Shown here: positions 1 through 64,000 of the stretch, piece by piece
Position numbering within the stretch: the stretch's first letter is position 1
How the letters are laid out: each line of letters starts with the position of its first letter
Source: Candidatus Hydrogenedentota bacterium
Lineage (GTDB): Bacteria; Hydrogenedentota; Hydrogenedentia; Hydrogenedentales; CAILVY01
Direction: 5' to 3'
Length of the DNA: 64,000 bases
Assembly (NCBI GenBank): GCA_903837785.1
Contig: CAILVY010000051.1
Location: 1 to 64,000, forward strand
The notes under the pieces: generated by a model
Told to the model about the DNA's origin: nothing
Database searches by the model: none
What the model saw: the letters and a program-made list of their open reading frames with translations, nothing else
Translations under genes and position numbers: made by a program

Positions 1-899
1 CTCACGAGCATGATGTTCATGATGCCGATGCCGCCCACGAGCAGCGAGATCGACGCGATGCCGGTGAGCATCAGGCGGAGCATGTCGAAGATCCGGGAGA
101 AAGTGCTGAGCATCCCGTCCTGATCCGTGATCGTGAAGTCTTCGTTGTTGTCGTGCGCGGAGATGATAATCCGCTTCACGGATTCCTTGGCGCGCTTGAT
201 GTCCTCCTGGCTGCGGGCGCCCGCGAGGATTTCGCCGACGCCTTCCATGTTGAACATCTGCTGCGCGCTGGGCAGCGGCACGATGGCGATGTCGCCCAGG
301 TCGATCCCGAGCGCCATGCCCCGTTCCTCGAGAATGCCCACCACCATGTGCTTGCTGCCGTTGATGGAGACGGTTTCGTACAGGGCGCGGCGGTCGCCGA
401 AGAGTTCGCGCTTTACCGTCGTTCCGATCACGCACACTTTGACGTTGCGGTCGATGTCCCGCTGCGAAATGAAGCGCCCGATTTGCGTATGCAATTGCCG
501 GACGTGCTCGAAGTCGGGCGTGGTGCCGATCAGCAGGACGTGCCGGGTGCGGTTGCGGTACTTGATGCCGCCGAGCCCGATGGCGTTTGCCGCTACGCCC
601 GTGATGCTCACGCCCCGGCGCTTGATGGTTTTGGCGATGTCCCAGGTGAGCTTCCGGTGCGCGCCGGCACTGATGGGGAACATGCCGGTGGTTTCCTGGC
701 GCCCGGGCGTCACGATGAGCACGTTGCTGCCCATGACGGCGAATTCGCGTTCGACATAGGCCTGTGCGGATTCGCCGAGCGCGATGAGGAGAATGACGGA
801 CATCACGCCGATGATCACGCCGAGTGTTGTCAGGATCGAGCGAACTTTGTTCTGCCCGATCGAGCGCAACGCCGTCAGGAAATACTCGATGCCGTTCAT
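1..899 (-). CDS. MacB-type ABC transporter permease (FtsX family), 3' end cut by window
   Basis: Reading leftwards from an ATG at 899, the frame stays open to the window edge, so the C-terminus is missing. The start MNGIEYFLTALRSIGQNK is the usual cytoplasmic lead-in of MacB/FtsX permeases, followed by a first membrane helix (TTLGVIIGVMSVILLIAL). A large periplasmic region follows, and a second helix begins near the edge (MLTGIASISLLVGGIGIMNI), as expected for MacB_PCD plus FtsX domains. The start overlaps the stop of the adaptor gene by 4 bases (896-899), so the two are translationally coupled. With the ATPase and adaptor it forms a tripartite exporter. The substrate (macrolide, peptide, lipoprotein or siderophore) cannot be told from sequence. 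Confidence 0.88.
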   Translation of the reverse strand, partial: MNGIEYFLTALRSIGQNKVRSILTTLGVIIGVMSVILLIALGESAQAYVEREFAVMGSNVLIVTPGRQETTGMFPISAGAHRKLTWDIAKTIKRRGVSITGVAANAIGLGGIKYRNRTRHVLLIGTTPDFEHVRQLHTQIGRFISQRDIDRNVKVCVIGTTVKRELFGDRRALYETVSINGSKHMVVGILEERGMALGIDLGDIAIVPLPSAQQMFNMEGVGEILAGARSQEDIKRAKESVKRIIISAHDNNEDFTITDQDGMLSTFSRIFDMLRLMLTGIASISLLVGGIGIMNIMLV

Positions 900-2152
900 C
901 CCATGCCGCCCAAATCGGAGACGACGCGAACTTTCACGCCCGGCTTGAGGCCTTTCGCAGAGACCGAGGAGATGATGGGCTCGCCTTCCTTCAAGCCCTC
1001 CAGCACCTCCTGCTTCTCCCAGTTGCCGATGCCGAGCTTCACGTCGCGCCGCGTCGCGCGGCCATCCTCGATGACATAGGCGAACTCGTCGCGCACGAGC
1101 GTGTCGCTGGGAACCGCAATCACGCCCTCTTTGCGGTCGGCCAGGATCGTCACGTCGGCGGACATGCCCGGCACGAATTTCTCGGGCTGCTCCACCACGC
1201 GCACTTTGACGTCGAAAGTCCGGCTGAGGTCTTTGTTCATGGACACGACGGGGGAGATGTAGAAGACTTCCCCCTTGAACTTCACGTCCGGGTAGGCATC
1301 CAGTTCGACACGCGCGACCTGGCCCACGCTGATTTGCGCGGCATTGGCCTCGTCGAACGGGGCCTCGATGTAGCATTCGCCCGCGCGGACCATCTGCAGC
1401 AGTGGAAGTCCCATCGCCACGGCCTCGCCGACTTCGAGGATCTTCTTGGCGATGACGCCTTCGAAGGGCGCGCGCACGTGCATGCGTTCCAGGGCGGCGT
1501 TCGCCACCGAAATCGCCGAACGAAGCTGGTCCACCGCGGCTTCCGCCGATCGCACTTCCTCTTCCCGGACGAGCGTTTCCTTCTGACTGGCCTCGGCGGC
1601 GGCTTTGTTCTCGCGCGCGACGCGCAGGGCCAGGGTGGCCTTCTCGAAATCGCTCTGGGACACAGCCTTCTTGTCGGCGAGGTCCTTGACGCGCCGGAAA
1701 TCGCTTTCGGCCTGATCGCATTGGGCGGTCGCCTGGCTCACGCGCGTGGCCGAGACTTCCTGATAGATCTTCTCGCCGATGCGGGCCTGTTCCAGGCGCG
1801 ATTCGCCCACCTTGAGGTTGGCCTCGGCCAAGGCGACCTGCGCATCCAATTCCTTGTGGTCCAGCTCCACGAGCAGGTCGCCTTCCTTTACGAGGTCGCC
1901 TTCGTTCACGTGGATCTCGGAGATCGTGCCGATCCCGCCCGCGGCCACCATGGCGCGTTCGGCGGGCATCACGGTTCCGGAAGCGATGGCCGAAACCGTC
2001 TCTTCAACGGGTCCGCGCTGGACCGTGGTCATCGTGACGTCGATGACAGGCTCCCTCAGGTACATCCAGGTTCCCGCGCCGGCAGCGGCACTCAGAAGGA
2101 CCAGCCAGAATACGACCTGAAGAACTATCGATTTTCGCTTTTCTCTTGCCAT
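896..2152 (-). CDS. Periplasmic adaptor (membrane fusion) protein, MacA/HlyD family
   Basis: A 418-residue protein with one N-terminal membrane anchor (about residues 11-31), then a lipoyl-like half-domain (GTISEIHVNEGDLVKEGD). A long alpha-helical hairpin follows (about 95-215, rich in A, E, Q, R), then the second lipoyl half (RAPFEGVIAKKILEVGEAV) and beta-barrel/membrane-proximal domains with the family motif FVPGMSADVTI. This order is that of MacA-type adaptors, which link an inner-membrane ABC permease to an outer-membrane channel. Its first 28 bases overlap the end of the upstream ATPase gene and its last 4 bases overlap the permease start. No TolC-like gene is visible here. Confidence 0.92.
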   Translation of the reverse strand: MAREKRKSIVLQVVFWLVLLSAAAGAGTWMYLREPVIDVTMTTVQRGPVEETVSAIASGTVMPAERAMVAAGGIGTISEIHVNEGDLVKEGDLLVELDHKELDAQVALAEANLKVGESRLEQARIGEKIYQEVSATRVSQATAQCDQAESDFRRVKDLADKKAVSQSDFEKATLALRVARENKAAAEASQKETLVREEEVRSAEAAVDQLRSAISVANAALERMHVRAPFEGVIAKKILEVGEAVAMGLPLLQMVRAGECYIEAPFDEANAAQISVGQVARVELDAYPDVKFKGEVFYISPVVSMNKDLSRTFDVKVRVVEQPEKFVPGMSADVTILADRKEGVIAVPSDTLVRDEFAYVIEDGRATRRDVKLGIGNWEKQEVLEGLKEGEPIISSVSAKGLKPGVKVRVVSDLGGMG

Positions 2153-2841
2153 TCGTCTTTCACCGCCAATCCATCTTTGAAGCTGATTGTGCGTTCCGCG
2201 TGATGCGCGACGTCCGGTTCGTGCGTCACCATAACTATCGTATTGCCCGCCGCGTGCAGGTCCACGAACAGCGCCATGATGCTTTCGCCGCTGCGCGAGT
2301 CCAGGTTGCCCGTCGGTTCATCGGCAAAAAGGATCGAAGGCTTGTTCACGAGCGCCCGGGCGATGGCCACCCGCTGGCGCTGCCCGCCCGACATTTCGTT
2401 GGGACGATGATGCACCCGGTCGCCCAGGCCCACCGAGTCCAGGGCTTCTTCCGCGCGCCGCAGCCGCTCACGCCGGGAAACGCCGTCGTAGAGGAGCGGA
2501 AGCTCGACATTGGAGAGGGCCGAGGCGCGCGGCAGGAGGTTGAAATTCTGAAATACGAAGCCGATCTCGTGGTTGCGGAGTTGGGCCAGGCGCGACTCCG
2601 AGAAATCGCTCACCTTCTGGCCCTTGATCCAGTATTCGCCGCCGGTCGGACGGGAGAGGCAACCCAAAATGTCAAGAAAGGTGGTCTTCCCGGAACCGGA
2701 TGGTCCCATGATCGCCACAAAGGATCCCTGCTGAATCTCCAGCGACACCCCCCGAAGCGCCTCGACCACCGAGTCGCCCATGTCGTAGATTTTCGTTATA
2801 TCCTTAACTTTGATGAAGCTGTCGTATCCATTATCCGGCAT
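2125..2841 (-). CDS. ABC transporter ATPase, MacB/LolD-type
   Basis: A 238-residue ATP-binding subunit. It has Walker A GPSGSGKTT, a Q-loop in FVFQNFNLLPR, the signature MSGGQRQRVAIARAL, Walker B ILFADEPTGNLD and an H-loop (VTHEPD), all typical of the LolD/MacB branch. I place the start at the ATG at 2841 (MPDNGYDS) rather than an in-frame codon 75 bases upstream, because the conserved family sequence begins right after it. The Shine-Dalgarno site is weak. It is first in the ATPase-adaptor-permease operon and diverges from the oxidoreductase gene at 2961. It powers the exporter made with the next two genes. Confidence 0.92.
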   Translation of the reverse strand: MPDNGYDSFIKVKDITKIYDMGDSVVEALRGVSLEIQQGSFVAIMGPSGSGKTTFLDILGCLSRPTGGEYWIKGQKVSDFSESRLAQLRNHEIGFVFQNFNLLPRASALSNVELPLLYDGVSRRERLRRAEEALDSVGLGDRVHHRPNEMSGGQRQRVAIARALVNKPSILFADEPTGNLDSRSGESIMALFVDLHAAGNTIVMVTHEPDVAHHAERTISFKDGLAVKDEWQEKSENR

Positions 2842-2960
2842 AGCCCAAGAATCGTACCACAATCCGTGGCTGAAGTTCCCATTTTGAACCCCGGCGCGAG
2901 TTTCTGGCCGTTGCATCGGCCTCTGGTGCGTGTTATCGTCTGAAAATTGGAGGTACCAAA

Positions 2961-4259
2961 ATGGGCTATCCGTGCTCGCGCCGCCAGTTCTTCCATCGCG
3001 TTTCGGCCGTCACCGCGACCGCGCTCCTGGGGAAGAGCGCCCATGCGTCCGTCCCGTCCCACCGGATTTCGGAGTGCCTGAACGTGGCGATCATCGGCGT
3101 GGGCGCGATGGGCCGCGCGCATCTTGACTACTTGTCCGGGCATGCCGGCGTGCATTTGAGCGCAGTGGCGGACCCGGACGGCCAGCGGCGGCAGTCGGCG
3201 CGTGAATGCGCCGCGCAGCGCCGCCTGCGCGTGCCGGCCTACGCCGATTACCGGGAGATGCTGCACGAGCATCACGAACTGGATGCGGTCTTCATAGCCA
3301 CGCCCGATCACTGGCATGCCCGGGCGGCGTTGGATTGCATGCAGGCCGGCAAAGATGTCTATGGCGAGAAGCCGCTCGCCCGCACAATCGCGGAAGGCCG
3401 CCGCATCGTCGAGGCCGCGCGGCGGCATGGGCGGATCTTCCAACTGGGCACCCAGCAGCGCAGCGACTATCCCCATTTCCGGCATGTCTGCGAACTGATC
3501 CGCAACGGGCGCATCGGCGAAGTGCGGCGGGTGGTCTGCTTCTTCGGCCCCAATCCGTATGCGGACGCCGTGCCCGCGGAAGCGCCCCCGGACTATCTCG
3601 ACTGGAGCCGCTATCTCGGCCCGGTTCCCTGGCGCCCCTACAACCGCCTGGTTCATCCCGCCAACTTTCGCTACTTCCGCGCCTTTGCCGGCGGCCTCAT
3701 CACGGACTGGGGCGTGCACCTCTTCGACATCGCGCAGTGGGCGCTGGAGAAGGACGGCACCTCGCCGCGCCGCATCGAGGCGGAGGGCGAGTTCGCACCC
3801 GGCAATGCGTACGATGTGCCGCGCCGGATGCGGGTCCAGTATGACTATGACGATGTCACGCTTGAATGGCGGCAGGGAATGGGCGGAGATGTCGAAGCGG
3901 GACAGCGCTACGGGACGAAGTTCTACGGGGCGGAAGGCGAAATCTTTGTGAACCGCGCCGGTTATTGGGCGCGCTGCGCGGACGGGCGGCCGCTCGACGA
4001 GCACCTCGGCGCACATGCGATCCGGCTCGACACCGCCTTAAACCACCGCGAGGACTTCCTGGCCTCCGTCCGGACCCGCCGCGCGCCCCTCTGCGGCGCC
4101 GAGATTGGACACCGCGCCAGCGCCCTGGCCCACCTCGGCAATCTCGCCCTCGACGCGGGAATGCCGCTGGAATATGATCCCATCCGCGAGGCCTTCCTCA
4201 CGGACCGCGGAACACGCGCCGCGAACCGGGAAGGCATCCCCGATAGCGCTTGCGGCTGA
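2961..4259 (+). CDS. Tat-exported Gfo/Idh/MocA-family oxidoreductase
   Basis: A 432-residue NAD(P)-dependent dehydrogenase family protein. Residues 1-30 look like a Tat signal (SRRQFFHRVSAVTATALLG) with cleavage after an AxA motif. A Rossmann fold follows (VAIIGVGAMGRAH), then the family lysine motif EKPLA and a C-terminal substrate domain with DWGVHLFDIAQW. Members oxidise, epimerise or hydrolyse sugars and inositols, and Tat-exported versions are common in PVC-like bacteria. A clear GGAGG lies about 10 bases upstream of the ATG. The gene stands alone, so the substrate is unknown. Confidence 0.9.
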   Translation: MGYPCSRRQFFHRVSAVTATALLGKSAHASVPSHRISECLNVAIIGVGAMGRAHLDYLSGHAGVHLSAVADPDGQRRQSARECAAQRRLRVPAYADYREMLHEHHELDAVFIATPDHWHARAALDCMQAGKDVYGEKPLARTIAEGRRIVEAARRHGRIFQLGTQQRSDYPHFRHVCELIRNGRIGEVRRVVCFFGPNPYADAVPAEAPPDYLDWSRYLGPVPWRPYNRLVHPANFRYFRAFAGGLITDWGVHLFDIAQWALEKDGTSPRRIEAEGEFAPGNAYDVPRRMRVQYDYDDVTLEWRQGMGGDVEAGQRYGTKFYGAEGEIFVNRAGYWARCADGRPLDEHLGAHAIRLDTALNHREDFLASVRTRRAPLCGAEIGHRASALAHLGNLALDAGMPLEYDPIREAFLTDRGTRAANREGIPDSACG

Positions 4260-4280
4260 GGCGGGCGCCCCAGGGTTCGT

Positions 4281-4315
4281 CTGCAAATCCTGATCTGCCC
4301 TGATGGGATTTGCAG
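4281..4315. repeat. Inverted repeat between convergent genes
   Basis: Perfect 10-base arms (CTGCAAATCC at 4281-4290 and its complement at 4306-4315) flank a 15-base loop, 22 bases after the oxidoreductase stop. No T-tract follows on either strand, so it is not a classical intrinsic terminator. It could still shape the 3' end of either convergent transcript. Confidence 0.45.
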
Positions 4316-4469
4316 CAGGAACAGCAGCCCTTGGGGGCACGCTCCGATACCCCGGTCGACGTCTCGAATGGCGCGCGGCAACGCGGCGGTATCCTGCCCG
4401 ACATCACCACGCCGGAGGCGAAGGCCCGGTCATCCCGGACGAACGAAGGAGACGGAAGCGCACGTTGCA

Positions 4470-5153
4470 CTAGCGCCGCTTCCGCAGGAGCACATAATGG
4501 AAGAGGCCGCTGCCCCGGCCCCGGCGGAGGCGGGCGTCGACCCATCGGACGAAGGTGGGCGGCCCGGCGGGACAGGCGATGAAACGGCGGCATTCCAACA
4601 ACTCAAAGGCTTCTCCCTTGAGCGCGGCCATCTCATCGTACGTGAGAAAGCGGTGCGGGCCCTCCGGCAGCTTCAGATGAAGCCGTTCGAGCAATTCCAG
4701 GAGCCAGGCCACGTTCCCGTTGGGCGTGATCCCGAGGAAAGTGCCGCCGGGCATCAGCAGGCGGGAGGCTTCACCCGCCACCCGTTGTGGATCCGGCACG
4801 TGTTCGAGCAGGTTCACTGAGAACGCCAGATCGAACGACGCGTCCCGGAAGGGAAGCCGTTGGGCGTCCGCCGTCACGCGCTGCACGCCGCCGTCGCCCT
4901 TCCGTGCGGCCAGCATGGCAAAGGACAGATCGCAGGCCACGCGCAGCGGCGCGCTGCGTTGGGCAAGGAGCATTCCTGAACCCGCCCCGATCTCAAGAAT
5001 GCGTTGCGCGTCCGGAGCCACGCGGGCCAAGAGCTCCGCATAGGCCCGCTTGCAGGCCTGGTTTGCCTGGGCATCGTAGTCGGGTGCGAGCGCGTCGTAA
5101 TGCTGGCGCGTCGCGCCGCTGTCTGCCGTCTCATTGCGTCTACTCGCCCACAT
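4470..5153 (-). CDS. Class I SAM-dependent methyltransferase (Methyltransf_11 type)
   Basis: About 227 residues. Motif I is ILEIGAGSGMLL, the acidic post-II region contains DLSFAMLA, and motif IV/V reads FDLAFSVNLLEHVPDP followed by RLLMPGGTFLGITPN. This is the pattern of small-molecule or quinone/lipid methyltransferases of the UbiE/COQ5-like group. The start at 5153 is chosen because GAGGG lies just upstream; an in-frame codon 78 bases earlier adds only basic, poorly structured residues. It lies 160 bases downstream of the FAD oxidoreductase on the same strand and may be co-transcribed with it. The methyl acceptor is unknown. Confidence 0.85.
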   Translation of the reverse strand: MWASRRNETADSGATRQHYDALAPDYDAQANQACKRAYAELLARVAPDAQRILEIGAGSGMLLAQRSAPLRVACDLSFAMLAARKGDGGVQRVTADAQRLPFRDASFDLAFSVNLLEHVPDPQRVAGEASRLLMPGGTFLGITPNGNVAWLLELLERLHLKLPEGPHRFLTYDEMAALKGEAFELLECRRFIACPAGPPTFVRWVDARLRRGRGSGLFHYVLLRKRR

Positions 5154-5312
5154 ACGCACCCTCGCCCGCTTCCGCGGCACACGCCATACACCCGGAGTTC
5201 GCCCGGTGCCCGTGAAGCCTTTCGTGATCAAAAGGCACGGAATCCATGCGCCGCAAACGAACAGAACGCAGGGCCGAAGACGGACCGCGTCCGGAGTATA
5301 GGCGCACGGAGA

Positions 5313-6590
5313 TCACTCCGCAATATCTTCCGCGCAGGCAACCGCCTTCAGGATATGGCCGGATTGGGTCCGATCCTCGGGATAGAGGAACGTGGAATCG
5401 AGCAGGTGCAGGCCGGTCAGCGGCGCGCGATGCGCAGGCATCAGCTTGAGGAAGTTCGTGGTGCAGATGGCCTGGGCGTACGGCGCGCGCGCCACGTGGC
5501 GGCCCAGCAGATCGCTGTCCTGGAGGGCGGGCGCAATCCGCTTCAGCGCTTCCCACGACTTCGCCACAAGCGCATCGTCGTCCATGCGGTAATAGGGGTG
5601 GTCCGTGGCGACGTAAAACGGGACATAGACGATATGGCCGTGCTTCCCCTCGAGCGGATTCAGGTTTGTGTACTCGATGATTCCGTTGAACGGGGCGCGC
5701 GCATCGTTCACGTTCAGCCAGAAGTTGTGCGAGACCGGACGTTTCAGTTTGAGGACGAGGCACACGACGCCGATGTACTGGATGCGCCGGAGCGCTTCGG
5801 CGTAGCCCTCCCAGCCTTCCGGCAGCAAGCCTGCCAGGACGGGCGGCGGCACAGTGGACACGACGCGGTCGCACGGCCACGAAGTGCCGTCCGCGAGCGC
5901 AAGCCCGGCTATGCGGCCTTGTTCCTCGATGATTCGCGCCACGGGACGGCCGGGGTGAATGCGCACGCCGATCTGTTGCAGCCGTTCCGTCAGCGTATCG
6001 AGCAGGAGTCCTGTGCCGCCTTCGAGGTACCCCATGCGCCCCTTGGATTGGGCCACGCGGTGCAGGCGGTGCCAAACCCAGGCGGCCGAGATGGCATCGT
6101 AGTAGCCCCCGAACTTCAGCGCGAGCAGGGGGTCCCAAATGACGTCGTAGGCGCGCTTGCCCAGGCGGTCAATGAGCCAGGGCTTTGCCGTGAGTTCATC
6201 GAGCTGGACCCATTCCTTGCGCATCCGCGCCTCGAGGGCGAAGAGGCCGAAGCGAATGCGCTGCGACATCGGAATGGGGCGGAAGCGCAAGAGGTCGAGC
6301 GGCGTCGAGAATCCGTAGAGGCGGCCATCGTGATAGAAGCCGGTTCGCGCCCGGGCGAAGCGGATGCGTTGTTCCAGGCCGAGTTCCCGGCAGAGCCCGA
6401 AGTAGCCGAAGTCCGTCGCGCACAGGAAATGATAGAAATGCTCGATGCGCAGGCCGTCAAAATCGAAGGTCTCGATCAGGCCGCCCACCCCCGCTTCCCG
6501 TTGAAAGATCTCGACCTCATGCCCGTGCCGGCGCATGGCCAGCGCGGCGCTCAAGCCCGAGATTCCGGCGCCTATGATTCCAATCCGCAT
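5313..6590 (-). CDS. NAD(P)/FAD-dependent oxidoreductase (amine oxidase/PPOX-like)
   Basis: A 425-residue flavoprotein. It opens with the dinucleotide-binding motif IGIIGAGISGLSAALAMRRHG, then an acidic ribose-binding segment (VEIFQREAGVGGLIETF). A second FAD segment (DGTSWPCDRVVSTVPPPVLAGLLP) and a C-terminal FAD closing motif (GLHLLDSTFLYPEDRTQSG) follow. This is the amine oxidase/phytoene desaturase/protoporphyrinogen oxidase fold, and a similar form occurs in sugar or lipid biosynthesis clusters. No membrane segment is evident. Its downstream neighbour is a methyltransferase, so a joint role in modifying a lipid or glycan is possible but not shown. Confidence 0.82.
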   Translation of the reverse strand: MRIGIIGAGISGLSAALAMRRHGHEVEIFQREAGVGGLIETFDFDGLRIEHFYHFLCATDFGYFGLCRELGLEQRIRFARARTGFYHDGRLYGFSTPLDLLRFRPIPMSQRIRFGLFALEARMRKEWVQLDELTAKPWLIDRLGKRAYDVIWDPLLALKFGGYYDAISAAWVWHRLHRVAQSKGRMGYLEGGTGLLLDTLTERLQQIGVRIHPGRPVARIIEEQGRIAGLALADGTSWPCDRVVSTVPPPVLAGLLPEGWEGYAEALRRIQYIGVVCLVLKLKRPVSHNFWLNVNDARAPFNGIIEYTNLNPLEGKHGHIVYVPFYVATDHPYYRMDDDALVAKSWEALKRIAPALQDSDLLGRHVARAPYAQAICTTNFLKLMPAHRAPLTGLHLLDSTFLYPEDRTQSGHILKAVACAEDIAE

Positions 6591-6686
6591 TCAGTCGCAT
6601 CCCATGCGCGGTCAGGTCCGCGCGGCGGCCCTATTCTGGCATTCACCGCCCGAGGATACAATGATCATGACGCCTCCGTCGTCACG

Positions 6687-6716
6687 ATGACGGGGGCTGG
6701 GGAAGTGCGCTACACT
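6687..6716 (+). promoter_or_regulatory. Candidate sigma70-type promoter before the ceramidase-like gene
   Basis: ATGACG (6687-6692), an 18-base spacer and TACACT (6711-6716) lie about 100 bases before the GTG start. The -10 is good and the -35 matches partly. Confidence 0.4.
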
Positions 6717-6813
6717 AGGGGGGGTCGCTGCCGCCGCGGAGCCAAGCCGCGTGCACGGCGGCAGCGCGCGTTGCGTGCCCGGGCCGTTTCCCATAGGAAA
6801 GGAATTTTCGATC

Positions 6814-8457
6814 GTGTTTCTCGAGGAATCGTTCTTCCGCCGCCATTGGATCCTGTCTATCCTGGGGGTCATCCTTGTGATCGTGCTCTCCGCCCCCGGA
6901 ATCGCCTTGTGGTATCTCGGCCGCGGTCCCTTTCCCGACTACTCGCTGGATCTGCTGGCGCCGAAGCCGGGCGACGCCACGCCCGCGGGCGTGCTCGAGG
7001 TGGGCGTGTCCAAGCGGGACATCAGCCCGAACTTCGCCGCCAAGGATGCCTGGACAGACGTGAACGACAATGGGAAATACGACGAGGGCGTGGACTCGTA
7101 CGAGGACAGGAACGGCAACGGGAAATTCGACGGCATCTGGATTGCCGGCTTTGACACGAACCGCCCCGCCAAAGGCATCCATGACGCGCCGTGGGTGCGC
7201 GCGCTGGCCCTGCGCAACAACGGCGTGACGCTGGCCCTGGTCACCATCGACAGCATCGGCATTTTCCACAACGAGTTCATCCGCATCCGCAAAATGATCG
7301 ATCCGGCGCTCGGCATCACCCACGCCGCGTTCTCGTCGACGCACTGCCATGAACTGCCGGACACGATGGGGAACTGGAGTTTCTGGCGGCGCATCCAGTA
7401 CAAGGGCAAGGACATTGATGTGCCCATTTGGGGCTATGACCGGCAGTACATGGATTTCATCTGCCAGATGGCGAAGGAAGCCATCGAAGAGGCGGTGAAG
7501 AACCTCAAACCGGCGGACATGTACTGCACACAGGTGCAAGCGGGTCCCGAGGGCTTCGTCCGCGACACGCGAAAGCCCGTGGTCTTCGACCCGAACATGT
7601 ACCTCTTCCGCTTCACGGAGCAGGGCACGGACCGGACTATCGCCACGTTCGTCAACTGGGGCAATCACCCGGAGGCGCTCGGCGGGGACAACCCGATCAT
7701 CACGTCGGACTTCCCGCATTTTCTGCGCGAGGGCATGGAGAACGGCCTGCCCGCGCCGAACGGCGTCCAGGGCTTCGGCGGGATGTGCCTCTACTTCCAG
7801 GGGATGATTGGCGGACTGATGACCCAGCTTGGCGTGGAAGTGCCGGACCGCGACGGGCAGCGCGCGTACAAGGACAGCTCGTTCGAGAAGGCTGCGGCAC
7901 TCGGACAGAACGCGGCCATCGTCGCGTGCAATGCGCTGCGCGGCCCGAACGTCTGGAAGAACGAGAATCCGCGGCTTGCGGTGACCGCCAAGACTTTCCT
8001 CGCGCCGATGTCGGGCATGTTCAAGTGGGCGGTGCGCCTGGGCGCGTTGCACGAGGGCTACTTCGGAAGCGGACGAGCCCGCTCGGAAATTGATGTAATC
8101 CGCATCGGCGGCGTGTTGATCCTCACGATTCCGGGCGAGATCTACTCCGAGATTGTGCAGGGCGGCGTCGAAGCGCTGCCCGGGCGCGATTTCCCCATCG
8201 ATCCCATCGAGGTGCCGCGGCTCCGGCTCGAAATGGAGAAGAACGCGCGCATGGCCTTCGTGCTCGGCTTGGCGAACGATGAGATCGGCTACATCATCCC
8301 CAAGAGCCAGTGGGACGCCGTGCCCCCGTATGTCTACGACAACAGCGACCAATACGGCGAGGAAAACTCGGGCGGCCCGGACATCGCGCCGACTATTCAT
8401 CAGGAAGCGCTGCAACTGCTCCAGCGGATGAACGCCGTCTTCGCCGCAACGAAGTGA
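6814..8457 (+). CDS. Neutral/alkaline ceramidase-like protein, membrane-anchored
   Basis: About 547 residues. I choose the GTG at 6814 because AGGAAAGGA lies about 12 bases upstream and the N-terminal membrane helix (WILSILGVILVIVLSAPGIA) follows soon after. The body matches the N-terminal domain of neutral ceramidases: metal-site segments STHCHELPDTMG and NWGNHPEALGG, and ITSDFPHFLREG. Two calcium-loop-like repeats (DVNDNGKYDEG, DRNGNGKFDG) are inserted early. The segment where ceramidases carry the serine motif GDxSP reads GGLMTQ here, so amide hydrolysis of ceramide is doubtful. It may act on another lipid or amide at the cell surface. Confidence 0.78.
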   Translation: MFLEESFFRRHWILSILGVILVIVLSAPGIALWYLGRGPFPDYSLDLLAPKPGDATPAGVLEVGVSKRDISPNFAAKDAWTDVNDNGKYDEGVDSYEDRNGNGKFDGIWIAGFDTNRPAKGIHDAPWVRALALRNNGVTLALVTIDSIGIFHNEFIRIRKMIDPALGITHAAFSSTHCHELPDTMGNWSFWRRIQYKGKDIDVPIWGYDRQYMDFICQMAKEAIEEAVKNLKPADMYCTQVQAGPEGFVRDTRKPVVFDPNMYLFRFTEQGTDRTIATFVNWGNHPEALGGDNPIITSDFPHFLREGMENGLPAPNGVQGFGGMCLYFQGMIGGLMTQLGVEVPDRDGQRAYKDSSFEKAAALGQNAAIVACNALRGPNVWKNENPRLAVTAKTFLAPMSGMFKWAVRLGALHEGYFGSGRARSEIDVIRIGGVLILTIPGEIYSEIVQGGVEALPGRDFPIDPIEVPRLRLEMEKNARMAFVLGLANDEIGYIIPKSQWDAVPPYVYDNSDQYGEENSGGPDIAPTIHQEALQLLQRMNAVFAATK

Positions 8458-8577
8458 GAAACTGGATGTCCGGGGATTGCGCCCGTTTCAACAAGGGACC
8501 GGCCCGCTTCTTTCCCGCCGGGTGAAGAAGGCGGCGAAGCGCGGATGCTGGATTTCAACCAGAGGACGAATCGCACG

Positions 8578-9834
8578 ATGAACGGCTGCGGAAGCGAAAA
8601 CAAAGAACTGCGGGAGATGGTTTCGGCCGTCGTGCGGGCCACGCCCGTCACGGACATGCACACGCATTTGTTTGCGCCGGCCTTCGGCGATCTTCTGCTC
8701 CGGGGCGTCGATGAACTCCTGACGTATCACTATCTCATCGCGGAGTTCTTTCGGGCGTCCGAGATGCCCTACGACGCCTTCTGGAGCCTGAGCAAGCGGC
8801 AGCAGGCGGACGCCATCTGGAACACGCTGTTTCTCGAGAACGCGCCCCTGAGCGAGGCGTGCCGGGGCGTGTTGACTGTGCTGCACCGGCTCGGGCTCGA
8901 TGTGGCCGCGCGTGATCTCGATGCATATCGGGCCTGGCATGCGGCGCAGGACGCCGCCGGATTCGTGGATATCGTGTTCCGTTGCGCCGGCCTGAAGGAC
9001 GTGGTCATGACGAACGATCCCTTCGACGCCACGGAGCGTCCGGTATGGGAAAGCCGATTCGAACGCGACCCGCGATTCCATGCCGCCCTCCGCATCGACC
9101 CGATGCTGAACGACTGGCCCAATGCCTGCGGGAAGCTCCGCGGCTGGGGCTATGCCGTGGACCCGGCCCTGTCGGACAAGGCGCGGGCCGAGGCGCGGCG
9201 TTTTCTCGAAGACTGGATGAAGCGCACGGGTTCCCTCTACATGGCGGTGTCCCTGCCGCCGGATTTCGCGTATCCCGAGGAGTCCGCGCGCGCCACGCTC
9301 ATCACGGAATGCGTGCTGCCCGTGGCGCGCGAACGCAATCTGCCCTTCGCCATGATGATTGGCGTGAAGCGCAACGTGAATCCCGCGCTGCGGCTCGCGG
9401 GCGACGGCGTGGACCAGTGCGACGTGGGCGCGGTCGAGCGCCTGTGCGCCGGCTTCCCGAAGAACAAGTTCATGATCACCACGCTGTCGCGCGAGAACCA
9501 GCACACGCTCGCGGTGACCGCGCGCAAATTCCGCAACCTCCTTGTGTTCGGCTGCTGGTGGTTTCTCAATAATCCGAGCCTCATCGAGGAGATGACGCGG
9601 ATGCGCCTGGAACTGCTTGGCCCGTCCATCGTGCCGCAGCATTCCGACGCGCGCGTGCTCGATCAGGTGATCTACAAATGGGATCACTCGCGGACGGTGA
9701 TCGCGCGCGTGCTCGGCGACAAGTACGCTGATCTTGCGGCGACCGGCTGGATGTGTTCTGAAGCGGAGGTCCGCCGCGATGCCGAACGGCTCCTCGGCGG
9801 CAACTTCTGGCGTTTCCTGGAGCGGACGCTGTAA
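8578..9834 (+). CDS. Amidohydrolase-fold protein, glucuronate (uronate) isomerase-like
   Basis: About 418 residues from the ATG at 8578, which has AGAGGA 10-11 bases upstream; an in-frame ATG at 8545 is an alternative. The early metal-binding motif TDMHTHLF and the following DELLTYHYLIAEFFR resemble uronate isomerases (UxaC family), which isomerise glucuronate to fructuronate, although the protein is shorter than the roughly 470 residues of E. coli UxaC. The C-terminal FGCWWFLNNPSLIEEMTRMRLELLG also fits that family. No other uronate-pathway gene is nearby, so the substrate is uncertain. Confidence 0.65.
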   Translation: MNGCGSENKELREMVSAVVRATPVTDMHTHLFAPAFGDLLLRGVDELLTYHYLIAEFFRASEMPYDAFWSLSKRQQADAIWNTLFLENAPLSEACRGVLTVLHRLGLDVAARDLDAYRAWHAAQDAAGFVDIVFRCAGLKDVVMTNDPFDATERPVWESRFERDPRFHAALRIDPMLNDWPNACGKLRGWGYAVDPALSDKARAEARRFLEDWMKRTGSLYMAVSLPPDFAYPEESARATLITECVLPVARERNLPFAMMIGVKRNVNPALRLAGDGVDQCDVGAVERLCAGFPKNKFMITTLSRENQHTLAVTARKFRNLLVFGCWWFLNNPSLIEEMTRMRLELLGPSIVPQHSDARVLDQVIYKWDHSRTVIARVLGDKYADLAATGWMCSEAEVRRDAERLLGGNFWRFLERTL

Positions 9835-9866
9835 CGCATCCGCCGCGCATTCCGCCGCGTACGGGC

Positions 9867-11306
9867 TCAGGACATCACAAGACGCTGGGCGTGGGCGGCG
9901 AGATCCTTGCGCGAGAACTTGATTTCGGAAATGCCCTCGGCCTCGGGCATCGGAAAATAGCAGCGCGGCACCTTGTATCGGGGAAGCCGCTTGGCGAGTG
10001 CGTCGCGATAGTATTCCGGGTTGATGCGGGGCGGTCCGTCAAGGCGCAGGAAGGCCACGGGCGTTGTGCCGAATTCCTCGTTGGCGACGGGAACCACCAC
10101 GGCCTGCAGCACGCCCTCGAGCCGGCAGAGCTGCTCTTCGATTTCCTCGGGCTGGATGTTTTCGCCGCCCGCGATGAACATGTTGTCGCGGCGGCCGGTG
10201 ATCCGCAGGTAACCGTGTTCGTCGATGGCGCCGAGATCGCGCGTGGCGAACCAGCCGTCTTCCGTGAGTTCGCGCCGGATGGCGCTGCCTTCGACGTAGC
10301 CCAGAAACAGGCCGTCGCCGCGCACCTGCACCTCGCCGTCCGGAGCGATGCGCAGCGTATCCGGCTGCAGCGGACACCCCGAGCTGAGGAGGCGTTCGAT
10401 CGGATCGTTGGGCCGCGTCGTGGCGACCTGCGTGGCCATTTCCGTGAGTCCGTAACTCGTGTGGATGGGAAGCCCGGCGGCCGCGGCGCGCCGAATCAGG
10501 GTTTCCGGAACGGGACCGCCGCCGAGCAAGATAGCCTTCAGCTGCGCGAGCGCCGCCACGCCCTCGGGCGTCTGCATGAGCCGGTGCAGTTGCGTGGCCA
10601 CCAGCGAAACATGGGTGACGCCATATTTCACGATGGCCGTCTCGATGCGCTCGTTGGCGCCCGGAAATACGGCCGCAGCCCCGCCCAGCAGGCAGCGGAA
10701 CAGCACGCCGATCCCCGATACGTGATACAAGGGCAGCGACACGAGCCAGCGGTCGCCCGGCCCAAGCGGAATGTTCTGATTGGAGCATCGCGCGTTGTGG
10801 TGATGGTTGCCATAGCTCAAGAGGGCGGCCTTGGGAACGCCGGCACTGCCCGAGGTCAGCACGATCGTGGCCGGCCGCTCCGCGACGATGGCGATGGGCG
10901 CGCCGAGGCCGTCGACGCGGTCGTCGACCAGGTCATGGGGCGCCAGCGCGAAAAGGCGCCCGTATACGGTGGTTACGGAGGCGCCGTAGGGCACCACCAT
11001 GTTCCGGCATTGGATGCGCTCAAGCACGTCGAGGAGATACTGCGCGGGGAAGCGGGTGTTCATGGGGCAGGCGACTGCTCCCAGGCGGAACAGCGCCATC
11101 ATCAGGAGGGGATAAGGCGTTCCGGAGGGAAGCGCAATGGCAAGCAGGTCGCCTTCGCCAAGCCCCGCTTTGCGCAGATTCTCGACCGCCCCGGAAACGT
11201 AGGCGTGATAGTCGGCGTACGTGTACTGCCGGTGCGGGGCGATAATCGCGGGGGCTTCCGGCTGGCTCGAGGCCATCTCCTGCAACGGACAGAGTATCTC
11301 AGCCAC
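9867..11306 (-). CDS. menE: o-Succinylbenzoate-CoA ligase-like AMP-forming synthetase
   Basis: A 479-residue ANL-superfamily ligase with a GTG start and GGGAGAGAG just upstream. Motifs in order: P-loop-like IVLTSGSAGVPKAALLS, the aromatic-substrate region ILLGGGPVPE, adenylate motif TSYGLTEMATQVATTRP, hinge region DLGAIDEHGYLRITGRRDNMFIAGGENIQPEEIEE and a C-terminal catalytic lysine in EIKFSRKDLA. The SYGLTEMATQV signature and the length fit MenE, which makes o-succinylbenzoyl-CoA in menaquinone synthesis. No other men gene is in the window, so another acyl or aryl acid ligase remains possible. Confidence 0.72.
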   Translation of the reverse strand: MAEILCPLQEMASSQPEAPAIIAPHRQYTYADYHAYVSGAVENLRKAGLGEGDLLAIALPSGTPYPLLMMALFRLGAVACPMNTRFPAQYLLDVLERIQCRNMVVPYGASVTTVYGRLFALAPHDLVDDRVDGLGAPIAIVAERPATIVLTSGSAGVPKAALLSYGNHHHNARCSNQNIPLGPGDRWLVSLPLYHVSGIGVLFRCLLGGAAAVFPGANERIETAIVKYGVTHVSLVATQLHRLMQTPEGVAALAQLKAILLGGGPVPETLIRRAAAAGLPIHTSYGLTEMATQVATTRPNDPIERLLSSGCPLQPDTLRIAPDGEVQVRGDGLFLGYVEGSAIRRELTEDGWFATRDLGAIDEHGYLRITGRRDNMFIAGGENIQPEEIEEQLCRLEGVLQAVVVPVANEEFGTTPVAFLRLDGPPRINPEYYRDALAKRLPRYKVPRCYFPMPEAEGISEIKFSRKDLAAHAQRLVMS

Positions 11307-11366
11307 CGGCTCTCTCCCGAAGCGCCGTGGAGATGCGCGGCTGAGTACCCGGCCTTGCGCTGCGTG

Positions 11367-11840
11367 TCATATCGTGGCCCATTGTGAATAAGGATACAGG
11401 GCGAGGCTGCTGTTGAGATACCGCGGGTCCGCCGACACTTCTTCGCCCAGCCAGGGCGGCGGCACGAACGCCTCCGATTCCGAGGCCAGTTCGATCTCCG
11501 CGACTACCAGCCCTTCATTGGCCCCAAGGAATTCATCCACCTCCCACAGATGGCCCTCAAACCGGACCTTGTACCGGGTCTTCTCGATGGGCCATCCCAT
11601 GCACAGCCCGGCCAGGATGGCTTCGGCGTCATCCAGCGGAATGGGATACTCGAATTCATCCCGGGTGAGATCCAGCGTGGCCTTCTTGGCGTTCAGCATG
11701 GCGCGGCCGTTCATGATCCGAACGCGCACCGCGACCGGCGGACCCACACAGAGATAACCCTGGCGGCAGGGCTGCCCTTCGGCTCCCGCGCGCCACGCCC
11801 CGCCATGCACCAGGAATTTCCGCTCGATCTCCGTTCCCAT
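11367..11840 (-). CDS. CYTH-domain (triphosphate tunnel metalloenzyme) protein
   Basis: A 157-residue stand-alone CYTH protein. The diagnostic EIERKFLV is at the N-terminus, with further tunnel residues in RVRIMNGRAMLNAK, EKTRYKVRFEGHLWEVDEF and VVAEIELASESE. Short bacterial members hydrolyse inorganic triphosphate or related triphosphates. GGAGAGGAG precedes the ATG. It follows the same direction as the menE-like gene 60 bases downstream. Confidence 0.88.
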   Translation of the reverse strand: MGTEIERKFLVHGGAWRAGAEGQPCRQGYLCVGPPVAVRVRIMNGRAMLNAKKATLDLTRDEFEYPIPLDDAEAILAGLCMGWPIEKTRYKVRFEGHLWEVDEFLGANEGLVVAEIELASESEAFVPPPWLGEEVSADPRYLNSSLALYPYSQWATI

Positions 11841-11928
11841 GAAACCGCGCTCCTCTCCTGCCTTCCCACCACTCTACCTCATTCGCCCCTCTGAAATCTT
11901 CTCGGCAGACGGCACGGCGGCCGGTGCA

Positions 11929-11944
11929 GCGCGGATCTCCGCGC
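11929..11944. repeat. Short GC palindrome
   Basis: GCGCGGA and TCCGCGC arms are separated by two bases, in the divergent region between the CYTH gene and the MshEN-DnaA gene. It could be an operator or a chance GC-rich palindrome. Confidence 0.3.
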
Positions 11945-12033
11945 GGGGAAAACGGCGTCTTCCGGCCCGAGGGACGAAAAACGTCAATTGCGACAAATAA
12001 CTGGCGGGCAAGGGGTTAGGAGGAAGAGATCAT

Positions 12034-12062
12034 TTGACGCAGCAGGGCACGGGTGATACAAT
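12034..12062 (+). promoter_or_regulatory. Strong sigma70-type promoter of the MshEN-DnaA/GspE operon
   Basis: TTGACG (12034-12039), an exact 17-base spacer and TACAAT (12057-12062), with the extended -10 element TGA directly before. The predicted start near 12069 leaves a leader of about 65 bases. It is among the best promoter matches in the window. Confidence 0.75.
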
Positions 12063-12133
12063 AGCTTCTGATCGGTCGAAGAGTCAGGTGTGCCACTTTC
12101 CAGGGGACCAACGGCACGGACGGGTTCGCAACT

Positions 12134-14329
12134 ATGTTTGGTCGGCGTAAAGAAGAATCGGAACAGCCGCTCGAGTCGCCTTCGGACGATACGGGCCCCG
12201 CTGTTCGCACGACGCCGACGGAGATGCGCACCGCGCCGGCGCCCATCGTCCACAAACGCCTGGGGGAATTGCTGCTCGACGAGAAGCTGGTGACACAACC
12301 TCAGCTCGACGAGGCCATTCGCGTCCAGAAAGAGCAAGGCGGCTTCATCGGGCAGATCCTGGTCAAGCTCGGCTTCGTGACGCAAAGCGCCGTGGCTTCC
12401 TGCCTCGTCAAGCAATGCAAGATTCCGCACCTGAGTCTGCTGGACTATGACATCGGCGCCGAGGTGCTGAAGCTGGTCCCAGAAGATGTGTGCCTCAAGT
12501 ACCACCTGCTGCCTATCGACAAGCTCGGCCGCATATTGACGGTGGCGATGGTTGACCCGCTGGATCTGGACGCGCTCGATTCGATTCGGCAGTCCTGTCC
12601 GGACTTGCGGATCAAACCGATCCTCTGCAATTGGGAACACTTCGACCTCGTGGCCAACCGGGTCTTTACGCGGTCGCAGCAGCAACGGGAAGGCGGTCAG
12701 GCTTATACTACGCAGAGCCTCGGGCTCTCGGCCATGGCCGGCGCAAAACGCGTGGAACCCACGCCCACCCCCATTCCCGAGGCCGTGCCCGTGGCGGCCG
12801 AGTTCCCGCCGGAGTCCGCGCGCGAAAGCACCGCCCCCGCAGCGTCCTACGGCGCGGCAGAGCTGGCCGCGGCCGCCCGCGAAGCGGTTCATGAAGTGGT
12901 GCGCGCGGCCAGCGAACAGCGGCCTTCGGGCATGAATTTCTCGGCGGAGGAACTCGCGGGCGTGATGCGCGACTCGCTGCGCGAGGCGGTGGGGTCCATC
13001 GTTCATGAACTCCGGCGCGCTCCCGAGGCGCCGCCCGCGCCGGAACGCGAAGCGCTGAACCCGCAGGATCTCGCCCAATTGATCCGCGAGAATGTGGGCG
13101 GCGCCATGCAGGAAGCGCTCGCCCAAGTGATGGTTCTGGCGCGCTCGCAGGTCACCCAGGAGAAACCGGCCGATGCCCCGCGGCTGGAACAGGTGGCCGA
13201 GGTCGTTGGAGAGAGCGTCGGCGGCGCCGTGCAGGAAGCCATGGCCTCCATGGTGGTCCAGCTGCGCGCCATGATGGGACCGAAAGACGCGGACAACGCC
13301 GTGTCCCGCAACCTTATCGAGGCCCTTCGAGAAGCCCAGGCGGAGACGGCCGCGCGCATGAGCGAGGCCATGGGGGCGTTGAATGACCGCCTCGCGTCAC
13401 GCGAAGAGCGGCTGACCCAGATTGCCGAGAACGCCTTGAAATCCGTGCAACAGACGGCCCAACTCGTCGAGACGGAGGCGGTATCCGAGGGCGTCCGCCG
13501 CGACCTGAATCCGGCGCGGCCGGAACGCCACGCTTCCGTTGCGCCGTTCGGCCGCGTGCAGGCCGGCCAAACGGACGCCGATGTCGAAGTGTACAAAGCG
13601 CTGGAATCCGAGCACCCGCTCGAGACGCTCACTTTCGAGAATTTCTTCCCCGGTTCGTCCAACGGCTTCACGTTCAAACTGAGTCAAGCCGTGGCCTCGC
13701 AGCCCGGCCGCGAGTACAACCCCTTCTTTCTCTACGGATCGGTCGGCATCGGCAAGACCCATCTGATCAGCGCGATCGGGAATACAATCCTGCGGAACAA
13801 TGGCACCCGCGTAGGATATGTTTCGGCGAGCCATTTCGCCCACCGCCTGGCCGACGCCATGCAGGACGGCGCCCTCGATGCCTTTCGCCAAAATTACTGT
13901 CACTGGGACGTGCTCATTCTCGACGACATCCAGTTCATGGGCGGCCGCGTCGAAGCGCAAGAGGAATTCTTTCACATTTTCAATGTGTTGCATCAGCAAG
14001 GGCGGCAAATCATCATTGCGAGCGACAAAGCTCCGGATCGGCTCGGTTTGCTCGAGCAGCGGCTCGTGTCGCGCTTTGCGAGCGGAATCGTGGCCGAGTT
14101 GAAGGCTCCGGAGTGGGAAACGCGGATGGAAATCCTGCGCCATCTCGTCAAGGAGACGCAGGCGAAGGTTCCCGAAGAGGTGCTTTCCCTGATTGCCATG
14201 CGCGTCCCGAACGACGTGCGCAAGATGACGGGTTCACTGAAGAAGATAGTCGCGTTCGCGAAGCTCGTGGGACAGGACATGTCTTGCGAGATGGCGGACG
14301 AAATTCTGAGCCATTTGAATGCCGCGTAG
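12134..14329 (+). CDS. MshEN domain - helical repeats - DnaA-type AAA+ domain fusion protein
   Basis: A 731-residue protein of unusual architecture. Residues 42-65 and 71-94 are two 24-residue MshEN motifs (RLGxxLxxxGx6LxxxLxxQ type) separated by exactly five residues, the known c-di-GMP-binding arrangement of PilB/MshE ATPases; the domain ends near 178. A Pro/Ala linker leads to four repeats of about 25-30 residues (241-380) and a helical stretch to about 450. Residues 495-729 are a DnaA domain-III-like AAA+ module: Walker A GSVGIGKT (535-542), Walker B VLILDD (593-598), sensor 1 IIIASD, arginine-finger region LEQRLVSRF (640-648), and a sensor 2 arginine in NDVRKMTG. DnaA domain IV, which binds origin boxes, is absent. 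The GspE-type ATPase gene starts 40 bases downstream, so a role in pilus or secretion control rather than replication is inferred. Confidence 0.85.
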   Translation: MFGRRKEESEQPLESPSDDTGPAVRTTPTEMRTAPAPIVHKRLGELLLDEKLVTQPQLDEAIRVQKEQGGFIGQILVKLGFVTQSAVASCLVKQCKIPHLSLLDYDIGAEVLKLVPEDVCLKYHLLPIDKLGRILTVAMVDPLDLDALDSIRQSCPDLRIKPILCNWEHFDLVANRVFTRSQQQREGGQAYTTQSLGLSAMAGAKRVEPTPTPIPEAVPVAAEFPPESARESTAPAASYGAAELAAAAREAVHEVVRAASEQRPSGMNFSAEELAGVMRDSLREAVGSIVHELRRAPEAPPAPEREALNPQDLAQLIRENVGGAMQEALAQVMVLARSQVTQEKPADAPRLEQVAEVVGESVGGAVQEAMASMVVQLRAMMGPKDADNAVSRNLIEALREAQAETAARMSEAMGALNDRLASREERLTQIAENALKSVQQTAQLVETEAVSEGVRRDLNPARPERHASVAPFGRVQAGQTDADVEVYKALESEHPLETLTFENFFPGSSNGFTFKLSQAVASQPGREYNPFFLYGSVGIGKTHLISAIGNTILRNNGTRVGYVSASHFAHRLADAMQDGALDAFRQNYCHWDVLILDDIQFMGGRVEAQEEFFHIFNVLHQQGRQIIIASDKAPDRLGLLEQRLVSRFASGIVAELKAPEWETRMEILRHLVKETQAKVPEEVLSLIAMRVPNDVRKMTGSLKKIVAFAKLVGQDMSCEMADEILSHLNAA

Positions 14330-14369
14330 ACGGGGGGAGTGTCTCGCGCGGAGATAGAGGAAACGAATC

Positions 14370-16097
14370 GTGAGCATGAAGATTGCCAAGAAACGCTTGC
14401 CCGACATGTTGCTCGAGCAAGGGCTCGTGAGCCAGGAGCAACTGCAGGAATGCCTGCACCTCCAGCGGGCGACGAACAAGAGCCTGCAGGCGCTCCTCGT
14501 CGAGCGCGGCTATCTGAGCGAAGAAGACCTCGTCATCTGCCTGAGCGAACAGCTCGGCATCCCGCACATCCGCGTTGCGCACTACTCGATCCCGAAAGAG
14601 GTGCTGGCCGAAGTGCCCGAGGCCCTGGCCCGCCAATATCAGATGCTGCCCGTTTCCGTCACCGGGGACGTGCTCACGCTGGCGATGGCCAACCCGCTCA
14701 ACATCATGGCGCTCGACGACCTCCGCATGCTCACCAGCTACGAGATCGAGCCCGTGGTCGCGGTCGCCTCGGAATTGGCAGGGGCCATCGAACGCCACTA
14801 CGGCGGCGAGAAAGCGGACAACCTCTTCAAGACGCTGCTCGAGGAGAAGGGGGATCAGAATGTCGAAGAGGTCAAGGCCTACACGGCGGACGAAATCGAG
14901 GATGTCTCGAAGCTCGAGTCGGGCGCGGACGACGAACCGGTCAAGAAGCTGACGCGCCTCGTCATCTTCAACGGCCTCGAACGCGGCGCAAGCGACATTC
15001 ATATCGAGCCGTTTGAGAAGCTCATCCGCATCCGCTATCGCGTGGACGGCTCGCTCGAAGAGGCCAAGGCGCCGCCGAAAAGCCTCCAGCCCAACCTCAT
15101 TGCCCGGCTCAAGATCCTCGCCGGGTGCCGCATCGATGAACACCGGCTCCCGCAGGACGGCCGCTTCCGCATCCGATATAACAACCGCGAGATCGACTTT
15201 CGCGTGGGCTTCCTGCCCTGCAAACACGGCGAGAAAGTCGTGCTCCGCGTGCTCGACAAGGGCAGCCTTTCCCTGGACCTCGACAAGATGGGCTTCGAAC
15301 CGCAGCCCATGCAGGCCTTCTATGAAGCGCTGAAGCTGCCGCACGGCATGATCCTCATGACCGGCCCGACGGGCAGCGGCAAAACCACCACGCTGTACAG
15401 CGCGCTCTTCAAGCTCAACAAGCCCGAGACCAACGTGGTCACCGTCGAAGACCCGGTCGAATACGAGATGTTCGGCGTCAACCAGGTTCAGGTGCAGTCC
15501 GTGATCGGCTTCACGTTCGCCGAGGCCCTCCGCCAGATTCTGCGCCAGGACCCCAACGTGATCATGGTGGGCGAAATCCGCGACGGCGAAACCGCGGACG
15601 TCGCCGTCAAAGCCGCCCTCACCGGCCACCTCGTGCTGAGCACGCTCCATACGAATGACGCCTCCGGCGTGTTCCCCCGTCTCGTCGACATGGGCATCGA
15701 GCCGTTCCTCGTGCAGTCCTCCGTGGCGCTGGCGGCCGCACAGCGCCTGCTCAAGCGCGTCTGCGTGGACTGCAAGGAACCGATTCATGTGCCGCAGGAC
15801 GTGCTGGATCGCATCCAATACACGCCCTTCGAGCACATTCCGAATCCCACGTTCGTGCGCGGGCGCGGCTGCAGCAAGTGCAAGGACACCGGCTATCGCG
15901 GCCGCGCGGCCATCCTCGAAGCCATGCTCAACTGGCCGGACATGCATCCGCTCGTCCTGCAGCGCGCGACGGGCCACGCCATCAAGGCGAAGGCCATAGA
16001 ATGCGGCATGAAGACCCTGCGCCAGAACGCCCTGGCCAGCGCCGCCAAAGGCATTACCTCCATCGAGCAGGTGCTTGAACACACGATAGCCGATTGA
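14370..16097 (+). CDS. PilB/GspE-family type IV pilus or type II secretion assembly ATPase
   Basis: A 575-residue protein starting at GTG with AGAGGAAA upstream. The N-terminal MshEN domain again has two 24-residue motifs (9-32 and 38-61) with a five-residue spacer. The ATPase core has Walker A GPTGSGKT (332-339), the Asp box around VTVEDPVEY, Walker B NVIMVGEIRD (396-405) and the His box TGHLVLSTLHTND. A zinc tetracysteine is formed by C465, C468, C501 and C504. It is full length and should drive pilin or pseudopilin extrusion at the inner membrane. It shares an operon with the MshEN-DnaA protein. No pilC, pilM-Q or pilin gene is adjacent. Confidence 0.93.
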   Translation: MSMKIAKKRLPDMLLEQGLVSQEQLQECLHLQRATNKSLQALLVERGYLSEEDLVICLSEQLGIPHIRVAHYSIPKEVLAEVPEALARQYQMLPVSVTGDVLTLAMANPLNIMALDDLRMLTSYEIEPVVAVASELAGAIERHYGGEKADNLFKTLLEEKGDQNVEEVKAYTADEIEDVSKLESGADDEPVKKLTRLVIFNGLERGASDIHIEPFEKLIRIRYRVDGSLEEAKAPPKSLQPNLIARLKILAGCRIDEHRLPQDGRFRIRYNNREIDFRVGFLPCKHGEKVVLRVLDKGSLSLDLDKMGFEPQPMQAFYEALKLPHGMILMTGPTGSGKTTTLYSALFKLNKPETNVVTVEDPVEYEMFGVNQVQVQSVIGFTFAEALRQILRQDPNVIMVGEIRDGETADVAVKAALTGHLVLSTLHTNDASGVFPRLVDMGIEPFLVQSSVALAAAQRLLKRVCVDCKEPIHVPQDVLDRIQYTPFEHIPNPTFVRGRGCSKCKDTGYRGRAAILEAMLNWPDMHPLVLQRATGHAIKAKAIECGMKTLRQNALASAAKGITSIEQVLEHTIAD

Positions 16098-16190
16098 CGC
16101 AGTTCCGGGGTGCGCGGCCCGAGATCCGAAGCCGGATGAACGGCCGTTCCGCATCCCCTGTTGGCGAGGCGAGAAAGGGAGAAACAGATC

Positions 16191-17393
16191 ATGTGGCGTG
16201 CAATTGCGGTGGCAGCGTTGATGTTGTGCGGCGCGGCGGTGGCGGCAGAGTGGGAGCCGATGGTGGGAAGCGACCTCAGCGGGTGGAAAGTGCTGGGCGG
16301 CGAGTGGTCCGTTCAGGACGGCGTCGTTGTGGGCAAGACCGCCAAGCGCGAAGACTCATGCTGGCTTCTGTATGAGAAGCGCGAGTTTGCGGACTTCGAA
16401 CTCGAAGCCGAATTCATGACGCCCACTCCGGTCAACGGCGGCCTTCAGTTCCGCTCGCATTGGCTGCCGCGCATGCCGCTGAAGGACGGGGAATCCGTCG
16501 AGGCCGCCCCGAAGCAGATGTACGGCTATCAGGCGAACATCGAAACGCGCCAGCGGATGGCGACGGGCCGCCTCATGGACGAGAACGGCCGCGGCTATCT
16601 GGCCGAACCGGCGAAAGACGCCTGCATGACGCTCAAGCAGCGCGACTGGAACCGGATGCGCGTCGTGGCCCAGGGGCCCGTCATCGAAGTCTATCTGCAC
16701 GACGTGCTCGCGGCCAGGCTCGAGGACGAGGCCTTCCTCAAGGGTTTCATCTCGCTCCAGGTCTTCTCCATGGACGCCGATCAGGCCGAAGTGCAGTACC
16801 GCAACATTCGCGTGAAAGACAACGGCGCCGGCGGGAAGTGGCGCGCCCTGTTCGACGGGACCACGCTGAACGGATGGAAAGAATGGGGCTCGGAAACGTG
16901 GGCCGTCGAAGACGGCGCCATCGTCGGCCGTAGCGGCCCGAAGAAGTCCGAAGGCTATCTCGCGACCCTCGAACAATGGAAGGATTTCGACGTGCGCGGC
17001 GTTTTCAAGATGATGGGCGAGGGCAACTTCGGCCTCTTCTACCACGCCACGATCACGCTCAAAGACGACGGCTATCCCGTCATCGCGGGTGTGCAGGGCG
17101 AAGTCGAGCCCGCGTACCCGAGCAAGACCGGATGGATTTACGAGAGCTACAAGCGCGGCTGGCTCGTGACCCCCGAGGCCAAGACGGTTGCCGCCGTGGC
17201 CTTGCGGCCCGGCGCGTGGAACGAGATGGAAATCCGCTCCAAGGGCAGCCACGTGACCACCTGGGTCAACGGCATCCGCGTGCTGGACTTCGAGGACCCC
17301 GCGCCCAATCTCCTCGAAGGCAGCTTCGCCCTGCAGCTCCACACCGGCGGCACCGATGGCATCGCCTGGAAAGACCTCGCCGTCCGCGAATAA
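16191..17393 (+). CDS. Secreted protein with two DUF1080 (3-keto-disaccharide hydrolase-like) domains
   Basis: About 400 residues from the ATG at 16191, which has AAAGGGAG upstream and begins a signal peptide (MWRAIAVAALMLCGAAVAAE). Two laminin-G/concanavalin-like DUF1080 domains follow. The first opens with DLSGWKVLGGEWSVQDGVVVG and the second with LFDGTTLNGWKEWGSETWAVEDGAIVG. Each has the family pattern of W, E and a GGLQFRSH or GNFGLFYH segment. DUF1080 proteins are abundant in PVC-like bacteria and are linked to breakdown of 3-keto sugars. The gene stands alone, convergent with the next one. Confidence 0.85.
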   Translation: MWRAIAVAALMLCGAAVAAEWEPMVGSDLSGWKVLGGEWSVQDGVVVGKTAKREDSCWLLYEKREFADFELEAEFMTPTPVNGGLQFRSHWLPRMPLKDGESVEAAPKQMYGYQANIETRQRMATGRLMDENGRGYLAEPAKDACMTLKQRDWNRMRVVAQGPVIEVYLHDVLAARLEDEAFLKGFISLQVFSMDADQAEVQYRNIRVKDNGAGGKWRALFDGTTLNGWKEWGSETWAVEDGAIVGRSGPKKSEGYLATLEQWKDFDVRGVFKMMGEGNFGLFYHATITLKDDGYPVIAGVQGEVEPAYPSKTGWIYESYKRGWLVTPEAKTVAAVALRPGAWNEMEIRSKGSHVTTWVNGIRVLDFEDPAPNLLEGSFALQLHTGGTDGIAWKDLAVRE

Positions 17394-17451
17394 AGAACTC
17401 CGGAACCCTCGCGGTGACGTGATGCCGGCGTTGCGGGGCTGCATGAATCGC

Positions 17452-17484
17452 CGTTTGGCCAGGTCGGGACGACCCGGCCAAACG
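17452..17484. repeat. Long hairpin (15-base arms, one mismatch)
   Basis: CGTTTGGCCAGGTCG (17452-17466) pairs with 17470-17484 across a 3-base loop, with a single A/C mismatch. It lies between convergent genes and could end transcription from either side, though no T-tract follows. Confidence 0.55.
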
Positions 17485-17500
17485 TCTCTCCTCAACCTCT

Positions 17501-17525
17501 CGTTACCAAGTTGCACTTGGTAACG
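17501..17525. repeat. REP-like palindrome CGTTACCAAG-n5-CTTGGTAACG
   Basis: Perfect 10-base arms around the loop TTGCA, 16 bases after the previous hairpin. The shape (CTCGTT...AACG with a short loop) resembles dispersed bacterial REP-type palindromes mobilised by Y1 transposases. That link is from memory and is not proven by this window, which holds only one copy. Confidence 0.5.
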
Positions 17526-17679
17526 TCCCTGTCTTCGAAGCGGTGTTTCGCCCCGGCCATGGCCCGCCGTGACGGGAAAGCAGGCAAGCCGTGGGGTGTC
17601 CACAGAGCCTGTGGCGGCCGAGGGGACCGATGCCCTCGACAGGGGGCGACGGGTTCGCGGTGTCTTGTTCAGAAGCGGC

Positions 17680-18528
17680 TCAGAAGGGCCAGATGACTCG
17701 TGCCACGACGGGATAATGATCCGAAGGATACAGGCCGTCTTTCTCGTTGACCACGGTTTCGCAGGAGGCGGTGCGGACGAGGCCACGGCTTAGGATCCAG
17801 TCGATTCGGGTCTTGGCCTCCGGATCCGGCGCGCGGAATCCGCAGCAGGTGGTCAGCGGGCCTTTGCGCTCGCCCGCGGTGAACCACGCGTCCTGCAGTC
17901 CCGCGCCGGTCAGGGTCTTCCAGGGATCGCTCTCGCCGCCGACCGCGTTGAAGTCGCCGGTGACGAGCACGAGCGCGTCCTTGGGCAGGGCGGCGATGCG
18001 CGCCACAAGCAATTCGGCGCTCTTCTTTCGCGCCTCTTCGCCGCGATGATCGAAATGCGTGTTGAAGTAGTAGATGGTCTTGCCACTGGGCACGTGCGTG
18101 AACTGGGCGTGGGTCACGATGCGCGTGAGGTCGCTGTCCCACGATTTTGAACCCGGGATTTCCGGCGTCTCTGAGAGCCAGAAGAAGCCCGAATTCACCG
18201 GCGTCATTTCGCTGGCCTTGTAGAAGATAGCGGCCATTTCGCCCTTGCCGTTGGCATCGCGGCCGCGGCCAATCATCTTGTATTCCGGGAGCTTCTCGAG
18301 GATGTAGTTTGCCTGCCCCTCGAGGCATTCCTGCGTGCCCAGGAGCACGGGATTCGCCTGGCGGATCGTGTCGATCAACAGGTCTTTCCGGTGCGGCCAC
18401 GCGAACTTCCCGTCCATCGCGGTGCCGTAACGCACATTGAACGTCATCACAGTCATCGGGGTTTCCGCGGCCGCGCGCGCGGCCGCAAACATGAACAGCA
18501 TCGCCAGAAGAACGGATGGAACTCGCAT
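17680..18528 (-). CDS. Secreted endonuclease/exonuclease/phosphatase-family protein
   Basis: A 282-residue protein with a signal peptide (MRVPSVLLAMLFMFAAARAAAE) and a very good AGGAGGAG Shine-Dalgarno site. The fold's conserved motifs appear in order: MTFNVRYG, LLGTQECLEGQ (metal-binding Glu), YYFNTHFDHRG, LVLVTGDFNAVGG, RIDWILSRG and SDHYPVVARV. The family cleaves phosphodiesters in nucleic acids, sphingomyelin or inositol phosphates; the secreted single-domain form here gives no substrate. Confidence 0.9.
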   Translation of the reverse strand: MRVPSVLLAMLFMFAAARAAAETPMTVMTFNVRYGTAMDGKFAWPHRKDLLIDTIRQANPVLLGTQECLEGQANYILEKLPEYKMIGRGRDANGKGEMAAIFYKASEMTPVNSGFFWLSETPEIPGSKSWDSDLTRIVTHAQFTHVPSGKTIYYFNTHFDHRGEEARKKSAELLVARIAALPKDALVLVTGDFNAVGGESDPWKTLTGAGLQDAWFTAGERKGPLTTCCGFRAPDPEAKTRIDWILSRGLVRTASCETVVNEKDGLYPSDHYPVVARVIWPF

Positions 18529-18653
18529 TGCTTCTCCTCCTCGTGTCAGGAACAGTCCTCCTGGGGGAAGATACTCCTCCGCCTTTCACGCGTGCAAGCC
18601 GCGGCGGCGCGAGTTCGACACGAAGGGGGCCGCTCCACTATCATGCGCGCGCC

Positions 18654-20615
18654 ATGACCGACGACGTTACACGCGGGGAAGAACACACGGACAGGGGACG
18701 CGCCCGGCTGCTTGCGCTAGTCCTGCTGGCGCTCTTCGGCTTCGTGTTGTTGAATACGGCCTGGCTTTCCGATGACGCCTTCATCACGTTTCGCGTGGCC
18801 GACAACTGGATTCACGGCGACGGCCTGCGCTGGAACGTCGCGGATCGCGTGCAGACTTACACGAATCCCCTCTGGCTCCTGCTCGTGGCCCCGTGTTATG
18901 CGGTGACGCGCGAGATGTTCTTTACGCCGCTGCTGCTCTCGGTCGCGCTGTCGTTGGCGGTGGCGGCGCTCCTGTTGCGCAGCCAGCGGGATCATCCCTG
19001 GCGATGGGCGCCGACGCTCGGGCTGCTGCTGTGTTCGCGCGCCTTCATCGATTACTCGAGCTCCGGGCTGGAGAACCCGCTGACGCATCTTCTGCTCGCG
19101 GCCTTTCTCGTGGCGCTCTTCCATGGGGATCGTCGGCCGCGAAGCATCTTCTGCCTTTCGCTGCTCGCCCATGGCTGCATCCTCAACCGGATGGACACCG
19201 CTCTGCTGGTCTGGCCCGCGCTCGCATGGGCCGTGTGGGCGGCGCGCGGCCGGCGCACCCTGCTCGCCGCGCTTGCGGGCACGGCGCCATTCGTGCTTTG
19301 GGAACTCTTCTCCGTGGCCTACTACGGGTTCCCGTTTCCGAACACCGCCTACGCGAAGCTGGGCGGCGGGCTCAGCCGCGCGGAATACGTGGCACAAGGC
19401 CTGTTCTACTTTCTCGACTCGCTCGGCCGGGATCATCTCACGCTGCCCGCGATCCTCTTCGGGCTGATTGTCACGGCATTCCGGCGGGACGCGCGGCGCT
19501 TGAGCGTGGCGCTCGGCATCCTCCTGTATCTGCTGTACATCGCCTGGGCGGGCGGTGACTTCATGAGCGGGCGGTTCTTTGCCGCGCCCTGCCTGTGCGC
19601 GGCGGTGCTCCTCGCTCAGACGCCGTTCCGCTTCACGCGGTTCCGCTACGCGGCCGCGCTGATGTTGATGGCGCTGCTCAGCCCTTACGTGCCCTATCCG
19701 ATGGATTACCTGGGCGACCAGAAGGACAAGTTCGTCTCCTTCGCGAAGACCACCAATCTGTTCGGCGTGACGGACGAGCGCGCCTTCTACTTTTACGACA
19801 TGGCGCTGAAACAGGCCTTGCGGGGCCGTCCGGTGCTCCGGCAGACCAACTGTGCGCAAATCGGCCGGGAACTCCGCGGCGCGGGTCCCGCGGTGCGCCC
19901 GTTTCACGCGGTCGGGGTCTTCGGTTTTCTCGGCGGACGGGACCTGCACGTCATTGACCTGAACGCGCTCGGCGACCCGCTCCTTGCGCGGCTCCCCGCG
20001 CAGTACATCCCGGTGCCACGGCCCGGCCACTACGCGCGCGCCCTTCCTCCCGGCTATGATCACGCCGTAACCGGTGATTCCGGCGCGCTCGAAGATCCTG
20101 GTCTGCGCGCGTACTTCGAGCAACTGCTCCTCATCACGCGCGGGCCCTTGTGGAGCAGAGCGCGTTGGCGCGCCATCCTCGAGATGAACCTGGGCCGCTG
20201 TGAGCACCTCATCAACCGTGATGCCTGTCGATTCCCCGGCCTGACGCGGCTTCCCCTGGATCATTTCAACGTGGCCGGCGAGCCCACGGCCGTGCCGAAA
20301 ACGGGCCTCGAGATCGCGCTGGGTTCGGAACCGCTGGGGAACGCTCTTGAACTCAGTTTCGATGCGGACGACCGCTACGATGTCTTGTTCATGCGCGGCA
20401 CGGACATCCTCTGGCGCGCGACCCTGGGGCCGGACCTCAACGGAAAGAGCGGTCTGGTTCCCTACAGGCTCGCGCTGCCGCAACTGCTCCGGCAGCGTGG
20501 ATGCACCGCCATCCGGCTGATGCCGTGGCTGTGGGGCGACATGCAATGGCTGACGCCGCCGCGGGCGCCGGAGAACGAGCTGTTCAGCGTTGGGCACGTG
20601 GCATTCGCGCCGTGA
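18654..20615 (+). CDS. Multi-pass membrane glycosyltransferase-like protein (GT-C/ArnT-AftB type)
   Basis: About 653 residues. After a short polar N-terminus, a first membrane helix is followed by WLSDDAFITFRVADNW and the downstream YTNPLWLLL, the double-Asp loop pattern of GT-C enzymes such as the arabinosyl- and mannosyltransferases. Roughly nine or more hydrophobic helices fill residues 15-340, and the C-terminal 300 residues are soluble, probably periplasmic. The start at 18654 is chosen because the frame upstream is Arg/Gly-rich and overlaps the divergent gene's leader. It probably moves a sugar from a polyprenyl-phosphate donor to a surface acceptor. Confidence 0.7.
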   Translation: MTDDVTRGEEHTDRGRARLLALVLLALFGFVLLNTAWLSDDAFITFRVADNWIHGDGLRWNVADRVQTYTNPLWLLLVAPCYAVTREMFFTPLLLSVALSLAVAALLLRSQRDHPWRWAPTLGLLLCSRAFIDYSSSGLENPLTHLLLAAFLVALFHGDRRPRSIFCLSLLAHGCILNRMDTALLVWPALAWAVWAARGRRTLLAALAGTAPFVLWELFSVAYYGFPFPNTAYAKLGGGLSRAEYVAQGLFYFLDSLGRDHLTLPAILFGLIVTAFRRDARRLSVALGILLYLLYIAWAGGDFMSGRFFAAPCLCAAVLLAQTPFRFTRFRYAAALMLMALLSPYVPYPMDYLGDQKDKFVSFAKTTNLFGVTDERAFYFYDMALKQALRGRPVLRQTNCAQIGRELRGAGPAVRPFHAVGVFGFLGGRDLHVIDLNALGDPLLARLPAQYIPVPRPGHYARALPPGYDHAVTGDSGALEDPGLRAYFEQLLLITRGPLWSRARWRAILEMNLGRCEHLINRDACRFPGLTRLPLDHFNVAGEPTAVPKTGLEIALGSEPLGNALELSFDADDRYDVLFMRGTDILWRATLGPDLNGKSGLVPYRLALPQLLRQRGCTAIRLMPWLWGDMQWLTPPRAPENELFSVGHVAFAP

Positions 20616-20972
20616 AGCGCATGGCCCGCCGCCCATGATCCGAGCCCCCTCGTGGCGATGCGCATGCCATGCCAACGTGGCTGTGAAGCCCTGCATTCCG
20701 GTCCTTGCCGCGTTTCCCGTCGACGGAATACCGGCGATATTCCGGGGTGTCAATCCCGCCGGGCAATGAATCCCGAGCATAACTTGACGCCGGCGCGTTG
20801 CGCTCGGCCTGAAGGTCTGTTAGAATATTGCACGCGGAGCAGGGCGCCCCGACGTGAGGCGCGCCGTATTTTGGAATCTCCCTGCAAGACGGGCGATCAG
20901 TTCCAGGTCTCCCCGGCGGGAAATAATGTGTCCTTCATGGCGCGGGGGCGCCTCAGGAGTAGGAGTGCAGCT
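20616..20972. other. Intergenic region with hairpin, promoter and leader
   Basis: 357 bases with no supported gene. It holds a small hairpin (CGGAATA arms at 20724-20730 and 20738-20744) after the membrane glycosyltransferase gene, a promoter at 20798-20826, and a leader of about 140 bases before the radical SAM gene. The leader ends in a GGCGC/GCGCC hairpin (20939-20952) next to a double AGGAG. Confidence 0.5.
20798..20826 (+). promoter_or_regulatory. Promoter of the radical SAM gene
   Basis: TTGCGC (20798-20803), a 17-base spacer and TAGAAT (20821-20826), preceded by TGT as extended -10. The -35 is only a partial match. Confidence 0.5.
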
Positions 20973-22406
20973 GTGAAGCGGCTGAAGTTGTTCCTCGCCA
21001 ATGTCGGGCGCAGGCACGCGTTGTATCCCCTGGCCACTCCCCCGATGGGCATCATGAGCCTGGCAGCCTACCTGCGCACCAAGTTCGATCTGGAAATCCG
21101 GCTGGTTAATCAGCGCGCCGATAACATTTCCTATGAGGAGCTGGCGAAACAGGTCGTCGATTTCGCCCCGGATGTCGTCGGCTTCGGCACGTTGACCCCC
21201 TTTGGCTATGCACTGGGGCCACTGACCCGGGCGGTGCGTGACGCGTTTCCGGAAGCCTTGATCCTCTTGGGCGGGCCGCACAGTTCGTCCTTCCGGGCGA
21301 AGATTCTGGAAGACACCGCCGCAGACGCGGCTGTCGCCGGCGAAGGCGAGCTGAGTTTCGAGCGCATTCTTGAAGCCCATCTTGGCGGGAGTGATTTCTC
21401 GGGTATTCCGGGGCTGATGTGGCGATCGAAGGAGGGCGAGATCCTCACGAATCCCGGCACCCCCCCGGTTGTCACGGACCTCGATTCCCTTCCCCTTCCG
21501 GCCTACGATCTTATCGACGTCAAAGCGTACTGGAAACTCCAGTCCATGCCCCCGGTGCCCCGCCGCAAGTACATCTCGCTGCTGAGCAGCCGCGGCTGCC
21601 CCTATCAATGCATGTGGTGCCACGACGTGTTTGGCAAGAGCTTCCGCGCGCGTTCCGCCGAACGCATTGTGGACGAGATCGAATACTACGTGAAGACCTA
21701 CGGCGTGAACGACGTCGAATTTCTGGACGACATTTTCAACCTCGAACCCCGCCGCGTCATCACTTTTGCGGAGGAGATGCACCGCCGCAACATCCGCGTC
21801 AAGATCGCATTCCCCAACGGCGTGCGCAGCGACCTCCTCGCCGAAGACACCATCGACGCACTCGTCAGCGCGGGCACCTATTTCTGCAGCTTCGCCCTGG
21901 AATCCGGTTCACCCCGGGTGCAGACCTTCTCGGGAAAGCGCCTGAACATTCCCCGCTTCCTGAAGAGCGTTGAGTTGATGGCGGCGCGCCGCGTCTTCTG
22001 CAACGGGTTCATGATGCTGGGTTTTCCAACCGAGACCGAAGCCGAGATGCAGGAAACGATCAACGTCGCTTCCAACTCCATGCTGCACACGGCTTCCTTC
22101 TTCACGGTGACGCCGTTTCCCAACACACAGATCCACGCGTACGTCCGGGAGCACCATCCCGAGAAGCTGGAGAAGCTCAGCTTCTGGGATATGGATTTCT
22201 GCCGCATCCCCGTGAATGTCTCCGACGTTACGGACGAAACCCTTTTCTATTATCAGCGAAAGGCCCAGCGGCAGTTCTTCCTGCAGCCCGGACGCATGTT
22301 CCGCCTCGTTCGCGATTTTCCGCAACCCCATCTTCTTCCCCTCTATGTCCCCATCTTCATCAGCCGCATGGTCAAGGGATTCTCCCGAAAAACGGATACG
22401 CCCTAA
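20973..22406 (+). CDS. B12-binding-domain radical SAM protein
   Basis: About 477 residues from the GTG at 20973, which has AGGAG seven bases upstream. The N-terminal 150 residues form a Rossmann-like cobalamin-binding-type domain (FLANVG...PPMGIMSLAAYLR, then VVGFGTLTPFGYALG and LILLGGPHSSS). The radical SAM core carries the 4Fe-4S cysteines C209, C213 and C216 in RGCPYQCMWC. The DxHxxG cobalamin-ligand motif is not evident. Such proteins (BchE/HpnJ-like, often methyltransferases or cyclases) modify lipids, pigments or cofactors. The substrate is unknown. Confidence 0.85.
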   Translation: MKRLKLFLANVGRRHALYPLATPPMGIMSLAAYLRTKFDLEIRLVNQRADNISYEELAKQVVDFAPDVVGFGTLTPFGYALGPLTRAVRDAFPEALILLGGPHSSSFRAKILEDTAADAAVAGEGELSFERILEAHLGGSDFSGIPGLMWRSKEGEILTNPGTPPVVTDLDSLPLPAYDLIDVKAYWKLQSMPPVPRRKYISLLSSRGCPYQCMWCHDVFGKSFRARSAERIVDEIEYYVKTYGVNDVEFLDDIFNLEPRRVITFAEEMHRRNIRVKIAFPNGVRSDLLAEDTIDALVSAGTYFCSFALESGSPRVQTFSGKRLNIPRFLKSVELMAARRVFCNGFMMLGFPTETEAEMQETINVASNSMLHTASFFTVTPFPNTQIHAYVREHHPEKLEKLSFWDMDFCRIPVNVSDVTDETLFYYQRKAQRQFFLQPGRMFRLVRDFPQPHLLPLYVPIFISRMVKGFSRKTDTP

Positions 22407-22512
22407 CCGCTGCCCTTGTTGAATCCGGACGGCCCGCCGTCCCGAATGCGACCGGTTGACGTCCACCCTGCGTTGCGCATACCCTTCATGTGTTCAGCCG
22501 GAGGGTTGCAGC

Positions 22513-23463
22513 ATGGCGCGGTACGTCACGATCAGCACGATCGGCAGCGAAGCTCCCCGCTTTGCGCCGGGAGAGAAGCTCCACGGACAGCAAGCCGTGG
22601 ACCGGATGATCGCGCACTGGCGCGGCCGGATCGCCCAGGTCCTGCCGGACCGCCCCGACCTCATCGTCGTGCCCGAGGCCTGCGACCGCTTCCCCGACCA
22701 CAGCAAGGCGGAGCAGATTGCCTACTACAAGACGCGCGGCAACCAGGTGCGCGACGCGTTTGCCGCCCTCGCCCGCGATCATCACTGTTACATCGCGTAC
22801 TCGGCCTATTGCGAGCTGCCGGACGGCACGTGGCGCAACAGCACGCAGCTCCTCGATCGCACGGGCGGGATCGCGGGCGTCTACAACAAGAACCACGTCG
22901 TGATCGAAGAGACGACGGAGTACAACGTGCTCTGCGGGAAGGACGCGCCGATCTTCGCGTGCGATTTCGGGCGGGTTGCTTGCGCCATTTGCTTCGACCT
23001 CAATTTCGACGAGCTCCGCCTGAAATACGTCCAGGCGAAACCCGACCTGATTGTTTTCTGCTCGATGTATCACGGCGGACTTATGCAGGGCTATTGGGCC
23101 TACTCGGCCCGGGCGCATTTCGTCAGCGCGATCTCCGGCGATCAAAGCGGCATCCTCTCGCCCGTCGGCGAAACGCTCGCCTCGAATACGAACTACTTCG
23201 ACTTCGCGACCGCGCGTGTCAACCTCGACTGCCGCGTGTGCCACCTCGACTACAACTGGGGCAAGCTCAGCGCCATGAAGGAGAAATACGGGCCCGGCGT
23301 CAGAATGACGGACCCCGGCCACCTCGGCGCCGTGCTGATCAGCGCCGAAAGCGAAGACCTTTCGATTGATGCCCTCGTCAAGGAATTCGGCATCGAACTG
23401 CTCGACGACTACATGGCCCGCGCCCTCGCCCACCACCACAACCCGATGTTCCGGGAGCCGTGA
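22513..23463 (+). CDS. Carbon-nitrogen hydrolase (nitrilase superfamily)
   Basis: About 316 residues, starting at an ATG directly after a GGAGGG. The catalytic triad is visible: Glu in VVPEACDRF, Lys in YNKNHVV and Cys in ACAICFDLNF. Members hydrolyse amides, carbamoyl groups or nitriles. The protein is complete, cytoplasmic and lies 106 bases after the radical SAM gene on the same strand. Convergent with the next gene. Confidence 0.88.
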   Translation: MARYVTISTIGSEAPRFAPGEKLHGQQAVDRMIAHWRGRIAQVLPDRPDLIVVPEACDRFPDHSKAEQIAYYKTRGNQVRDAFAALARDHHCYIAYSAYCELPDGTWRNSTQLLDRTGGIAGVYNKNHVVIEETTEYNVLCGKDAPIFACDFGRVACAICFDLNFDELRLKYVQAKPDLIVFCSMYHGGLMQGYWAYSARAHFVSAISGDQSGILSPVGETLASNTNYFDFATARVNLDCRVCHLDYNWGKLSAMKEKYGPGVRMTDPGHLGAVLISAESEDLSIDALVKEFGIELLDDYMARALAHHHNPMFREP

Positions 23464-23474
23464 GCGAGGGTCCG

Positions 23475-25610
23475 TTACGGCAGATCCGGCAGCATCACCG
23501 ACCGATACTTTTCGAAGGCCTCGGCGATTTTCACGCCGGCGGTCAGTTCCCATAGCGAGGTCTTCATTTGCCGCAGGGCGAGGGTGCCCGCGATCCAGGG
23601 GGTGCCCCAGCCGCTCTCGGTGCACCAGGCGCCCCATTCCCAGTCCGCATTGCTCGCCCAGAACTCCCAGCGGCGGAAATCGAAGCCGCGGTACCACGCG
23701 CCATCCAGTTCGGGGTGCGCCTCGGACCGCACCTGGATGCGGCATAGATACCGCGCCAGGCGATCTTCCGCCTCGCGATAGAACGCCTCGCCGGTGGCCG
23801 CCGCCGCTTCATGCAGGCCCAGCAGCGCGAAATTGCACGTGTAGAGGCAATCGCTGAGCGAATCGCCGTTCTGCTGGAGGATGGCAATTTCCCCCGTGCC
23901 ATACTCCTTGTTCGACGCGACCGCCTGCTGCACCCCGCCCAGCCGTTCGCCAATGGCGCCGCTGTCATCCTGTGCCGCCAGGAGGTCCTCGGCCACCGTG
24001 CGCAGCCAGCGCCGGTGTTCCGGCGTGTCGTCCACGCGAATCAGCCACGCGAGCGGCAACAGGGCCCGCGCGCGCTCGATCTGCGCGCTGCGAATCACCC
24101 AGTCCCAGTGCTCCGGGTAGGCCGCCATCAGCCGGCCGATGGCCGCCGTGCTCTTCTCTCGAAAAGGCGCATAGCCGGTCTTGTCGTAGGCCCAAAGGAA
24201 GCACGCCCACAGCCAGCCTTCATAATGCGGCGAATACAGCGTGAAATCACTGTTCCAGAAGGCTTTCCAGCCGCGTTCCTCGAGCGCCTTCTGCGTCACG
24301 CACCCTTCCCGGAAACCCAGTTTCCCCGAGGTGCGCAGGTTCGCCAGCAGGCACCGCGTCACGGCTTCATTCCAGCGCGGCGATTCAAGCAATTTTCCCG
24401 AGGCCAGTGTGGCCAGCATTGCCCGGGCATTGTCGTCGCCCCAGTACTTGTCCGGATTGTCGAGCGCCCAGCCTATCAGGCCATACGAAGGGCTTGCCGG
24501 ATCCGAGCGCGGCCCCTGTGCCAGGGGCGACCGCGTGTAGACGAAATCCAGCAGCTTGCCCGCCGTCTCCGCGCGCTGCGCGTCCGCGGCCCGCGCCCCG
24601 CTGAAGGCCAGCGCCATGGCCGCTTCCGTCATGCAGTCGTTGCGCACCGCGTAGCGCATCGGTTGGCTGCCGTCGAGGCGAATCGTCGAACTGTAGCCTT
24701 CAAGCAGGCCCAGGGAACCGTCGCCCCGCGGCCACTCGGCCCGCGGCCTGTCCCGCACTGTGTTGTACGTGTTCGCCCAGTCGAGCGCTTCCTTCGGCCA
24801 CTCCGGGTGGCGGAGAATCCGGCTCTGCACATACCACCGCGCCGCCCGTTCGAGGGCTTGTGACTCGGCGTCCGGCGGCAACGTCTCCGTGGCGGTGTAG
24901 GATGGGCGCACCACGGGGATCCAGTGCAGTTCTTCGACGGGTTGTCCCGGCCGAAGCCAAGTGAAGATCATCTTCCAGACGGTTGCCCATGCGGCCTGCG
25001 GCAGATAGCGGCCCGTGACGCAGTGGCTGAGCTTTGTGGTGCTCACGAGCAGCCGGCCATTCGGATGCTCGAACAGCACCGGCCGGCTGGGCGTGTCCCC
25101 AAGGCCGAAGACGGCCTTGTCTACGCCCGCCACTTTTGCGGCCACGAGATGCGCGTCGGAGACATGTACCGGAACCAGGTGAAAGGCGTTGATCTGGGCG
25201 ATGTGCATCCGGGGCAACGGCGCGCCGAAGGCGTCCGAGGTTGCGACCACCCGCTCGAGCTGAAGCGCCGTCGGCGGCGCCACCTCCAACCCGGGAAGCC
25301 ACGCCGGATATTCGATGTATACGCGAAGATGCTTCTTCGCCGCTTGCCTCGCCAGCGTGGCGCTGAACGCGGTGCTTTTCTCCGGATAGCCGTCCGCGAG
25401 CATCAACAGCCCGGCCGACTCCGGCGCGGCCGCAATCGCGTCCTCGATGCGGTCGTATCGTTGTGCCGCGATGCCGCACTGTGCGGCAAGCACCGCGAGA
25501 TCATTGTCCGGCGCACAGCAGAACACCAGCGCCGGCGAAGGATCCGCGACAGCGGCGCATGGCACGGCACAGGCCGAGAGCAACAAGAACCCTGTCGCGC
25601 AAAACCGCAT
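23475..25610 (-). CDS. Large secreted protein, unrecognised, probably alpha/alpha-barrel
   Basis: About 711 residues. The ATG at 25610 has AGGGAGG at ideal spacing and starts a signal peptide (MRFCATGFLLLSACAVPCAAVA). I do not recognise the family with confidence. The first 250 residues look like a Rossmann-like or glutamine-amidotransferase-like beta/alpha domain. The rest is helical with many Trp and Tyr residues (EGWLWACFLWAYDKTGY, WASNADWEWGAWCTESGWG), as in six-hairpin glycosidases and polysaccharide lyases. A glycan-active role is an inference from that and from the secreted location. Confidence 0.7.
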   Translation of the reverse strand: MRFCATGFLLLSACAVPCAAVADPSPALVFCCAPDNDLAVLAAQCGIAAQRYDRIEDAIAAAPESAGLLMLADGYPEKSTAFSATLARQAAKKHLRVYIEYPAWLPGLEVAPPTALQLERVVATSDAFGAPLPRMHIAQINAFHLVPVHVSDAHLVAAKVAGVDKAVFGLGDTPSRPVLFEHPNGRLLVSTTKLSHCVTGRYLPQAAWATVWKMIFTWLRPGQPVEELHWIPVVRPSYTATETLPPDAESQALERAARWYVQSRILRHPEWPKEALDWANTYNTVRDRPRAEWPRGDGSLGLLEGYSSTIRLDGSQPMRYAVRNDCMTEAAMALAFSGARAADAQRAETAGKLLDFVYTRSPLAQGPRSDPASPSYGLIGWALDNPDKYWGDDNARAMLATLASGKLLESPRWNEAVTRCLLANLRTSGKLGFREGCVTQKALEERGWKAFWNSDFTLYSPHYEGWLWACFLWAYDKTGYAPFREKSTAAIGRLMAAYPEHWDWVIRSAQIERARALLPLAWLIRVDDTPEHRRWLRTVAEDLLAAQDDSGAIGERLGGVQQAVASNKEYGTGEIAILQQNGDSLSDCLYTCNFALLGLHEAAAATGEAFYREAEDRLARYLCRIQVRSEAHPELDGAWYRGFDFRRWEFWASNADWEWGAWCTESGWGTPWIAGTLALRQMKTSLWELTAGVKIAEAFEKYRSVMLPDLP

Positions 25611-25655
25611 CGTCTGCCGCCTCCCTGCCCGAATGGACGCTCTTCCGAGGCCCGC

Positions 25656-25664
25656 ATTGTAGCA
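25656..25664 (-). promoter_or_regulatory. Extended -10 before the large secreted protein gene
   Basis: On the minus strand this reads TGCTACAAT, about 46 bases before the ATG at 25610. No convincing -35 at 17 bases. Confidence 0.4.
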
Positions 25665-25740
25665 TTCCGTCAAGACGGAGCTTCAACGCGGACGCCCGGA
25701 GTGATCCGCTCGCGGCGGCGGCGATCGCGTGCAGACGCTG

Positions 25741-26406
25741 CTAGGAACGCTGACGAAGCCGCTTGATGACCAGTCCCGCCAGCCCAAGACCGAGCAGGCT
25801 GATCGAAGCGGGTTCAGGCACCGGAGGCAACTGCCGCACATTGAACTGCGCGTACATCGTGCGCTCGGGCTGGACCCACGGATTGCTCCCGCTGAAGTTC
25901 GTGCCGCCCTGTTCCGCAAGGGCCAGCGGAGTGATCTCCACGAGATATCCCTGCACCGTCAGCGAGAGCATCGGGCCGTCCGAAAACGAGAGATAGTCAT
26001 TATCCCAGGTGACCTCCAGATGGCCCGGTTGGCTCAGGGTGCCCGAGACCCCGCCAATCGTGATGTTCCGGAGCGCATCGAAATCGAACGTCAGGTCGCT
26101 CCATGCGTTCGGGTCCGTCGCAGTGCCGGCATACGTATAGTCAATCGTCCAGAGCAGGTCGTTAATCGGCAGAACATAGCTGCCGTTTGTCAGGTCCAGC
26201 GTCCCGCTATACGCCGCGAGTTCCACTGTGTCGCCCGGGTAGCCGTTGGGCCCCCACGGCGCGTTCGCGGGTGGCGTCACCGGCCCGGCGAACTGCGTGG
26301 GCCCCCAGCCGTCCACCGTGTAGTTGACCAGGATGGCGTGCGCGGACCCCATCATGGCCAGTGCCGCCACTGCCGCGCACACAAAGACGATCTTCGACGT
26401 TCTCAT
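25741..26406 (-). CDS. PEP-CTERM sorting-domain protein
   Basis: About 221 residues. A signal peptide (MRTSKIVFVCAAVAALAMMGSAHA) is followed by a beta-rich body and a C-terminal sorting tail: VPEPASISLLGLGLAGLVI and basic KRLRQRS. That is the PEP-CTERM signal handled by exosortase in exopolysaccharide-producing bacteria. GGGGAG precedes the ATG. No exosortase gene is in the window. The body function is unknown. Confidence 0.88.
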   Translation of the reverse strand: MRTSKIVFVCAAVAALAMMGSAHAILVNYTVDGWGPTQFAGPVTPPANAPWGPNGYPGDTVELAAYSGTLDLTNGSYVLPINDLLWTIDYTYAGTATDPNAWSDLTFDFDALRNITIGGVSGTLSQPGHLEVTWDNDYLSFSDGPMLSLTVQGYLVEITPLALAEQGGTNFSGSNPWVQPERTMYAQFNVRQLPPVPEPASISLLGLGLAGLVIKRLRQRS

Positions 26407-26844
26407 GGTTCTCCCCTTTCGTTGTCTTGACACACCTCTCCTGGCGCAGTAAACCGAAGTCACAATGCCTTTGGCGCCGCACACAGTAGCCCCCTGCGCA
26501 CGAACGCCCGAAAGCAGGAAATGAGCAAGAATCCTGCCGAAATCCAAGCGCCGGGCGCAACCATGTGGCGCGACATGGTTTAAACCCCTTTGCAGTAACG
26601 ATCACAGGGTCACGTTCCGGCGGAAGCTTCGTCAGTCTTGACTAAGGCTTGACCTTCGCGGCCGGTGGGCACCGCTTCGCCCGCCCATCACACCGGTCCG
26701 GCCCCGCGGTTGGGAATGCCTGTGAACCTGCCGTCCACGACGGGCGCCCGCGAATGAGAACCCTCCCATTTCACCCTTCCAGCCGTCTATACTGTCTGCA
26801 TTGCCCATACTGTCCAGAGCGTCCACAGCGAAAGGAGGCCGATC
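26407..26844. other. Divergent intergenic region
   Basis: 438 bases without a gene, between the divergent PEP-CTERM and oxidoreductase genes. It contains the palindrome at 26559-26580 and a TATACT element (26788-26793) ahead of the oxidoreductase. A TTGACA with a 17-base spacer and weak TAAACC (26427 onwards, plus strand) has no gene to drive. Confidence 0.5.
26559..26580. promoter_or_regulatory. Perfect 8-6-8 palindrome, operator-like
   Basis: AACCATGT (26559-26566) and ACATGGTT (26573-26580) flank GGCGCG. The symmetric arms with a half-turn spacer, placed in a divergent region, suit a dimeric regulator, but no regulator gene is adjacent. Confidence 0.4.
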
Positions 26845-28053
26845 ATGAACAACGCATCCATCACGCGGCGCGGATTCCTGGGGGGCGTGGCGGGGGCCGC
26901 CGCACTGAACATCGTGCGGACCGCCTCGGCAAAAGACACGCCGGAGACGCCGAAGATCAAGGCGGGGCTGATCGGGGTGGGCGGACGCGGCAACATGATC
27001 GCGCAGTTTATCCAGGAGCACGGCGGCTATGAACTCGCCGCCCTTGCCGACTATTTCCCGGAGGTCGTCACGGCGGCGGGCACACGCTTCGGGGTCTCGG
27101 AAAAGAACTGCTTCAGCGGGCTGATGGGCTACAAGCGGCTGCTCGAGAGCGGCGTCGAGGCCGTGTTCCTCGAAACCCCGCCCTACTGTTTCCCGGACCA
27201 CGTCGAGGCTGCAGTCGCGGCGGGACGCCATGTCTACATGGCCAAGCCCGTGGCGTGCGACGTGCCGGGATGTCTGCGGGTGTCGGACGCGGCCAAGCGG
27301 GCCACCGCGGACAAGAAAGTCTTCCTGATCGATTTCCAGACCCGGACCGATCCGTTCTTCATCGAGGGCGTCGAGCGTGTGCACCGGGGCGAGATCGGCG
27401 CCCTCGGCATGCTGAGTTCTCTCTACACAGATGAGTCGTTCTCGGATCCGCCGCTCACCGGCAATGCCGAGAGCCGGCTCCAGCACCTCGTTTGGGTCAA
27501 CGACGACGCCCTCGGCGGAAGTTACCTCGTCAACGCCGGGATCCACGCGATCGATGTGGCCCTCTGGCTGGCCCGCGCCACCCCCGTCAGCGCGGTCGGC
27601 GCGTCGCGCGTTGCCCGCAACGAGCCGCACGGCGATTCCCACGACGTCTACTCGCTCACGTACGAATTCGCCGACGGACTCATCCTCAACCACCGGGGCG
27701 AACACCTCAAGAACAAGTTCGGCTTCCACTGCGAATGCGCGGCCTATGGACAATACGGCAATCTCGAGTCGGGGTACAGCAGCAACGTGGCCATCCTGAG
27801 CAAGGACAAGGACTGGCCCGGCGGGCCGGTGAAAGACCTCTACGCGGCCGGCGCACGCCGCAACATTGCCGCGTTCCACGACTGCATTGTCAACGCCAAC
27901 TATGCCAACCCGAGCGTCGAGCCCAGCATCAACGCCACGCTGACCACCCTCCTCGGCCGCGAGGCCGCCCTGCGACGCACCCGCGTCACCTGGGACGACA
28001 TGATTAAGGAGAACCGCCGCCTCGAACCTGACCTGCGGGGGCTGAAAGCCTGA
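26845..28053 (+). CDS. Tat-exported Gfo/Idh/MocA-family oxidoreductase
   Basis: A 402-residue protein with GGAGG upstream of the ATG and a Tat signal (ITRRGFLGGVAGAAAL). The Rossmann motif is AGLIGVGGRGNMI, the catalytic lysine lies in AKPVACDVPG (instead of EKP), and the second domain has NAGIHAIDVALW. It is a different subgroup from the gene at 2961. It probably acts on a sugar derivative in the periplasm; the substrate is unknown. Confidence 0.9.
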   Translation: MNNASITRRGFLGGVAGAAALNIVRTASAKDTPETPKIKAGLIGVGGRGNMIAQFIQEHGGYELAALADYFPEVVTAAGTRFGVSEKNCFSGLMGYKRLLESGVEAVFLETPPYCFPDHVEAAVAAGRHVYMAKPVACDVPGCLRVSDAAKRATADKKVFLIDFQTRTDPFFIEGVERVHRGEIGALGMLSSLYTDESFSDPPLTGNAESRLQHLVWVNDDALGGSYLVNAGIHAIDVALWLARATPVSAVGASRVARNEPHGDSHDVYSLTYEFADGLILNHRGEHLKNKFGFHCECAAYGQYGNLESGYSSNVAILSKDKDWPGGPVKDLYAAGARRNIAAFHDCIVNANYANPSVEPSINATLTTLLGREAALRRTRVTWDDMIKENRRLEPDLRGLKA

Positions 28054-28084
28054 GGTGACGGCCGGATGGATTGACGGCGCACTT

Positions 28085-28114
28085 TTGACTGTTTCCTCCT
28101 TTTCGTGCTATCTT
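28085..28114 (+). promoter_or_regulatory. Promoter of the PilT-like gene
   Basis: TTGACT (28085-28090), an 18-base T-rich spacer and TATCTT (28109-28114) with extended -10 TGC. The coding start is 60 bases downstream. Confidence 0.55.
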
Positions 28115-28173
28115 TTTGATCCTTATTCATTGCTCGCGGGAAGCAAACACCCCGATTGGATGAAGGTAGCCTC

Positions 28174-29664
28174 ATGTTTATCGGCAGTCAATCCACCAGC
28201 ACTATCCTGGACGTGTTCCGAATCGGCCTTCATGAAGTCGTCCGTCAGTGCGGCACCCCTTCCGAAGTTCGTTTCCGGACCGATCATGCCACGATTCACG
28301 CCAAAGCCCCCGATCTCACCCGGCGCGTGGACTTGATGCAGATCACGTTCGATGCGAAACCGGAGGCCACGCCGGACGCGCTGACCAATGCGCTCAAGGC
28401 GACCCAGATTGGGGGGCGTGTCCGGCTCGAAGATGGACGATGCGTGCTCACCGTGCCGCCGTTCGAATGGCGGCAGCTTGCCCAGTTGCTCCCGCTCGAT
28501 CGTCTCGTGGAAACCTATGTGGCCCAGACATTGCGGTCGCAGACCTGGTCCCTCGAAGTCCTCCAGTACATGAGTTCGAGCTTCAACATCAACAAGCTGA
28601 TTGAGTTGATGAAGCAAAGGAAGGCCTCGGACCTGCATCTGCGCGCGGGCAACCGGCCGTTCATCCGGGTGGACAATGATCTTGTTCCTTTGGACATGCC
28701 GCTGATCAGTTCCGAGGACATGCGCGAAATCATGTTGCAGCTCGGCGGCGAAGATGAATTGAACATGCTCGAAACCGAACGGGAATCGAGTTTCCAGTAC
28801 CACGCGGCGGGCACCGGCTATCTGCGTTGCAGCGGCTACATCAAGGGCGGCGCCACGGCGCTCGCCATCCGCCTCATTCCGGAACAGCCGCTGCCCTTCG
28901 AGAAACTGAACATCCCCGAGGTCGTCCGGAACATCTGCTACAAGCACCGCGGCCTCTTCCTCGTGTGCGGCGTGACCGGCTCCGGAAAATCCACCACGCT
29001 TGCGGCCATGATTGATTACATCAATCAGATCCGCAAAGTGCATATCATCACGATCGAGGACCCGGTCGAATACGTATACACGGACAAGCTCAGCATTATC
29101 TCGCAACGGCAGGTGGGCCGGGACACGCTCTCTTTCGGGAACGCGCTGCGCGGCAGCTTGCGTGAAGACCCTGATGTGATTCTCGTGGGTGAAATGCGCG
29201 ACATGGACACGATCCGCGCCGGCCTCAGCGCCGCGGAAACCGGCCATCTCGTGTTCAGCACGCTGCATACCACCACGGCGGTGGACACGATCAACCGCAT
29301 GGTCAGCTACTTTCCGCAGGCCGAACGCGATCTCATCCGGCAGGAAATCGCCTTCACGCTCCAGGGCGTGGTTTGTCAGCGCCTGCTCAAGCGCATCGGC
29401 GGCGGCCGCATTCCCTGCGTCGAGATCTTCCTGGGCGGGCGGCCGATTGTGCGCGACGCCATTCTCGAAGGCGACCTGGACAAGCTCCACGGAATCATCG
29501 AAGTCGACGGCGACATGCGCAGCTTCGACCAGTACTCCGTGGAACTCTTCCAGAAGGGACTCGTGACAAAGGAGGAGGCGATTTCCGCCTGCGCCAACGA
29601 AGAAGGCTTCGAGCGCATCATCTCGGGCATCAAGTCCTCGGAAGGCCGGAAGATCCTCAAGTAA
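28174..29664 (+). CDS. PilT-like ATPase with an extra N-terminal domain
   Basis: A 496-residue protein starting at ATG with GAAGG eight bases upstream. Residues 136-496 are a twitching-motility PilT/PilU-type ATPase: KASDLHLRAGNRP, Walker A GVTGSGKS (266-273), ITIEDPVEY, Walker B VILVGEMRD, TGHLVFSTLHT and a C-terminal VRDAILEG segment like the PilT AIRNLIRE motif. The first 135 residues form a separate beta-rich domain I do not recognise; ordinary PilT is about 345 residues and lacks it. Retraction ATPase activity is likely. Confidence 0.88.
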   Translation: MFIGSQSTSTILDVFRIGLHEVVRQCGTPSEVRFRTDHATIHAKAPDLTRRVDLMQITFDAKPEATPDALTNALKATQIGGRVRLEDGRCVLTVPPFEWRQLAQLLPLDRLVETYVAQTLRSQTWSLEVLQYMSSSFNINKLIELMKQRKASDLHLRAGNRPFIRVDNDLVPLDMPLISSEDMREIMLQLGGEDELNMLETERESSFQYHAAGTGYLRCSGYIKGGATALAIRLIPEQPLPFEKLNIPEVVRNICYKHRGLFLVCGVTGSGKSTTLAAMIDYINQIRKVHIITIEDPVEYVYTDKLSIISQRQVGRDTLSFGNALRGSLREDPDVILVGEMRDMDTIRAGLSAAETGHLVFSTLHTTTAVDTINRMVSYFPQAERDLIRQEIAFTLQGVVCQRLLKRIGGGRIPCVEIFLGGRPIVRDAILEGDLDKLHGIIEVDGDMRSFDQYSVELFQKGLVTKEEAISACANEEGFERIISGIKSSEGRKILK

Positions 29665-29685
29665 CCCTGCGACGCCGCGCGCCGT

Positions 29686-30630
29686 TCAGCGTCCGGGCTG
29701 CGACGCCGCGCGAAGCAGTCCCCGTTGCTGCATCCAGTGCAACGATTCGCGCAGCGCGTCCTGCAAGCTGACCCGCGGGCAATACCCCAACTCCCGCCGG
29801 GCCTTCCCGCTGTCAATGCACATGTGCTCGCAGAGGAAACGCAGGCCCGCCTCGTTCGCCTTTCCCGTGGCCAGGATCTTCTCCATGGGCACATGCTCGA
29901 AGGCCGACTGCGAACCGAGCACTCCGGCGGCCAGCCGTGCATATTCCGTCAGCGTGACGGCGCGCTCCGAAGACAGGTTGTAGATTTGTCCCGCGGCCCG
30001 GGGGGATTCGAGGGCCGCCAGGAAACCGCGCGCGAGGTCATCCACGTGCACCGGCTGCACGAGTGCGCGCCCGTCGTTTGGAATCCAGACGGGCCGGTGA
30101 TCCGCCAGCCGCTGGAAGCAGGCGGGTTCGCGCGCGCCCCAGAGGTCGAGCGGCACATCGCCCGCGCCGATCACATTGCTCACCCGCAGACTGCACGTGC
30201 GAAACCCCGTGCGTTCGTGAAATGCGACCACGGCCAGATCCTGCGCCAGTTTCGCATCGAAGCCGCCCAATTCCGGCGGGCACGGCGTGGGGTCGGTTTC
30301 GCGCGACGGCAGTTGCGCCGCCGGGGCATACACGCCCGTCGAAGCGCAGTGCACGAGCTGGCCCGCGTGCCGGTGAAACAACGGAAGCTGCCAGGCCAAG
30401 TCCTGCGCCTGAAGGATCGTGTCCACGACCGCGTCAAAGCGGCCCTCGCGGAGGGTGGCCTCGACGCATGCCGCATTCCGCGCATCCCCCAGGACGTGTA
30501 CCGCCGCGGCCGGCAGGTCGCCGGGCGTGCTTCCCCGATGCAGCAACGTCACGCGATGTCCCTGCCGCAGCAACTCCCGGGCAATCGCCGCACCCAGGAA
30601 GCGTGTTCCCCCGATGATCAGCACCCGCAC
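29686..30630 (-). CDS. NAD-dependent epimerase/dehydratase (extended SDR)
   Basis: About 314 residues from a GTG at 30630 with GGAGAAGGG upstream; an open frame 120 bases longer runs through the terminator of the small gene, so it is rejected. The nucleotide motif is VLIIGGTRFLGAAIA. The usual catalytic YxxxK appears as FDAK, so the tyrosine seems replaced by phenylalanine, as in some SDR-fold reductase or ribonucleoprotein-like members. VHVDDLARGFLAAL and the C-terminal LGYCPRVSLQDALRESL fit nucleotide-sugar epimerases. Confidence 0.8.
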   Translation of the reverse strand: MRVLIIGGTRFLGAAIARELLRQGHRVTLLHRGSTPGDLPAAAVHVLGDARNAACVEATLREGRFDAVVDTILQAQDLAWQLPLFHRHAGQLVHCASTGVYAPAAQLPSRETDPTPCPPELGGFDAKLAQDLAVVAFHERTGFRTCSLRVSNVIGAGDVPLDLWGAREPACFQRLADHRPVWIPNDGRALVQPVHVDDLARGFLAALESPRAAGQIYNLSSERAVTLTEYARLAAGVLGSQSAFEHVPMEKILATGKANEAGLRFLCEHMCIDSGKARRELGYCPRVSLQDALRESLHWMQQRGLLRAASQPGR

Positions 30631-30691
30631 GTCCGCTATTCCCTTCTCCGGCGCCTTCCGCACCGGCTGTGTCACGACGCATTGGAGCGAA

Positions 30692-30746
30692 GAAAAATCG
30701 CAACGCCGCCCGACGGCTCCCCTGGGGGAGGCTGCGAGCGGCGTTG
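30692..30746 (-). terminator. Intrinsic terminator of the 35-residue protein gene
   Basis: On the minus strand CAACGCCGC (30746-30738) pairs with GCGGCGTTG (30709-30701), with an inner CTCCCC/GGGGAG hairpin, followed by a T-run (complement of AAAAA at 30693-30697). The hairpin begins 29 bases after the small gene's stop codon. Confidence 0.72.
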
Positions 30747-30774
30747 TCACACACTGCCGTCTCGAGAGGCCGGT

Positions 30775-30882
30775 CTAGAAGGGGTTATAGCCCCACAGCC
30801 ACCCGAAGAAGAGGTAATAGACGGCGTAATACAGGAGGTTGTCCACCAGCGCCCACAGTTCATCCCACAGTGTCATGGTCAT
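30775..30882 (-). CDS. 35-residue aromatic-rich small protein, new
   Basis: ATG at 30882 to TAG at 30775, with a near-perfect AAGAAGGAG five bases upstream. The peptide opens MTMTLWDELWALVDNLL and ends in WLWGYNPF; 12 of its 35 residues are W, Y or F. The acidic, amphipathic first half leads to a hydrophobic second half, suggesting a membrane-associated peptide. It has its own promoter, a hairpin at the predicted RNA 5' end and an intrinsic terminator, which supports true expression. I do not recognise a family and assign no function. It lies between HU and an SDR gene. Confidence 0.72.
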   Translation of the reverse strand: MTMTLWDELWALVDNLLYYAVYYLFFGWLWGYNPF

Positions 30883-30914
30883 GTGCTCCTTCTTGTAACC
30901 CCAACCACAGGTTT

Positions 30915-30934
30915 GGAAACGCCCTTGCGTTTCC
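30915..30934 (-). ncRNA. Hairpin at the 5' end of the small-protein mRNA
   Basis: Perfect 8-base arms (GGAAACGC and GCGTTTCC) around a 4-base loop. The predicted transcription start near 30935 places this stem-loop at the very 5' end of the RNA, where such hairpins commonly protect against decay. It may also be a regulatory fold. Confidence 0.5.
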
Positions 30935-30941
30935 CGCCGTG

Positions 30942-30970
30942 ATTTTAGCCAACGCTCCGGCCCGGGTCAA
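30942..30970 (-). promoter_or_regulatory. Promoter of the 35-residue protein gene
   Basis: On the minus strand TTGACC (30970-30965), an exact 17-base spacer, then TAAAAT (30947-30942). Predicted start near 30935. One of the best promoter matches in the window. Confidence 0.7.
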
Positions 30971-31012
30971 TCCGGCCAAGACGCCCGCAGCCGTGCAAAC
31001 CGGCATGAATAG

Positions 31013-31049
31013 CATGGCCCGGGACAGCATCACGCCGCGCCGGGCCATG
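31013..31049 (-). terminator. Stem-loop downstream of HU
   Basis: Perfect 10-base arms (CATGGCCCGG and its complement) with a 17-base loop, 22 bases after the HU stop. There is no strong T-tract, so it may be a Rho-assisted or processing-type 3' end. It separates HU from the small-protein unit. Confidence 0.45.
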
Positions 31050-31070
31050 GGAAATGCGATGGGATGATAG

Positions 31071-31388
31071 TTACTTCTTGACGGGGCCGACGATCGCGTC
31101 CTTCGCCTGCTTGGCGACGCGGAACTTGAGCACCTTCTTCGCCGGAATGACAATCTGCGCGCCGGTGGCCGGATTGCGGCCCATGCGCTTCTTGCGGTTG
31201 ATGACGACCAGCTTGCCCAGGCCCGGAAGCGTGAAGCCGGCGGCGGCTTGCGCATAGGAGAGCTCAACCAGCGTGGCGAGCACTTTGCCCACGTCTTTCT
31301 TCGTCAGTCCGGTTTCCGCGGCGAGCACTTCCAGAATCTTCCCTTTGGTCAGGGCCTTGTCCCCCGCTTTGGCTTTCTTGATGGCCAT
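31071..31388 (-). CDS. HU/IHF-family DNA-binding protein
   Basis: A 105-residue histone-like protein with GGAGGA upstream. The family pattern is clear: LTKGKILEVLAAETGLTKKDVGKVL, the beta-arm region GFTLPGLGKLVVINRKKRMGRNPATGAQIVIPA and VLKFRVAKQAKDA. It bends and compacts DNA. It is about 15 residues longer than the 90-residue E. coli HU, through a Lys-containing N-terminal extension. It has its own promoter and probably its own 3' hairpin. Confidence 0.95.
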   Translation of the reverse strand: MAIKKAKAGDKALTKGKILEVLAAETGLTKKDVGKVLATLVELSYAQAAAGFTLPGLGKLVVINRKKRMGRNPATGAQIVIPAKKVLKFRVAKQAKDAIVGPVKK

Positions 31389-31842
31389 GGTCTACTTCCT
31401 CCGTTGTTGTTCGATTTCCCCATCCAGAGCGCCTCCGCCCCAAGCGACACATTGCGACAGGCAACGCGTCGAACCGCGCGGAACCGCCCACATTCTCGCG
31501 GCCGTCGCCATTGCTCCGGCCATAGCGACGCATTGCATAACGAGTAACGGCGCTTTTGTCAAGCCCAATTTTCAAGGGGAAAATCATTCACCGCTTCGAA
31601 AGCCCCTGTTTTTACAGGTCGATCCGTGCCGAAGCCGGCACGCCTCCCGGCGCAGATCGTCATAACGTATTGAGGGATCATCAGTTATGAAGCGCAGAAA
31701 CATCCCGGTTTTCGTGATGATCGACCCCTGCGCAACTACAGCACGTCCAGTGTGCTGTGAGTGCAATGCGAGGCCCGCGCCCTTTTCAGCGCATCGCCGT
31801 TATGATCGTCCGCGCAACTTTTTGGTGCGGCCAGGCCGAAGA
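31389..31842. other. Intergenic region upstream of HU
   Basis: 454 bases without a supported gene. The HU promoter lies at 31534-31562, with A/T-rich sequence above it that could act as an UP element. A weak 7-base inverted repeat (ACAGCAC/GTGCTGT, 31738-31758) lies near the end of the HAD gene. Confidence 0.5.
31534..31562 (-). promoter_or_regulatory. Candidate HU promoter
   Basis: On the minus strand a perfect TTGACA (31562-31557), a 17-base spacer and TATGCA (31539-31534). The leader would be about 140 bases. Confidence 0.5.
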
Positions 31843-32553
31843 TCAGCGCAAGTTGGGAAGGAACTTGATGAATTCACGCCAGTGCGTGAAGGTGTATTCG
31901 GCGGTCGTGTTCCCGACGAACCTGGCGTTCACGCCGGCAAACAGCGCGGCCTTGCCGCCGAGCCGTTGTGCGCCGAGGATGTCCGTGGGTTGGAGATCGC
32001 CGATGTGGAGCAGCTCATTGGGGGCGACATTGAGTATGCGCGCCGTGCGTTCGAACATGGGGGCCTGCGGCTTGGCCACGCCCACCTCGTCCGAGAAAGT
32101 GAATGCGGTGAAATAGCCGGAGAAGCCCTCGATGCTCATGAGCTGGCGCAAGGACGATCCCGGGCTGACGCCGGTGTCCGAGATGAGGCCGATCGGCAGG
32201 TGGCGCGCCGCCACGCGCACCGCTTCAAGCGCATCGTCAATGGGCACCGGCGGATACTTCAGGATGGCCGTGGCAAACGCGTCCGCGACCCGCTTTGCGG
32301 CGCGCGGATTGATGGACACCCCGATGTTCTCGCACGTGAGGCGCACCGCATCCTTCGGCGTGAGCGTGCGTTGATCCTCGATGTGGCTGCGCTGGAATTC
32401 CTGGAAGGTGGCCTGCATGGCGGCGGTGACCACGTCGGCATCCACGCCGGTGGTCTTGACGAAGGCATCGAGCCGGATTCGCTGGCGTTCCTCGGAACCG
32501 GCGTCGCGAAAGAGGGTCCCCCAAAAATCAAAAGTGATTGCACGTACTGCCAT
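31843..32553 (-). CDS. HAD-superfamily hydrolase
   Basis: A 236-residue protein with HAD motif I ITFDFWGTL (nucleophile Asp9), motif II GLISDTG, motif III lysine in VGVAKPQAPMF and motif IV LHIGDLQPTDILGA. A helical cap lies between motifs I and II (subfamily C1). It probably dephosphorylates a small metabolite in the cytoplasm. It diverges from the glycyl radical enzyme gene. Confidence 0.87.
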   Translation of the reverse strand: MAVRAITFDFWGTLFRDAGSEERQRIRLDAFVKTTGVDADVVTAAMQATFQEFQRSHIEDQRTLTPKDAVRLTCENIGVSINPRAAKRVADAFATAILKYPPVPIDDALEAVRVAARHLPIGLISDTGVSPGSSLRQLMSIEGFSGYFTAFTFSDEVGVAKPQAPMFERTARILNVAPNELLHIGDLQPTDILGAQRLGGKAALFAGVNARFVGNTTAEYTFTHWREFIKFLPNLR

Positions 32554-32896
32554 GTCTTCGCACTGCGCTCCGTTTTCTTGTTCGCCGTTTGCCGGACCCC
32601 CTGTGCGGCAACGCCGGCGCGATGCCGCTGATCCCCGCGGCCACGACTACATACAACACCGCGTCCGGCAGGAAATGTTTCCACCCCTTTCCCAGCCTTT
32701 TACCCCAAACGCATGCGCATACGCAAACACGCGGCCGGCGGGCGCCAAGGCCGGCATCCGGAGAAGCGCCTGCACCCCCCGGGGGGACTTCAGGGCAGGG
32801 CATGGGCCGGGAAGGCGGCCGCCGTGCGCGATCGCGCGCGCTTTGCGCCCATCTGGTATGATTAAGGCAGGGACGCACCCTTGGGAGCGCAACATC
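32554..32896. other. Divergent intergenic region
   Basis: 343 bases between the HAD and glycyl radical enzyme genes. I see no gene. An extended -10 TGGTATGAT (32854-32862) precedes the glycyl radical enzyme, and a short GGAAATGTTTCC palindrome lies at 32671-32682. Confidence 0.45.
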
Positions 32897-35293
32897 ATGC
32901 CGGCCGCCTCACAACCCGCTGCATCTGCCGCGCTGTGGCATGCTTCGGACGCGCTGCCGGAACGGGTGAAACGGCTCCGTGACGAGTATTTCTCTTTCGA
33001 TACGCGCCGCTTCCGCAACGAAGTCCTCCCCTTCAGCACCGGCACGCCATGGGATGCCGTGTACTCGTTCGGACGCTGGACGAACGTTCCCGAGGTCATG
33101 CCCTTCCTCCGCGCGTTTGAAGACTCGCTGGCCGCGGCGGCCCGCGTGGTGCCCATGCCCCGGGATTTCTGGGAAGAACCCCTGATGATGCGAGTCGCCC
33201 TGTTCTTCTCCGAGATTCTCCGAAAACATCTGCCGATAGACATCCTCGAAGGCGAATTGATCGTGGGCGGACAGTTCAACGTGGCGCTTTCGCTGTGCCT
33301 TGGGCAACGCGATGCAAAACGCCGCGCCAGGACGGCCGATGCGTTTCGCCGCGCCGTGGGGGAGGTTTCGAATCTCGGCATCGGAAACTGCGGCGCGGTG
33401 CCCGGCCATCTCATTCCGGACTATCCGAAAGTGCTGCGCGTGGGGTTTCAGGGAATCGCCGAAGAAATCCGGACGGCCCTGACGCGCAAAGCCCGCGGGG
33501 AAACGCGCGCCGCGCTCGAAGCCTTCCTGACGTGTTGCGAGGCTGCCCGCGCCTTTGCCGCGCGTTACGCCGAAGCAGCGGAACAACAGGCCGTGGAGGC
33601 CGCGCCCGGCCGCGCCGAAGAACTCCGCGAGATCGCGCGCATCTGCCGCAAAGTCCCCTGGGCGCCGGCGGAGAGCTTTCACGAGGCGCTGCAGTCCCTG
33701 TGGTTCACGCACATGCTCGTCATGGTTTCTGAATCGTATCCCGGCGCGGGCGTCTCGTTCGGCCGCTTCGATCAATATCTCTGGCCATATCTCGAACGCG
33801 ACCTCGCGGAGCAGCGAATCAACCCCGCGTTCGCGCGCGACCTGCTCCGTTGCTTCTGGATCAAGCCGAACTACGCCTACGACTATCAGGGGCGCGTCGG
33901 ACGGAATCAGGGCATCAATTCGTCGTTCGGCCAGTTGATTACGCTGTCGGGCTGCGGCCCCGGCGGCGAAGACCTGAGCAATGAACTGACGTATCTCTGC
34001 CTCGACGTGATCGAGGAGATGAACCTGCTCGAGCCCAAGCCCAACGTGCGGCTGCACGCGCAATCGCCCGAACGCCTCTTGACGCGCATCTGCCAGTTGC
34101 TGGGCAAGGCGCAGGGCGCGCCCTTTCTCATCAACTTCGACGAGAGTTCGATGCGCGGCCTGCGCTGGCAGGGTTTGCCCGAGAACGACCTCTGGGATTA
34201 CGCGCCCGTCGGATGCCTCGAAAACACGCGGCAGGGCGATGACCGCTCCGGCACGGTTGATGTCAACCTCAATCTCGCCAAGCCGGTCGAACTGACGTTG
34301 TTCCAGGGCCGCGATCTCGCCTCCGGGGTGCAGGCGGGACCACGCACGCCCGACCCGCGTGCGATGACGTCATGGGATGCCTTTGAACGGGCGTTCCGCG
34401 TCCAGCTTTCGGCGTGCCTGCATCGATTGATCGACTTGAACAACACGGCCGACGCCATCCGCGCGCGCTATGAGCCGACGCCGTATCTCTCCTGTCTCGT
34501 CGGCGGGTGCATCGAGCACGGCAGGGACATCACGCAGGGCGGCGCGCGCCACAATTTCGTCACGGTCGAGGGCATCGCCCTTGCCACCGCCGCGGACTCG
34601 CTGCTGGCCGTGAAGCACCTCGTCTTCGGCGAGCGGCGCGTGGCGATGGACACGCTGATCACCGCGATCACGCGGAACTTCGCCGAGGATGAACTGCTGC
34701 GCCAAACCCTCATGAACAAGGCGCCGAAGTACGGCAACGACGATGCGGAGGCGGACCGCATGGCCCGCGATCTCACGCACTGGTGGGCGGAGGAGGCCTT
34801 CCGATGCGAGACGCCGGCGACCGGCAAGCGCTATCGCGCGGGCTATCTCTCCTGGAATTACGGCGTGGCCTATGCGCCGCTGGTTTCCGCGACTCCGGAC
34901 GGCCGCAAGCGCGGCACGTTCCTCTCCAACGGCGTGGCGGCCGTGACGGGCATGGACCGCGAAGGGCCGACCGCCGCGGCGCGCTCCGTGGGCAATCTGG
35001 AACTCGACGTGGTGCCCAACGGCGCCTCGCACACCCTTTCGCTGTCGCCGTCCTTTGTCCGTGATGAGGAGCACCGGCGCAAGCTGGCCGGATTCCTGCG
35101 CGGTTACGGGCAGCATGGGGGGACCGCCCTGCAAGTCAACCTCATCGATGCGGAAACCCTGCGCCAGGCCCAGCAGCACCCCGATGCATTCCGCAACCTG
35201 CTGGTGCGCGTGACGGGCTATAATGCATACTTTGTGAACCTGGGCCGCGAGATCCAGGATGAGATTATCGCGCGCGAAGCGCACCGCTGTTGA
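32897..35293 (+). CDS. Glycyl radical enzyme (PFL-like eliminase group)
   Basis: A 798-residue protein starting at ATG with GGGAG upstream. The thiyl cysteine lies in VGCLEN (Cys440) with the catalytic-type Glu442, as in dehydratase/eliminase members rather than pyruvate formate-lyase, which has two adjacent cysteines. The glycyl radical site is RVTGYNAYFVNLG (Gly774). The family segment LVGGCIEHGRDITQGGARHN is also present. It is oxygen-sensitive and needs a radical SAM activase, but none lies next to it. Neighbours give no substrate; choline, glycerol, diol or sulfonate-type lyases are all possible. Confidence 0.9.
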   Translation: MPAASQPAASAALWHASDALPERVKRLRDEYFSFDTRRFRNEVLPFSTGTPWDAVYSFGRWTNVPEVMPFLRAFEDSLAAAARVVPMPRDFWEEPLMMRVALFFSEILRKHLPIDILEGELIVGGQFNVALSLCLGQRDAKRRARTADAFRRAVGEVSNLGIGNCGAVPGHLIPDYPKVLRVGFQGIAEEIRTALTRKARGETRAALEAFLTCCEAARAFAARYAEAAEQQAVEAAPGRAEELREIARICRKVPWAPAESFHEALQSLWFTHMLVMVSESYPGAGVSFGRFDQYLWPYLERDLAEQRINPAFARDLLRCFWIKPNYAYDYQGRVGRNQGINSSFGQLITLSGCGPGGEDLSNELTYLCLDVIEEMNLLEPKPNVRLHAQSPERLLTRICQLLGKAQGAPFLINFDESSMRGLRWQGLPENDLWDYAPVGCLENTRQGDDRSGTVDVNLNLAKPVELTLFQGRDLASGVQAGPRTPDPRAMTSWDAFERAFRVQLSACLHRLIDLNNTADAIRARYEPTPYLSCLVGGCIEHGRDITQGGARHNFVTVEGIALATAADSLLAVKHLVFGERRVAMDTLITAITRNFAEDELLRQTLMNKAPKYGNDDAEADRMARDLTHWWAEEAFRCETPATGKRYRAGYLSWNYGVAYAPLVSATPDGRKRGTFLSNGVAAVTGMDREGPTAAARSVGNLELDVVPNGASHTLSLSPSFVRDEEHRRKLAGFLRGYGQHGGTALQVNLIDAETLRQAQQHPDAFRNLLVRVTGYNAYFVNLGREIQDEIIAREAHRC

Positions 35294-35313
35294 TGAGAGC
35301 TAAGGAGAAGCCC

Positions 35314-37569
35314 GTGAATTACCGCGCCTCTTGTCTGCCTGCCGTCTGTGTGCTGGCGGGCGTGCTGTTGTGCCTGCTGCCGGCCTGCCCCCTCGAAGAA
35401 ACCCCGTCCGACAACCCCAATGCCGCGACCCGGCTGCTCCAGGCGTCGCTGAAGTATCCCACGGGCGCACAGCCCTTCGCGCTCGCGCTCGCGGAGTTCA
35501 ACGGCGACGGGCGCAAGGACATCGCCACGGCCAATCAGGCGGCGAATACGGTGTCCGTGCTCCTGGCCAAGCCGGCCGGCGGCTACGTCATGCATGTGGA
35601 CTATCCCGTGGGCACCGCGCCGAGCGCCCTGGCCGCCGCCGACGTGAATGGCGACAGCGCGCCGGATCTGATCAGCGCGAACAACGTCTCGAATGATCTT
35701 TCCCTGCTGCTGGGCGCGGGCGACGGCACGTTCGCGGCCGAAACGCGCCTGGCGCTGGCGGCAAACACGCTGCCGTTGTGCGTCGTGGCGGGGGATCTCG
35801 ACGCGGACGGCAAGGTGGATCTCGTATCGGCGGACAACGGCACCAACACGGTTTCCGTTCTGCTGGGCGCGGGCGGCGGAACGTTCGCGGCGCCTGCGAG
35901 CCTCGCCGTCGGCGTGCGCCCGCGCTGGGTGATCCTGGCCGATCTCAACAATGACACGCGCCCGGATATCGTGACGGCGAACCGCGACAGCAACAACCTC
36001 TCCGTGTTGTTCAATCAGGGGGGCGGCGCCTTTGCCGCCGTGGTGAATCTGAGCGCGGGCACGAATCCGCGCATGCCGGGCGCGGCGGATCTCAACGGGG
36101 ATCACTGGCTTGACCTGATCACCACGAACACCGGCTCCGGGGACATCTCGGTGCTGATGAACCAGGGCGGGGGTACCTTCGCGCCGGAAGTCCGGCTGGC
36201 CTTCGAGGATTACGTGCCCACCCGCTTCGTCCTGGCCGATTTCAATAACGACAATCACACGGACCTCGCGACCGTGCTTTTCTCGACGGGAGACGGGCCC
36301 GTGGCCATGGGCCTGATGGCGGTCCTGGCCGGGGACGGCACCGGCAACTTCGCCTTGCCGCGCCTCTTTGGCGTGGGCATCGGCTCCTTTGATCTGGCCG
36401 CGGCCCAGATGAACTCCGACACCCGCCTCGACATCGTCACGGCGGACTACCCGGTCAATCAGGTGGCGGTGAACTTCGGCCGGGCCGGCGGCGGCTTCGA
36501 GTGCGAGGAGCGCTTCGCCGCCGGCGGCAATCCCCGCGTGGTCGAGGTCGCGGACCTGGATCGCGACAACAACCCGGATCTCGTCGTGCTGAACCAGGAA
36601 TCGCGCGATGTCTCGATCCTGCTGGGGCGGGGCGACAGCACCTTTGAGCCGCAGACCGTGGTCCGCGTCTCCGACTTGCCGCGCGCGCTCGCCGTGGGCA
36701 AGGTCAACGCCGATCAATATCCCGACCTCGTCGTCACCAACCTCTTCCAGAGCCGCGTGTCCGTCTTTCTCGGCGAAGGCGACGGCACCTTCCAGGACGA
36801 GCGCTTCTTCACGGTGCGCGCTCCCACAACGCCGTTTTCCTCCGAACCCCGCTCGGTCGCGCTGGCCGACCTGGACGGCGACGGCATCAACGACATCCTC
36901 ACCGGCAATTCCAAGACCGATTCCATCGGCGTGCTGCTCGGTCTCGGCAACGGCAATTTCGGCGGGGCCACGGAGACCGCCGTGGGCAACTTCCCGCTGG
37001 ATGCGCATCTGCTCGACATCAATGCCGACGGCAAGCGCGACCTCGTCTTTGCCAGCACCAACGATCCCGACACGCCGACCGACGAGGCCCAGCCGCGGCT
37101 CGTGCGCATGTTCGGCAACGGCAACGGGACCTTCGACATCGAATCGATTCAACGCTACGAAACCGGGCCCCAGCCGCGCGGCCTCGCCCTGGGCGACCTC
37201 AACGGCGACGGCATGGCCGACGCCGTGACCGTGCACACGGTGGACGACAGCGTGTATCTCCTGCTCGGACGGGCCGGCGGCGCGTTCCTGCGCGGCACCC
37301 GGTTGCGGATGGACGAAAGCCCCAACTCCGTGGCCCTCGGCGACCTCAACGACGACCTGCTCCCGGACATCATCACCACGAACGACGTCAACCTCGTCTC
37401 GGTGCTCATCAACCGTGGCGAAGGCAGGTTTCAGTCCCCCATGAGCTTTCCCGGCGGCTCCCAACCCATCGGCGGCGTCGTGGCGGACATCAACAAGGAC
37501 AGCCACCCCGACGTGATCATGCCCAACCGCGACACGAACGACGTGAGCGTGCTCCTCGGCGTGCCATGA
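35314..37569 (+). CDS. FG-GAP/VCBS-repeat lipoprotein
   Basis: About 751 residues starting at GTG with AAGGAG six bases upstream. The N-terminus is a signal peptide ending in LLPAC, a plausible though imperfect lipobox. The mature part is a run of beta-propeller repeats of about 48 residues; I count 14 calcium-binding motifs of the D-N/L-x-D-x-x-x-D type, such as EFNGDGRKD, DLDADGKVD and DLNGDGMAD. This is the integrin-alpha-like fold used in surface binding. It starts 20 bases after the glycyl radical enzyme, so the two may be co-transcribed. Confidence 0.87.
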   Translation: MNYRASCLPAVCVLAGVLLCLLPACPLEETPSDNPNAATRLLQASLKYPTGAQPFALALAEFNGDGRKDIATANQAANTVSVLLAKPAGGYVMHVDYPVGTAPSALAAADVNGDSAPDLISANNVSNDLSLLLGAGDGTFAAETRLALAANTLPLCVVAGDLDADGKVDLVSADNGTNTVSVLLGAGGGTFAAPASLAVGVRPRWVILADLNNDTRPDIVTANRDSNNLSVLFNQGGGAFAAVVNLSAGTNPRMPGAADLNGDHWLDLITTNTGSGDISVLMNQGGGTFAPEVRLAFEDYVPTRFVLADFNNDNHTDLATVLFSTGDGPVAMGLMAVLAGDGTGNFALPRLFGVGIGSFDLAAAQMNSDTRLDIVTADYPVNQVAVNFGRAGGGFECEERFAAGGNPRVVEVADLDRDNNPDLVVLNQESRDVSILLGRGDSTFEPQTVVRVSDLPRALAVGKVNADQYPDLVVTNLFQSRVSVFLGEGDGTFQDERFFTVRAPTTPFSSEPRSVALADLDGDGINDILTGNSKTDSIGVLLGLGNGNFGGATETAVGNFPLDAHLLDINADGKRDLVFASTNDPDTPTDEAQPRLVRMFGNGNGTFDIESIQRYETGPQPRGLALGDLNGDGMADAVTVHTVDDSVYLLLGRAGGAFLRGTRLRMDESPNSVALGDLNDDLLPDIITTNDVNLVSVLINRGEGRFQSPMSFPGGSQPIGGVVADINKDSHPDVIMPNRDTNDVSVLLGVP

Positions 37570-37582
37570 ACCTCGGAGAGCG

Positions 37583-37600
37583 GCCGAAGCAATCTTCGGC
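37583..37600. terminator. Short hairpin between convergent genes
   Basis: GCCGAAG and CTTCGGC around CAAT, 13 bases after the FG-GAP gene stop. There is no T-tract on either strand, so terminator function is only possible. Confidence 0.3.
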
Positions 37601-37682
37601 GGAGGAAGCGTTGGCGGAATCGCGCCTCAAGACATGAACTCAATGAAATGACGCACCCCCAGGATGCGCAAAGGCATTCCGC

Positions 37683-40250
37683 TCAGCGCGGCGGCGCCAT
37701 GGGAAATCGCAGGGGTTCTGTCCAGGTTTCGCCGTTGTCATGGGAAGAGATGCTAAAGATTTCCTGTGGTCCCTGAAACCATTTGTCCGAGCCGGTAGCT
37801 CCCACCATGACCCAATGCCCTTTGCTGTCTGTGGCAAGATTGGGCGGGCTGAAGGAATTGCTGACAGGAGCAATCGAAGACGTGGCAAAATTCTGTACGG
37901 TCCACGTCTGCCCTCCATCCATTGATCGGGCTACGACATACTTGCACGTGCCTTGTAGCCACACGGCTACCCAGTGACCCTTCCCATCCGTGGCCAGCGA
38001 CGGTTGTGTGGTGTATTCGCTTCTCTGTTGTCCTTGTGTTTGAATGCGCACTGCCGGGCTCCACGTGGCGCCCGCATCGAGGGAATGCATGCAAATGGGC
38101 ACGGGCTGGTAGGTCCGCACCTCTTCAAGGTCTGCCCAGCCCGTCGTCATCCAATGGCCCTGTTTGTCCGTGCTGGCCGCGACATAACCCCGGGCGCCAT
38201 TGTTGTCACTGGAAAAAAGGAATTCGCAGAGAGGTGCGGCCGAAGTCCAGGAAGCGCCGTCATTCGTGGAGCGCCGGATGAAGGTGCCGGAACGGAGATC
38301 CTGCTTCGCCTTTTCTCGGTATGACCCGTTCCACGTAGCGACCCAGACACCTTTGCCATCTGTTGCTAGGCTGGGGCTGGCGTGGTGTTCACGCGGCCAC
38401 TGATCCTTTGAAATTGGCGGCGAAAAGTCCTTGGGCGCGCTCCACTGTTCGGCGTCCTTCTCCAACTGCGATATCAGAATACGCCCGCTGCCGCCAATCC
38501 GCTTTCCATCTTCGCAAAGCAGCAGCCAACGGCCGTTTGTTCCGCCTGCAAGAGAGAACCCTTCATAGCTGTCTAGGTGACCATCCTCTGGTTCAGGAAC
38601 TCGTTGCGTTGGCGACCACGTATTTCCGGAGTCCGTGGATTTCGTCCAATGAATACTCGCCTTGAAGGGCGAATAAGTCTTCCAAGTCACGATCCAGGCT
38701 CCGGCGCCATCGTAGCAGACGGCCGGGTCGTAGTCGCGGAACACATCTGAAACAGCCTGGCTGTCCACGGGCTTGGGAAGGCTCCAAGTGCTCCCATGGT
38801 CATCGGACCGCGCGTACAGAATGTCCGGGTCGTTGCCGATGGTCTCGTCGAGGTCGTCTTCGGAAGACCAGGCCGCAATCCAGTGGCCGTTCCCATCACT
38901 CGCGATGCTGGGTTGTACGTTGTTCCATAAGTAGCGTTTCTCATGCTGATTCTGGGGTCCTTGCGTCTTAAGGAGGGCGGGCGCTCCCCAGGTCTTCCCG
39001 TCATCGGTTGACACGGCCAGCACCGGTTCCGGATCCCGCCCTTTGGTTTTGCCCAGCGAATCCTTCGAAGACCACGCGGTCAGCCATCGGTTGCCGCCGG
39101 CGAACTTGACGCAGGGCTTGTGGTCATCGCCCAGATTCCGGCCGGCGTAGGGGCTGACAGGCGCGGGCACGCTCCAGGTCTTTCCATCGTCGTCCGAGTA
39201 CGAGGAGACGATGTCGGTATCGGTCGCGAAGTCTTCGCCCACCTTCAGACGCGACTCCCACACGGCGACCCAGTGCCCATGGCCATTGCTTGCCAGCCGT
39301 GGCGCCTGCGCTTCATTTCCATTGCCCATGGCGGCCGAATTCAATTGTACCGGTTCGCCCCAGGTCTTCCCCTTGTCCCCCGTTCGGCACAGAAGAATCT
39401 CGCGTTCAGGGGGCGGTCCATCGCCCACATCATGAGTCGTCCACCAGGCCAGCAGCGATGTTCCGTTGCTGGACGGGCATAAGACAGGGTCGCGCAATTC
39501 CATCCAGTCCAGGCGATTCTTGCCGGTTATTGCCTTGGGCGCGCTCCAAGTGTTTCCATCGTCGAAAGAGCGCGAACTCCATAGGTGCTCTTCCATTTCA
39601 TCCTTCCCGACCCATACCACCATCCATGCGCCGTTGTCCCAAGCCACATGCACCTCGCGGTGTTCCAATGCGCCCAAGCGGGATTTCCCGTCTTTGGACA
39701 TCGGCAGCAGGTCGCTCAGGCAGGTCTTCGCATTCCACGTTGCGCCCCGGTCCGAGGACGAGGCCACCCAAAGCAGTTCGACTCCGCAGCCGTAATGGCT
39801 CTCCACATAGGCCACCACCCATCGGCCCATTCCGTCCGTGGCGTAGCGGTGATCGGAGCCCTCCGGCCCCCACGAGCGTATGTCACTCATGGTCTTGCCC
39901 TCGGGACTCAGGCTGGCCAGCGCGGAAGCGTTGACCCACCACCCGCCGCCGCCATTCCGGTCGAACAACTGCACCCATGAGACGCTACGCGGACACTTGA
40001 CGGTCGTTGATTCCCCCCACGTCGCCCCATTGTCCCCGGAATAGGCCGTGACCAGGCAGTCTTCATACCCGATCGGCCACGCGGCGAGCCAATGGCCTTC
40101 GCCGTCCGTGGCGAGTTCGGGTGGCACGTCCTTCGGGTCCCCGCCCGGCCCAAGGGCCGCAATGTGTGCAGCAGGTACCGTCAGCAGAAGTATGACAATG
40201 CAGGCACACCGAACGCGCGCCAGAAACCCGTTTCTCGTCGTCTTCCGCAT
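37683..40250 (-). CDS. Secreted sialidase/BNR-repeat protein with 12 Asp-boxes
   Basis: An 855-residue protein with a signal peptide. Twelve Asp-box motifs S-x-D-x-G-x-T-W (for example SGDNGATW, SSDRGATW, STDDGKTW, SHDNGETW) alternate with a second motif, ATDGxGxWVAxW, giving a large or double beta-propeller. This is the fold of sialidases and related exo-acting or sugar-binding proteins. The sialidase arginine triad and FRIP motif are not obvious, so catalytic activity is doubtful. Its bases look less GC-rich than neighbouring genes. Promoter and palindrome lie just upstream. Confidence 0.85.
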   Translation of the reverse strand: MRKTTRNGFLARVRCACIVILLLTVPAAHIAALGPGGDPKDVPPELATDGEGHWLAAWPIGYEDCLVTAYSGDNGATWGESTTVKCPRSVSWVQLFDRNGGGGWWVNASALASLSPEGKTMSDIRSWGPEGSDHRYATDGMGRWVVAYVESHYGCGVELLWVASSSDRGATWNAKTCLSDLLPMSKDGKSRLGALEHREVHVAWDNGAWMVVWVGKDEMEEHLWSSRSFDDGNTWSAPKAITGKNRLDWMELRDPVLCPSSNGTSLLAWWTTHDVGDGPPPEREILLCRTGDKGKTWGEPVQLNSAAMGNGNEAQAPRLASNGHGHWVAVWESRLKVGEDFATDTDIVSSYSDDDGKTWSVPAPVSPYAGRNLGDDHKPCVKFAGGNRWLTAWSSKDSLGKTKGRDPEPVLAVSTDDGKTWGAPALLKTQGPQNQHEKRYLWNNVQPSIASDGNGHWIAAWSSEDDLDETIGNDPDILYARSDDHGSTWSLPKPVDSQAVSDVFRDYDPAVCYDGAGAWIVTWKTYSPFKASIHWTKSTDSGNTWSPTQRVPEPEDGHLDSYEGFSLAGGTNGRWLLLCEDGKRIGGSGRILISQLEKDAEQWSAPKDFSPPISKDQWPREHHASPSLATDGKGVWVATWNGSYREKAKQDLRSGTFIRRSTNDGASWTSAAPLCEFLFSSDNNGARGYVAASTDKQGHWMTTGWADLEEVRTYQPVPICMHSLDAGATWSPAVRIQTQGQQRSEYTTQPSLATDGKGHWVAVWLQGTCKYVVARSMDGGQTWTVQNFATSSIAPVSNSFSPPNLATDSKGHWVMVGATGSDKWFQGPQEIFSISSHDNGETWTEPLRFPMAPPR

Positions 40251-40286
40251 GGGCGCTCCCCCGAAGAACGTTCATTCCACGGCGCC

Positions 40287-40315
40287 ATCTTATCCCGCAT
40301 CGTCACTGTTGTCAA
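40287..40315 (-). promoter_or_regulatory. Consensus promoter of the sialidase-like gene
   Basis: On the minus strand a perfect TTGACA (40315-40310), an exact 17-base spacer and TAAGAT (40292-40287), about 30-36 bases before the coding start. Confidence 0.75.
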
Positions 40316-40320
40316 CAGTG
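40304..40320. promoter_or_regulatory. 17-base perfect palindrome over the -35 element
   Basis: CACTGTTG, T, CAACAGTG. It covers the whole -35 hexamer (40310-40315) of the sialidase-like gene, the usual place for a repressor operator. Confidence 0.6.
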
Positions 40321-40472
40321 GATTATTTGTGTGGTCAAGTTCAGGTTCTCATGGGAGGTGGCCTGTGCGGTCTCTGAAGGGGCGTGGGCGCGATGACCGA
40401 AATGGGAAAGACAGGGAAGAAAACGGACCCAGTACTTGAAGTATTCAGCCGCGAAGTGGCGTTGGGGACTTC

Positions 40473-41060
40473 CTACTGTGTGTGGGAGACGACGCGGCGT
40501 TCCTCGGCGTATTCCTGGAGGATGTCGCGGAGGAGCTTGCGGCCGCGGTAGAGGCGGGACATGACAGTGCCGAGCGGGCAGGCCATGCGTTCGGCGATTT
40601 CCTTGTAGGACATGTCTTCGAGGTCGGCCATGATGACGGCGCCGCGGAAGTCTTCGGGGAGGGATTCGATGGCCTTCTTCACGCGGTCGTCCAGGAGTTC
40701 CATGAGGTCTTCCCGGGTGCCGTGGGTCATGTCGATCCGGACCTCGGGATCGGGGCTCTTTTCTTCGGAGGATTCCGTGCCGGACAGCTCGACCACCGGG
40801 GGCCGCCGCGATTTCCGGCGATACTCGTTGATGAAGGTATTGCGCAGAATCGTGAGGAGCCACGCCTTGATGTACGTGCCCTCCTTGAACTTGTCGTGGA
40901 AGCGAAGCGCCTTCACAAGCGTGTTCTGAGTGAGATCTTCCGCATCGGCCTTGTTCCGGGTCAGGCGCAGTGCGACCGCATGGAGCATATCGAGATGCTC
41001 CAACACCAACTCCTCGAACTCCTTGGAACGTTCGGGACTTTTCTCCGCCGTCTTGTCCAC
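40473..41060 (-). CDS. ECF-type sigma-70 family RNA polymerase sigma factor
   Basis: A 195-residue sigma factor starting at GTG with a weak Shine-Dalgarno site. Region 2 contains LTRNKADAEDLTQNTLVKALR and YIKAWLLTILRNTFINEYRRK. Region 4 contains AIESLPEDFRGAVIMADLEDMSYKEIAERM and LGTVMSRLYRGRKLL. It recruits RNA polymerase to a specific regulon. No anti-sigma factor is adjacent; its downstream neighbour is the sialidase-like gene on the same strand. Confidence 0.92.
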   Translation of the reverse strand: MDKTAEKSPERSKEFEELVLEHLDMLHAVALRLTRNKADAEDLTQNTLVKALRFHDKFKEGTYIKAWLLTILRNTFINEYRRKSRRPPVVELSGTESSEEKSPDPEVRIDMTHGTREDLMELLDDRVKKAIESLPEDFRGAVIMADLEDMSYKEIAERMACPLGTVMSRLYRGRKLLRDILQEYAEERRVVSHTQ

Positions 41061-41200
41061 AGGCGATTCACCCGTTCTTTGTCACTAATCTTATGTCAGG
41101 CGTTCTTCCCGTGCCATCCCCGGTTGACGACGATCGAACGTACGCCCCATCCTAGCAAGTTGACGCGGGAAGGGTCAACCGCGCTGTGCAGTCGGGATTC

Positions 41201-41209
41201 TGCTATGAT
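41201..41209 (+). promoter_or_regulatory. Extended -10 abutting a possible leaderless start
   Basis: TGCTATGAT ends 7 bases before the ATG at 41217, so transcription from it would begin at or next to the start codon, giving a leaderless mRNA. There is no clear Shine-Dalgarno site. Confidence 0.45.
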
Positions 41210-41216
41210 TGGCGCC

Positions 41217-41882
41217 ATGAATGCCATGGAACCGAGAGATCCCGCGGCGCTGCTGGCCTATGTGCCCGTGTCGGCGCGGAGGGTTCTGGACTGCAGTTGC
41301 GGCGACGGCGCGCGCGCGCGCCTGCTCAAGGCCCGGAGTGCGCCCGAGATCACGGGTTTCGAGCCGGAAGCGGATCTGGCCGCCCAGGCTGCCCAAGTCG
41401 TGGATCGAATGCTGCCGGCCAATGCGCTCGATGCGGATTTGCCCATTGCCGACGGCCACTTCGAATGCGTGGTCTGCGACGACCTGCTGGCGCAATGGCG
41501 TGATCCGGCGCCAGTGCTGCAGCGCCTCGCACGGGTGCTTTCGGCGGATGGGCTCTTCGTGGCCTCCTTCCCCAATTTGCGGCATCACAAATCCGTGGCC
41601 ATGCTGGCTGAGGGGCGATGGACGTATGAAGAGCGGGGAATCCTCGCGCGACGCCACCTGCGCTTCTTCACCGCGCCCGAAATCGTGCGGCTCCTGCGCG
41701 GCGCGGGTTTCGACCCGCGGGGATTCGCGGCGCTGCGCGCCGAGGATCCCGGCCAATATCCGCTCGATGCGGCGCGGTGCCTGCGGCTGGGCCGGACGAC
41801 CATCGGCCCGCTTGACGATGAAGAGTACCGCTCGTTTCTGACGGAAGAATATGTCGTGCTGGCGATGCGCGGCACGGCCTAG
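41217..41882 (+). CDS. SAM-dependent methyltransferase domain protein
   Basis: About 221 residues (ATGs at 41205 and 41226 are in-frame alternatives). Motif I is the slightly unusual VLDCSCGDGARARLL, followed by an acidic motif II (GFEPEAD) and HFECVVCDDLLAQWRDP, then RVLSADGLFVASFPN. This is the Methyltransf_11/23 pattern of glycan- or lipid-biosynthesis methyltransferases. The acceptor is unknown. Confidence 0.82.
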   Translation: MNAMEPRDPAALLAYVPVSARRVLDCSCGDGARARLLKARSAPEITGFEPEADLAAQAAQVVDRMLPANALDADLPIADGHFECVVCDDLLAQWRDPAPVLQRLARVLSADGLFVASFPNLRHHKSVAMLAEGRWTYEERGILARRHLRFFTAPEIVRLLRGAGFDPRGFAALRAEDPGQYPLDAARCLRLGRTTIGPLDDEEYRSFLTEEYVVLAMRGTA

Positions 41883-41939
41883 GATCCCGGCCGCAACCGT
41901 CAACGCGTGTGATTCAATAAGAACACAGGAGCTGCAATC

Positions 41940-42821
41940 ATGTTCTGTTCCATCCGCGACTGCATGTTGACTGACACGTTTCCCACGCCGTGCGCCGGAC
42001 TGCGGCACCTGAATGTCGACGCGGTCGAAATCGAACTCACGCGTTCGTTCGAAGTGCTTTCGATGGACTCCACAGAGAAAGTGGCACTGCGCAGCGACGA
42101 AGACGCCCTGGCCTACCGCAAGCACCTCGACAGCCTCGATATTCAGCCCGTGAGCTTTCTGACGGCCTGCGACTTCAGTGCGGGCAGCTTCGAGGACAAT
42201 GTCGCGTGGGTGACACGGGCCATGGAGCTGGCCGCCATCCTCGGCATGGACAACCTCCGCATCGATTCCGCCATGGCCCGCGAAATGGACCTCGATTTCG
42301 GCGCGCGCGTGACACTCTTCGCCGACGGGCTGGGCGAAACGCTCCGGCGCACCGCCGGGCTCTCCGTGGCGATGGGCATCGAGAACCACGGATTCCAGGG
42401 CAACAACCTCGCGTTTCTGCTCAACGTCTTTCAGCGCGTCGGCTCGAAGCGGCTCGGCCTGACGATGGACACGGGGAACTTCTACTGGCGCGGCTACCCG
42501 TTGTCCGAAGTCTACGGCATTCTCGCCGTGCTCGCGCCCTATGCCAAGCACACCCACCTCAAGAACATCCACTATCCCGCCGAGATGCGCGAGCGCACGC
42601 GGGAGGCCGGCTGGGAGTACGGGACGTACGTGTCGCCGCTCGATGAAGGCGACGTGGACCACGCGCGGGTGCTGGGGCTGCTGCATGCGGCGGGCTACGC
42701 GGGCGATATCTGCATCGAGGACGAATCGCTGGGCAAGTATCCCGAGGGCGACGCGCGCGTCAAGATCCTCGAACGCGATGTTGCCCACGTCAAAGGCCTT
42801 CTCACCGCGGTTTCCGGCTGA
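41940..42821 (+). CDS. Sugar phosphate isomerase/epimerase (xylose-isomerase-like TIM barrel)
   Basis: A 293-residue protein with GGAG nine bases upstream. The fold's metal and base residues are visible: Glu in GIENHGFQGNN, LTMDTGNFYWRGYP (Asp, metal ligand), KHTHLKNI and the C-terminal ICIEDESLGKY. It probably interconverts a ketose or inositol derivative, which would fit the oxidoreductases of this window. Transcribed with the methyltransferase upstream, 57 bases apart. Confidence 0.86.
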   Translation: MFCSIRDCMLTDTFPTPCAGLRHLNVDAVEIELTRSFEVLSMDSTEKVALRSDEDALAYRKHLDSLDIQPVSFLTACDFSAGSFEDNVAWVTRAMELAAILGMDNLRIDSAMAREMDLDFGARVTLFADGLGETLRRTAGLSVAMGIENHGFQGNNLAFLLNVFQRVGSKRLGLTMDTGNFYWRGYPLSEVYGILAVLAPYAKHTHLKNIHYPAEMRERTREAGWEYGTYVSPLDEGDVDHARVLGLLHAAGYAGDICIEDESLGKYPEGDARVKILERDVAHVKGLLTAVSG

Positions 42822-42848
42822 ATCATGGCGTAAGCCCCGGACGCTCCC

Positions 42849-42872
42849 GGCGCCTGCACACGGCAGGGCGCC
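42849..42872. terminator. Hairpin between convergent genes
   Basis: GGCGCCTGC pairs with GCA and GGCGCC with one bulged G. It lies between the isomerase and CocE stops. There is no T-tract. Confidence 0.35.
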
Positions 42873-42927
42873 GCTCTGAGCCTCCGGAAATCAGGCACCC
42901 GGGGAACGGCGGCGCGCGGGCATTGCG

Positions 42928-44556
42928 TTACGGCGTGCGCACGGGCAGCACGAGCGCGCTCGGGTGCTCCTTGTCCATGTGAACGACGTTGTGGGCGACG
43001 CGCATTTCGCTGCCCGGAAAATCCTCGCCGGTATTCGGATTCTTCTCAAAGCGGGGATAATTGCTGCTGGAGATGTGCACGCCGATCCGGTGGCCGGCAT
43101 TCACGATCACGCTAATCGTCCAGAGATCGATGTCGAGCTCCCCGATGCTTCCCGCCGGCAAAGGCTCCGCCTTCTCGTACCCGTTGCGGAACTTCAGGCG
43201 GCGGATGCCGTCGAGCATCAGGAATTCGCGGCCATCGGGATACACGTCCACGAACTTCGCCGTGAAATCCGTGTCCGGCGCATCCGTGCTGACGAAGAGG
43301 CGCGCGTGGACGTTTCCGGTGATTTCCACCGGCTGCTCGAGCGGCGCGGTGGCGAACACGAGGACATCGGGCCGTGTTCCGAGTTCCTTCTGATCGAAGG
43401 GCCCGGCCGGCAACAGCAGTTCCGCGCCGCCCTTTGTGGGGCAGGGATTGGCCGGGTCGTAGGCGAAGCCAAGCGTGGCGGCATCGGCGGATGGGCTCGT
43501 CGAAAGCGACTTGTCGCCGTGGAGGAAGTACGCGGTGTCCACCGTTGGGAACGGCGGCCAGTCGTTGGCCGTGCGCCATTCGTTGCCGGGAGCCTTCGGA
43601 TCGAAAACATCGCCCAGTGTGTAGTAATTGACCGCCGGCTCGTTCATGACGCCGTTCTGATCGCCCTTGAGCCAGAAGTCCGTGAAACGCCGCTCATACG
43701 CGCCGAAGTCGAAGTTGAAGTTGTCCCGCAGCACGAGGTCGCCGGGCTTGGGCTGCGGTCCGTGCAGCCATGCGCCCATGATCAGCTTTTGATTGCCCTT
43801 CGCGCCTTGGCCGCCGCGGTGCTGCCGCGACGTGAAATTGTTGATTGTGCCCTGGCAGAAGATGTCCCACCAGCCGCCGACGTGCAGGGCCGGCGCAGTC
43901 ATCTCCGGCGCGCGCTCCTCCGCATTGCACTGCTTCCAGTACGCATCGTACGCGGGGTGGCCATGCCAGATGTCCACCATGTAAGGGATCTTCTGCGCCG
44001 CGAGCCAGCCCTCGCACAAGGACTTGCGGAACACGCCCCCCTGATACGTGAGCTGGCCGTAGAAATTCGAACCGGCCACGCCGATGGCCTGGCACTTCAC
44101 GTCGTGCGTGGCGCCCGCCATCAGCACCTGCGTGATCCCCAGCGCCGACATGCCCCAGGTTCCGATCGTTCCATTGCACCACGGCTGCTGCTTCACCCAC
44201 GCGACCGTGTCGGCGCCGTCCTGCCGTTCGCCCCAGCCGTCGTCCATGAAGACCAGTTCTTTGCCTTCACTGCCGCCCCGGCCGCGCGTGTCCTGGAAGA
44301 CGGCCACATAACCGCGGTCCGTAAACGCCTTGGCGAGTCCCCCGCCGCCGCGCCCGTACACCGTGCGCACGACCACGGCCGGGAACGCCGGGCCGCCATG
44401 GCCGGGCCGATGCACATCCGTGGCAAGCTTGACGCCGTCGCGCATGGGAACCATGATCGTGTCGGCTTTGGCTTTGCCTGTGAACCACCATGCGCCTGCC
44501 AGGGCCAGCACCAGGACCGCGCTCCCGATGAACATCAACCGCGTGCGTCGAAGCAT
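42928..44556 (-). CDS. CocE/NonD-family hydrolase (X-Pro dipeptidyl-peptidase-like), membrane-anchored
   Basis: About 542 residues from the ATG at 44556, which has AAGGAG upstream. A membrane helix (MFIGSAVLVLALAGAWWF) is followed by the alpha/beta-hydrolase core: MRDGVKLATDVHRP, YVAVFQDTRGRGGSEG, nucleophile serine in GTWGMSALG, APALHVGGWWDIFCQG (catalytic Asp region) and the C-terminal jelly-roll domain. The family cleaves acyl esters or proline peptides and beta-lactam side chains. Upstream on the same strand lies the hybrid kinase. Confidence 0.88.
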   Translation of the reverse strand: MLRRTRLMFIGSAVLVLALAGAWWFTGKAKADTIMVPMRDGVKLATDVHRPGHGGPAFPAVVVRTVYGRGGGGLAKAFTDRGYVAVFQDTRGRGGSEGKELVFMDDGWGERQDGADTVAWVKQQPWCNGTIGTWGMSALGITQVLMAGATHDVKCQAIGVAGSNFYGQLTYQGGVFRKSLCEGWLAAQKIPYMVDIWHGHPAYDAYWKQCNAEERAPEMTAPALHVGGWWDIFCQGTINNFTSRQHRGGQGAKGNQKLIMGAWLHGPQPKPGDLVLRDNFNFDFGAYERRFTDFWLKGDQNGVMNEPAVNYYTLGDVFDPKAPGNEWRTANDWPPFPTVDTAYFLHGDKSLSTSPSADAATLGFAYDPANPCPTKGGAELLLPAGPFDQKELGTRPDVLVFATAPLEQPVEITGNVHARLFVSTDAPDTDFTAKFVDVYPDGREFLMLDGIRRLKFRNGYEKAEPLPAGSIGELDIDLWTISVIVNAGHRIGVHISSSNYPRFEKNPNTGEDFPGSEMRVAHNVVHMDKEHPSALVLPVRTP

Positions 44557-44640
44557 GCCTGTTCTCCTTGTGTCCGTTGCCACCGCGCTGAGATGATGCA
44601 TGGACCGGCAGAGGCGCTTCAAGCAGGCGTTGCCGCGCCG

Positions 44641-48276
<3,636 letters not shown>

Positions 48277-48376
48277 GACGACATCCCCGCTATTTCGGAA
48301 CACTCCGCAACATTATCCGGTTTCTTGCCCCGAAAATCCAGTAGGGCCTCACGATGCGCGAAGGGGCGCCTGCAGG

Positions 48377-49660
48377 TCACGGCGCGGCGTAAACGGCCAG
48401 TCTTCGTATTTGGGGCTCGCCCACCGCCTGGAGACAGCGCAGACGAACGCGGGACACGTCCATCGGCTCGATGCGGTCAATCTTCTTGTGTCCGATCGCC
48501 GAACCTTGGCATAACGCCTTCCATTCGCCTGCGACCCACCCCTCGATCACATAGGCGCGCACCCGTTCCCCGCCGCGGAGATCCTCCATCGTGACGACCT
48601 GGCCGATTCGGGCGGCCTGCGGCAGGGTCAGCTCCAGCACCGGGCCCGGTCCCGCGGTTTCGGCGAGGCTCTTCCCGAAGCGGCGCTGAATCTCCGCGCC
48701 AAAGGCGGCGGCCTGGCGCGCATCGGCTTCGGGGATCAGTCCCGACGTGTCCGGGGACTGATTGAGCAGGAGCACGGCCCCGTGGCCTACCGACCGGTAG
48801 TAGCAATCCATCAACTCCTCCAGCGGCCGCAGCTTCCGGTCCGGGTGCTGGTTCCAGAACCAGTAATGCGGCGACACGTTCACTGTGTCTACTTCGATGG
48901 GGAGCCAGGCGTTGCCGTCGGGGGTGCTGTCGGCGGCCGTCGCACCGCGCACGCGCGCGGTTTCATCGACGGCGTTCCACGCGGGATAGGGGGCAAAGCC
49001 CTCCTCATTCCCCACCCAGCGGATAGTCGCGTGTTTGCCCTGAAAGATCATGGCCCTGGGCGCGTGCTGCTTGAGCAGGTCGCCCACCTCGATCATGAGC
49101 CCGCCGTCGTACCAGACCTCGCTGATTTCGCCATAGCGGGTGAGCAATTCCGTCAACTGCTGCCGGTAGATCGCGTCATACTTTGCCTGCGCTTCCGGGG
49201 TTTTGCAGCGTCCGCCCGTATCCGCCCCGTGATGATCGTCCTTGGGCGAGAGGTACACGCCCAATTTCAGGCCCGCCTTCCGGCAGGATGCCGAGAGATC
49301 GCTCAGCACGTCGCCTTTCCCGCCACGCCATGGCGTCTCCTTCACGCCGTACGCCGAGGTTTCCGTCTGCCACCAGCAGAAGCCCCCCGTGTGCTTCGCC
49401 ACGAAGAGGATCTGCTTTGCGCCCATCGAGGCCGCCACCCGCGCCCACTGGTCCGTGTCCAGACGTTCGGGATTGATTTTCGGGAGCGGCGTCGAGTGGT
49501 CGTCGTACTCCCGGTTCTGCCACGTGCACGGATCGAGGCACAGGAACATTTCCAGTTCCATGTCCTGCCAGGCCGCCTGTTCCGGCGTGGGTGTTGCCAG
49601 CCGGTCCACGGTCTCGCCGGCCCCCGCACACAGCACACCCGCGATCAGGATCCAAAGCAT
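48377..49660 (-). CDS. Secreted alpha-L-fucosidase (GH29)
   Basis: A 427-residue protein with AAGGAGGG upstream and a short signal peptide (MLWILIAGVLCAGAGE). The GH29 core is clear: LDPCTWQNREYDD, QILFVAKHTGGFCWW, LKLGVYLSPKDDHHG and the nucleophile Asp in EISEVWYDGGL. A short C-terminal beta-sandwich follows. It would remove fucose from host or algal glycans in the periplasm or outside the cell. It lies between the Kelch protein and the hybrid kinase on the same strand. Confidence 0.9.
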   Translation of the reverse strand: MLWILIAGVLCAGAGETVDRLATPTPEQAAWQDMELEMFLCLDPCTWQNREYDDHSTPLPKINPERLDTDQWARVAASMGAKQILFVAKHTGGFCWWQTETSAYGVKETPWRGGKGDVLSDLSASCRKAGLKLGVYLSPKDDHHGADTGGRCKTPEAQAKYDAIYRQQLTELLTRYGEISEVWYDGGLMIEVGDLLKQHAPRAMIFQGKHATIRWVGNEEGFAPYPAWNAVDETARVRGATAADSTPDGNAWLPIEVDTVNVSPHYWFWNQHPDRKLRPLEELMDCYYRSVGHGAVLLLNQSPDTSGLIPEADARQAAAFGAEIQRRFGKSLAETAGPGPVLELTLPQAARIGQVVTMEDLRGGERVRAYVIEGWVAGEWKALCQGSAIGHKKIDRIEPMDVSRVRLRCLQAVGEPQIRRLAVYAAP

Positions 49661-49825
49661 AGTCCCTCCTTGGCGCGTTCCGCGCCCCGCTCCGATACCG
49701 CATCATGACCTTCCGCCCCTCACGGGTCAAGACCCGATCATCCCGCACACGAGTCGCCCAGGCGCTGTTGGACGGCCGTGCTCACGCTTGAACAGGCCCT
49801 CCGGAAAGCGAAGGGGAGACTGCCT

Positions 49826-51019
49826 TCAGCGCGTTGCCGGAACAGTGATATGGCCTTTCAGCACGAGTTCGGGGTGATGGCCGTAGAAGACGCCTTCGAC
49901 GAGGGCGCCGCCGGTTTCGCCGCCGAGCAGGTACAGCGTGTCTCCGTGAACAAGCATCATGGAGAGGTTGTTGTTGAGCGGGAGCGAATCGGCCCGCCCG
50001 AATCGGTCCGACTCGACGTCGTACACAAAGACATCGTTGTGATAGTCGCCGCGATCCTGAAAGCGCCCGGCCGTTCCGTAGGGCGGGCGGGTGCTGCCGT
50101 CGGGATTCGCCACCGCCCCGTACTGATGCCCGCCGCCCAGGAGGATGTACCGATCGCGGAAGGCAATGCTTCCGGCGGGGAAGTTGCCGGTGGCGACAGG
50201 CAGGTCGCGGAGCCGCTTCCACGCCGCCTTGGCCGGATCGAAAACCCAGTTGTCCACAACCGTGCAATACGGGTCGCCGGTCGCGCCGCCGATGAGATGG
50301 AGTTTTCCCTGCACCGCCGCCATCGCGGCCACCCAGCGGGGCGTGCCCGGACAGTCCGGCAACCGCCGCCATCCGGCCTTCGCATTCGCCGTATCGAAGG
50401 CCAGCAGCCGCGCACCCATCCGCGCACATCCCCCCGTCCGGTCCACGCGCGTGTAGAAGCGCTCGCTGTCATAATCCGCCCCGCCGCAGAGGTAGATCGT
50501 CGTGCCGATCGCGCAGGACATCGCCCCGCACAGCGGCCAGGGCAGTTCGGGCAGGGGCGACCACGTCCAGGCATCGCCAAGTCGCGACAAGCGAAACCCA
50601 TCGGCATAGCAGAACGGCGCGCTGTAGCTGAATCCGCCCCAGCAGTAGAGCGCGTCATGAACGGGAACGCCCACGAGCCCCTGCCGCGCCGCGCCGGGGA
50701 ACTCGGGCAGGTCTTTCCAGCCCGCCGCCTCGTTGGCGAGATCGAGCGCCCACGTCTTCTTCAGAAAACCGCGCGGGTATTTCCCCGGCTTCTTGTCGTT
50801 GTCCCGCCCGGCACAGAATCCGCATGTCGTGATCAAATGACCGCTGATCACCCCGCCGTTGCTGTCCTGGAATCCCTGCGGCAAGTCCGGACCGCGGTTC
50901 CAGGCGATATCGAGCAGGCGGGGCAGCGTGCTCTCCGGTTGCGGCGCGTACTCGGGCTGCGCGCTGAGCGCGGCGCAGAGCGTGAGCCAGATCGAACACA
51001 AGCCGCCGATTCGATACAT
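49826..51019 (-). CDS. Secreted Kelch-repeat beta-propeller protein
   Basis: About 397 residues; the signal peptide (MYRIGGLCSIWLTLCAALSA) starts at 51019. Kelch-type repeats recur, each with a double glycine after hydrophobic strands and a later W: DALYCWGGFS, TTIYLCGGADY, GKLHLIGGATG, DRYILLGGGHQYG and DTLYLLGGETGG. The fold occurs in N-acetylneuraminate epimerase (NanM) and galactose oxidase. With the neighbouring fucosidase a role in glycan handling is plausible, but catalytic residues were not identified. Confidence 0.82.
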   Translation of the reverse strand: MYRIGGLCSIWLTLCAALSAQPEYAPQPESTLPRLLDIAWNRGPDLPQGFQDSNGGVISGHLITTCGFCAGRDNDKKPGKYPRGFLKKTWALDLANEAAGWKDLPEFPGAARQGLVGVPVHDALYCWGGFSYSAPFCYADGFRLSRLGDAWTWSPLPELPWPLCGAMSCAIGTTIYLCGGADYDSERFYTRVDRTGGCARMGARLLAFDTANAKAGWRRLPDCPGTPRWVAAMAAVQGKLHLIGGATGDPYCTVVDNWVFDPAKAAWKRLRDLPVATGNFPAGSIAFRDRYILLGGGHQYGAVANPDGSTRPPYGTAGRFQDRGDYHNDVFVYDVESDRFGRADSLPLNNNLSMMLVHGDTLYLLGGETGGALVEGVFYGHHPELVLKGHITVPATR

Positions 51020-51103
51020 GGGCCGGAGCCTCCCCGGTTCTTGTCCCGGCGATTGTACCCGCAACCGTCGCCGGAAGGCTAACACCGCGGCGGGGCATGC
51101 GGC

Positions 51104-51109
51104 TATAAT
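51104..51109 (+). promoter_or_regulatory. Perfect -10 TATAAT
   Basis: 25 bases before the GH43/32-like gene start. The -35 is poor, so the promoter may need an activator. Confidence 0.4.
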
Positions 51110-51133
51110 CGGCGGAAGAAAACGGGAGGCCCC

Positions 51134-53089
51134 ATGATGCTCATTTCATTGCTGATCGCGTCCGCATCCCTGGGCATCGGGGAAAGCGGAGAGCCCATCG
51201 ATTTTGCTGCTGCGGCGCAGTGCGATGCGTGGCTGCGGCATCCGGTCCTGGGTGATCCCTCCTTCGACGCCTTCGAGCACGCCGCCGGAAATCCGCTGCA
51301 TCGCGGCACCCCGCCGTATACGTGGCCGGTGAACGGCTTCCTCTTCGCGGACCCGGCGAGCGGCAACTGGTTCTGTTACGTGGGCCATTACTGCACAAAC
51401 TACGACATGCAGCCCGGCGCCCCGAGCTATTGCAGCGTGTTCCGGTCAAAGGACAAGGGCGCGCACTGGGAGTCGGTGGGGCCCGTCTTTTCGAACGAGC
51501 CGTTCACGTTCGAGGGGGAGCAGTCGCCCGCGACACACTGGCCGGACGTGGCGGTGATCCATGCGGACGGCCGCTATCACATGGCGTATGACTGGGCGAC
51601 GGCGAGCACGACGTGGCAGAACGCCTCGAATCCCGGCGCGGACGCGAACAGCGGCGTCGGCTATGCCTGGGCGGAACGTCCTGAAGGCCCTTTCCACCGG
51701 GCGCCGCGGCCCGTCGCCAGCACGCGCACGCAGCCACTCCTGCTCGGCAAGTACAAGCGGATGTATGCCTCGTCCATCATCCGGCGCGAGAAGGACTGGC
51801 TGGTCCTCACGCTTACGGATTCCGGCCCGCACTTCGGCTGGGCGCTGCTGGGGATGACCGCCGAACGCCCCGAGGGCCCCTACAGTCCCGCGACGCTGCT
51901 GCTGCATCCGGAGGCCGATCGTTTTCATCCGCCCCTGCTCGAATTCTTCCCCGCCTTCACGCACGAGGGTTTCCTGTACGCGCCCGCGACGTCCGTGGCG
52001 CTGAACCGGAATTATCAGGCGATGTTCCGGTGCCCCATCGAGGCCGCGATGGACCCCGCGTCCTGGGAGCTTGCGGAGGCGGGCTCCGTGTGGCATGCCG
52101 AGCCGCTCGAAAACGAGTTCTTCGGCATCTGGGGGCAGACCTTCTCCGGATTCGTCAAAGACAACCTGTTCCATGTCATGTTTCCCTCGCGCGACAGCCA
52201 GGGCAACGGCACGATCAATCTCGCCACGCGACCGTGGGACGCGCCCCATCGCGAACAGGGCTTCGTGCTCAGCGGCCATGAAGGCCCCAGTCTCGGCCTC
52301 CTGAAACTGGGCGGCGCGCTCGAGCGGATTGACGTGGAACTTGCCAGCCGCGGCACCGTGGCGCTCGTGTGGAACTATGCAGCGCCGCTTGGCCCGGACA
52401 AGCCCTCTTCGGGCGCAAGCCTGCACCCGCTCATGCGGACGCGCCATGAGGGGCTCGAGCTGACGGTCTCCGAGTGGCGCCTGTATCGCGCCGGGCCGCA
52501 GGGGCCGCGCGTGGTGCTGGCCTCGGGCGCCCTCGCCGCGCCCGCCCAATCGTTGAGCGTGGCGTGGAGCCCGGACGGCAAGGCCGTGGTCGGCATAGAC
52601 AAGCAAGCCGTCTGGAATGGCCCACTGACGCCCGGCCCCGGCGCCCCCGGACTCTGGGTCGAAGCGCACAGCCATGCGCGCGTCAGCCGCTTCTCCGTGG
52701 CGGGCAAACTGCGGCCGGTGCCGATCACGTGGCTGTATACAGAGGGCCTGCTCGATGCCGCGCAGAACCGGGCGGACTGGCAGGAGCAGCCCGACGGCGC
52801 CCAGTTTCGCTTCGGGACGGGGGTCGTCGGCGTAAAGCCGGGCATCGCCGCCAAGTGGAACATCGAGGGCAGTGGATTTGCCCTCTGGGGGGCGAAAGGC
52901 CCGAAGGGCGGCGTGGCCGATGTCTATGTGGACGGGAAGAACCGGGGCGTGGCCAGTTTTCTTGCGCCTGAAACGCTCGAACCCGGCCCCGCCTTCGCGC
53001 TGAGCGGCCTCGAACCCGGCCGGCACGCCGTGCGCCTCCAGCACCGGCTCGGCGAAATCCCGCTGGACTCCCTGGAGGTCGAGCCGTAA
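51134..53089 (+). CDS. GH43/GH32-like five-bladed propeller protein, secreted
   Basis: A 651-residue protein with GGGAGG upstream and a short signal peptide. Residues 40-400 repeat blade motifs of glycan-hydrolysing propellers (VNGFLFADPASGNWFCYVGHY, HWPDVAVIHADGRYHMAYDWA, YASSIIRREKDWLVLTLTDS, GIWGQTFSGFVKDNLFHVMFP). The C-terminal 250 residues look like beta-sandwich carbohydrate-binding modules. Catalytic acids cannot be fixed from sequence alone. Glycerate kinase follows 19 bases downstream. Confidence 0.7.
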   Translation: MMLISLLIASASLGIGESGEPIDFAAAAQCDAWLRHPVLGDPSFDAFEHAAGNPLHRGTPPYTWPVNGFLFADPASGNWFCYVGHYCTNYDMQPGAPSYCSVFRSKDKGAHWESVGPVFSNEPFTFEGEQSPATHWPDVAVIHADGRYHMAYDWATASTTWQNASNPGADANSGVGYAWAERPEGPFHRAPRPVASTRTQPLLLGKYKRMYASSIIRREKDWLVLTLTDSGPHFGWALLGMTAERPEGPYSPATLLLHPEADRFHPPLLEFFPAFTHEGFLYAPATSVALNRNYQAMFRCPIEAAMDPASWELAEAGSVWHAEPLENEFFGIWGQTFSGFVKDNLFHVMFPSRDSQGNGTINLATRPWDAPHREQGFVLSGHEGPSLGLLKLGGALERIDVELASRGTVALVWNYAAPLGPDKPSSGASLHPLMRTRHEGLELTVSEWRLYRAGPQGPRVVLASGALAAPAQSLSVAWSPDGKAVVGIDKQAVWNGPLTPGPGAPGLWVEAHSHARVSRFSVAGKLRPVPITWLYTEGLLDAAQNRADWQEQPDGAQFRFGTGVVGVKPGIAAKWNIEGSGFALWGAKGPKGGVADVYVDGKNRGVASFLAPETLEPGPAFALSGLEPGRHAVRLQHRLGEIPLDSLEVEP

Positions 53090-53108
53090 ACCCGGAAGGA
53101 CTGTCAAC

Positions 53109-54248
53109 ATGCGCGTGGTGATCGCCCCGGACGCTTTCAAGGAATGCCTGCCGGCCATAGCCGTGGCGCGCGCCCTGGAACGGGGCTGGCGCCGCATCTA
53201 TCCCGATGCGGACGTGCATCTCGCGCCGATGGCCGATGGCGGCGAAGGGACCGTGGACGCCCTCGTCGCATCCACCGGAGGACGTTTTGTCACAACGCGC
53301 GTCACCGGCCCGCTGGGCGAAGCGGTCGATGCGGCCTACGGGATGCTGGGCGACGGCCGCACCGCGGTGATTGAAATGGCGGCGGCGTCCGGACTGCCGC
53401 TCGTGCCGCCGGACCAGCGCAATCCCGGACGCACGACGACCCGCGGCACCGGCGAGTTGATCCGCCACGCGATCGCGTCCGGCGCGCAACGCATCATCGC
53501 CGGCATCGGCGGCAGCGCGACGAACGACGGCGGCGCGGGCATGGCGCAGGCGCTTGGCTATTCGTTGCAGGATGAACAGGGGAACGAACTGCCGCCGGGC
53601 GGCGCCGCGCTGGCGCGCCTGGCGCGCATCGACGCCGCGAAACGGCTTCCCGATCTCGATAACGTTGAAATCCTGGCCGCATGCGACGTGGACAATCCGC
53701 TGTGCGGGCCCACCGGCGCTTCGTTCGTCTACGGACCGCAGAAGGGCGCGGATGCGGCCCTGGCGGCGCGGCTGGATGACGCCTTGCGCCACTTTGGCAA
53801 ATGCATTGAAGCCCAAATGTCCGTGCCCGTGCTCAACCTTCCGGGGGCGGGCGCGGCGGGGGGGCTCGGCGCCGGCCTGGTCGCCTTCGCGCGGGCCAGG
53901 CTCGAAGCGGGCGTTGTGCTCGTGGCGGAAGCCTGCAACCTTGCGCAGTGGATGGACGGGGCGGACCTCGTGATCACCGGCGAGGGCCGGATGGATGCAC
54001 AGAGCGCCCGCGGCAAGACGCCGGTGGGCGTGGCGCGCATCGCTAAACGCGGCAACGTTCCGGTGGCCGCCGTGGCGGGCGCGCTCGGACCGGGTTACGA
54101 GGCCGTGTACGCCGAAGGCATCGACATCGTCTGGCCCCTCTGCGCCGCGCCGATGCCGCTGGCCGAGGCCCTGGCGCGGAGCGAGGAACGCCTCATCGAA
54201 ACCGGCGAGGCCCTGGCGCGTGCCTGGCGGGCTTTCCGCCGCGCCTAG
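53109..54248 (+). CDS. Glycerate kinase (GlxK/GarK family)
   Basis: A 379-residue protein with GGAAGGA upstream. The family's signatures are complete: VIAPDAFKECLPA, MADGGEGTVDAL, GIGGSATNDGGAGMAQALG, the CDVDNPLCGPTGASFVYGPQKGA run, and VITGEGRMDAQSARGKTPVGVA. It phosphorylates glycerate to 2-phosphoglycerate (or 3-phosphoglycerate), feeding sugar-acid breakdown into glycolysis. It is co-directional with the GH43/32-like gene. Confidence 0.95.
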   Translation: MRVVIAPDAFKECLPAIAVARALERGWRRIYPDADVHLAPMADGGEGTVDALVASTGGRFVTTRVTGPLGEAVDAAYGMLGDGRTAVIEMAAASGLPLVPPDQRNPGRTTTRGTGELIRHAIASGAQRIIAGIGGSATNDGGAGMAQALGYSLQDEQGNELPPGGAALARLARIDAAKRLPDLDNVEILAACDVDNPLCGPTGASFVYGPQKGADAALAARLDDALRHFGKCIEAQMSVPVLNLPGAGAAGGLGAGLVAFARARLEAGVVLVAEACNLAQWMDGADLVITGEGRMDAQSARGKTPVGVARIAKRGNVPVAAVAGALGPGYEAVYAEGIDIVWPLCAAPMPLAEALARSEERLIETGEALARAWRAFRRA

Positions 54249-54394
54249 GGGGCTGCTTCAACCCCGTCAATCCAGGCAGGAACGGCGCCTGTCCGCGGCG
54301 CCCCCCCGCAAGAACGCTGTTGACAGAAGACCCGGGTAAGGGCATCCTGTAGGCGAAGCAATGAAACTCTTTATACAACCGGGGAAAGTCACTC

Positions 54395-55264
54395 ATGAAA
54401 AAGACGGGCTTCACACTCATCGAACTGCTCGTGGTGATTGCCATCATCGGCATCCTGGCGGCCATCCTGCTGCCCGCCCTGTCCCGCGCACGGGAAGCCG
54501 CACGGCGCTCGAGCTGCCAGAACAACCTCAAGCAATTCGGCGTCATCTTCAACATGTACGCGAATGAGTCGAAAGACATGTTCCCGCCCATCAAGCTGCT
54601 GAACTGCTCCGGGGGCGTGGTGCGGGATGCCACGTTTGAAGGCCGGACGCTCTATCCCGAGTATCTGAACGACGTGCGCATCTGCGTGTGTCCCTCGGAT
54701 TCCGACGGGCAGCACGTGTTCGACACGTATCACAGGGACAACGACCCGACGAAGGAAGTGGAACCCTGCCGGCTCGCGCGCGGCAGCTATTACTATCTGG
54801 GCTGGGCCACCCTGCCCGAGTTGGCGCTTCAGCCCGGCGCACGCGAACCCACGGTGGCGGAGATTCTCTCGCAGAACCTCTCGGATCCCGCGGCGATTGT
54901 CGCGTATGCCACGACGTTCATCCATCCGGATCTCGTGAACGCCGCGTTCAACCTGTACATGGCATCGACCCCCGAAGCGTCGGTCGCGATCAAGCTGGCG
55001 GATTTCGGGCCGCTGCCGCGCCTGCGCCTGGGCATCGAGCGATTTCTGATCACGGACATCAACAACCCCGCCGCGTCCGCCAAGGCCTCCAGCGAGATTC
55101 CGGTGCTGTGGGACGAGATCGCCGTATACGCGGGCGCGTCCACGTTCAACCACGTTCCCGGCGGCGGCAATTGCCTGTATATGGATGGGCACGTCGAATT
55201 CCTGCGCTGGCCGAGCAAATACCCCGCAGACGTGCTGGGCGTCGTCCTCTCGCTCCTGTTCTGA
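54395..55264 (+). CDS. Prepilin-type N-terminal, H-X9-DG C-terminal (DUF1559-type) protein
   Basis: A 289-residue pseudopilin-like protein. The N-terminus is a classical type IV pilin leader: MKKTG, then [24 protein letters not shown], with Phe at +1 after the prepilin peptidase site and Glu5. The C-terminus carries [17 protein letters not shown], the H-X9-DG motif typical of PVC-like bacteria. It could be assembled or exported by the ATPases at 14370 and 28174. GGGGAA precedes the ATG. A TTGACA at 54320 lies upstream but its -10 is poor. Confidence 0.92.
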
Positions 55265-55342
55265 GCCCTCACAGGCGGCCGGGGGTTGCGGCGGCGGCAG
55301 CCCCCGGATCGCATGCCTGAATCGCAATCACGGCGGGAAATG

Positions 55343-55351
55343 TGCTAGAAT
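55343..55351 (+). promoter_or_regulatory. Extended -10 of the nadC-lpt operon
   Basis: TGCTAGAAT, 33 bases before the nadC start. The -35 (TCGCAA) is poor. Confidence 0.45.
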
Positions 55352-55383
55352 CTGCCTTCAGGTCGGGGAGGAAGGCCGCTGCA

Positions 55384-56220
55384 ATGGACGTGCCGCTGGA
55401 AACACTTGTGCAAGCCGCCCTGGACGAGGATATCGGCCGGGGCGACATTACGACGGAGGCTACCGTGCCACCGGATTCCCGGTGCCGGGCCCGGCTCGTT
55501 GCCAAGCAGGACGGCGTCCTGAGCGGCCTTGAGGCGTTTCATCTTGCCTTTTCCACGCTGGATCCCGAGATTTCGGACCGGGAATCCCGCTGTGACGGCG
55601 ATCGGGTGCAACCTGGGGACTGCGTGGCGCAGTTTCGAGGGCACACCCGCGCGATTCTCAGCGCCGAACGCACCGCAATGAATTTCGTGCAGCACCTCTC
55701 GGGCGTGGCCACGCTGACCGCGAAGTTCGTGGCAGCCCTCGAAGGGCTGGAGTGCCGGATCTGTTGCACGCGGAAGACCACGCCGCTGTTGCGCGCCCTG
55801 GAGAAGGCGGCGGTGGTGCACGGGGGCGGCTCCCGGCACCGCTACAATCTGGAAGACGGCATCCTTATCAAGGAAAACCACAGTACGGCCGCGGGCGGCA
55901 TTCGCCCGGCCATCGCGCAGGCGCGGCGCCGGGCGCACCACCTGATGCGGGTGGAGGCCGAGGTGCGCAACCTCGAGGAATTCGACGAGGCGATGTCCGC
56001 CGGGGCCGACGTTATCCTCCTGGACAATATGGGTTTGGATCTGATGCGTGAAGCGGCGCGGCGGGCCGCGGGGCAGCGCGTGCTCCTGGAAGCCAGCGGC
56101 AACGCCACGCTCGAACGGGTCCGCGCGATCGCCGAAACCGGGGTGCATCTCATCTCGGTGGGTGCGCTGACCCACTCGGCGCCGGTCCTCGACATGTCAT
56201 TGCTGATCGAGAATGCCTAA
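55384..56220 (+). CDS. nadC: Nicotinate-nucleotide pyrophosphorylase (carboxylating)
   Basis: A 278-residue enzyme that makes nicotinate mononucleotide from quinolinate and PRPP in NAD synthesis. Signatures: LDEDIGRGDITTEA at the N-terminus, RTAMNFVQHLSGVAT, TRKTTPLLRALEKAAVVHGGG and RYNLEDGILIKENH, then the barrel end ILLDNMGLD and LEASGNAT. The ATG at 55384 follows GGGGAGGAAGG. Its last 8 bases overlap birA. First gene of the operon. Confidence 0.96.
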   Translation: MDVPLETLVQAALDEDIGRGDITTEATVPPDSRCRARLVAKQDGVLSGLEAFHLAFSTLDPEISDRESRCDGDRVQPGDCVAQFRGHTRAILSAERTAMNFVQHLSGVATLTAKFVAALEGLECRICCTRKTTPLLRALEKAAVVHGGGSRHRYNLEDGILIKENHSTAAGGIRPAIAQARRRAHHLMRVEAEVRNLEEFDEAMSAGADVILLDNMGLDLMREAARRAAGQRVLLEASGNATLERVRAIAETGVHLISVGALTHSAPVLDMSLLIENA

Positions 56221-56950
56221 AAGTGATACTATCCCCGGGCTTGCCGTGCCCCCGCTGCGTACGCGGGTGCTGGAACGGAGGCCGCGTTACCTGCTCACCG
56301 CCCAGTCCACGAATGATTTGGCGCTGGACTGCCGGAAAGACGGCGCGATCTTCGTGGCCGATGCGCAGACCGCGGGACGGGGCCGTCACGGCAATGCGTG
56401 GCACAGCGCCCCGGGCTTGGGGCTGTGGTTCAGCGTGGCGTTGAAGGGTTCATCGCGGGGCCTCATGTTCGCGGCCTCGCTGGCGGTGCGGGAGGCGGTG
56501 CAGCCCCGGGCGGAGTTGGCCTTGAAATGGCCCAACGATCTCCTCTGCGCGGGCAGAAAGGTCTGCGGGATACTCGTGGAACATCGCGAAGCGTGGAGTG
56601 CGGTGGGCGTGGGCATCAATGTCCACCACCGCCCTGAGGACTTCCCGGAAGCATTGCGCAAGTCGGCCGGCTCGCTCGACAGCACCACGGGCCTGCCGTG
56701 GGCCCGGAGCGGCCTGCTGCATGCCGTGCTCGAAGCGCTCGACGCCGCCGTGTGGCGGCTGCGGCACGGCGGGCACGACGCCCTCTGGCGCGAGTGGTCC
56801 GAGGCGTGCGACATGGTTGGCCGCCGGGTGCACCGGAACGGCTGGTGGGGACGGGTGGTGGCGGTGGACGAAGACGGCGCCCTGCTGGTGGAGCGGAAGG
56901 ACGGGCGGCAAGAGCGAATCACCGGCGAGGTGGATACACTCGCACAATGA
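56213..56950 (+). CDS. birA: Biotin-[acetyl-CoA carboxylase] ligase
   Basis: A 245-residue biotin protein ligase. The catalytic QTAGRGRHGNAW motif is intact, followed by GLWFSVALK, LKWPNDLLCAGRKVCGILVE and VGVGINVHHRPEDFP, with a C-terminal SH3-like domain. It attaches biotin to carrier proteins such as acetyl-CoA carboxylase. It lacks the N-terminal helix-turn-helix of E. coli BirA, so it is not a DNA-binding repressor. Confidence 0.94.
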   Translation: MPKSDTIPGLAVPPLRTRVLERRPRYLLTAQSTNDLALDCRKDGAIFVADAQTAGRGRHGNAWHSAPGLGLWFSVALKGSSRGLMFAASLAVREAVQPRAELALKWPNDLLCAGRKVCGILVEHREAWSAVGVGINVHHRPEDFPEALRKSAGSLDSTTGLPWARSGLLHAVLEALDAAVWRLRHGGHDALWREWSEACDMVGRRVHRNGWWGRVVAVDEDGALLVERKDGRQERITGEVDTLAQ

Positions 56951-57036
56951 TAGAATTGTTTCCCTGGCCGCCGGGCGCGGCAAGGCGCTTGAGACAGTAG
57001 ATGACTGCGAAGTAACCGGGTTGGAGCGGCGAAGCC

Positions 57037-57813
57037 GTGTTATTGGTTGTTGATGTAGGCAATTCCCACATGGTGCTGGGCTTGTACCGGGACGACGAAC
57101 TGTTGGGCCCGTGGCGGGTCGTCACGTCCAACTACCGCACCGGGGATGAGCTGTTCATTCTGTTGTCCATGCTGTTCCAGGGCATCGGCGTGGACCGGCA
57201 CGAGATCAGCGGTTGCTGCGTCTCGAGCGTCGTGCCGCAGACCAACCTCGCCCTGCAGGAAGTGAGCACGCGCGCCTTTCATGTGCCCCCGCTGATGGTC
57301 GGACCCGGCGTGAAGACCGGGCTCGTCCTGCAGGTGGACAACCCCAAAGAGGTGGGTGCCGACCGCATCGTGAACGCCGTGGCGGCCATCGAAGAATACA
57401 AGGGACCGCTGATCATCATCGATTTTGGCACCGCAACGACCTTTGACGCGGTCACCGCCAGGGCCGAGTGGCAGGGCGGCGTGATTGTGCCGGGCGTGCA
57501 GCTTTCCGTGGACGCGCTTTCCGAGCATTGCGCCAAGCTGCCCCGCGTCGACATCCAGAAACCCTCCGCCGTGATCGGGCGCGACACCGTCTCGAACATC
57601 CGCTCCGGCATCACGTATGGTTACGCGGACCTCGTCGACGGGCTCGTGCGCCGCATGGCCCGAGAAATGGACGCGGAGCCCACGGTCGTCGCGACGGGCG
57701 GGCTGGCCAAGGTGATCGCGGAAGTGGCGGAAACCATTGATGTGGTGGACCCCTTGCTGACGCTCAAGGGGCTCAAGGCCGTGTACAAGAAGAACGTGAA
57801 AACCGCCCCATGA
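57037..57813 (+). CDS. coaX: Type III pantothenate kinase
   Basis: A 258-residue enzyme starting at GTG. The phosphate-binding VVDVGNSHMVLGLY, the PKEVGADRIVNAVAAIE segment, IIDFGTATTFDAV and GLAKVIAE are the CoaX set. It catalyses the first step of coenzyme A synthesis and belongs to the ASKHA fold. The stop codon overlaps the next start by four bases (57810-57813). Confidence 0.95.
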   Translation: MLLVVDVGNSHMVLGLYRDDELLGPWRVVTSNYRTGDELFILLSMLFQGIGVDRHEISGCCVSSVVPQTNLALQEVSTRAFHVPPLMVGPGVKTGLVLQVDNPKEVGADRIVNAVAAIEEYKGPLIIIDFGTATTFDAVTARAEWQGGVIVPGVQLSVDALSEHCAKLPRVDIQKPSAVIGRDTVSNIRSGITYGYADLVDGLVRRMAREMDAEPTVVATGGLAKVIAEVAETIDVVDPLLTLKGLKAVYKKNVKTAP

Positions 57814-58397
57814 GACGCCGCTTGCTGAGCGTGCTGCTCGGCCTGGCGCTGGCCGGCTGCACGCAACCACAGGCGCCCTCCACCCCTGAACTTCCTTCGG
57901 CCTCCGAAGAAGGCGAGGCCAATACGGCCGTGATCGACGATATCCACCTGTATCTGCACGACACGCGCCCCACGGGCGGCCAGGCCCTGAAGCCGACCCT
58001 CCATCTCCAGGCAAAGCAGGGCACCCAGGTCAATGAAAGCACGTGGTCCTTCAACAATGCCTACGCGATCATCTACGACAAGAGCCGAAACGACGAGGAG
58101 CAGGGGAAACTGATCGAGATTTGGGCGCAGGAAGGGCGCTTCGAAGAGGGGAAGAGCGCCTATTTGAAGGGCAGTGTCAAGGCGGTCCTGGGGGACATGA
58201 CGATTGAACTGTCGGATATCGAGTGGCAGAATCCGGACAAGGACAAGCCCGGCGAAGCGCGGAGCGACAGTCCGGTGAAATTGAGCAGCCCGCAAATGCA
58301 GCTTCAGGCAAACAGCCTTCGCATTTACCCAGACAACAAGGAATTCGAACTCGTGGGAGTGACCGGTTCGGTCGACTTCGGGAGGCAAGAGCAATGA
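57810..58397 (+). CDS. lptC: LptC-like LPS-export protein, predicted lipoprotein
   Basis: A 195-residue protein. Its signal peptide ends in a good lipobox (LALAGC, Cys17), whereas E. coli LptC is held by a membrane helix. The mature part matches the LptC/OstA beta-jellyroll (KGSVKAVLGDMTIELSDIEW and LRIYPDNKEFELVGVTGSVDF). It would pass lipopolysaccharide from the inner-membrane complex to LptA. Overlaps coaX and lptA by four bases each. Confidence 0.8.
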   Translation: MRRRLLSVLLGLALAGCTQPQAPSTPELPSASEEGEANTAVIDDIHLYLHDTRPTGGQALKPTLHLQAKQGTQVNESTWSFNNAYAIIYDKSRNDEEQGKLIEIWAQEGRFEEGKSAYLKGSVKAVLGDMTIELSDIEWQNPDKDKPGEARSDSPVKLSSPQMQLQANSLRIYPDNKEFELVGVTGSVDFGRQEQ

Positions 58398-59275
58398 GAC
58401 AGTTTCTGTTGGCCGTGTGTGTCATCGCAGGCGCGGCGGCGGCGCAGGAACCCGGCGGCGACATGGGGGGATATACCTCCATGCAGATTGACGCCGGCCG
58501 TTTCAAGGGCACGTTTGGCAAGGGCATGGCGATCAAGGAAATGACCGATGGCGTCCGGATCACCCTGACGTCCAAGGACCCGGGCATGACGCCGCTGCCG
58601 ATTCGGGCCTACACGATGAAGTTCGACTATGCGGAAGGCGCCACGAAGCCGTCGAAGATTATCATGGAAGGCAATGTGGAAGTGCAGCACGCCATGGGCA
58701 CCATCACGTCGGAAAAGGCGGAGTGGGATTTCGGAACCGGCATGCTGATCTTCAGCGGGAGCCCCCTGATCAACAGCGACAAAGTGAAGAACCTGCGCGG
58801 CAGCGAGATCATCTTCAACTTCAAGACCAACGAGTTCGAAGTGAAGAACATGAGCGTGGCTGAGGCGAATTTCGAGGGCTTCGGCGGCGCCGCGGGCGGC
58901 GGCGGCGACGGCGCGGCCCTGACGGAATCGGCCGTCGGCGATTGGGCCGCTTTCCTCAAGGCCCTGCAGACCCAGGCCGCCGCCGAGGCCGCTTCGCCCG
59001 GAAAGCAACTGGTCGGACTGCTGGACAAGGGGGCGCGGGCCGCGCTGATGAACACGCCTGCGGCCGACCTCGCCGCCAAGAAGGGCGATGTGGCGAAGAT
59101 GCTGAACAAGGTGCTCAGGAGCGCAAAACTGTACAATGAAGCGGCCTGGAAAGGCGTCGAAATCGGCGAAGAAGCCAAGGCCCTGCTCGCCAAAGGCGCC
59201 TTGCAGGGCGGCGAGCAGACGAAACTGAACCTGCTCCTGCTCCAGGCGGCGTATCCCGAGTACATGAAGAAATAA
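58394..59275 (+). CDS. lptA: LptA-like periplasmic LPS-export protein with C-terminal helical extension
   Basis: A 293-residue protein with GGAGG upstream and a signal peptide (MRQFLLAVCVIAGAAAA). Residues 40-155 form the OstA/LptA repeat domain (IMEGNVEVQHAMGTITSEKAEWDF, MLIFSGSPLINSDKVKNLRGSEIIF). A Gly-rich linker (GGAAGGGGDGAA) then leads to about 115 helical residues, an extension not found in E. coli LptA (185 residues). It bridges the periplasm during LPS transport. Confidence 0.85.
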   Translation: MRQFLLAVCVIAGAAAAQEPGGDMGGYTSMQIDAGRFKGTFGKGMAIKEMTDGVRITLTSKDPGMTPLPIRAYTMKFDYAEGATKPSKIIMEGNVEVQHAMGTITSEKAEWDFGTGMLIFSGSPLINSDKVKNLRGSEIIFNFKTNEFEVKNMSVAEANFEGFGGAAGGGGDGAALTESAVGDWAAFLKALQTQAAAEAASPGKQLVGLLDKGARAALMNTPAADLAAKKGDVAKMLNKVLRSAKLYNEAAWKGVEIGEEAKALLAKGALQGGEQTKLNLLLLQAAYPEYMKK

Positions 59276-59295
59276 CACCGGTAAGGAGCTGTATC

Positions 59296-60060
59296 GTGGC
59301 GGAGAACAACACCACCTTGTTGCGCACGGAAGGGCTCGTGAAGTCATTCAAGAAGCGCATGGTGGTCCGCAACGTGTCCATCGAACTGCATCCCGGCGAA
59401 GTCGTCGGCCTCCTGGGACCCAACGGCGCCGGCAAGACCACCACGTTCAGCATGGTGGTCGGCCTGTTGCGCCCCGATGCCGGGCAAATCTTCTTCCTGG
59501 ACAAGGACGTGACGAAACTGCCGATGTTCAAGCGGGCGCGGGCGGGCATGGCGTACCTCTCCCAGGAACCCTCCGTCTTCCGGCAAATGACCGTGCGCCA
59601 GAACCTGATGGCGATCCTGCAGTATCAATCGCTCAGCGCCGCGGAACGGAATCGCCGCGCCGACCTGCTGCTCGAGGAACTGAATATCGCCCATCTGGCG
59701 GACAGCCTGGCCTACACGCTCTCCGGCGGCGAGCGGCGCCGAACCGAGATTGCGCGCGCACTCGTCACGGACCCGAAGGTTTTCCTGCTGGACGAACCCT
59801 TCGCGGGCATTGACCCCATCGCGGTCGCTGACTTGCAGGAAACCGTCGCCGCCCTGAAGAACAAGGGCATCGGCGTGCTCATCACGGATCACAATGTCCG
59901 AGACACCCTCGAGATCACCGACCGCGCCTACATTATCAGCGAGGGCAGCGTGATTGTGTCCGGCACGCCCCGAGACATCGCCGACAACCCGCTCGCCCGC
60001 AAGATCTACCTCGGCGAGAAGTTCCGCATGGACTTCGAGGAAGAAGAGGCGGGACTCTAG
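59296..60060 (+). CDS. lptB: LPS export ABC transporter ATPase
   Basis: A 254-residue ATPase starting at GTG with AAGGAG. Walker A GPNGAGKTT, the LptB-specific AYLSQEPSVFRQMTVRQNLMAIL, signature LSGGERRRTEIARAL and Walker B VFLLDEPFAGIDPIAV mark it as LptB rather than a generic ABC ATPase. With LptFG (not in this window) it powers LPS extraction from the inner membrane. Confidence 0.96.
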   Translation: MAENNTTLLRTEGLVKSFKKRMVVRNVSIELHPGEVVGLLGPNGAGKTTTFSMVVGLLRPDAGQIFFLDKDVTKLPMFKRARAGMAYLSQEPSVFRQMTVRQNLMAILQYQSLSAAERNRRADLLLEELNIAHLADSLAYTLSGGERRRTEIARALVTDPKVFLLDEPFAGIDPIAVADLQETVAALKNKGIGVLITDHNVRDTLEITDRAYIISEGSVIVSGTPRDIADNPLARKIYLGEKFRMDFEEEEAGL

Positions 60061-60067
60061 GCGGACG

Positions 60068-60835
60068 ATGGGGCCGCTCGAAACCCAGTGGTTTCCTCTA
60101 CTCACCGGCGCGGGCCTCGTGCTGGCCGCTCTTGTGTTCTTCGCGTTGTTCTTCGTGAGCGCGCCCTACGGCCGCCATGCGCGGCCGGGATGGGGGCCCA
60201 GCCTCAACAGCCGGCTCGCGTGGATGCTGATGGAATTCCCCTCGCCCGCCGTCTTCCTCGCGTGCTTTCTCTGGGGGCACGGAGCGCAGGGCGGATGCGT
60301 CTGGGCGCTCGTGCTGCTCTGGCTCATCCACTACACGCACCGCGCCTTCATCTTTCCCCTGCGCCTGCACGAACACGCACGGCGCACCCCGCTGCTCATC
60401 GTCCTCTTCGCCATCCTCTTCAACGTCTTCAATGGCTACTTGAACGGACGCTATCTCGGGCTGCATGCCGCAGACTATGGCCCGGCCTGGATCGCGGGGC
60501 CGCGATTCCTGCTCGGGGCGCTCGGATTCGCCGCGGGCTTCGCAATCAACCTGCACGCGGACCAGGTCCTGATCGCGCTGAGGCGTCCCGGAGAAACGGC
60601 CTACAAGATTCCCCGGGGCGGCTTCTACCGCTGGGTCTCCTGTCCGAACTACCTCGGCGAACTGATTGAATGGAGCGGCTGGGCCCTCGCGACCTGGTCC
60701 CTACCCGGGCTCAGCTTCGCCCTCTGGACCGCCGCCAACCTGATTCCCCGCGCCCGCGCCCACCACGCCTGGTACCGGCGCCAGTTCCCCGACTACCCTC
60801 CCGGGCGCACCGCCATCCTGCCTTTCCTCTTCTGA
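60068..60835 (+). CDS. Steroid 5-alpha-reductase-like integral membrane protein
   Basis: A 255-residue protein with about six membrane helices. The C-terminus has the reductase/NADPH-site features GGFYRWVSCPNYLGELIEWSGWALATWS and AHHAWYRRQFPDYPPGRTAILPFLF, as in 3-oxo-5-alpha-steroid 4-dehydrogenases. It would reduce a double bond in a steroid- or polyprenol-like lipid. It follows lptB after 7 bases, so it is probably in the same operon. Confidence 0.86.
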   Translation: MGPLETQWFPLLTGAGLVLAALVFFALFFVSAPYGRHARPGWGPSLNSRLAWMLMEFPSPAVFLACFLWGHGAQGGCVWALVLLWLIHYTHRAFIFPLRLHEHARRTPLLIVLFAILFNVFNGYLNGRYLGLHAADYGPAWIAGPRFLLGALGFAAGFAINLHADQVLIALRRPGETAYKIPRGGFYRWVSCPNYLGELIEWSGWALATWSLPGLSFALWTAANLIPRARAHHAWYRRQFPDYPPGRTAILPFLF

Positions 60836-60915
60836 AACGCTGGGTCGGCAGACGCCTCGGATTCCGAACATGCTCAAAGTGCGAATTTCGCAACACCCCG
60901 TCCCTGGTGTAAACT

Positions 60916-60943
60916 TTGTTTCCCGGCGAATATCTGCTATACT
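60916..60943 (+). promoter_or_regulatory. Promoter of the sigma/anti-sigma operon
   Basis: TTGTTT (60916-60921), a 16-base spacer and TATACT (60938-60943) with extended -10 TGC. Leader of about 85 bases. Confidence 0.55.
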
Positions 60944-61034
60944 CGGCTGTAATGAAATCCGTGGAACCTTTTATGGTGTACATGGATTGAAAGCGGTGTA
61001 TAACCGCAGAATGCGAAGGGGATAGCGTTAGGTT

Positions 61035-61706
61035 ATGCCAGAGTTACGGGAGAATGTCGTACCGCTTCAGGCGGAGCCTCGTTTCCGGGTCATCAGCCCG
61101 GAAGGCTTGCCGCTGCGTGAGCGGAGCGATGAGCAGTTGATGCTGGCCCATGGCCGGGGCGATGAGGCGTCGTTCGCCGAACTCGTGCGCCGGCACCAGA
61201 AGGGCGTGTTGAACTACATGTTCCGCATGGTGCACAACCGGCATGTGGCGGAAGAGCTTGCCCAGGAAGTGTTTGTCGCGCTGGTGAAGAACGGCGTCCG
61301 CTATCAGCCGACGGCGAAATTCACGACGTACATGTATACGATCGCCTCGAACATCGTGTCGAAGGAATGGTCCCGCCAGAAGCGGCGCCCAAAGCTCTTC
61401 AGTCTGGGCACCTGGTTCGGCCGGGAGGACGAAGAGGAATACGACGCGCTCGAGCACACCAGCGACGAGAGCGCGGACATCGTGGAAGCGTTCCAGCGCG
61501 GCGAGATCTCGGAAGCCGTGAATACGGCCTTGAATCACCTGCCCGAACATCAACGCGAGGCGTTTGTTCTGCGGCGTTTCCAGGATTTGTCCTACGAGGA
61601 AATCGCGGAGGTTCTGGATGTGCCGGTGGGCACGGTGAAGTCCCGGGTGGTGCGTGCGGAACGCGGGCTGCGTCCGCACCTGGAGCGATTCCGGGACTAC
61701 GTGTAA
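61035..61706 (+). CDS. ECF-type sigma factor
   Basis: A 223-residue sigma factor. Region 2 contains FAELVRRHQKGVLNYMFRMVHNRHVAEELAQEVFVALV and TYMYTIASNIVSKEWSRQKRR. Region 4 has ALNHLPEHQREAFVLRRFQDLSYEEIAEVLDVPVGTVKSRVVRAERGLRPHL. The anti-sigma gene follows after 10 bases. It is more divergent from the one at 40473 and has a 40-residue N-terminal extension. Confidence 0.94.
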   Translation: MPELRENVVPLQAEPRFRVISPEGLPLRERSDEQLMLAHGRGDEASFAELVRRHQKGVLNYMFRMVHNRHVAEELAQEVFVALVKNGVRYQPTAKFTTYMYTIASNIVSKEWSRQKRRPKLFSLGTWFGREDEEEYDALEHTSDESADIVEAFQRGEISEAVNTALNHLPEHQREAFVLRRFQDLSYEEIAEVLDVPVGTVKSRVVRAERGLRPHLERFRDYV

Positions 61707-61716
61707 GGACTTGGGT

Positions 61717-62394
61717 ATGGGCCTGGATCAGAAAATTCGGCGCCATCCGACCCGCCAGCAGTTGGTTATCTATGCGGAGTCGATGGTGGACCGCCGCGCC
61801 GCGGTGTCGGCCGTCATGGCCGCGCATTTGGCGTCGTGCCCGGCCTGTGCCGCCGAGGTGCGCTCGATCCGCGCCTCCCTCGAATTTGCCGCGCGAGCGG
61901 ACGCCCTCGAACCCTCGAACGACCTTACCGCGCAAATCCTGATGAAGGCGCGGCACGCCCGCGAGGCGCACGCGCCCCGGCCCCGTTCGGCCTTCTGGCT
62001 GGCCTGCCGCGGGGCGGTGTTCGCCACGGGGATGGCCGCGGTGGCCGCGGTGGTCTTCGGCGTGGCGCTGGGCACGCCCGAGCCCACGCCGCAAGTCGAG
62101 ACCGCGCTGCATCAGGTTTCCGAGGTGATCCCGTCGCCCGAAGTCATTCGCAAGGCGGCCGCGGAAGTAAAAGCGCTGGCCCCGGCGGTGCGCACCGCGG
62201 CGACGACGAAGCCGAGAAGCCCGCGGGAGCAGGAGCACCTTCGCGCGGTGAATGCGATGGACGCGGACATAGCCGCGGCACAGGCGGCGCTCCAGCGCAA
62301 TCCGGGCTGCATCCGCGCGAGCCGCATTGTCAACGCCAACATCCAGCGCCAGGCCGAAACGCTCCGGCACCTCTATCTCGAACGCACCCTCTAG
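61717..62394 (+). CDS. Putative zinc-binding anti-sigma factor, single-pass membrane
   Basis: About 225 residues with AAGGA upstream. The N-terminal domain holds HLASCPACAAEV, the H-x3-C-x2-C zinc-anti-sigma pattern. One membrane helix (RGAVFATGMAAVAAVVFGVAL) follows, then an extracytoplasmic helical part. Position directly after the sigma gene and this order (cytoplasmic ZAS, helix, periplasm) suggest it holds the sigma factor inactive until a periplasmic signal. Confidence 0.78.
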   Translation: MGLDQKIRRHPTRQQLVIYAESMVDRRAAVSAVMAAHLASCPACAAEVRSIRASLEFAARADALEPSNDLTAQILMKARHAREAHAPRPRSAFWLACRGAVFATGMAAVAAVVFGVALGTPEPTPQVETALHQVSEVIPSPEVIRKAAAEVKALAPAVRTAATTKPRSPREQEHLRAVNAMDADIAAAQAALQRNPGCIRASRIVNANIQRQAETLRHLYLERTL

Positions 62395-62447
62395 CGGCCT
62401 GACGCGGCCCCGCCGGCCCCGGCGGATTTAAAGCACCGGCTCGAATC

Positions 62448-62456
62448 TGCTATAGT
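62448..62456 (+). promoter_or_regulatory. Extended -10 before greA
   Basis: TGCTATAGT with a poor -35 (TTTAAA, 18 bases upstream). Predicted leader about 75 bases. Confidence 0.45.
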
Positions 62457-62535
62457 ACCCGCCACATGAACGATTCTCCGAGCGCGCCGCATGGGCGCGC
62501 CTCTTGTGTGTCTGAGAAACCCTTGGGATTGCCGC

Positions 62536-63003
62536 ATGAAAAAACTGTATGTCTCCCAGGAGGGCCTGGCCAAGATGAAGGCCGACCTGGAGATGTTGAA
62601 CAAGCGCCGCCTGGTGGTGGCCAAGGCCATCGAGCATGCCCGTTCGCTCGGCGATCTGAGCGAGAACGCGGAATATCACTCGGCCAAGGAAGAACAGGCC
62701 ATGGTGCACGCGCGCATCAAGGATCTGGAAGACAAGATCACCCGCGCGGTCATTCTCGACGACACGGACATCGACGCGAGCAAGGCCTATGTCGGGGCGA
62801 CAGTCCGGGTGAAGAACCAGAAGACGAACAAGGAGTTGACGTACATGCTGGTCAGCCCCGTCGAGGCGGACATGCCCAGCGGGAAGATTAGTGTGCAGTC
62901 GCCAGTGGGCAAGGCGCTCCTGGGGAAGTCCGTGGGCGAGGTGGCGGTGGCCACGGTGCCCGCCGGGGAATTGTTACTGGAAGTACTCGAGATTACGCGG
63001 TGA
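62536..63003 (+). CDS. greA: Transcription elongation factor GreA
   Basis: A 155-residue protein of typical length. The N-terminal coiled coil ([15 protein letters not shown] to LEDKI) carries the tip acids in [26 protein letters not shown]. The C-terminal FKBP-like domain ends in [32 protein letters not shown]. It rescues arrested RNA polymerase by stimulating transcript cleavage. The frame extends 45 bases upstream but the family sequence begins here. Confidence 0.96.
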
Positions 63004-63034
63004 TTGCAGCGCGGTCCGGGAGTGGGAAACGCTC

Positions 63035-64000
63035 ATGCCGAAACGAACAGACATCAAGAAGATCCTCCTGATCGGGTCCGGGCCCATCGTCATTGGACAG
63101 GCCTGCGAATTCGACTACTCGGGCACGCAGGCCTGCAAGGCCTTGCGCGAAGAGGGCTACGAGGTCGTGCTGGTGAACAGCAACCCGGCCACGATCATGA
63201 CCGACCCCGATACGGCCGAGCGGGTTTATATCGAGCCGCTCACCGTCGAGTTTCTTGAGCGCATCATCGCGCGCGAACGCCCGCAGGCGCTTCTGCCGAC
63301 TGTCGGCGGACAGACCGGCCTCAACCTGGCCGTGGCGCTCGCGGAAGCGGGCATCCTCGACAAGTACGGCGTGGAATTGATCGGCGCCAAACTGGACGCG
63401 ATCAAGATGGCGGAAGACCGCGGCCTCTTCAAGCAGGCCATGATCCGCTGCGGCCTGGATGTGCCCAGGAGCCAGGTCGTCCACTCGATTGAAGAGGCGC
63501 GCGAATTCGGCGCGGAGATCAATTACGCCGCGGTGATCCGGCCCGCCTTCACGCTCGGCGGCACGGGCGCCGGCGTCTCGTTCAACATCGAGGAATATGT
63601 CAAGGCGGTCCAGCGCGGGATCGACGCGAGCCCGGTGAACGAAGTCCTCATCGAGGAATCCGTCATCGGCTGGAAGGAATACGAACTCGAAGTGATGCGC
63701 GACCTGCGCGACAACGTGGTCATCATCTGCTCGATCGAAAACGTGGACCCCATGGGCATCCACACCGGCGACAGCATCACCGTGGCCCCGGCCCAGACAT
63801 TGACGGACAAAGAGTATCAGGTGATGCGTGACGCCTCCATCGCGATCATGCGCGAGATCGGCGTGGACACGGGCGGATCGAATGTCCAGTTCGCGACGCA
63901 TCCCGAAACGGGCCGCATGGTGGCCATCGAAATGAATCCGCGCGTTTCGCGGAGTTCCGCGCTGGCCTCCAAGGCCACGGGATTCCCCATCGCGAAGATC
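63035..64000 (+). CDS. carB: Carbamoyl-phosphate synthase large subunit, 5' part
   Basis: The first 322 residues, cut by the window edge. The opening [109 protein letters not shown] and [23 protein letters not shown] are near-invariant in CarB. It makes carbamoyl phosphate for arginine and pyrimidine synthesis. No carA is visible before it. Confidence 0.97.

Follow-up and report, generated by a model that had tools for sequence, protein, structure and literature searches.

In Pseudomonas and Xanthomonas, PilB works with cytoplasmic cofactors, FimX and PilZ, which steer PilB-driven pilus assembly and localisation, in the case of FimX in a c-di-GMP-linked manner (PMC5595344, PMC8389850, PMC11656802). 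The extension ATPases PilB, MshE and PilF carry an MshEN domain of their own (N1), and MshEN fused to other outputs is already known (PMC5013675), as in the NfrB glycosyltransferase (PMC8669469). DnaA (PF00308, TIGR00362), which initiates replication, has an AAA+ module as its domain III, and Hda, the regulatory inactivator of DnaA, is a DnaA-like AAA+ protein that lacks domain IV. We analysed a window of 64,000 nucleotides from a Candidatus Hydrogenedentota bacterium (positions 1 to 64,000 of contig CAILVY010000051.1, assembly GCA_903837785.1), in which the gene ahead of pilB joins an MshEN domain to DnaA domain III.

The role that we propose for this fusion is similar to those of FimX and PilZ, but the fusion is homologous to neither: FimX is of the GGDEF/EAL type, PilZ is of the PilZ type, neither has an AAA+ or MshEN domain, and Pfam scans detected no EAL, GGDEF or PilZ domain in the fusion. 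The MshEN fold is shared with PilB, MshE and PilF, and the genes adjoin; in those proteins, however, MshEN sits on a secretion ATPase, whereas here it sits on the AAA+ domain of DnaA. NfrB shows MshEN to be likewise portable and fused to an unrelated output, but that output is not an AAA+ domain. Domain III of the fusion is homologous to that of DnaA throughout (~40% identical to Bacillus subtilis DnaA) and has retained the ATPase residues and the arginine finger; unlike DnaA, the fusion lacks domains I and IV, has changed residues in the H and B motifs and in AID-1, carries CHW at residues 589-591 and aspartate for asparagine at residue 694, and is encoded in a pilus operon. Hda resembles the fusion in its domain content, but the fusion scores much lower on Hda than on DnaA, has MshEN and a long linker where Hda has a clamp-binding N-terminus, and lacks a replication context. 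Among open-licence papers, we found none linking MshEN or pilB with a DnaA-type protein or placing DnaA domain III in a pilus operon.

Architecture of the MshEN-DnaA fusion

The coordinates of the gene, its domains and its neighbour are given in Table 1. The preliminary description of this DNA had claimed an MshEN domain joined to a complete DnaA domain III without domain IV, and Pfam, NCBIfam, AlphaFold and Foldseek agree on this architecture. The protein starts with a low-confidence tail, followed by the MshEN half, whose nearest solved structures are PilF, PilB and MshE; the AAA+ half is nearest to domain III of DnaA from B. subtilis, Thermotoga and Aquifex. The top Foldseek matches are DnaA domain III (8bv3, TM 0.92 by target) and MshEN/PilF GSPII domains (5htl, 9g1w, 6ejf). 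The MshEN and AAA+ blocks are modelled with a pLDDT of ~91-98 and the helical region between them with low-to-medium confidence; the number of linker repeats accounts for some of the variation in length but not for all of it (r 0.44).

Table 1. Features of the fusion gene and the adjoining pilB gene (positions in the window)
Feature	Position	Strand	Evidence or remark
MshEN-linker-DnaA (domain III) fusion gene	12134..14329	+	731 aa, ATG start, no internal stop
MshEN_N, residues 42-65 and 71-94: two 24-residue c-di-GMP-type motifs, 5-residue spacer	12257..12415	+	NCBIfam NF053729 (MshE-type c-di-GMP motif domain, residues 42-94), E 2e-15, over cut-off
MshEN_C subdomain, residues 96-177; KPxLCxW (161-167) family-invariant	12419..12664	+	Pfam MshEN, PF05157, E 4.6e-16
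Helical linker, residues 239-457: ~four amphipathic repeats, then a 69-residue helix	12848..13504	+	AlphaFold, repeat scan
DnaA domain III AAA+, residues 498-728; no domain IV after it	13625..14317	+	PF00308, E 9.4e-55; PDB 8bv3/8btg/2z4r
Walker A GSVGIGKTH (535-543)	13736..13762	+	K541 in 54/54 fusions
Walker B LILDD (594-598)	13913..13927	+	D597 and D598 in 54/54
Arginine-finger motif SRF (646-648); R647 = E. coli R285	14069..14077	+	54/54
Sensor 2 arginine R696 = E. coli R334	14219..14221	+	54/54
pilB: extension ATPase that likewise carries an MshEN, a degenerate one	14370..16097	+	TIGR02538, E 2.9e-187; motif II glycine lost in 45/45 orthologues

The assignment of the AAA+ half to DnaA is clear. 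The Bac_DnaA match (residues 498-654) scores 185.7 bits, about four times the next family (47 bits for IstB and 24 for generic AAA), so that no better-scoring AAA+ family was found, and IstB, Hda and generic AAA are ruled out for residues 498-728 by score and fold. The TIGR00362 DnaA model aligns through residue 728 with 287.8 bits, which is under its cut-off of 343.9, as expected because domain IV is absent; the Hda model reaches only 99.4 bits against a cut-off of 194.8. Pfam scans found no Bac_DnaA_C (domain IV) match, and in full-length relatives domain III ends 0-8 aa before the C-terminus.

Distribution and pilus-operon linkage

The fusion is present in 56 of 68 Ca. Hydrogenedentota genomes, with some copies cut by contig ends. 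We read 50 distinct copies, 47 with the downstream pilB ATPase in view and one with the pilB N-terminus only. In every locus where the contig continues (48 of 48), pilB lies directly downstream, mostly across a gap of <220 bp (40 bp in the window). In most loci pilT comes after pilB, followed, in those loci whose neighbours were scanned, by genes for a PilS-like kinase and a PilR-like regulator of the NtrC type; in the window, the gene after pilB encodes an unrelated hydrolase (16161-17393). Hence, the fusion gene is linked to the type IV pilus system. The preliminary description had recognised the adjoining gene as a PilB with its own MshEN, as Pfam and NCBIfam also find, and its tie between a DnaA-derived AAA+ domain and a pilus ATPase holds phylum-wide, always in a type IV pilus operon. 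An apparent exception, a 'Nitrospiraceae' carrier (L061), matches a contig of a Hydrogenedentota genome (G045) exactly in length and in ORF coordinates and is probably mislabelled.

Twelve of the 68 genomes lack the fusion. Seven of these (G002, G008, G009, G019, G022, G044, G059) are also without an orthologous pilB, and in G055 the contig ends at this point. Two genomes of one genus (G012, G013) retain pilB-pilT-pilS-pilR without the fusion, and two others (G021, G024) have ahead of pilB a gene for MshEN plus linker without the AAA+ domain (L217:6700-8604, L158:560-1603). The AAA+ part can therefore be lost and is dispensable in some lineages.

Several related genes were seen in these genomes. 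In one locus (L059:12190-13914, G049) an in-frame TAG splits pilB into MshEN and ATPase ORFs. At a distance from the pilB operon, the window encodes a PilT-like ATPase of 502 aa with a long N-terminal extension (28156-29664), and another cluster in the source genome (L162, C392:1-20000) comprises three PilB/GspE ATPases of the MshEN type and one PilT-like ATPase. The source genome also encodes a paralogue of the N-terminal half of the fusion that shares the KPILC motif but has a cyclic-nucleotide-binding domain as its output in place of DnaA (L161:6527-7828, contig C326); an MshEN gene in G041 (L221) resembles this paralogue.

A survey of MshEN-DnaA fusions and their neighbours found the architecture to be wider than could be seen from the window, in at least two phyla. 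About 30 of 147 genomes of the WOR-3/Stahlbacteria group have a compact form of ~405 aa. All 21 WOR-3 loci examined have pilM-pilN immediately downstream in the same orientation; most of them also have pilO and a TPR gene close by, and some have pilD. In one Stahlbacteria locus (L105), a 411-aa MshEN-DnaA protein precedes a pilM-pilN fusion, and the locus further includes pilO, TPR genes and a gene resembling that of a prepilin peptidase. A different protein occurs in Elusimicrobiota (~29 of 150 genomes sampled), in which DnaA domain III has other N- and C-terminal parts and again no domain IV; its gene is in second place after pilT, or near it, in most loci viewed (examples are L079:9518-11374, L098:9560-11329 and L292-L311). 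Sumerlaeota encode giant proteins of many TPRs that end in a DnaA domain III, again with domain IV absent (L127:3334-8580, L076, L077, L094, L116, L123, L128, L089), several of which begin, by eye, with a cysteine motif like the DnaG zinc finger. No pilus genes were present in the flanks examined of these Sumerlaeota loci; MshEN beside a DnaA domain had no match in 40 Sumerlaeota genomes, and MshEN-DnaA had none in 21 genomes from other lineages.

ATPase residues and ancestry of the AAA+ domain

The roles of individual DnaA residues in the H and B motifs, AID-1 and the ATPase site are known (PMC5742627, PMC6127211), and we fixed the Escherichia coli numbering through gammaproteobacterial DnaA rows. 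The equivalents of Lys178, Asp235, Asp236, the arginine finger Arg285 and the sensor 2 Arg334 are invariant in all 54 Hydrogenedentota fusions compared. The WOR-3 copies have retained Walker A and B, but the arginine finger is gone from 8 of the 19, so oligomerisation through the finger would not be universal. The Hydrogenedentota fusions also have constraints specific to the family (C589-H590-W591, D694 and K704), which suggest another partner.

When 76 AAA+ domains are placed in a tree, the fusions of Hydrogenedentota and of WOR-3 and the TPR-DnaA proteins of Sumerlaeota fall on one side of a branch with a support of 99/96, and all sampled canonical DnaA proteins and the Elusimicrobiota form fall on the opposite side. 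The branch uniting the two MshEN-DnaA groups is weakly supported (87/61). A recent origin from the dnaA of the same phylum is rejected for WOR-3 (AU p 0.0002) and disfavoured for Hydrogenedentota at a borderline AU p of 0.0475. Given this branch and the AU results, the module seems to be a DnaA paralogue of long standing and not a recent local duplication. A single origin of all domain-IV-less forms, including that of Elusimicrobiota, is neither shown nor rejected (AU p 0.17); the Elusimicrobiota protein probably has a separate origin.

Proposed role and alternatives

We think it fairly probable that the fusion works in the cytoplasm as a cofactor dedicated to the type IV pilus. Its domain III would be an ATP-binding AAA+ module that no longer handles DNA and that most likely self-assembles head-to-tail via the arginine finger, as DnaA does. 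The MshEN half, of the kind found on the PilB N-terminus, most likely docks on the PilB-PilM side, a contact suggested by gene order alone. ATP-dependent assembly would then organise, recruit or license the extension motor at the pilus base, and would thereby control extension. The MshEN half of the Hydrogenedentota protein may, in addition, be a sensor of c-di-GMP, which the adjoining PilB seems no longer to be.

The same pilus role could be performed without c-di-GMP, with MshEN as a non-binding GSPII fold for protein docking and ATP as the sole switch, and we give this version a substantial chance, though one somewhat short of even. The preliminary description reported two 24-residue motifs with an exact five-residue spacer; their lengths and spacing are as described, but they are not perfect, as motif II begins F-I-G and not R-L-G and motif I of the window protein has lysine for glycine at position 10. 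Among 50 Hydrogenedentota fusions, motif I retains its arginine in 40, its glycine in 48 and its final glutamine in 35, and motif II retains its glycine in 45 and its final glutamine in 41, but the arginine at position 1 of motif II is replaced by phenylalanine, tyrosine or leucine in all 50. In Thermus GSPII-A, a serine at this position abolishes binding of c-di-GMP, and restoration of the arginine is among the changes necessary for binding (PMC12002112). The model of the fusion is also nearer to this non-binding domain (9g1w, rmsd 1.9) than to c-di-GMP-bound MshE (5htl, rmsd 3.2-3.5), although an AlphaFold model is apo-like and says little on binding. Against this, the remaining key motif residues are retained in Hydrogenedentota, and the motif II phenylalanine may stack on guanine. 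The adjoining PilB differs: the motif II glycine is missing from 45 of 45 orthologues, and that of motif I is often missing as well. Hence, should c-di-GMP be sensed here, the fusion would be the likelier receptor. The source genome encodes 14 GGDEF domains. In the WOR-3 copies, RLG is missing from motif I, and the motif II glycine is glutamate in 19 of 19; the function that unites this architecture is therefore unlikely to be c-di-GMP binding, but it can be docking by the MshEN fold. Gating of the fusion by c-di-GMP is thus possible but unproven, and the second-messenger part of the earlier interpretation is weakened by the absence of the motif II arginine and the loss of the signature in WOR-3.

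It is improbable that the fusion is a DNA-uptake factor whose domain III would bind single-stranded DNA as it enters at a transformation pilus. Type IV pili do perform DNA uptake, DnaA domain III can bind single-stranded DNA, and Thermus PilF, with three MshEN-type domains, has been studied for transformation (PMC12002112). However, the residues for such binding have been lost. Val211 of the H motif is alanine, polar or charged in most fusions, with isoleucine, leucine or methionine in only 5 of 54 and valine in none. Arg245 of the B motif is acidic (glutamate or aspartate) in 46 of 54, and Lys243 is arginine or histidine in 46 of 54 and lysine in only 7. The protein of the window has A573 and E607 at the Val211 and Arg245 positions and so lacks the H and B residues that bind single-stranded DNA. 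The Arg245 change alone says little because the canonical DnaA of the same phylum also lacks this residue (alanine, serine or glycine in 21 of 21); that DnaA has isoleucine or valine at Val211 and arginine at Arg227 in all 21. Taken together, the residues fit an AAA+ domain that uses ATP, probably self-associates and has been relieved of binding single-stranded DNA.

Less probable still is a c-di-GMP-controlled regulator of replication, in which domain III would co-assemble with the DnaA of the cell or act like Hda, and so couple surface life to initiation. The homology to DnaA is genuine, the arginine finger and sensor 2 are intact, and the genome has a canonical dnaA elsewhere (contig C255). 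But domains I and IV are absent, the Hda score is far under its cut-off (99 against 194.8 bits), and the conserved neighbours are pilus genes at every locus. In addition, Arg227, an interface residue of AID-1, is cysteine in 42 of 54 fusions, whereas the phylum's own DnaA has kept the arginine; Arg281 is retained in 42 of 54. With the ATPase residues invariant and the H, B and AID-1 residues lost, replication and DNA work are disfavoured and a pilus-dedicated, ATP-driven and probably oligomeric cofactor is favoured. The coupling to chromosome replication and the Hda-like assembly regulator that the preliminary description had also considered are both disfavoured by these findings; its architecture was right and its interpretation partly so. 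An assembly or gene-calling artefact joining two genes has a negligible probability and no point in its favour, as ~50 distinct fusions with conserved order and spacing in independent Hydrogenedentota assemblies refute it.

Both domains are known singly; on a bolder reading, a DnaA AAA+ domain inside a pilus operon would be a categorically new use of DnaA. The balance of our judgement leans towards a multi-phylum class of type IV pilus proteins, unrecognised so far, in which the initiator AAA+ domain has been given a second use as a switch, driven by ATP, for assembly or recruitment of the pilus motor; this class would include the proteins of Hydrogenedentota (with pilB), of WOR-3 (with pilMN) and, probably by a separate route, of Elusimicrobiota (with pilT). 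If so, domain-IV-less 'DnaA' matches in the genomes of these phyla are probably not initiators. If the proposal is true, it also offers a testable answer to the question of what recruits or switches PilB in these phyla, and the fusion would be a natural DnaA domain III that has shed its DNA functions but retained the ATP switch, which would help to tell the two apart. DnaA is regarded as a protein of replication; should pilus motors in several phyla make use of its AAA+ engine, type IV pili would gain a regulator of a new type.

Follow-up and report, generated by a model that had tools for sequence, protein, structure and literature searches.

A conserved gene for a predicted 33-residue aromatic membrane protein in a genus of Hydrogenedentota

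Very short genes are easily confused with chance arrangements of signals, and the locus described here raises this question in a clear form. In a window of 64,000 nucleotides from a Candidatus Hydrogenedentota bacterium (contig CAILVY010000051.1, part of a 7.3-Mb assembly), the original prediction placed a complete miniature transcription unit for a 35-residue aromatic protein. Is this unit a genuine gene, and if so, what kind of protein would it produce? The claimed promoter, 8-base hairpin, ribosome site, 35-codon ORF and terminator are all present on the minus strand (Table 1). Their spacing had been described as correct throughout, and this holds for the promoter and the hairpin, but from GGAG to the first ATG there are only 3 nt, and another 3 nt separate the terminator stem from the T-run.

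Table 1. Positions of the parts of the unit in the window
Feature	Position	Strand	Details	Basis
Sigma-70-like promoter	30942..30970	(-)	TTGACC (30970-30965), 17-nt spacer, TAAAAT (30947-30942)	10/12 consensus matches
Perfect 8-bp hairpin at predicted RNA 5′ end	30915..30934	(-)	GGAAACGC-AAGG-GCGTTTCC	sequence, shuffles
Shine-Dalgarno	30886..30894	(-)	AAGAAGGAG	sequence
Small ORF, 35 codons from first ATG	30775..30882	(-)	ATG 30882 to TAG 30775	
Intrinsic terminator	30692..30746	(-)	GC-rich stem 30746-30701, T-run TTTTT 30697-30693	folding, sequence

The promoter is the top-scoring sigma-70-like site within 29500-32500. The 5′ hairpin begins 1-2 nt past the predicted +1, in a leader of 53 nt up to the first ATG, and the predicted mRNA of about 245 bases ends in a terminator hairpin of -34.7 kcal/mol, which a strict scan missed because of the distance between stem and T-run. 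Mechanical search for a promoter, a ribosome site, an ORF of 20-80 codons and a hairpin with T-run in combination found the unit at 30692-30970 as the sole match in the window. However, dinucleotide-shuffled windows contained 0.65 such composite units on average, so that the architecture alone is not significant and gives no evidence by itself. An 8-bp hairpin at the RNA start arises less often by chance than this composite layout (2 of 3000 leader shuffles). What is decisive for the unit being genuine is the conservation of its ORF.

Conservation was found by a protein search of 60 relatives, among which one congeneric genome (G001, JAKQOG010000152.1, contig C189) carries a second copy, MYAWDSVYHVLYNVWYYIVYYLLFGWAWGYSPF-stop, of 33 residues. 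The proteins are 53% identical over 34 aligned residues (E = 1.1e-6), with 18 of 33 residues identical. Loss of the reading frame in relatives had been named in advance as an observation that would count against the gene; in the one congeneric genome examined, the frame is free of stops. PF-stop forms the exact C-terminal end in both proteins, and the aromatic C-terminal half is strongly conserved while the N-terminal half is variable. Differences fall on codon positions 1, 2 and 3 in 12, 9 and 15 of 34 cases, and synonymous changes are found in seven conserved codons, the stop included. When alignment columns were shuffled, none of 20,000 trials gave a stop-free alignment that scored as high as the observed one. 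The true frame reaches 120, compared with 26-63 for the five other frames. These shuffles and frame scores indicate that the ORF is very probably protein-coding and under selection; judged from the two sequences, its coding nature is near certain, and an intact ORF of at most 50 aa is thus conserved between species.

The predicted start, on the other hand, probably adds two codons too many. The alignment with the sister protein begins at the second Met of the window ORF (ATG at 30876), and GGAG stands 9 nt from this second ATG, both of which make 33 codons likelier than 35. Translation would then probably start there and give the 33-residue product MTLWDELWALVDNLLYYAVYYLFFGWLWGYNPF.

The sister copy also has the rest of the unit. 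Its promoter, TTGACA-17-TATAAT, agrees with the consensus at 12/12 positions and occupies the same place relative to the ORF. The leader is 54 nt long and includes a 10-bp hairpin with two G-U pairs about 3 nt after the predicted +1 (1/3000 shuffles), and the terminator consists of a stem of -26.5 kcal/mol followed by TTTCCTTTTTT. Leaders and trailers of the two species have no evident common sequence: the layout is common but the letters differ, and the sister hairpin is unrelated in sequence to that of the window, yet has the same position. Recurrence of the layout in unrelated letters bears out the idea of a complete miniature transcription unit, and as far as sequence comparison can tell, the monocistronic unit and its protein gene are real. 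Elsewhere in the genome of the window (G000:C293:2253-2275), a stretch of 23 nt matches part of the sister copy's terminator stem at 96% identity (E = 0.009).

The 5′ dyad of the window was also considered as an operator common to other genes, and this was rejected, since it has no second occurrence in its genome; a dyad found once argues against the operator of a regulon. In addition, the two G-U pairs of the sister hairpin are more in keeping with a hairpin in RNA than with a dyad in DNA. In Escherichia coli, a 5′ hairpin stabilizes bla mRNA and impedes RppH, and Bacillus subtilis mRNAs are stabilized by hairpins close to the 5′ end (PMC3997798). By analogy, the end hairpin of the present unit may be read as an mRNA stabilizer.

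The two copies lie in unrelated neighborhoods. The window unit is located between an HU-family DNA-binding gene (31388-31071, PF00216) and an NAD-dependent epimerase-like gene (PF01370), whereas the HU ortholog in the sister genome adjoins SRP RNA and a dnaX-like gene, not the small gene. The sister unit fills a 416-nt gap (L011 9347-9762) between the genes for a 170-aa protein and a 4HBT thioesterase. The same two flanking genes are only 15 nt apart on another contig of the window genome (G000:C78, gap L030:1486-1500), and an upstream epimerase/DegT gene is common to both sites. Flanks adjacent in one genome are split by the unit in the other, so that, between these genomes, it was gained or lost there as a block. 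Comparison of 30 thioesterase-gene loci for the direction of this change found no outgroup with this gene order. The unrelated neighborhoods indicate that the unit is self-contained, and the presence of all its parts again at an unrelated locus suggests a gene maintained as a module with expression of its own. The two loci have no conserved partner gene beside the unit. A mobile, transposon-like miniature element was rejected as an explanation, because the insert in the sister genome is single copy and has near its ends one weak 12-nt imperfect inverted repeat (9359-9370 / 9733-9744, 10/12, on G001:C189).

Several other features were seen around these loci. The SRP RNA of the sister genome is of the large bacterial type (RF01854, L012:1934-2202) and is placed between the HU gene and the dnaX-like gene; the HU gene of the window has no SRP RNA neighbor. 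Just past the latter HU gene, a perfect 10-bp inverted repeat, CATGGCCCGG...CCGGGCCATG, occurs at 31013-31049 of the minus strand with no T-run, and this may be part of the 3′ end of the HU gene. Further away, the window encodes a pyruvate formate lyase-like glycyl radical enzyme (32381-35293, plus strand; PF02901, PF01228), with a HAD hydrolase gene near it on the opposite strand.

How widely is this gene distributed? A profile built from the two sequences found true copies in two of 68 genomes of the phylum and none in one other genus of the same family; a 14-residue profile match in the 68 genomes (L007) was regarded as chance. The exact C-terminal motif was found in a single record among 85,000 species genomes, namely the sister copy, in a scan from which the window genome's own records were possibly left out and which divergent relatives could escape because the motif was demanded exactly. 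tblastn against phages and plasmids gave no matches, and viral matches to the motif (L009/L010, L065-L068) were in the wrong frame or in 11-codon frames and are read as chance. Near-matches to YYxxYYLxFGW in the phylum were either in unrelated long ORFs or not above the reversed-pattern control. Thus, the gene is apparently lineage-restricted, so far found in one Hydrogenedentota genus.

The product has an unusual composition. Aromatic residues make up 12 of 33 (36%) in the window protein, against the one third originally stated, and 14 of 33 (42%) in the sister protein; neither contains any Lys or Arg, and acidic residues number three and one, respectively. The description as amphipathic and then hydrophobic also holds: the N-terminal half has a moment of about 0.48, and the C-terminal half is hydrophobic throughout. 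On the Wimley-White octanol scale, the top 19-mers of the two proteins reach -13.3 and -15.3 kcal/mol, and their interface energies are -12 to -13. AlphaFold2 models show one helix in each, at residues 3-29 of the window 35-mer (pLDDT 83.7) and residues 2-27 of the sister protein (pLDDT 83.0), although a model from two sequences adds little to helix propensity and a single helix is what is expected for such a peptide. Model and octanol energy together describe a single hydrophobic helix of 15-30 residues. The residues conserved in both proteins include GxxxG, a helix-packing motif, and the C-terminal end YYxVYYLxFGWxWGYxPF-COOH, from which, as it derives from two sequences, inference at the level of single residues is thin. 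In the window copy, Asp12 is in the middle of the helix, which disfavors deep insertion of the N-terminal half, and this half may be interfacial. Pfam, NCBIfam, PHROGs, PADLOC and PDB chains gave no family match for the protein, and Foldseek no structural match.

The predicted hydrophobic single helix and the membrane-favoring energies support the small membrane protein, one of three readings originally proposed. The other two, a toxin-like peptide and a dual-function RNA, are less likely, as is a leader peptide. Basic residues beside the helix are usual in type I toxins, with exceptions. A membrane-damaging peptide of this type, kept under control by an RNA antitoxin, would agree with the small size, the hydrophobic helix and the hairpins at both mRNA ends, and IbsC, ShoB and DinQ likewise lack a basic C-terminus (PMC8309996). 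However, helix-flanking basic residues are absent here from both proteins, the gene is single copy, and the ribosome site is open, with no strong structure sequestering it. Antisense promoter-like sites reach at most 8/12 at either locus, none being 9/12 or better, compared with 10/12 and 12/12 for the sense promoters, in a consensus scan that by its nature cannot exclude one. The toxin-like reading is thus weak, and we regard it as unlikely. An equally low probability is given to a secreted or modified peptide, such as a leaderless bacteriocin, a RiPP precursor or a signal, whose active part would be the aromatic C-terminus. A conserved aromatic C-terminal half up to PF-stop behind a variable N-terminal half is a pattern that leader and core peptides may show, but the variable half is itself helical and hydrophobic, which is atypical of a leader, the protein is acidic rather than cationic, and no modifying, transport or immunity genes are common to the two loci.

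Less probable again is an attenuator, in which aromatic codons of a leader peptide would control a terminator before the next gene. The order of promoter, aromatic-codon ORF and terminator would suit this, and both species have a same-strand gene that begins about 60-75 nt downstream. The downstream genes are nevertheless unrelated (an NAD epimerase-like gene in the window, a 4HBT thioesterase gene in the sister genome), with no known gene of aromatic amino acids among them; the sister thioesterase gene even has its own 9/12 promoter-like site. Antiterminator pairing is not significant, since 35/300 and 64/300 shuffles were equally good, and what is conserved is the amino-acid sequence itself, beyond its aromatic content. 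This same conservation weighs against the least probable of these explanations, in which the ORF is incidental to a noncoding or dual-function RNA. The compact transcript with a hairpin at each end would be in keeping with it, but what the two species have in common is the protein sequence alone, with no evident common sequence in leader or trailer, folding of the whole transcript is not unusual (z = -0.93), and Rfam has no match for it.

The reading preferred here, with a probability of about 0.6, is a monocistronic gene for a 33-residue membrane protein that packs on a larger membrane protein as an accessory or regulatory subunit. We infer that the gene is expressed and that its product is in the membrane and binds a partner; the membrane location is likely from the helix models and energies, and the accessory role is a reasoned guess by analogy. 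A housekeeping-type promoter would drive strong transcription of a stable mRNA, whose hairpin at the extreme 5′ end would spare the ribosome site and protect the end from decay, while a strong Shine-Dalgarno would allow steady translation and the terminator would insulate the unit. The product would be a long single helix, spanning about residues 2-27 and lying in or across the membrane with Trp/Tyr anchors; its N-terminal end would be acidic or polar, and its C-terminal end would carry the conserved motif. GxxxG and the aromatic residues might then pack on a larger membrane protein or on another copy, which would make the product an accessory or regulatory subunit comparable to other small membrane proteins. 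Of the initial interpretation, the small membrane protein gene is retained; the toxin-like peptide, the dual-function RNA and the 35-codon start are judged less likely. A further-reaching proposal, which is tentative and rather doubtful, is a self-contained “gene island of one”: small membrane proteins that have no basic anchors and share a conserved Trp/Tyr/Gly motif, carried on an insulated cassette whose layout is constant but whose genomic position differs between the sister species, and serving a lineage-specific membrane process.

Three groups of known proteins invite comparison. In Hydrogenedentota, proteins of the DUF6600 type have YGWxWGYDPxW, which resembles FGWxWGYxPF of the small protein. 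In these cases, the protein is several hundred residues long and continues beyond the motif, unlike the small protein; the matches were discarded as homologs, and the likeness is apparently a chance resemblance of sequence. Four large proteins of the phylum (L026, L027, L028 and L029, position 1501) carry the longer form HYGRWxYxPxYGWxWGYDPxWSPAW, and a DUF6600 match was shown for L029. The type I toxins IbsC, TisB, Hok, Fst/Ldr and DinQ are, as here, small hydrophobic single-helix peptides with structured mRNAs (PMC8309996), but the present unit differs in having no notable antisense promoter-like site, no basic residues, an acidic N-terminus and an open ribosome site. The closest likeness is to MgrB, SafA, AcrZ, KdpF, MgtS, Prli42 and YohP, which are similarly very short and strongly membrane-favoring with one predicted helix, although no sequence relationship to them was found. 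Known small membrane proteins exert their action on larger membrane proteins, against which they pack (PMC11539335). The present protein differs from them in its 36-42% aromatic content, its lack of Lys/Arg and the absence of a known stress link. It brings a new sequence motif to this class, of which it is a previously undescribed member and not something categorically new. Although no family library or solved structure matches it, its gene could be recognized as real and conserved from the bare sequence, in a phylum that has been little studied.
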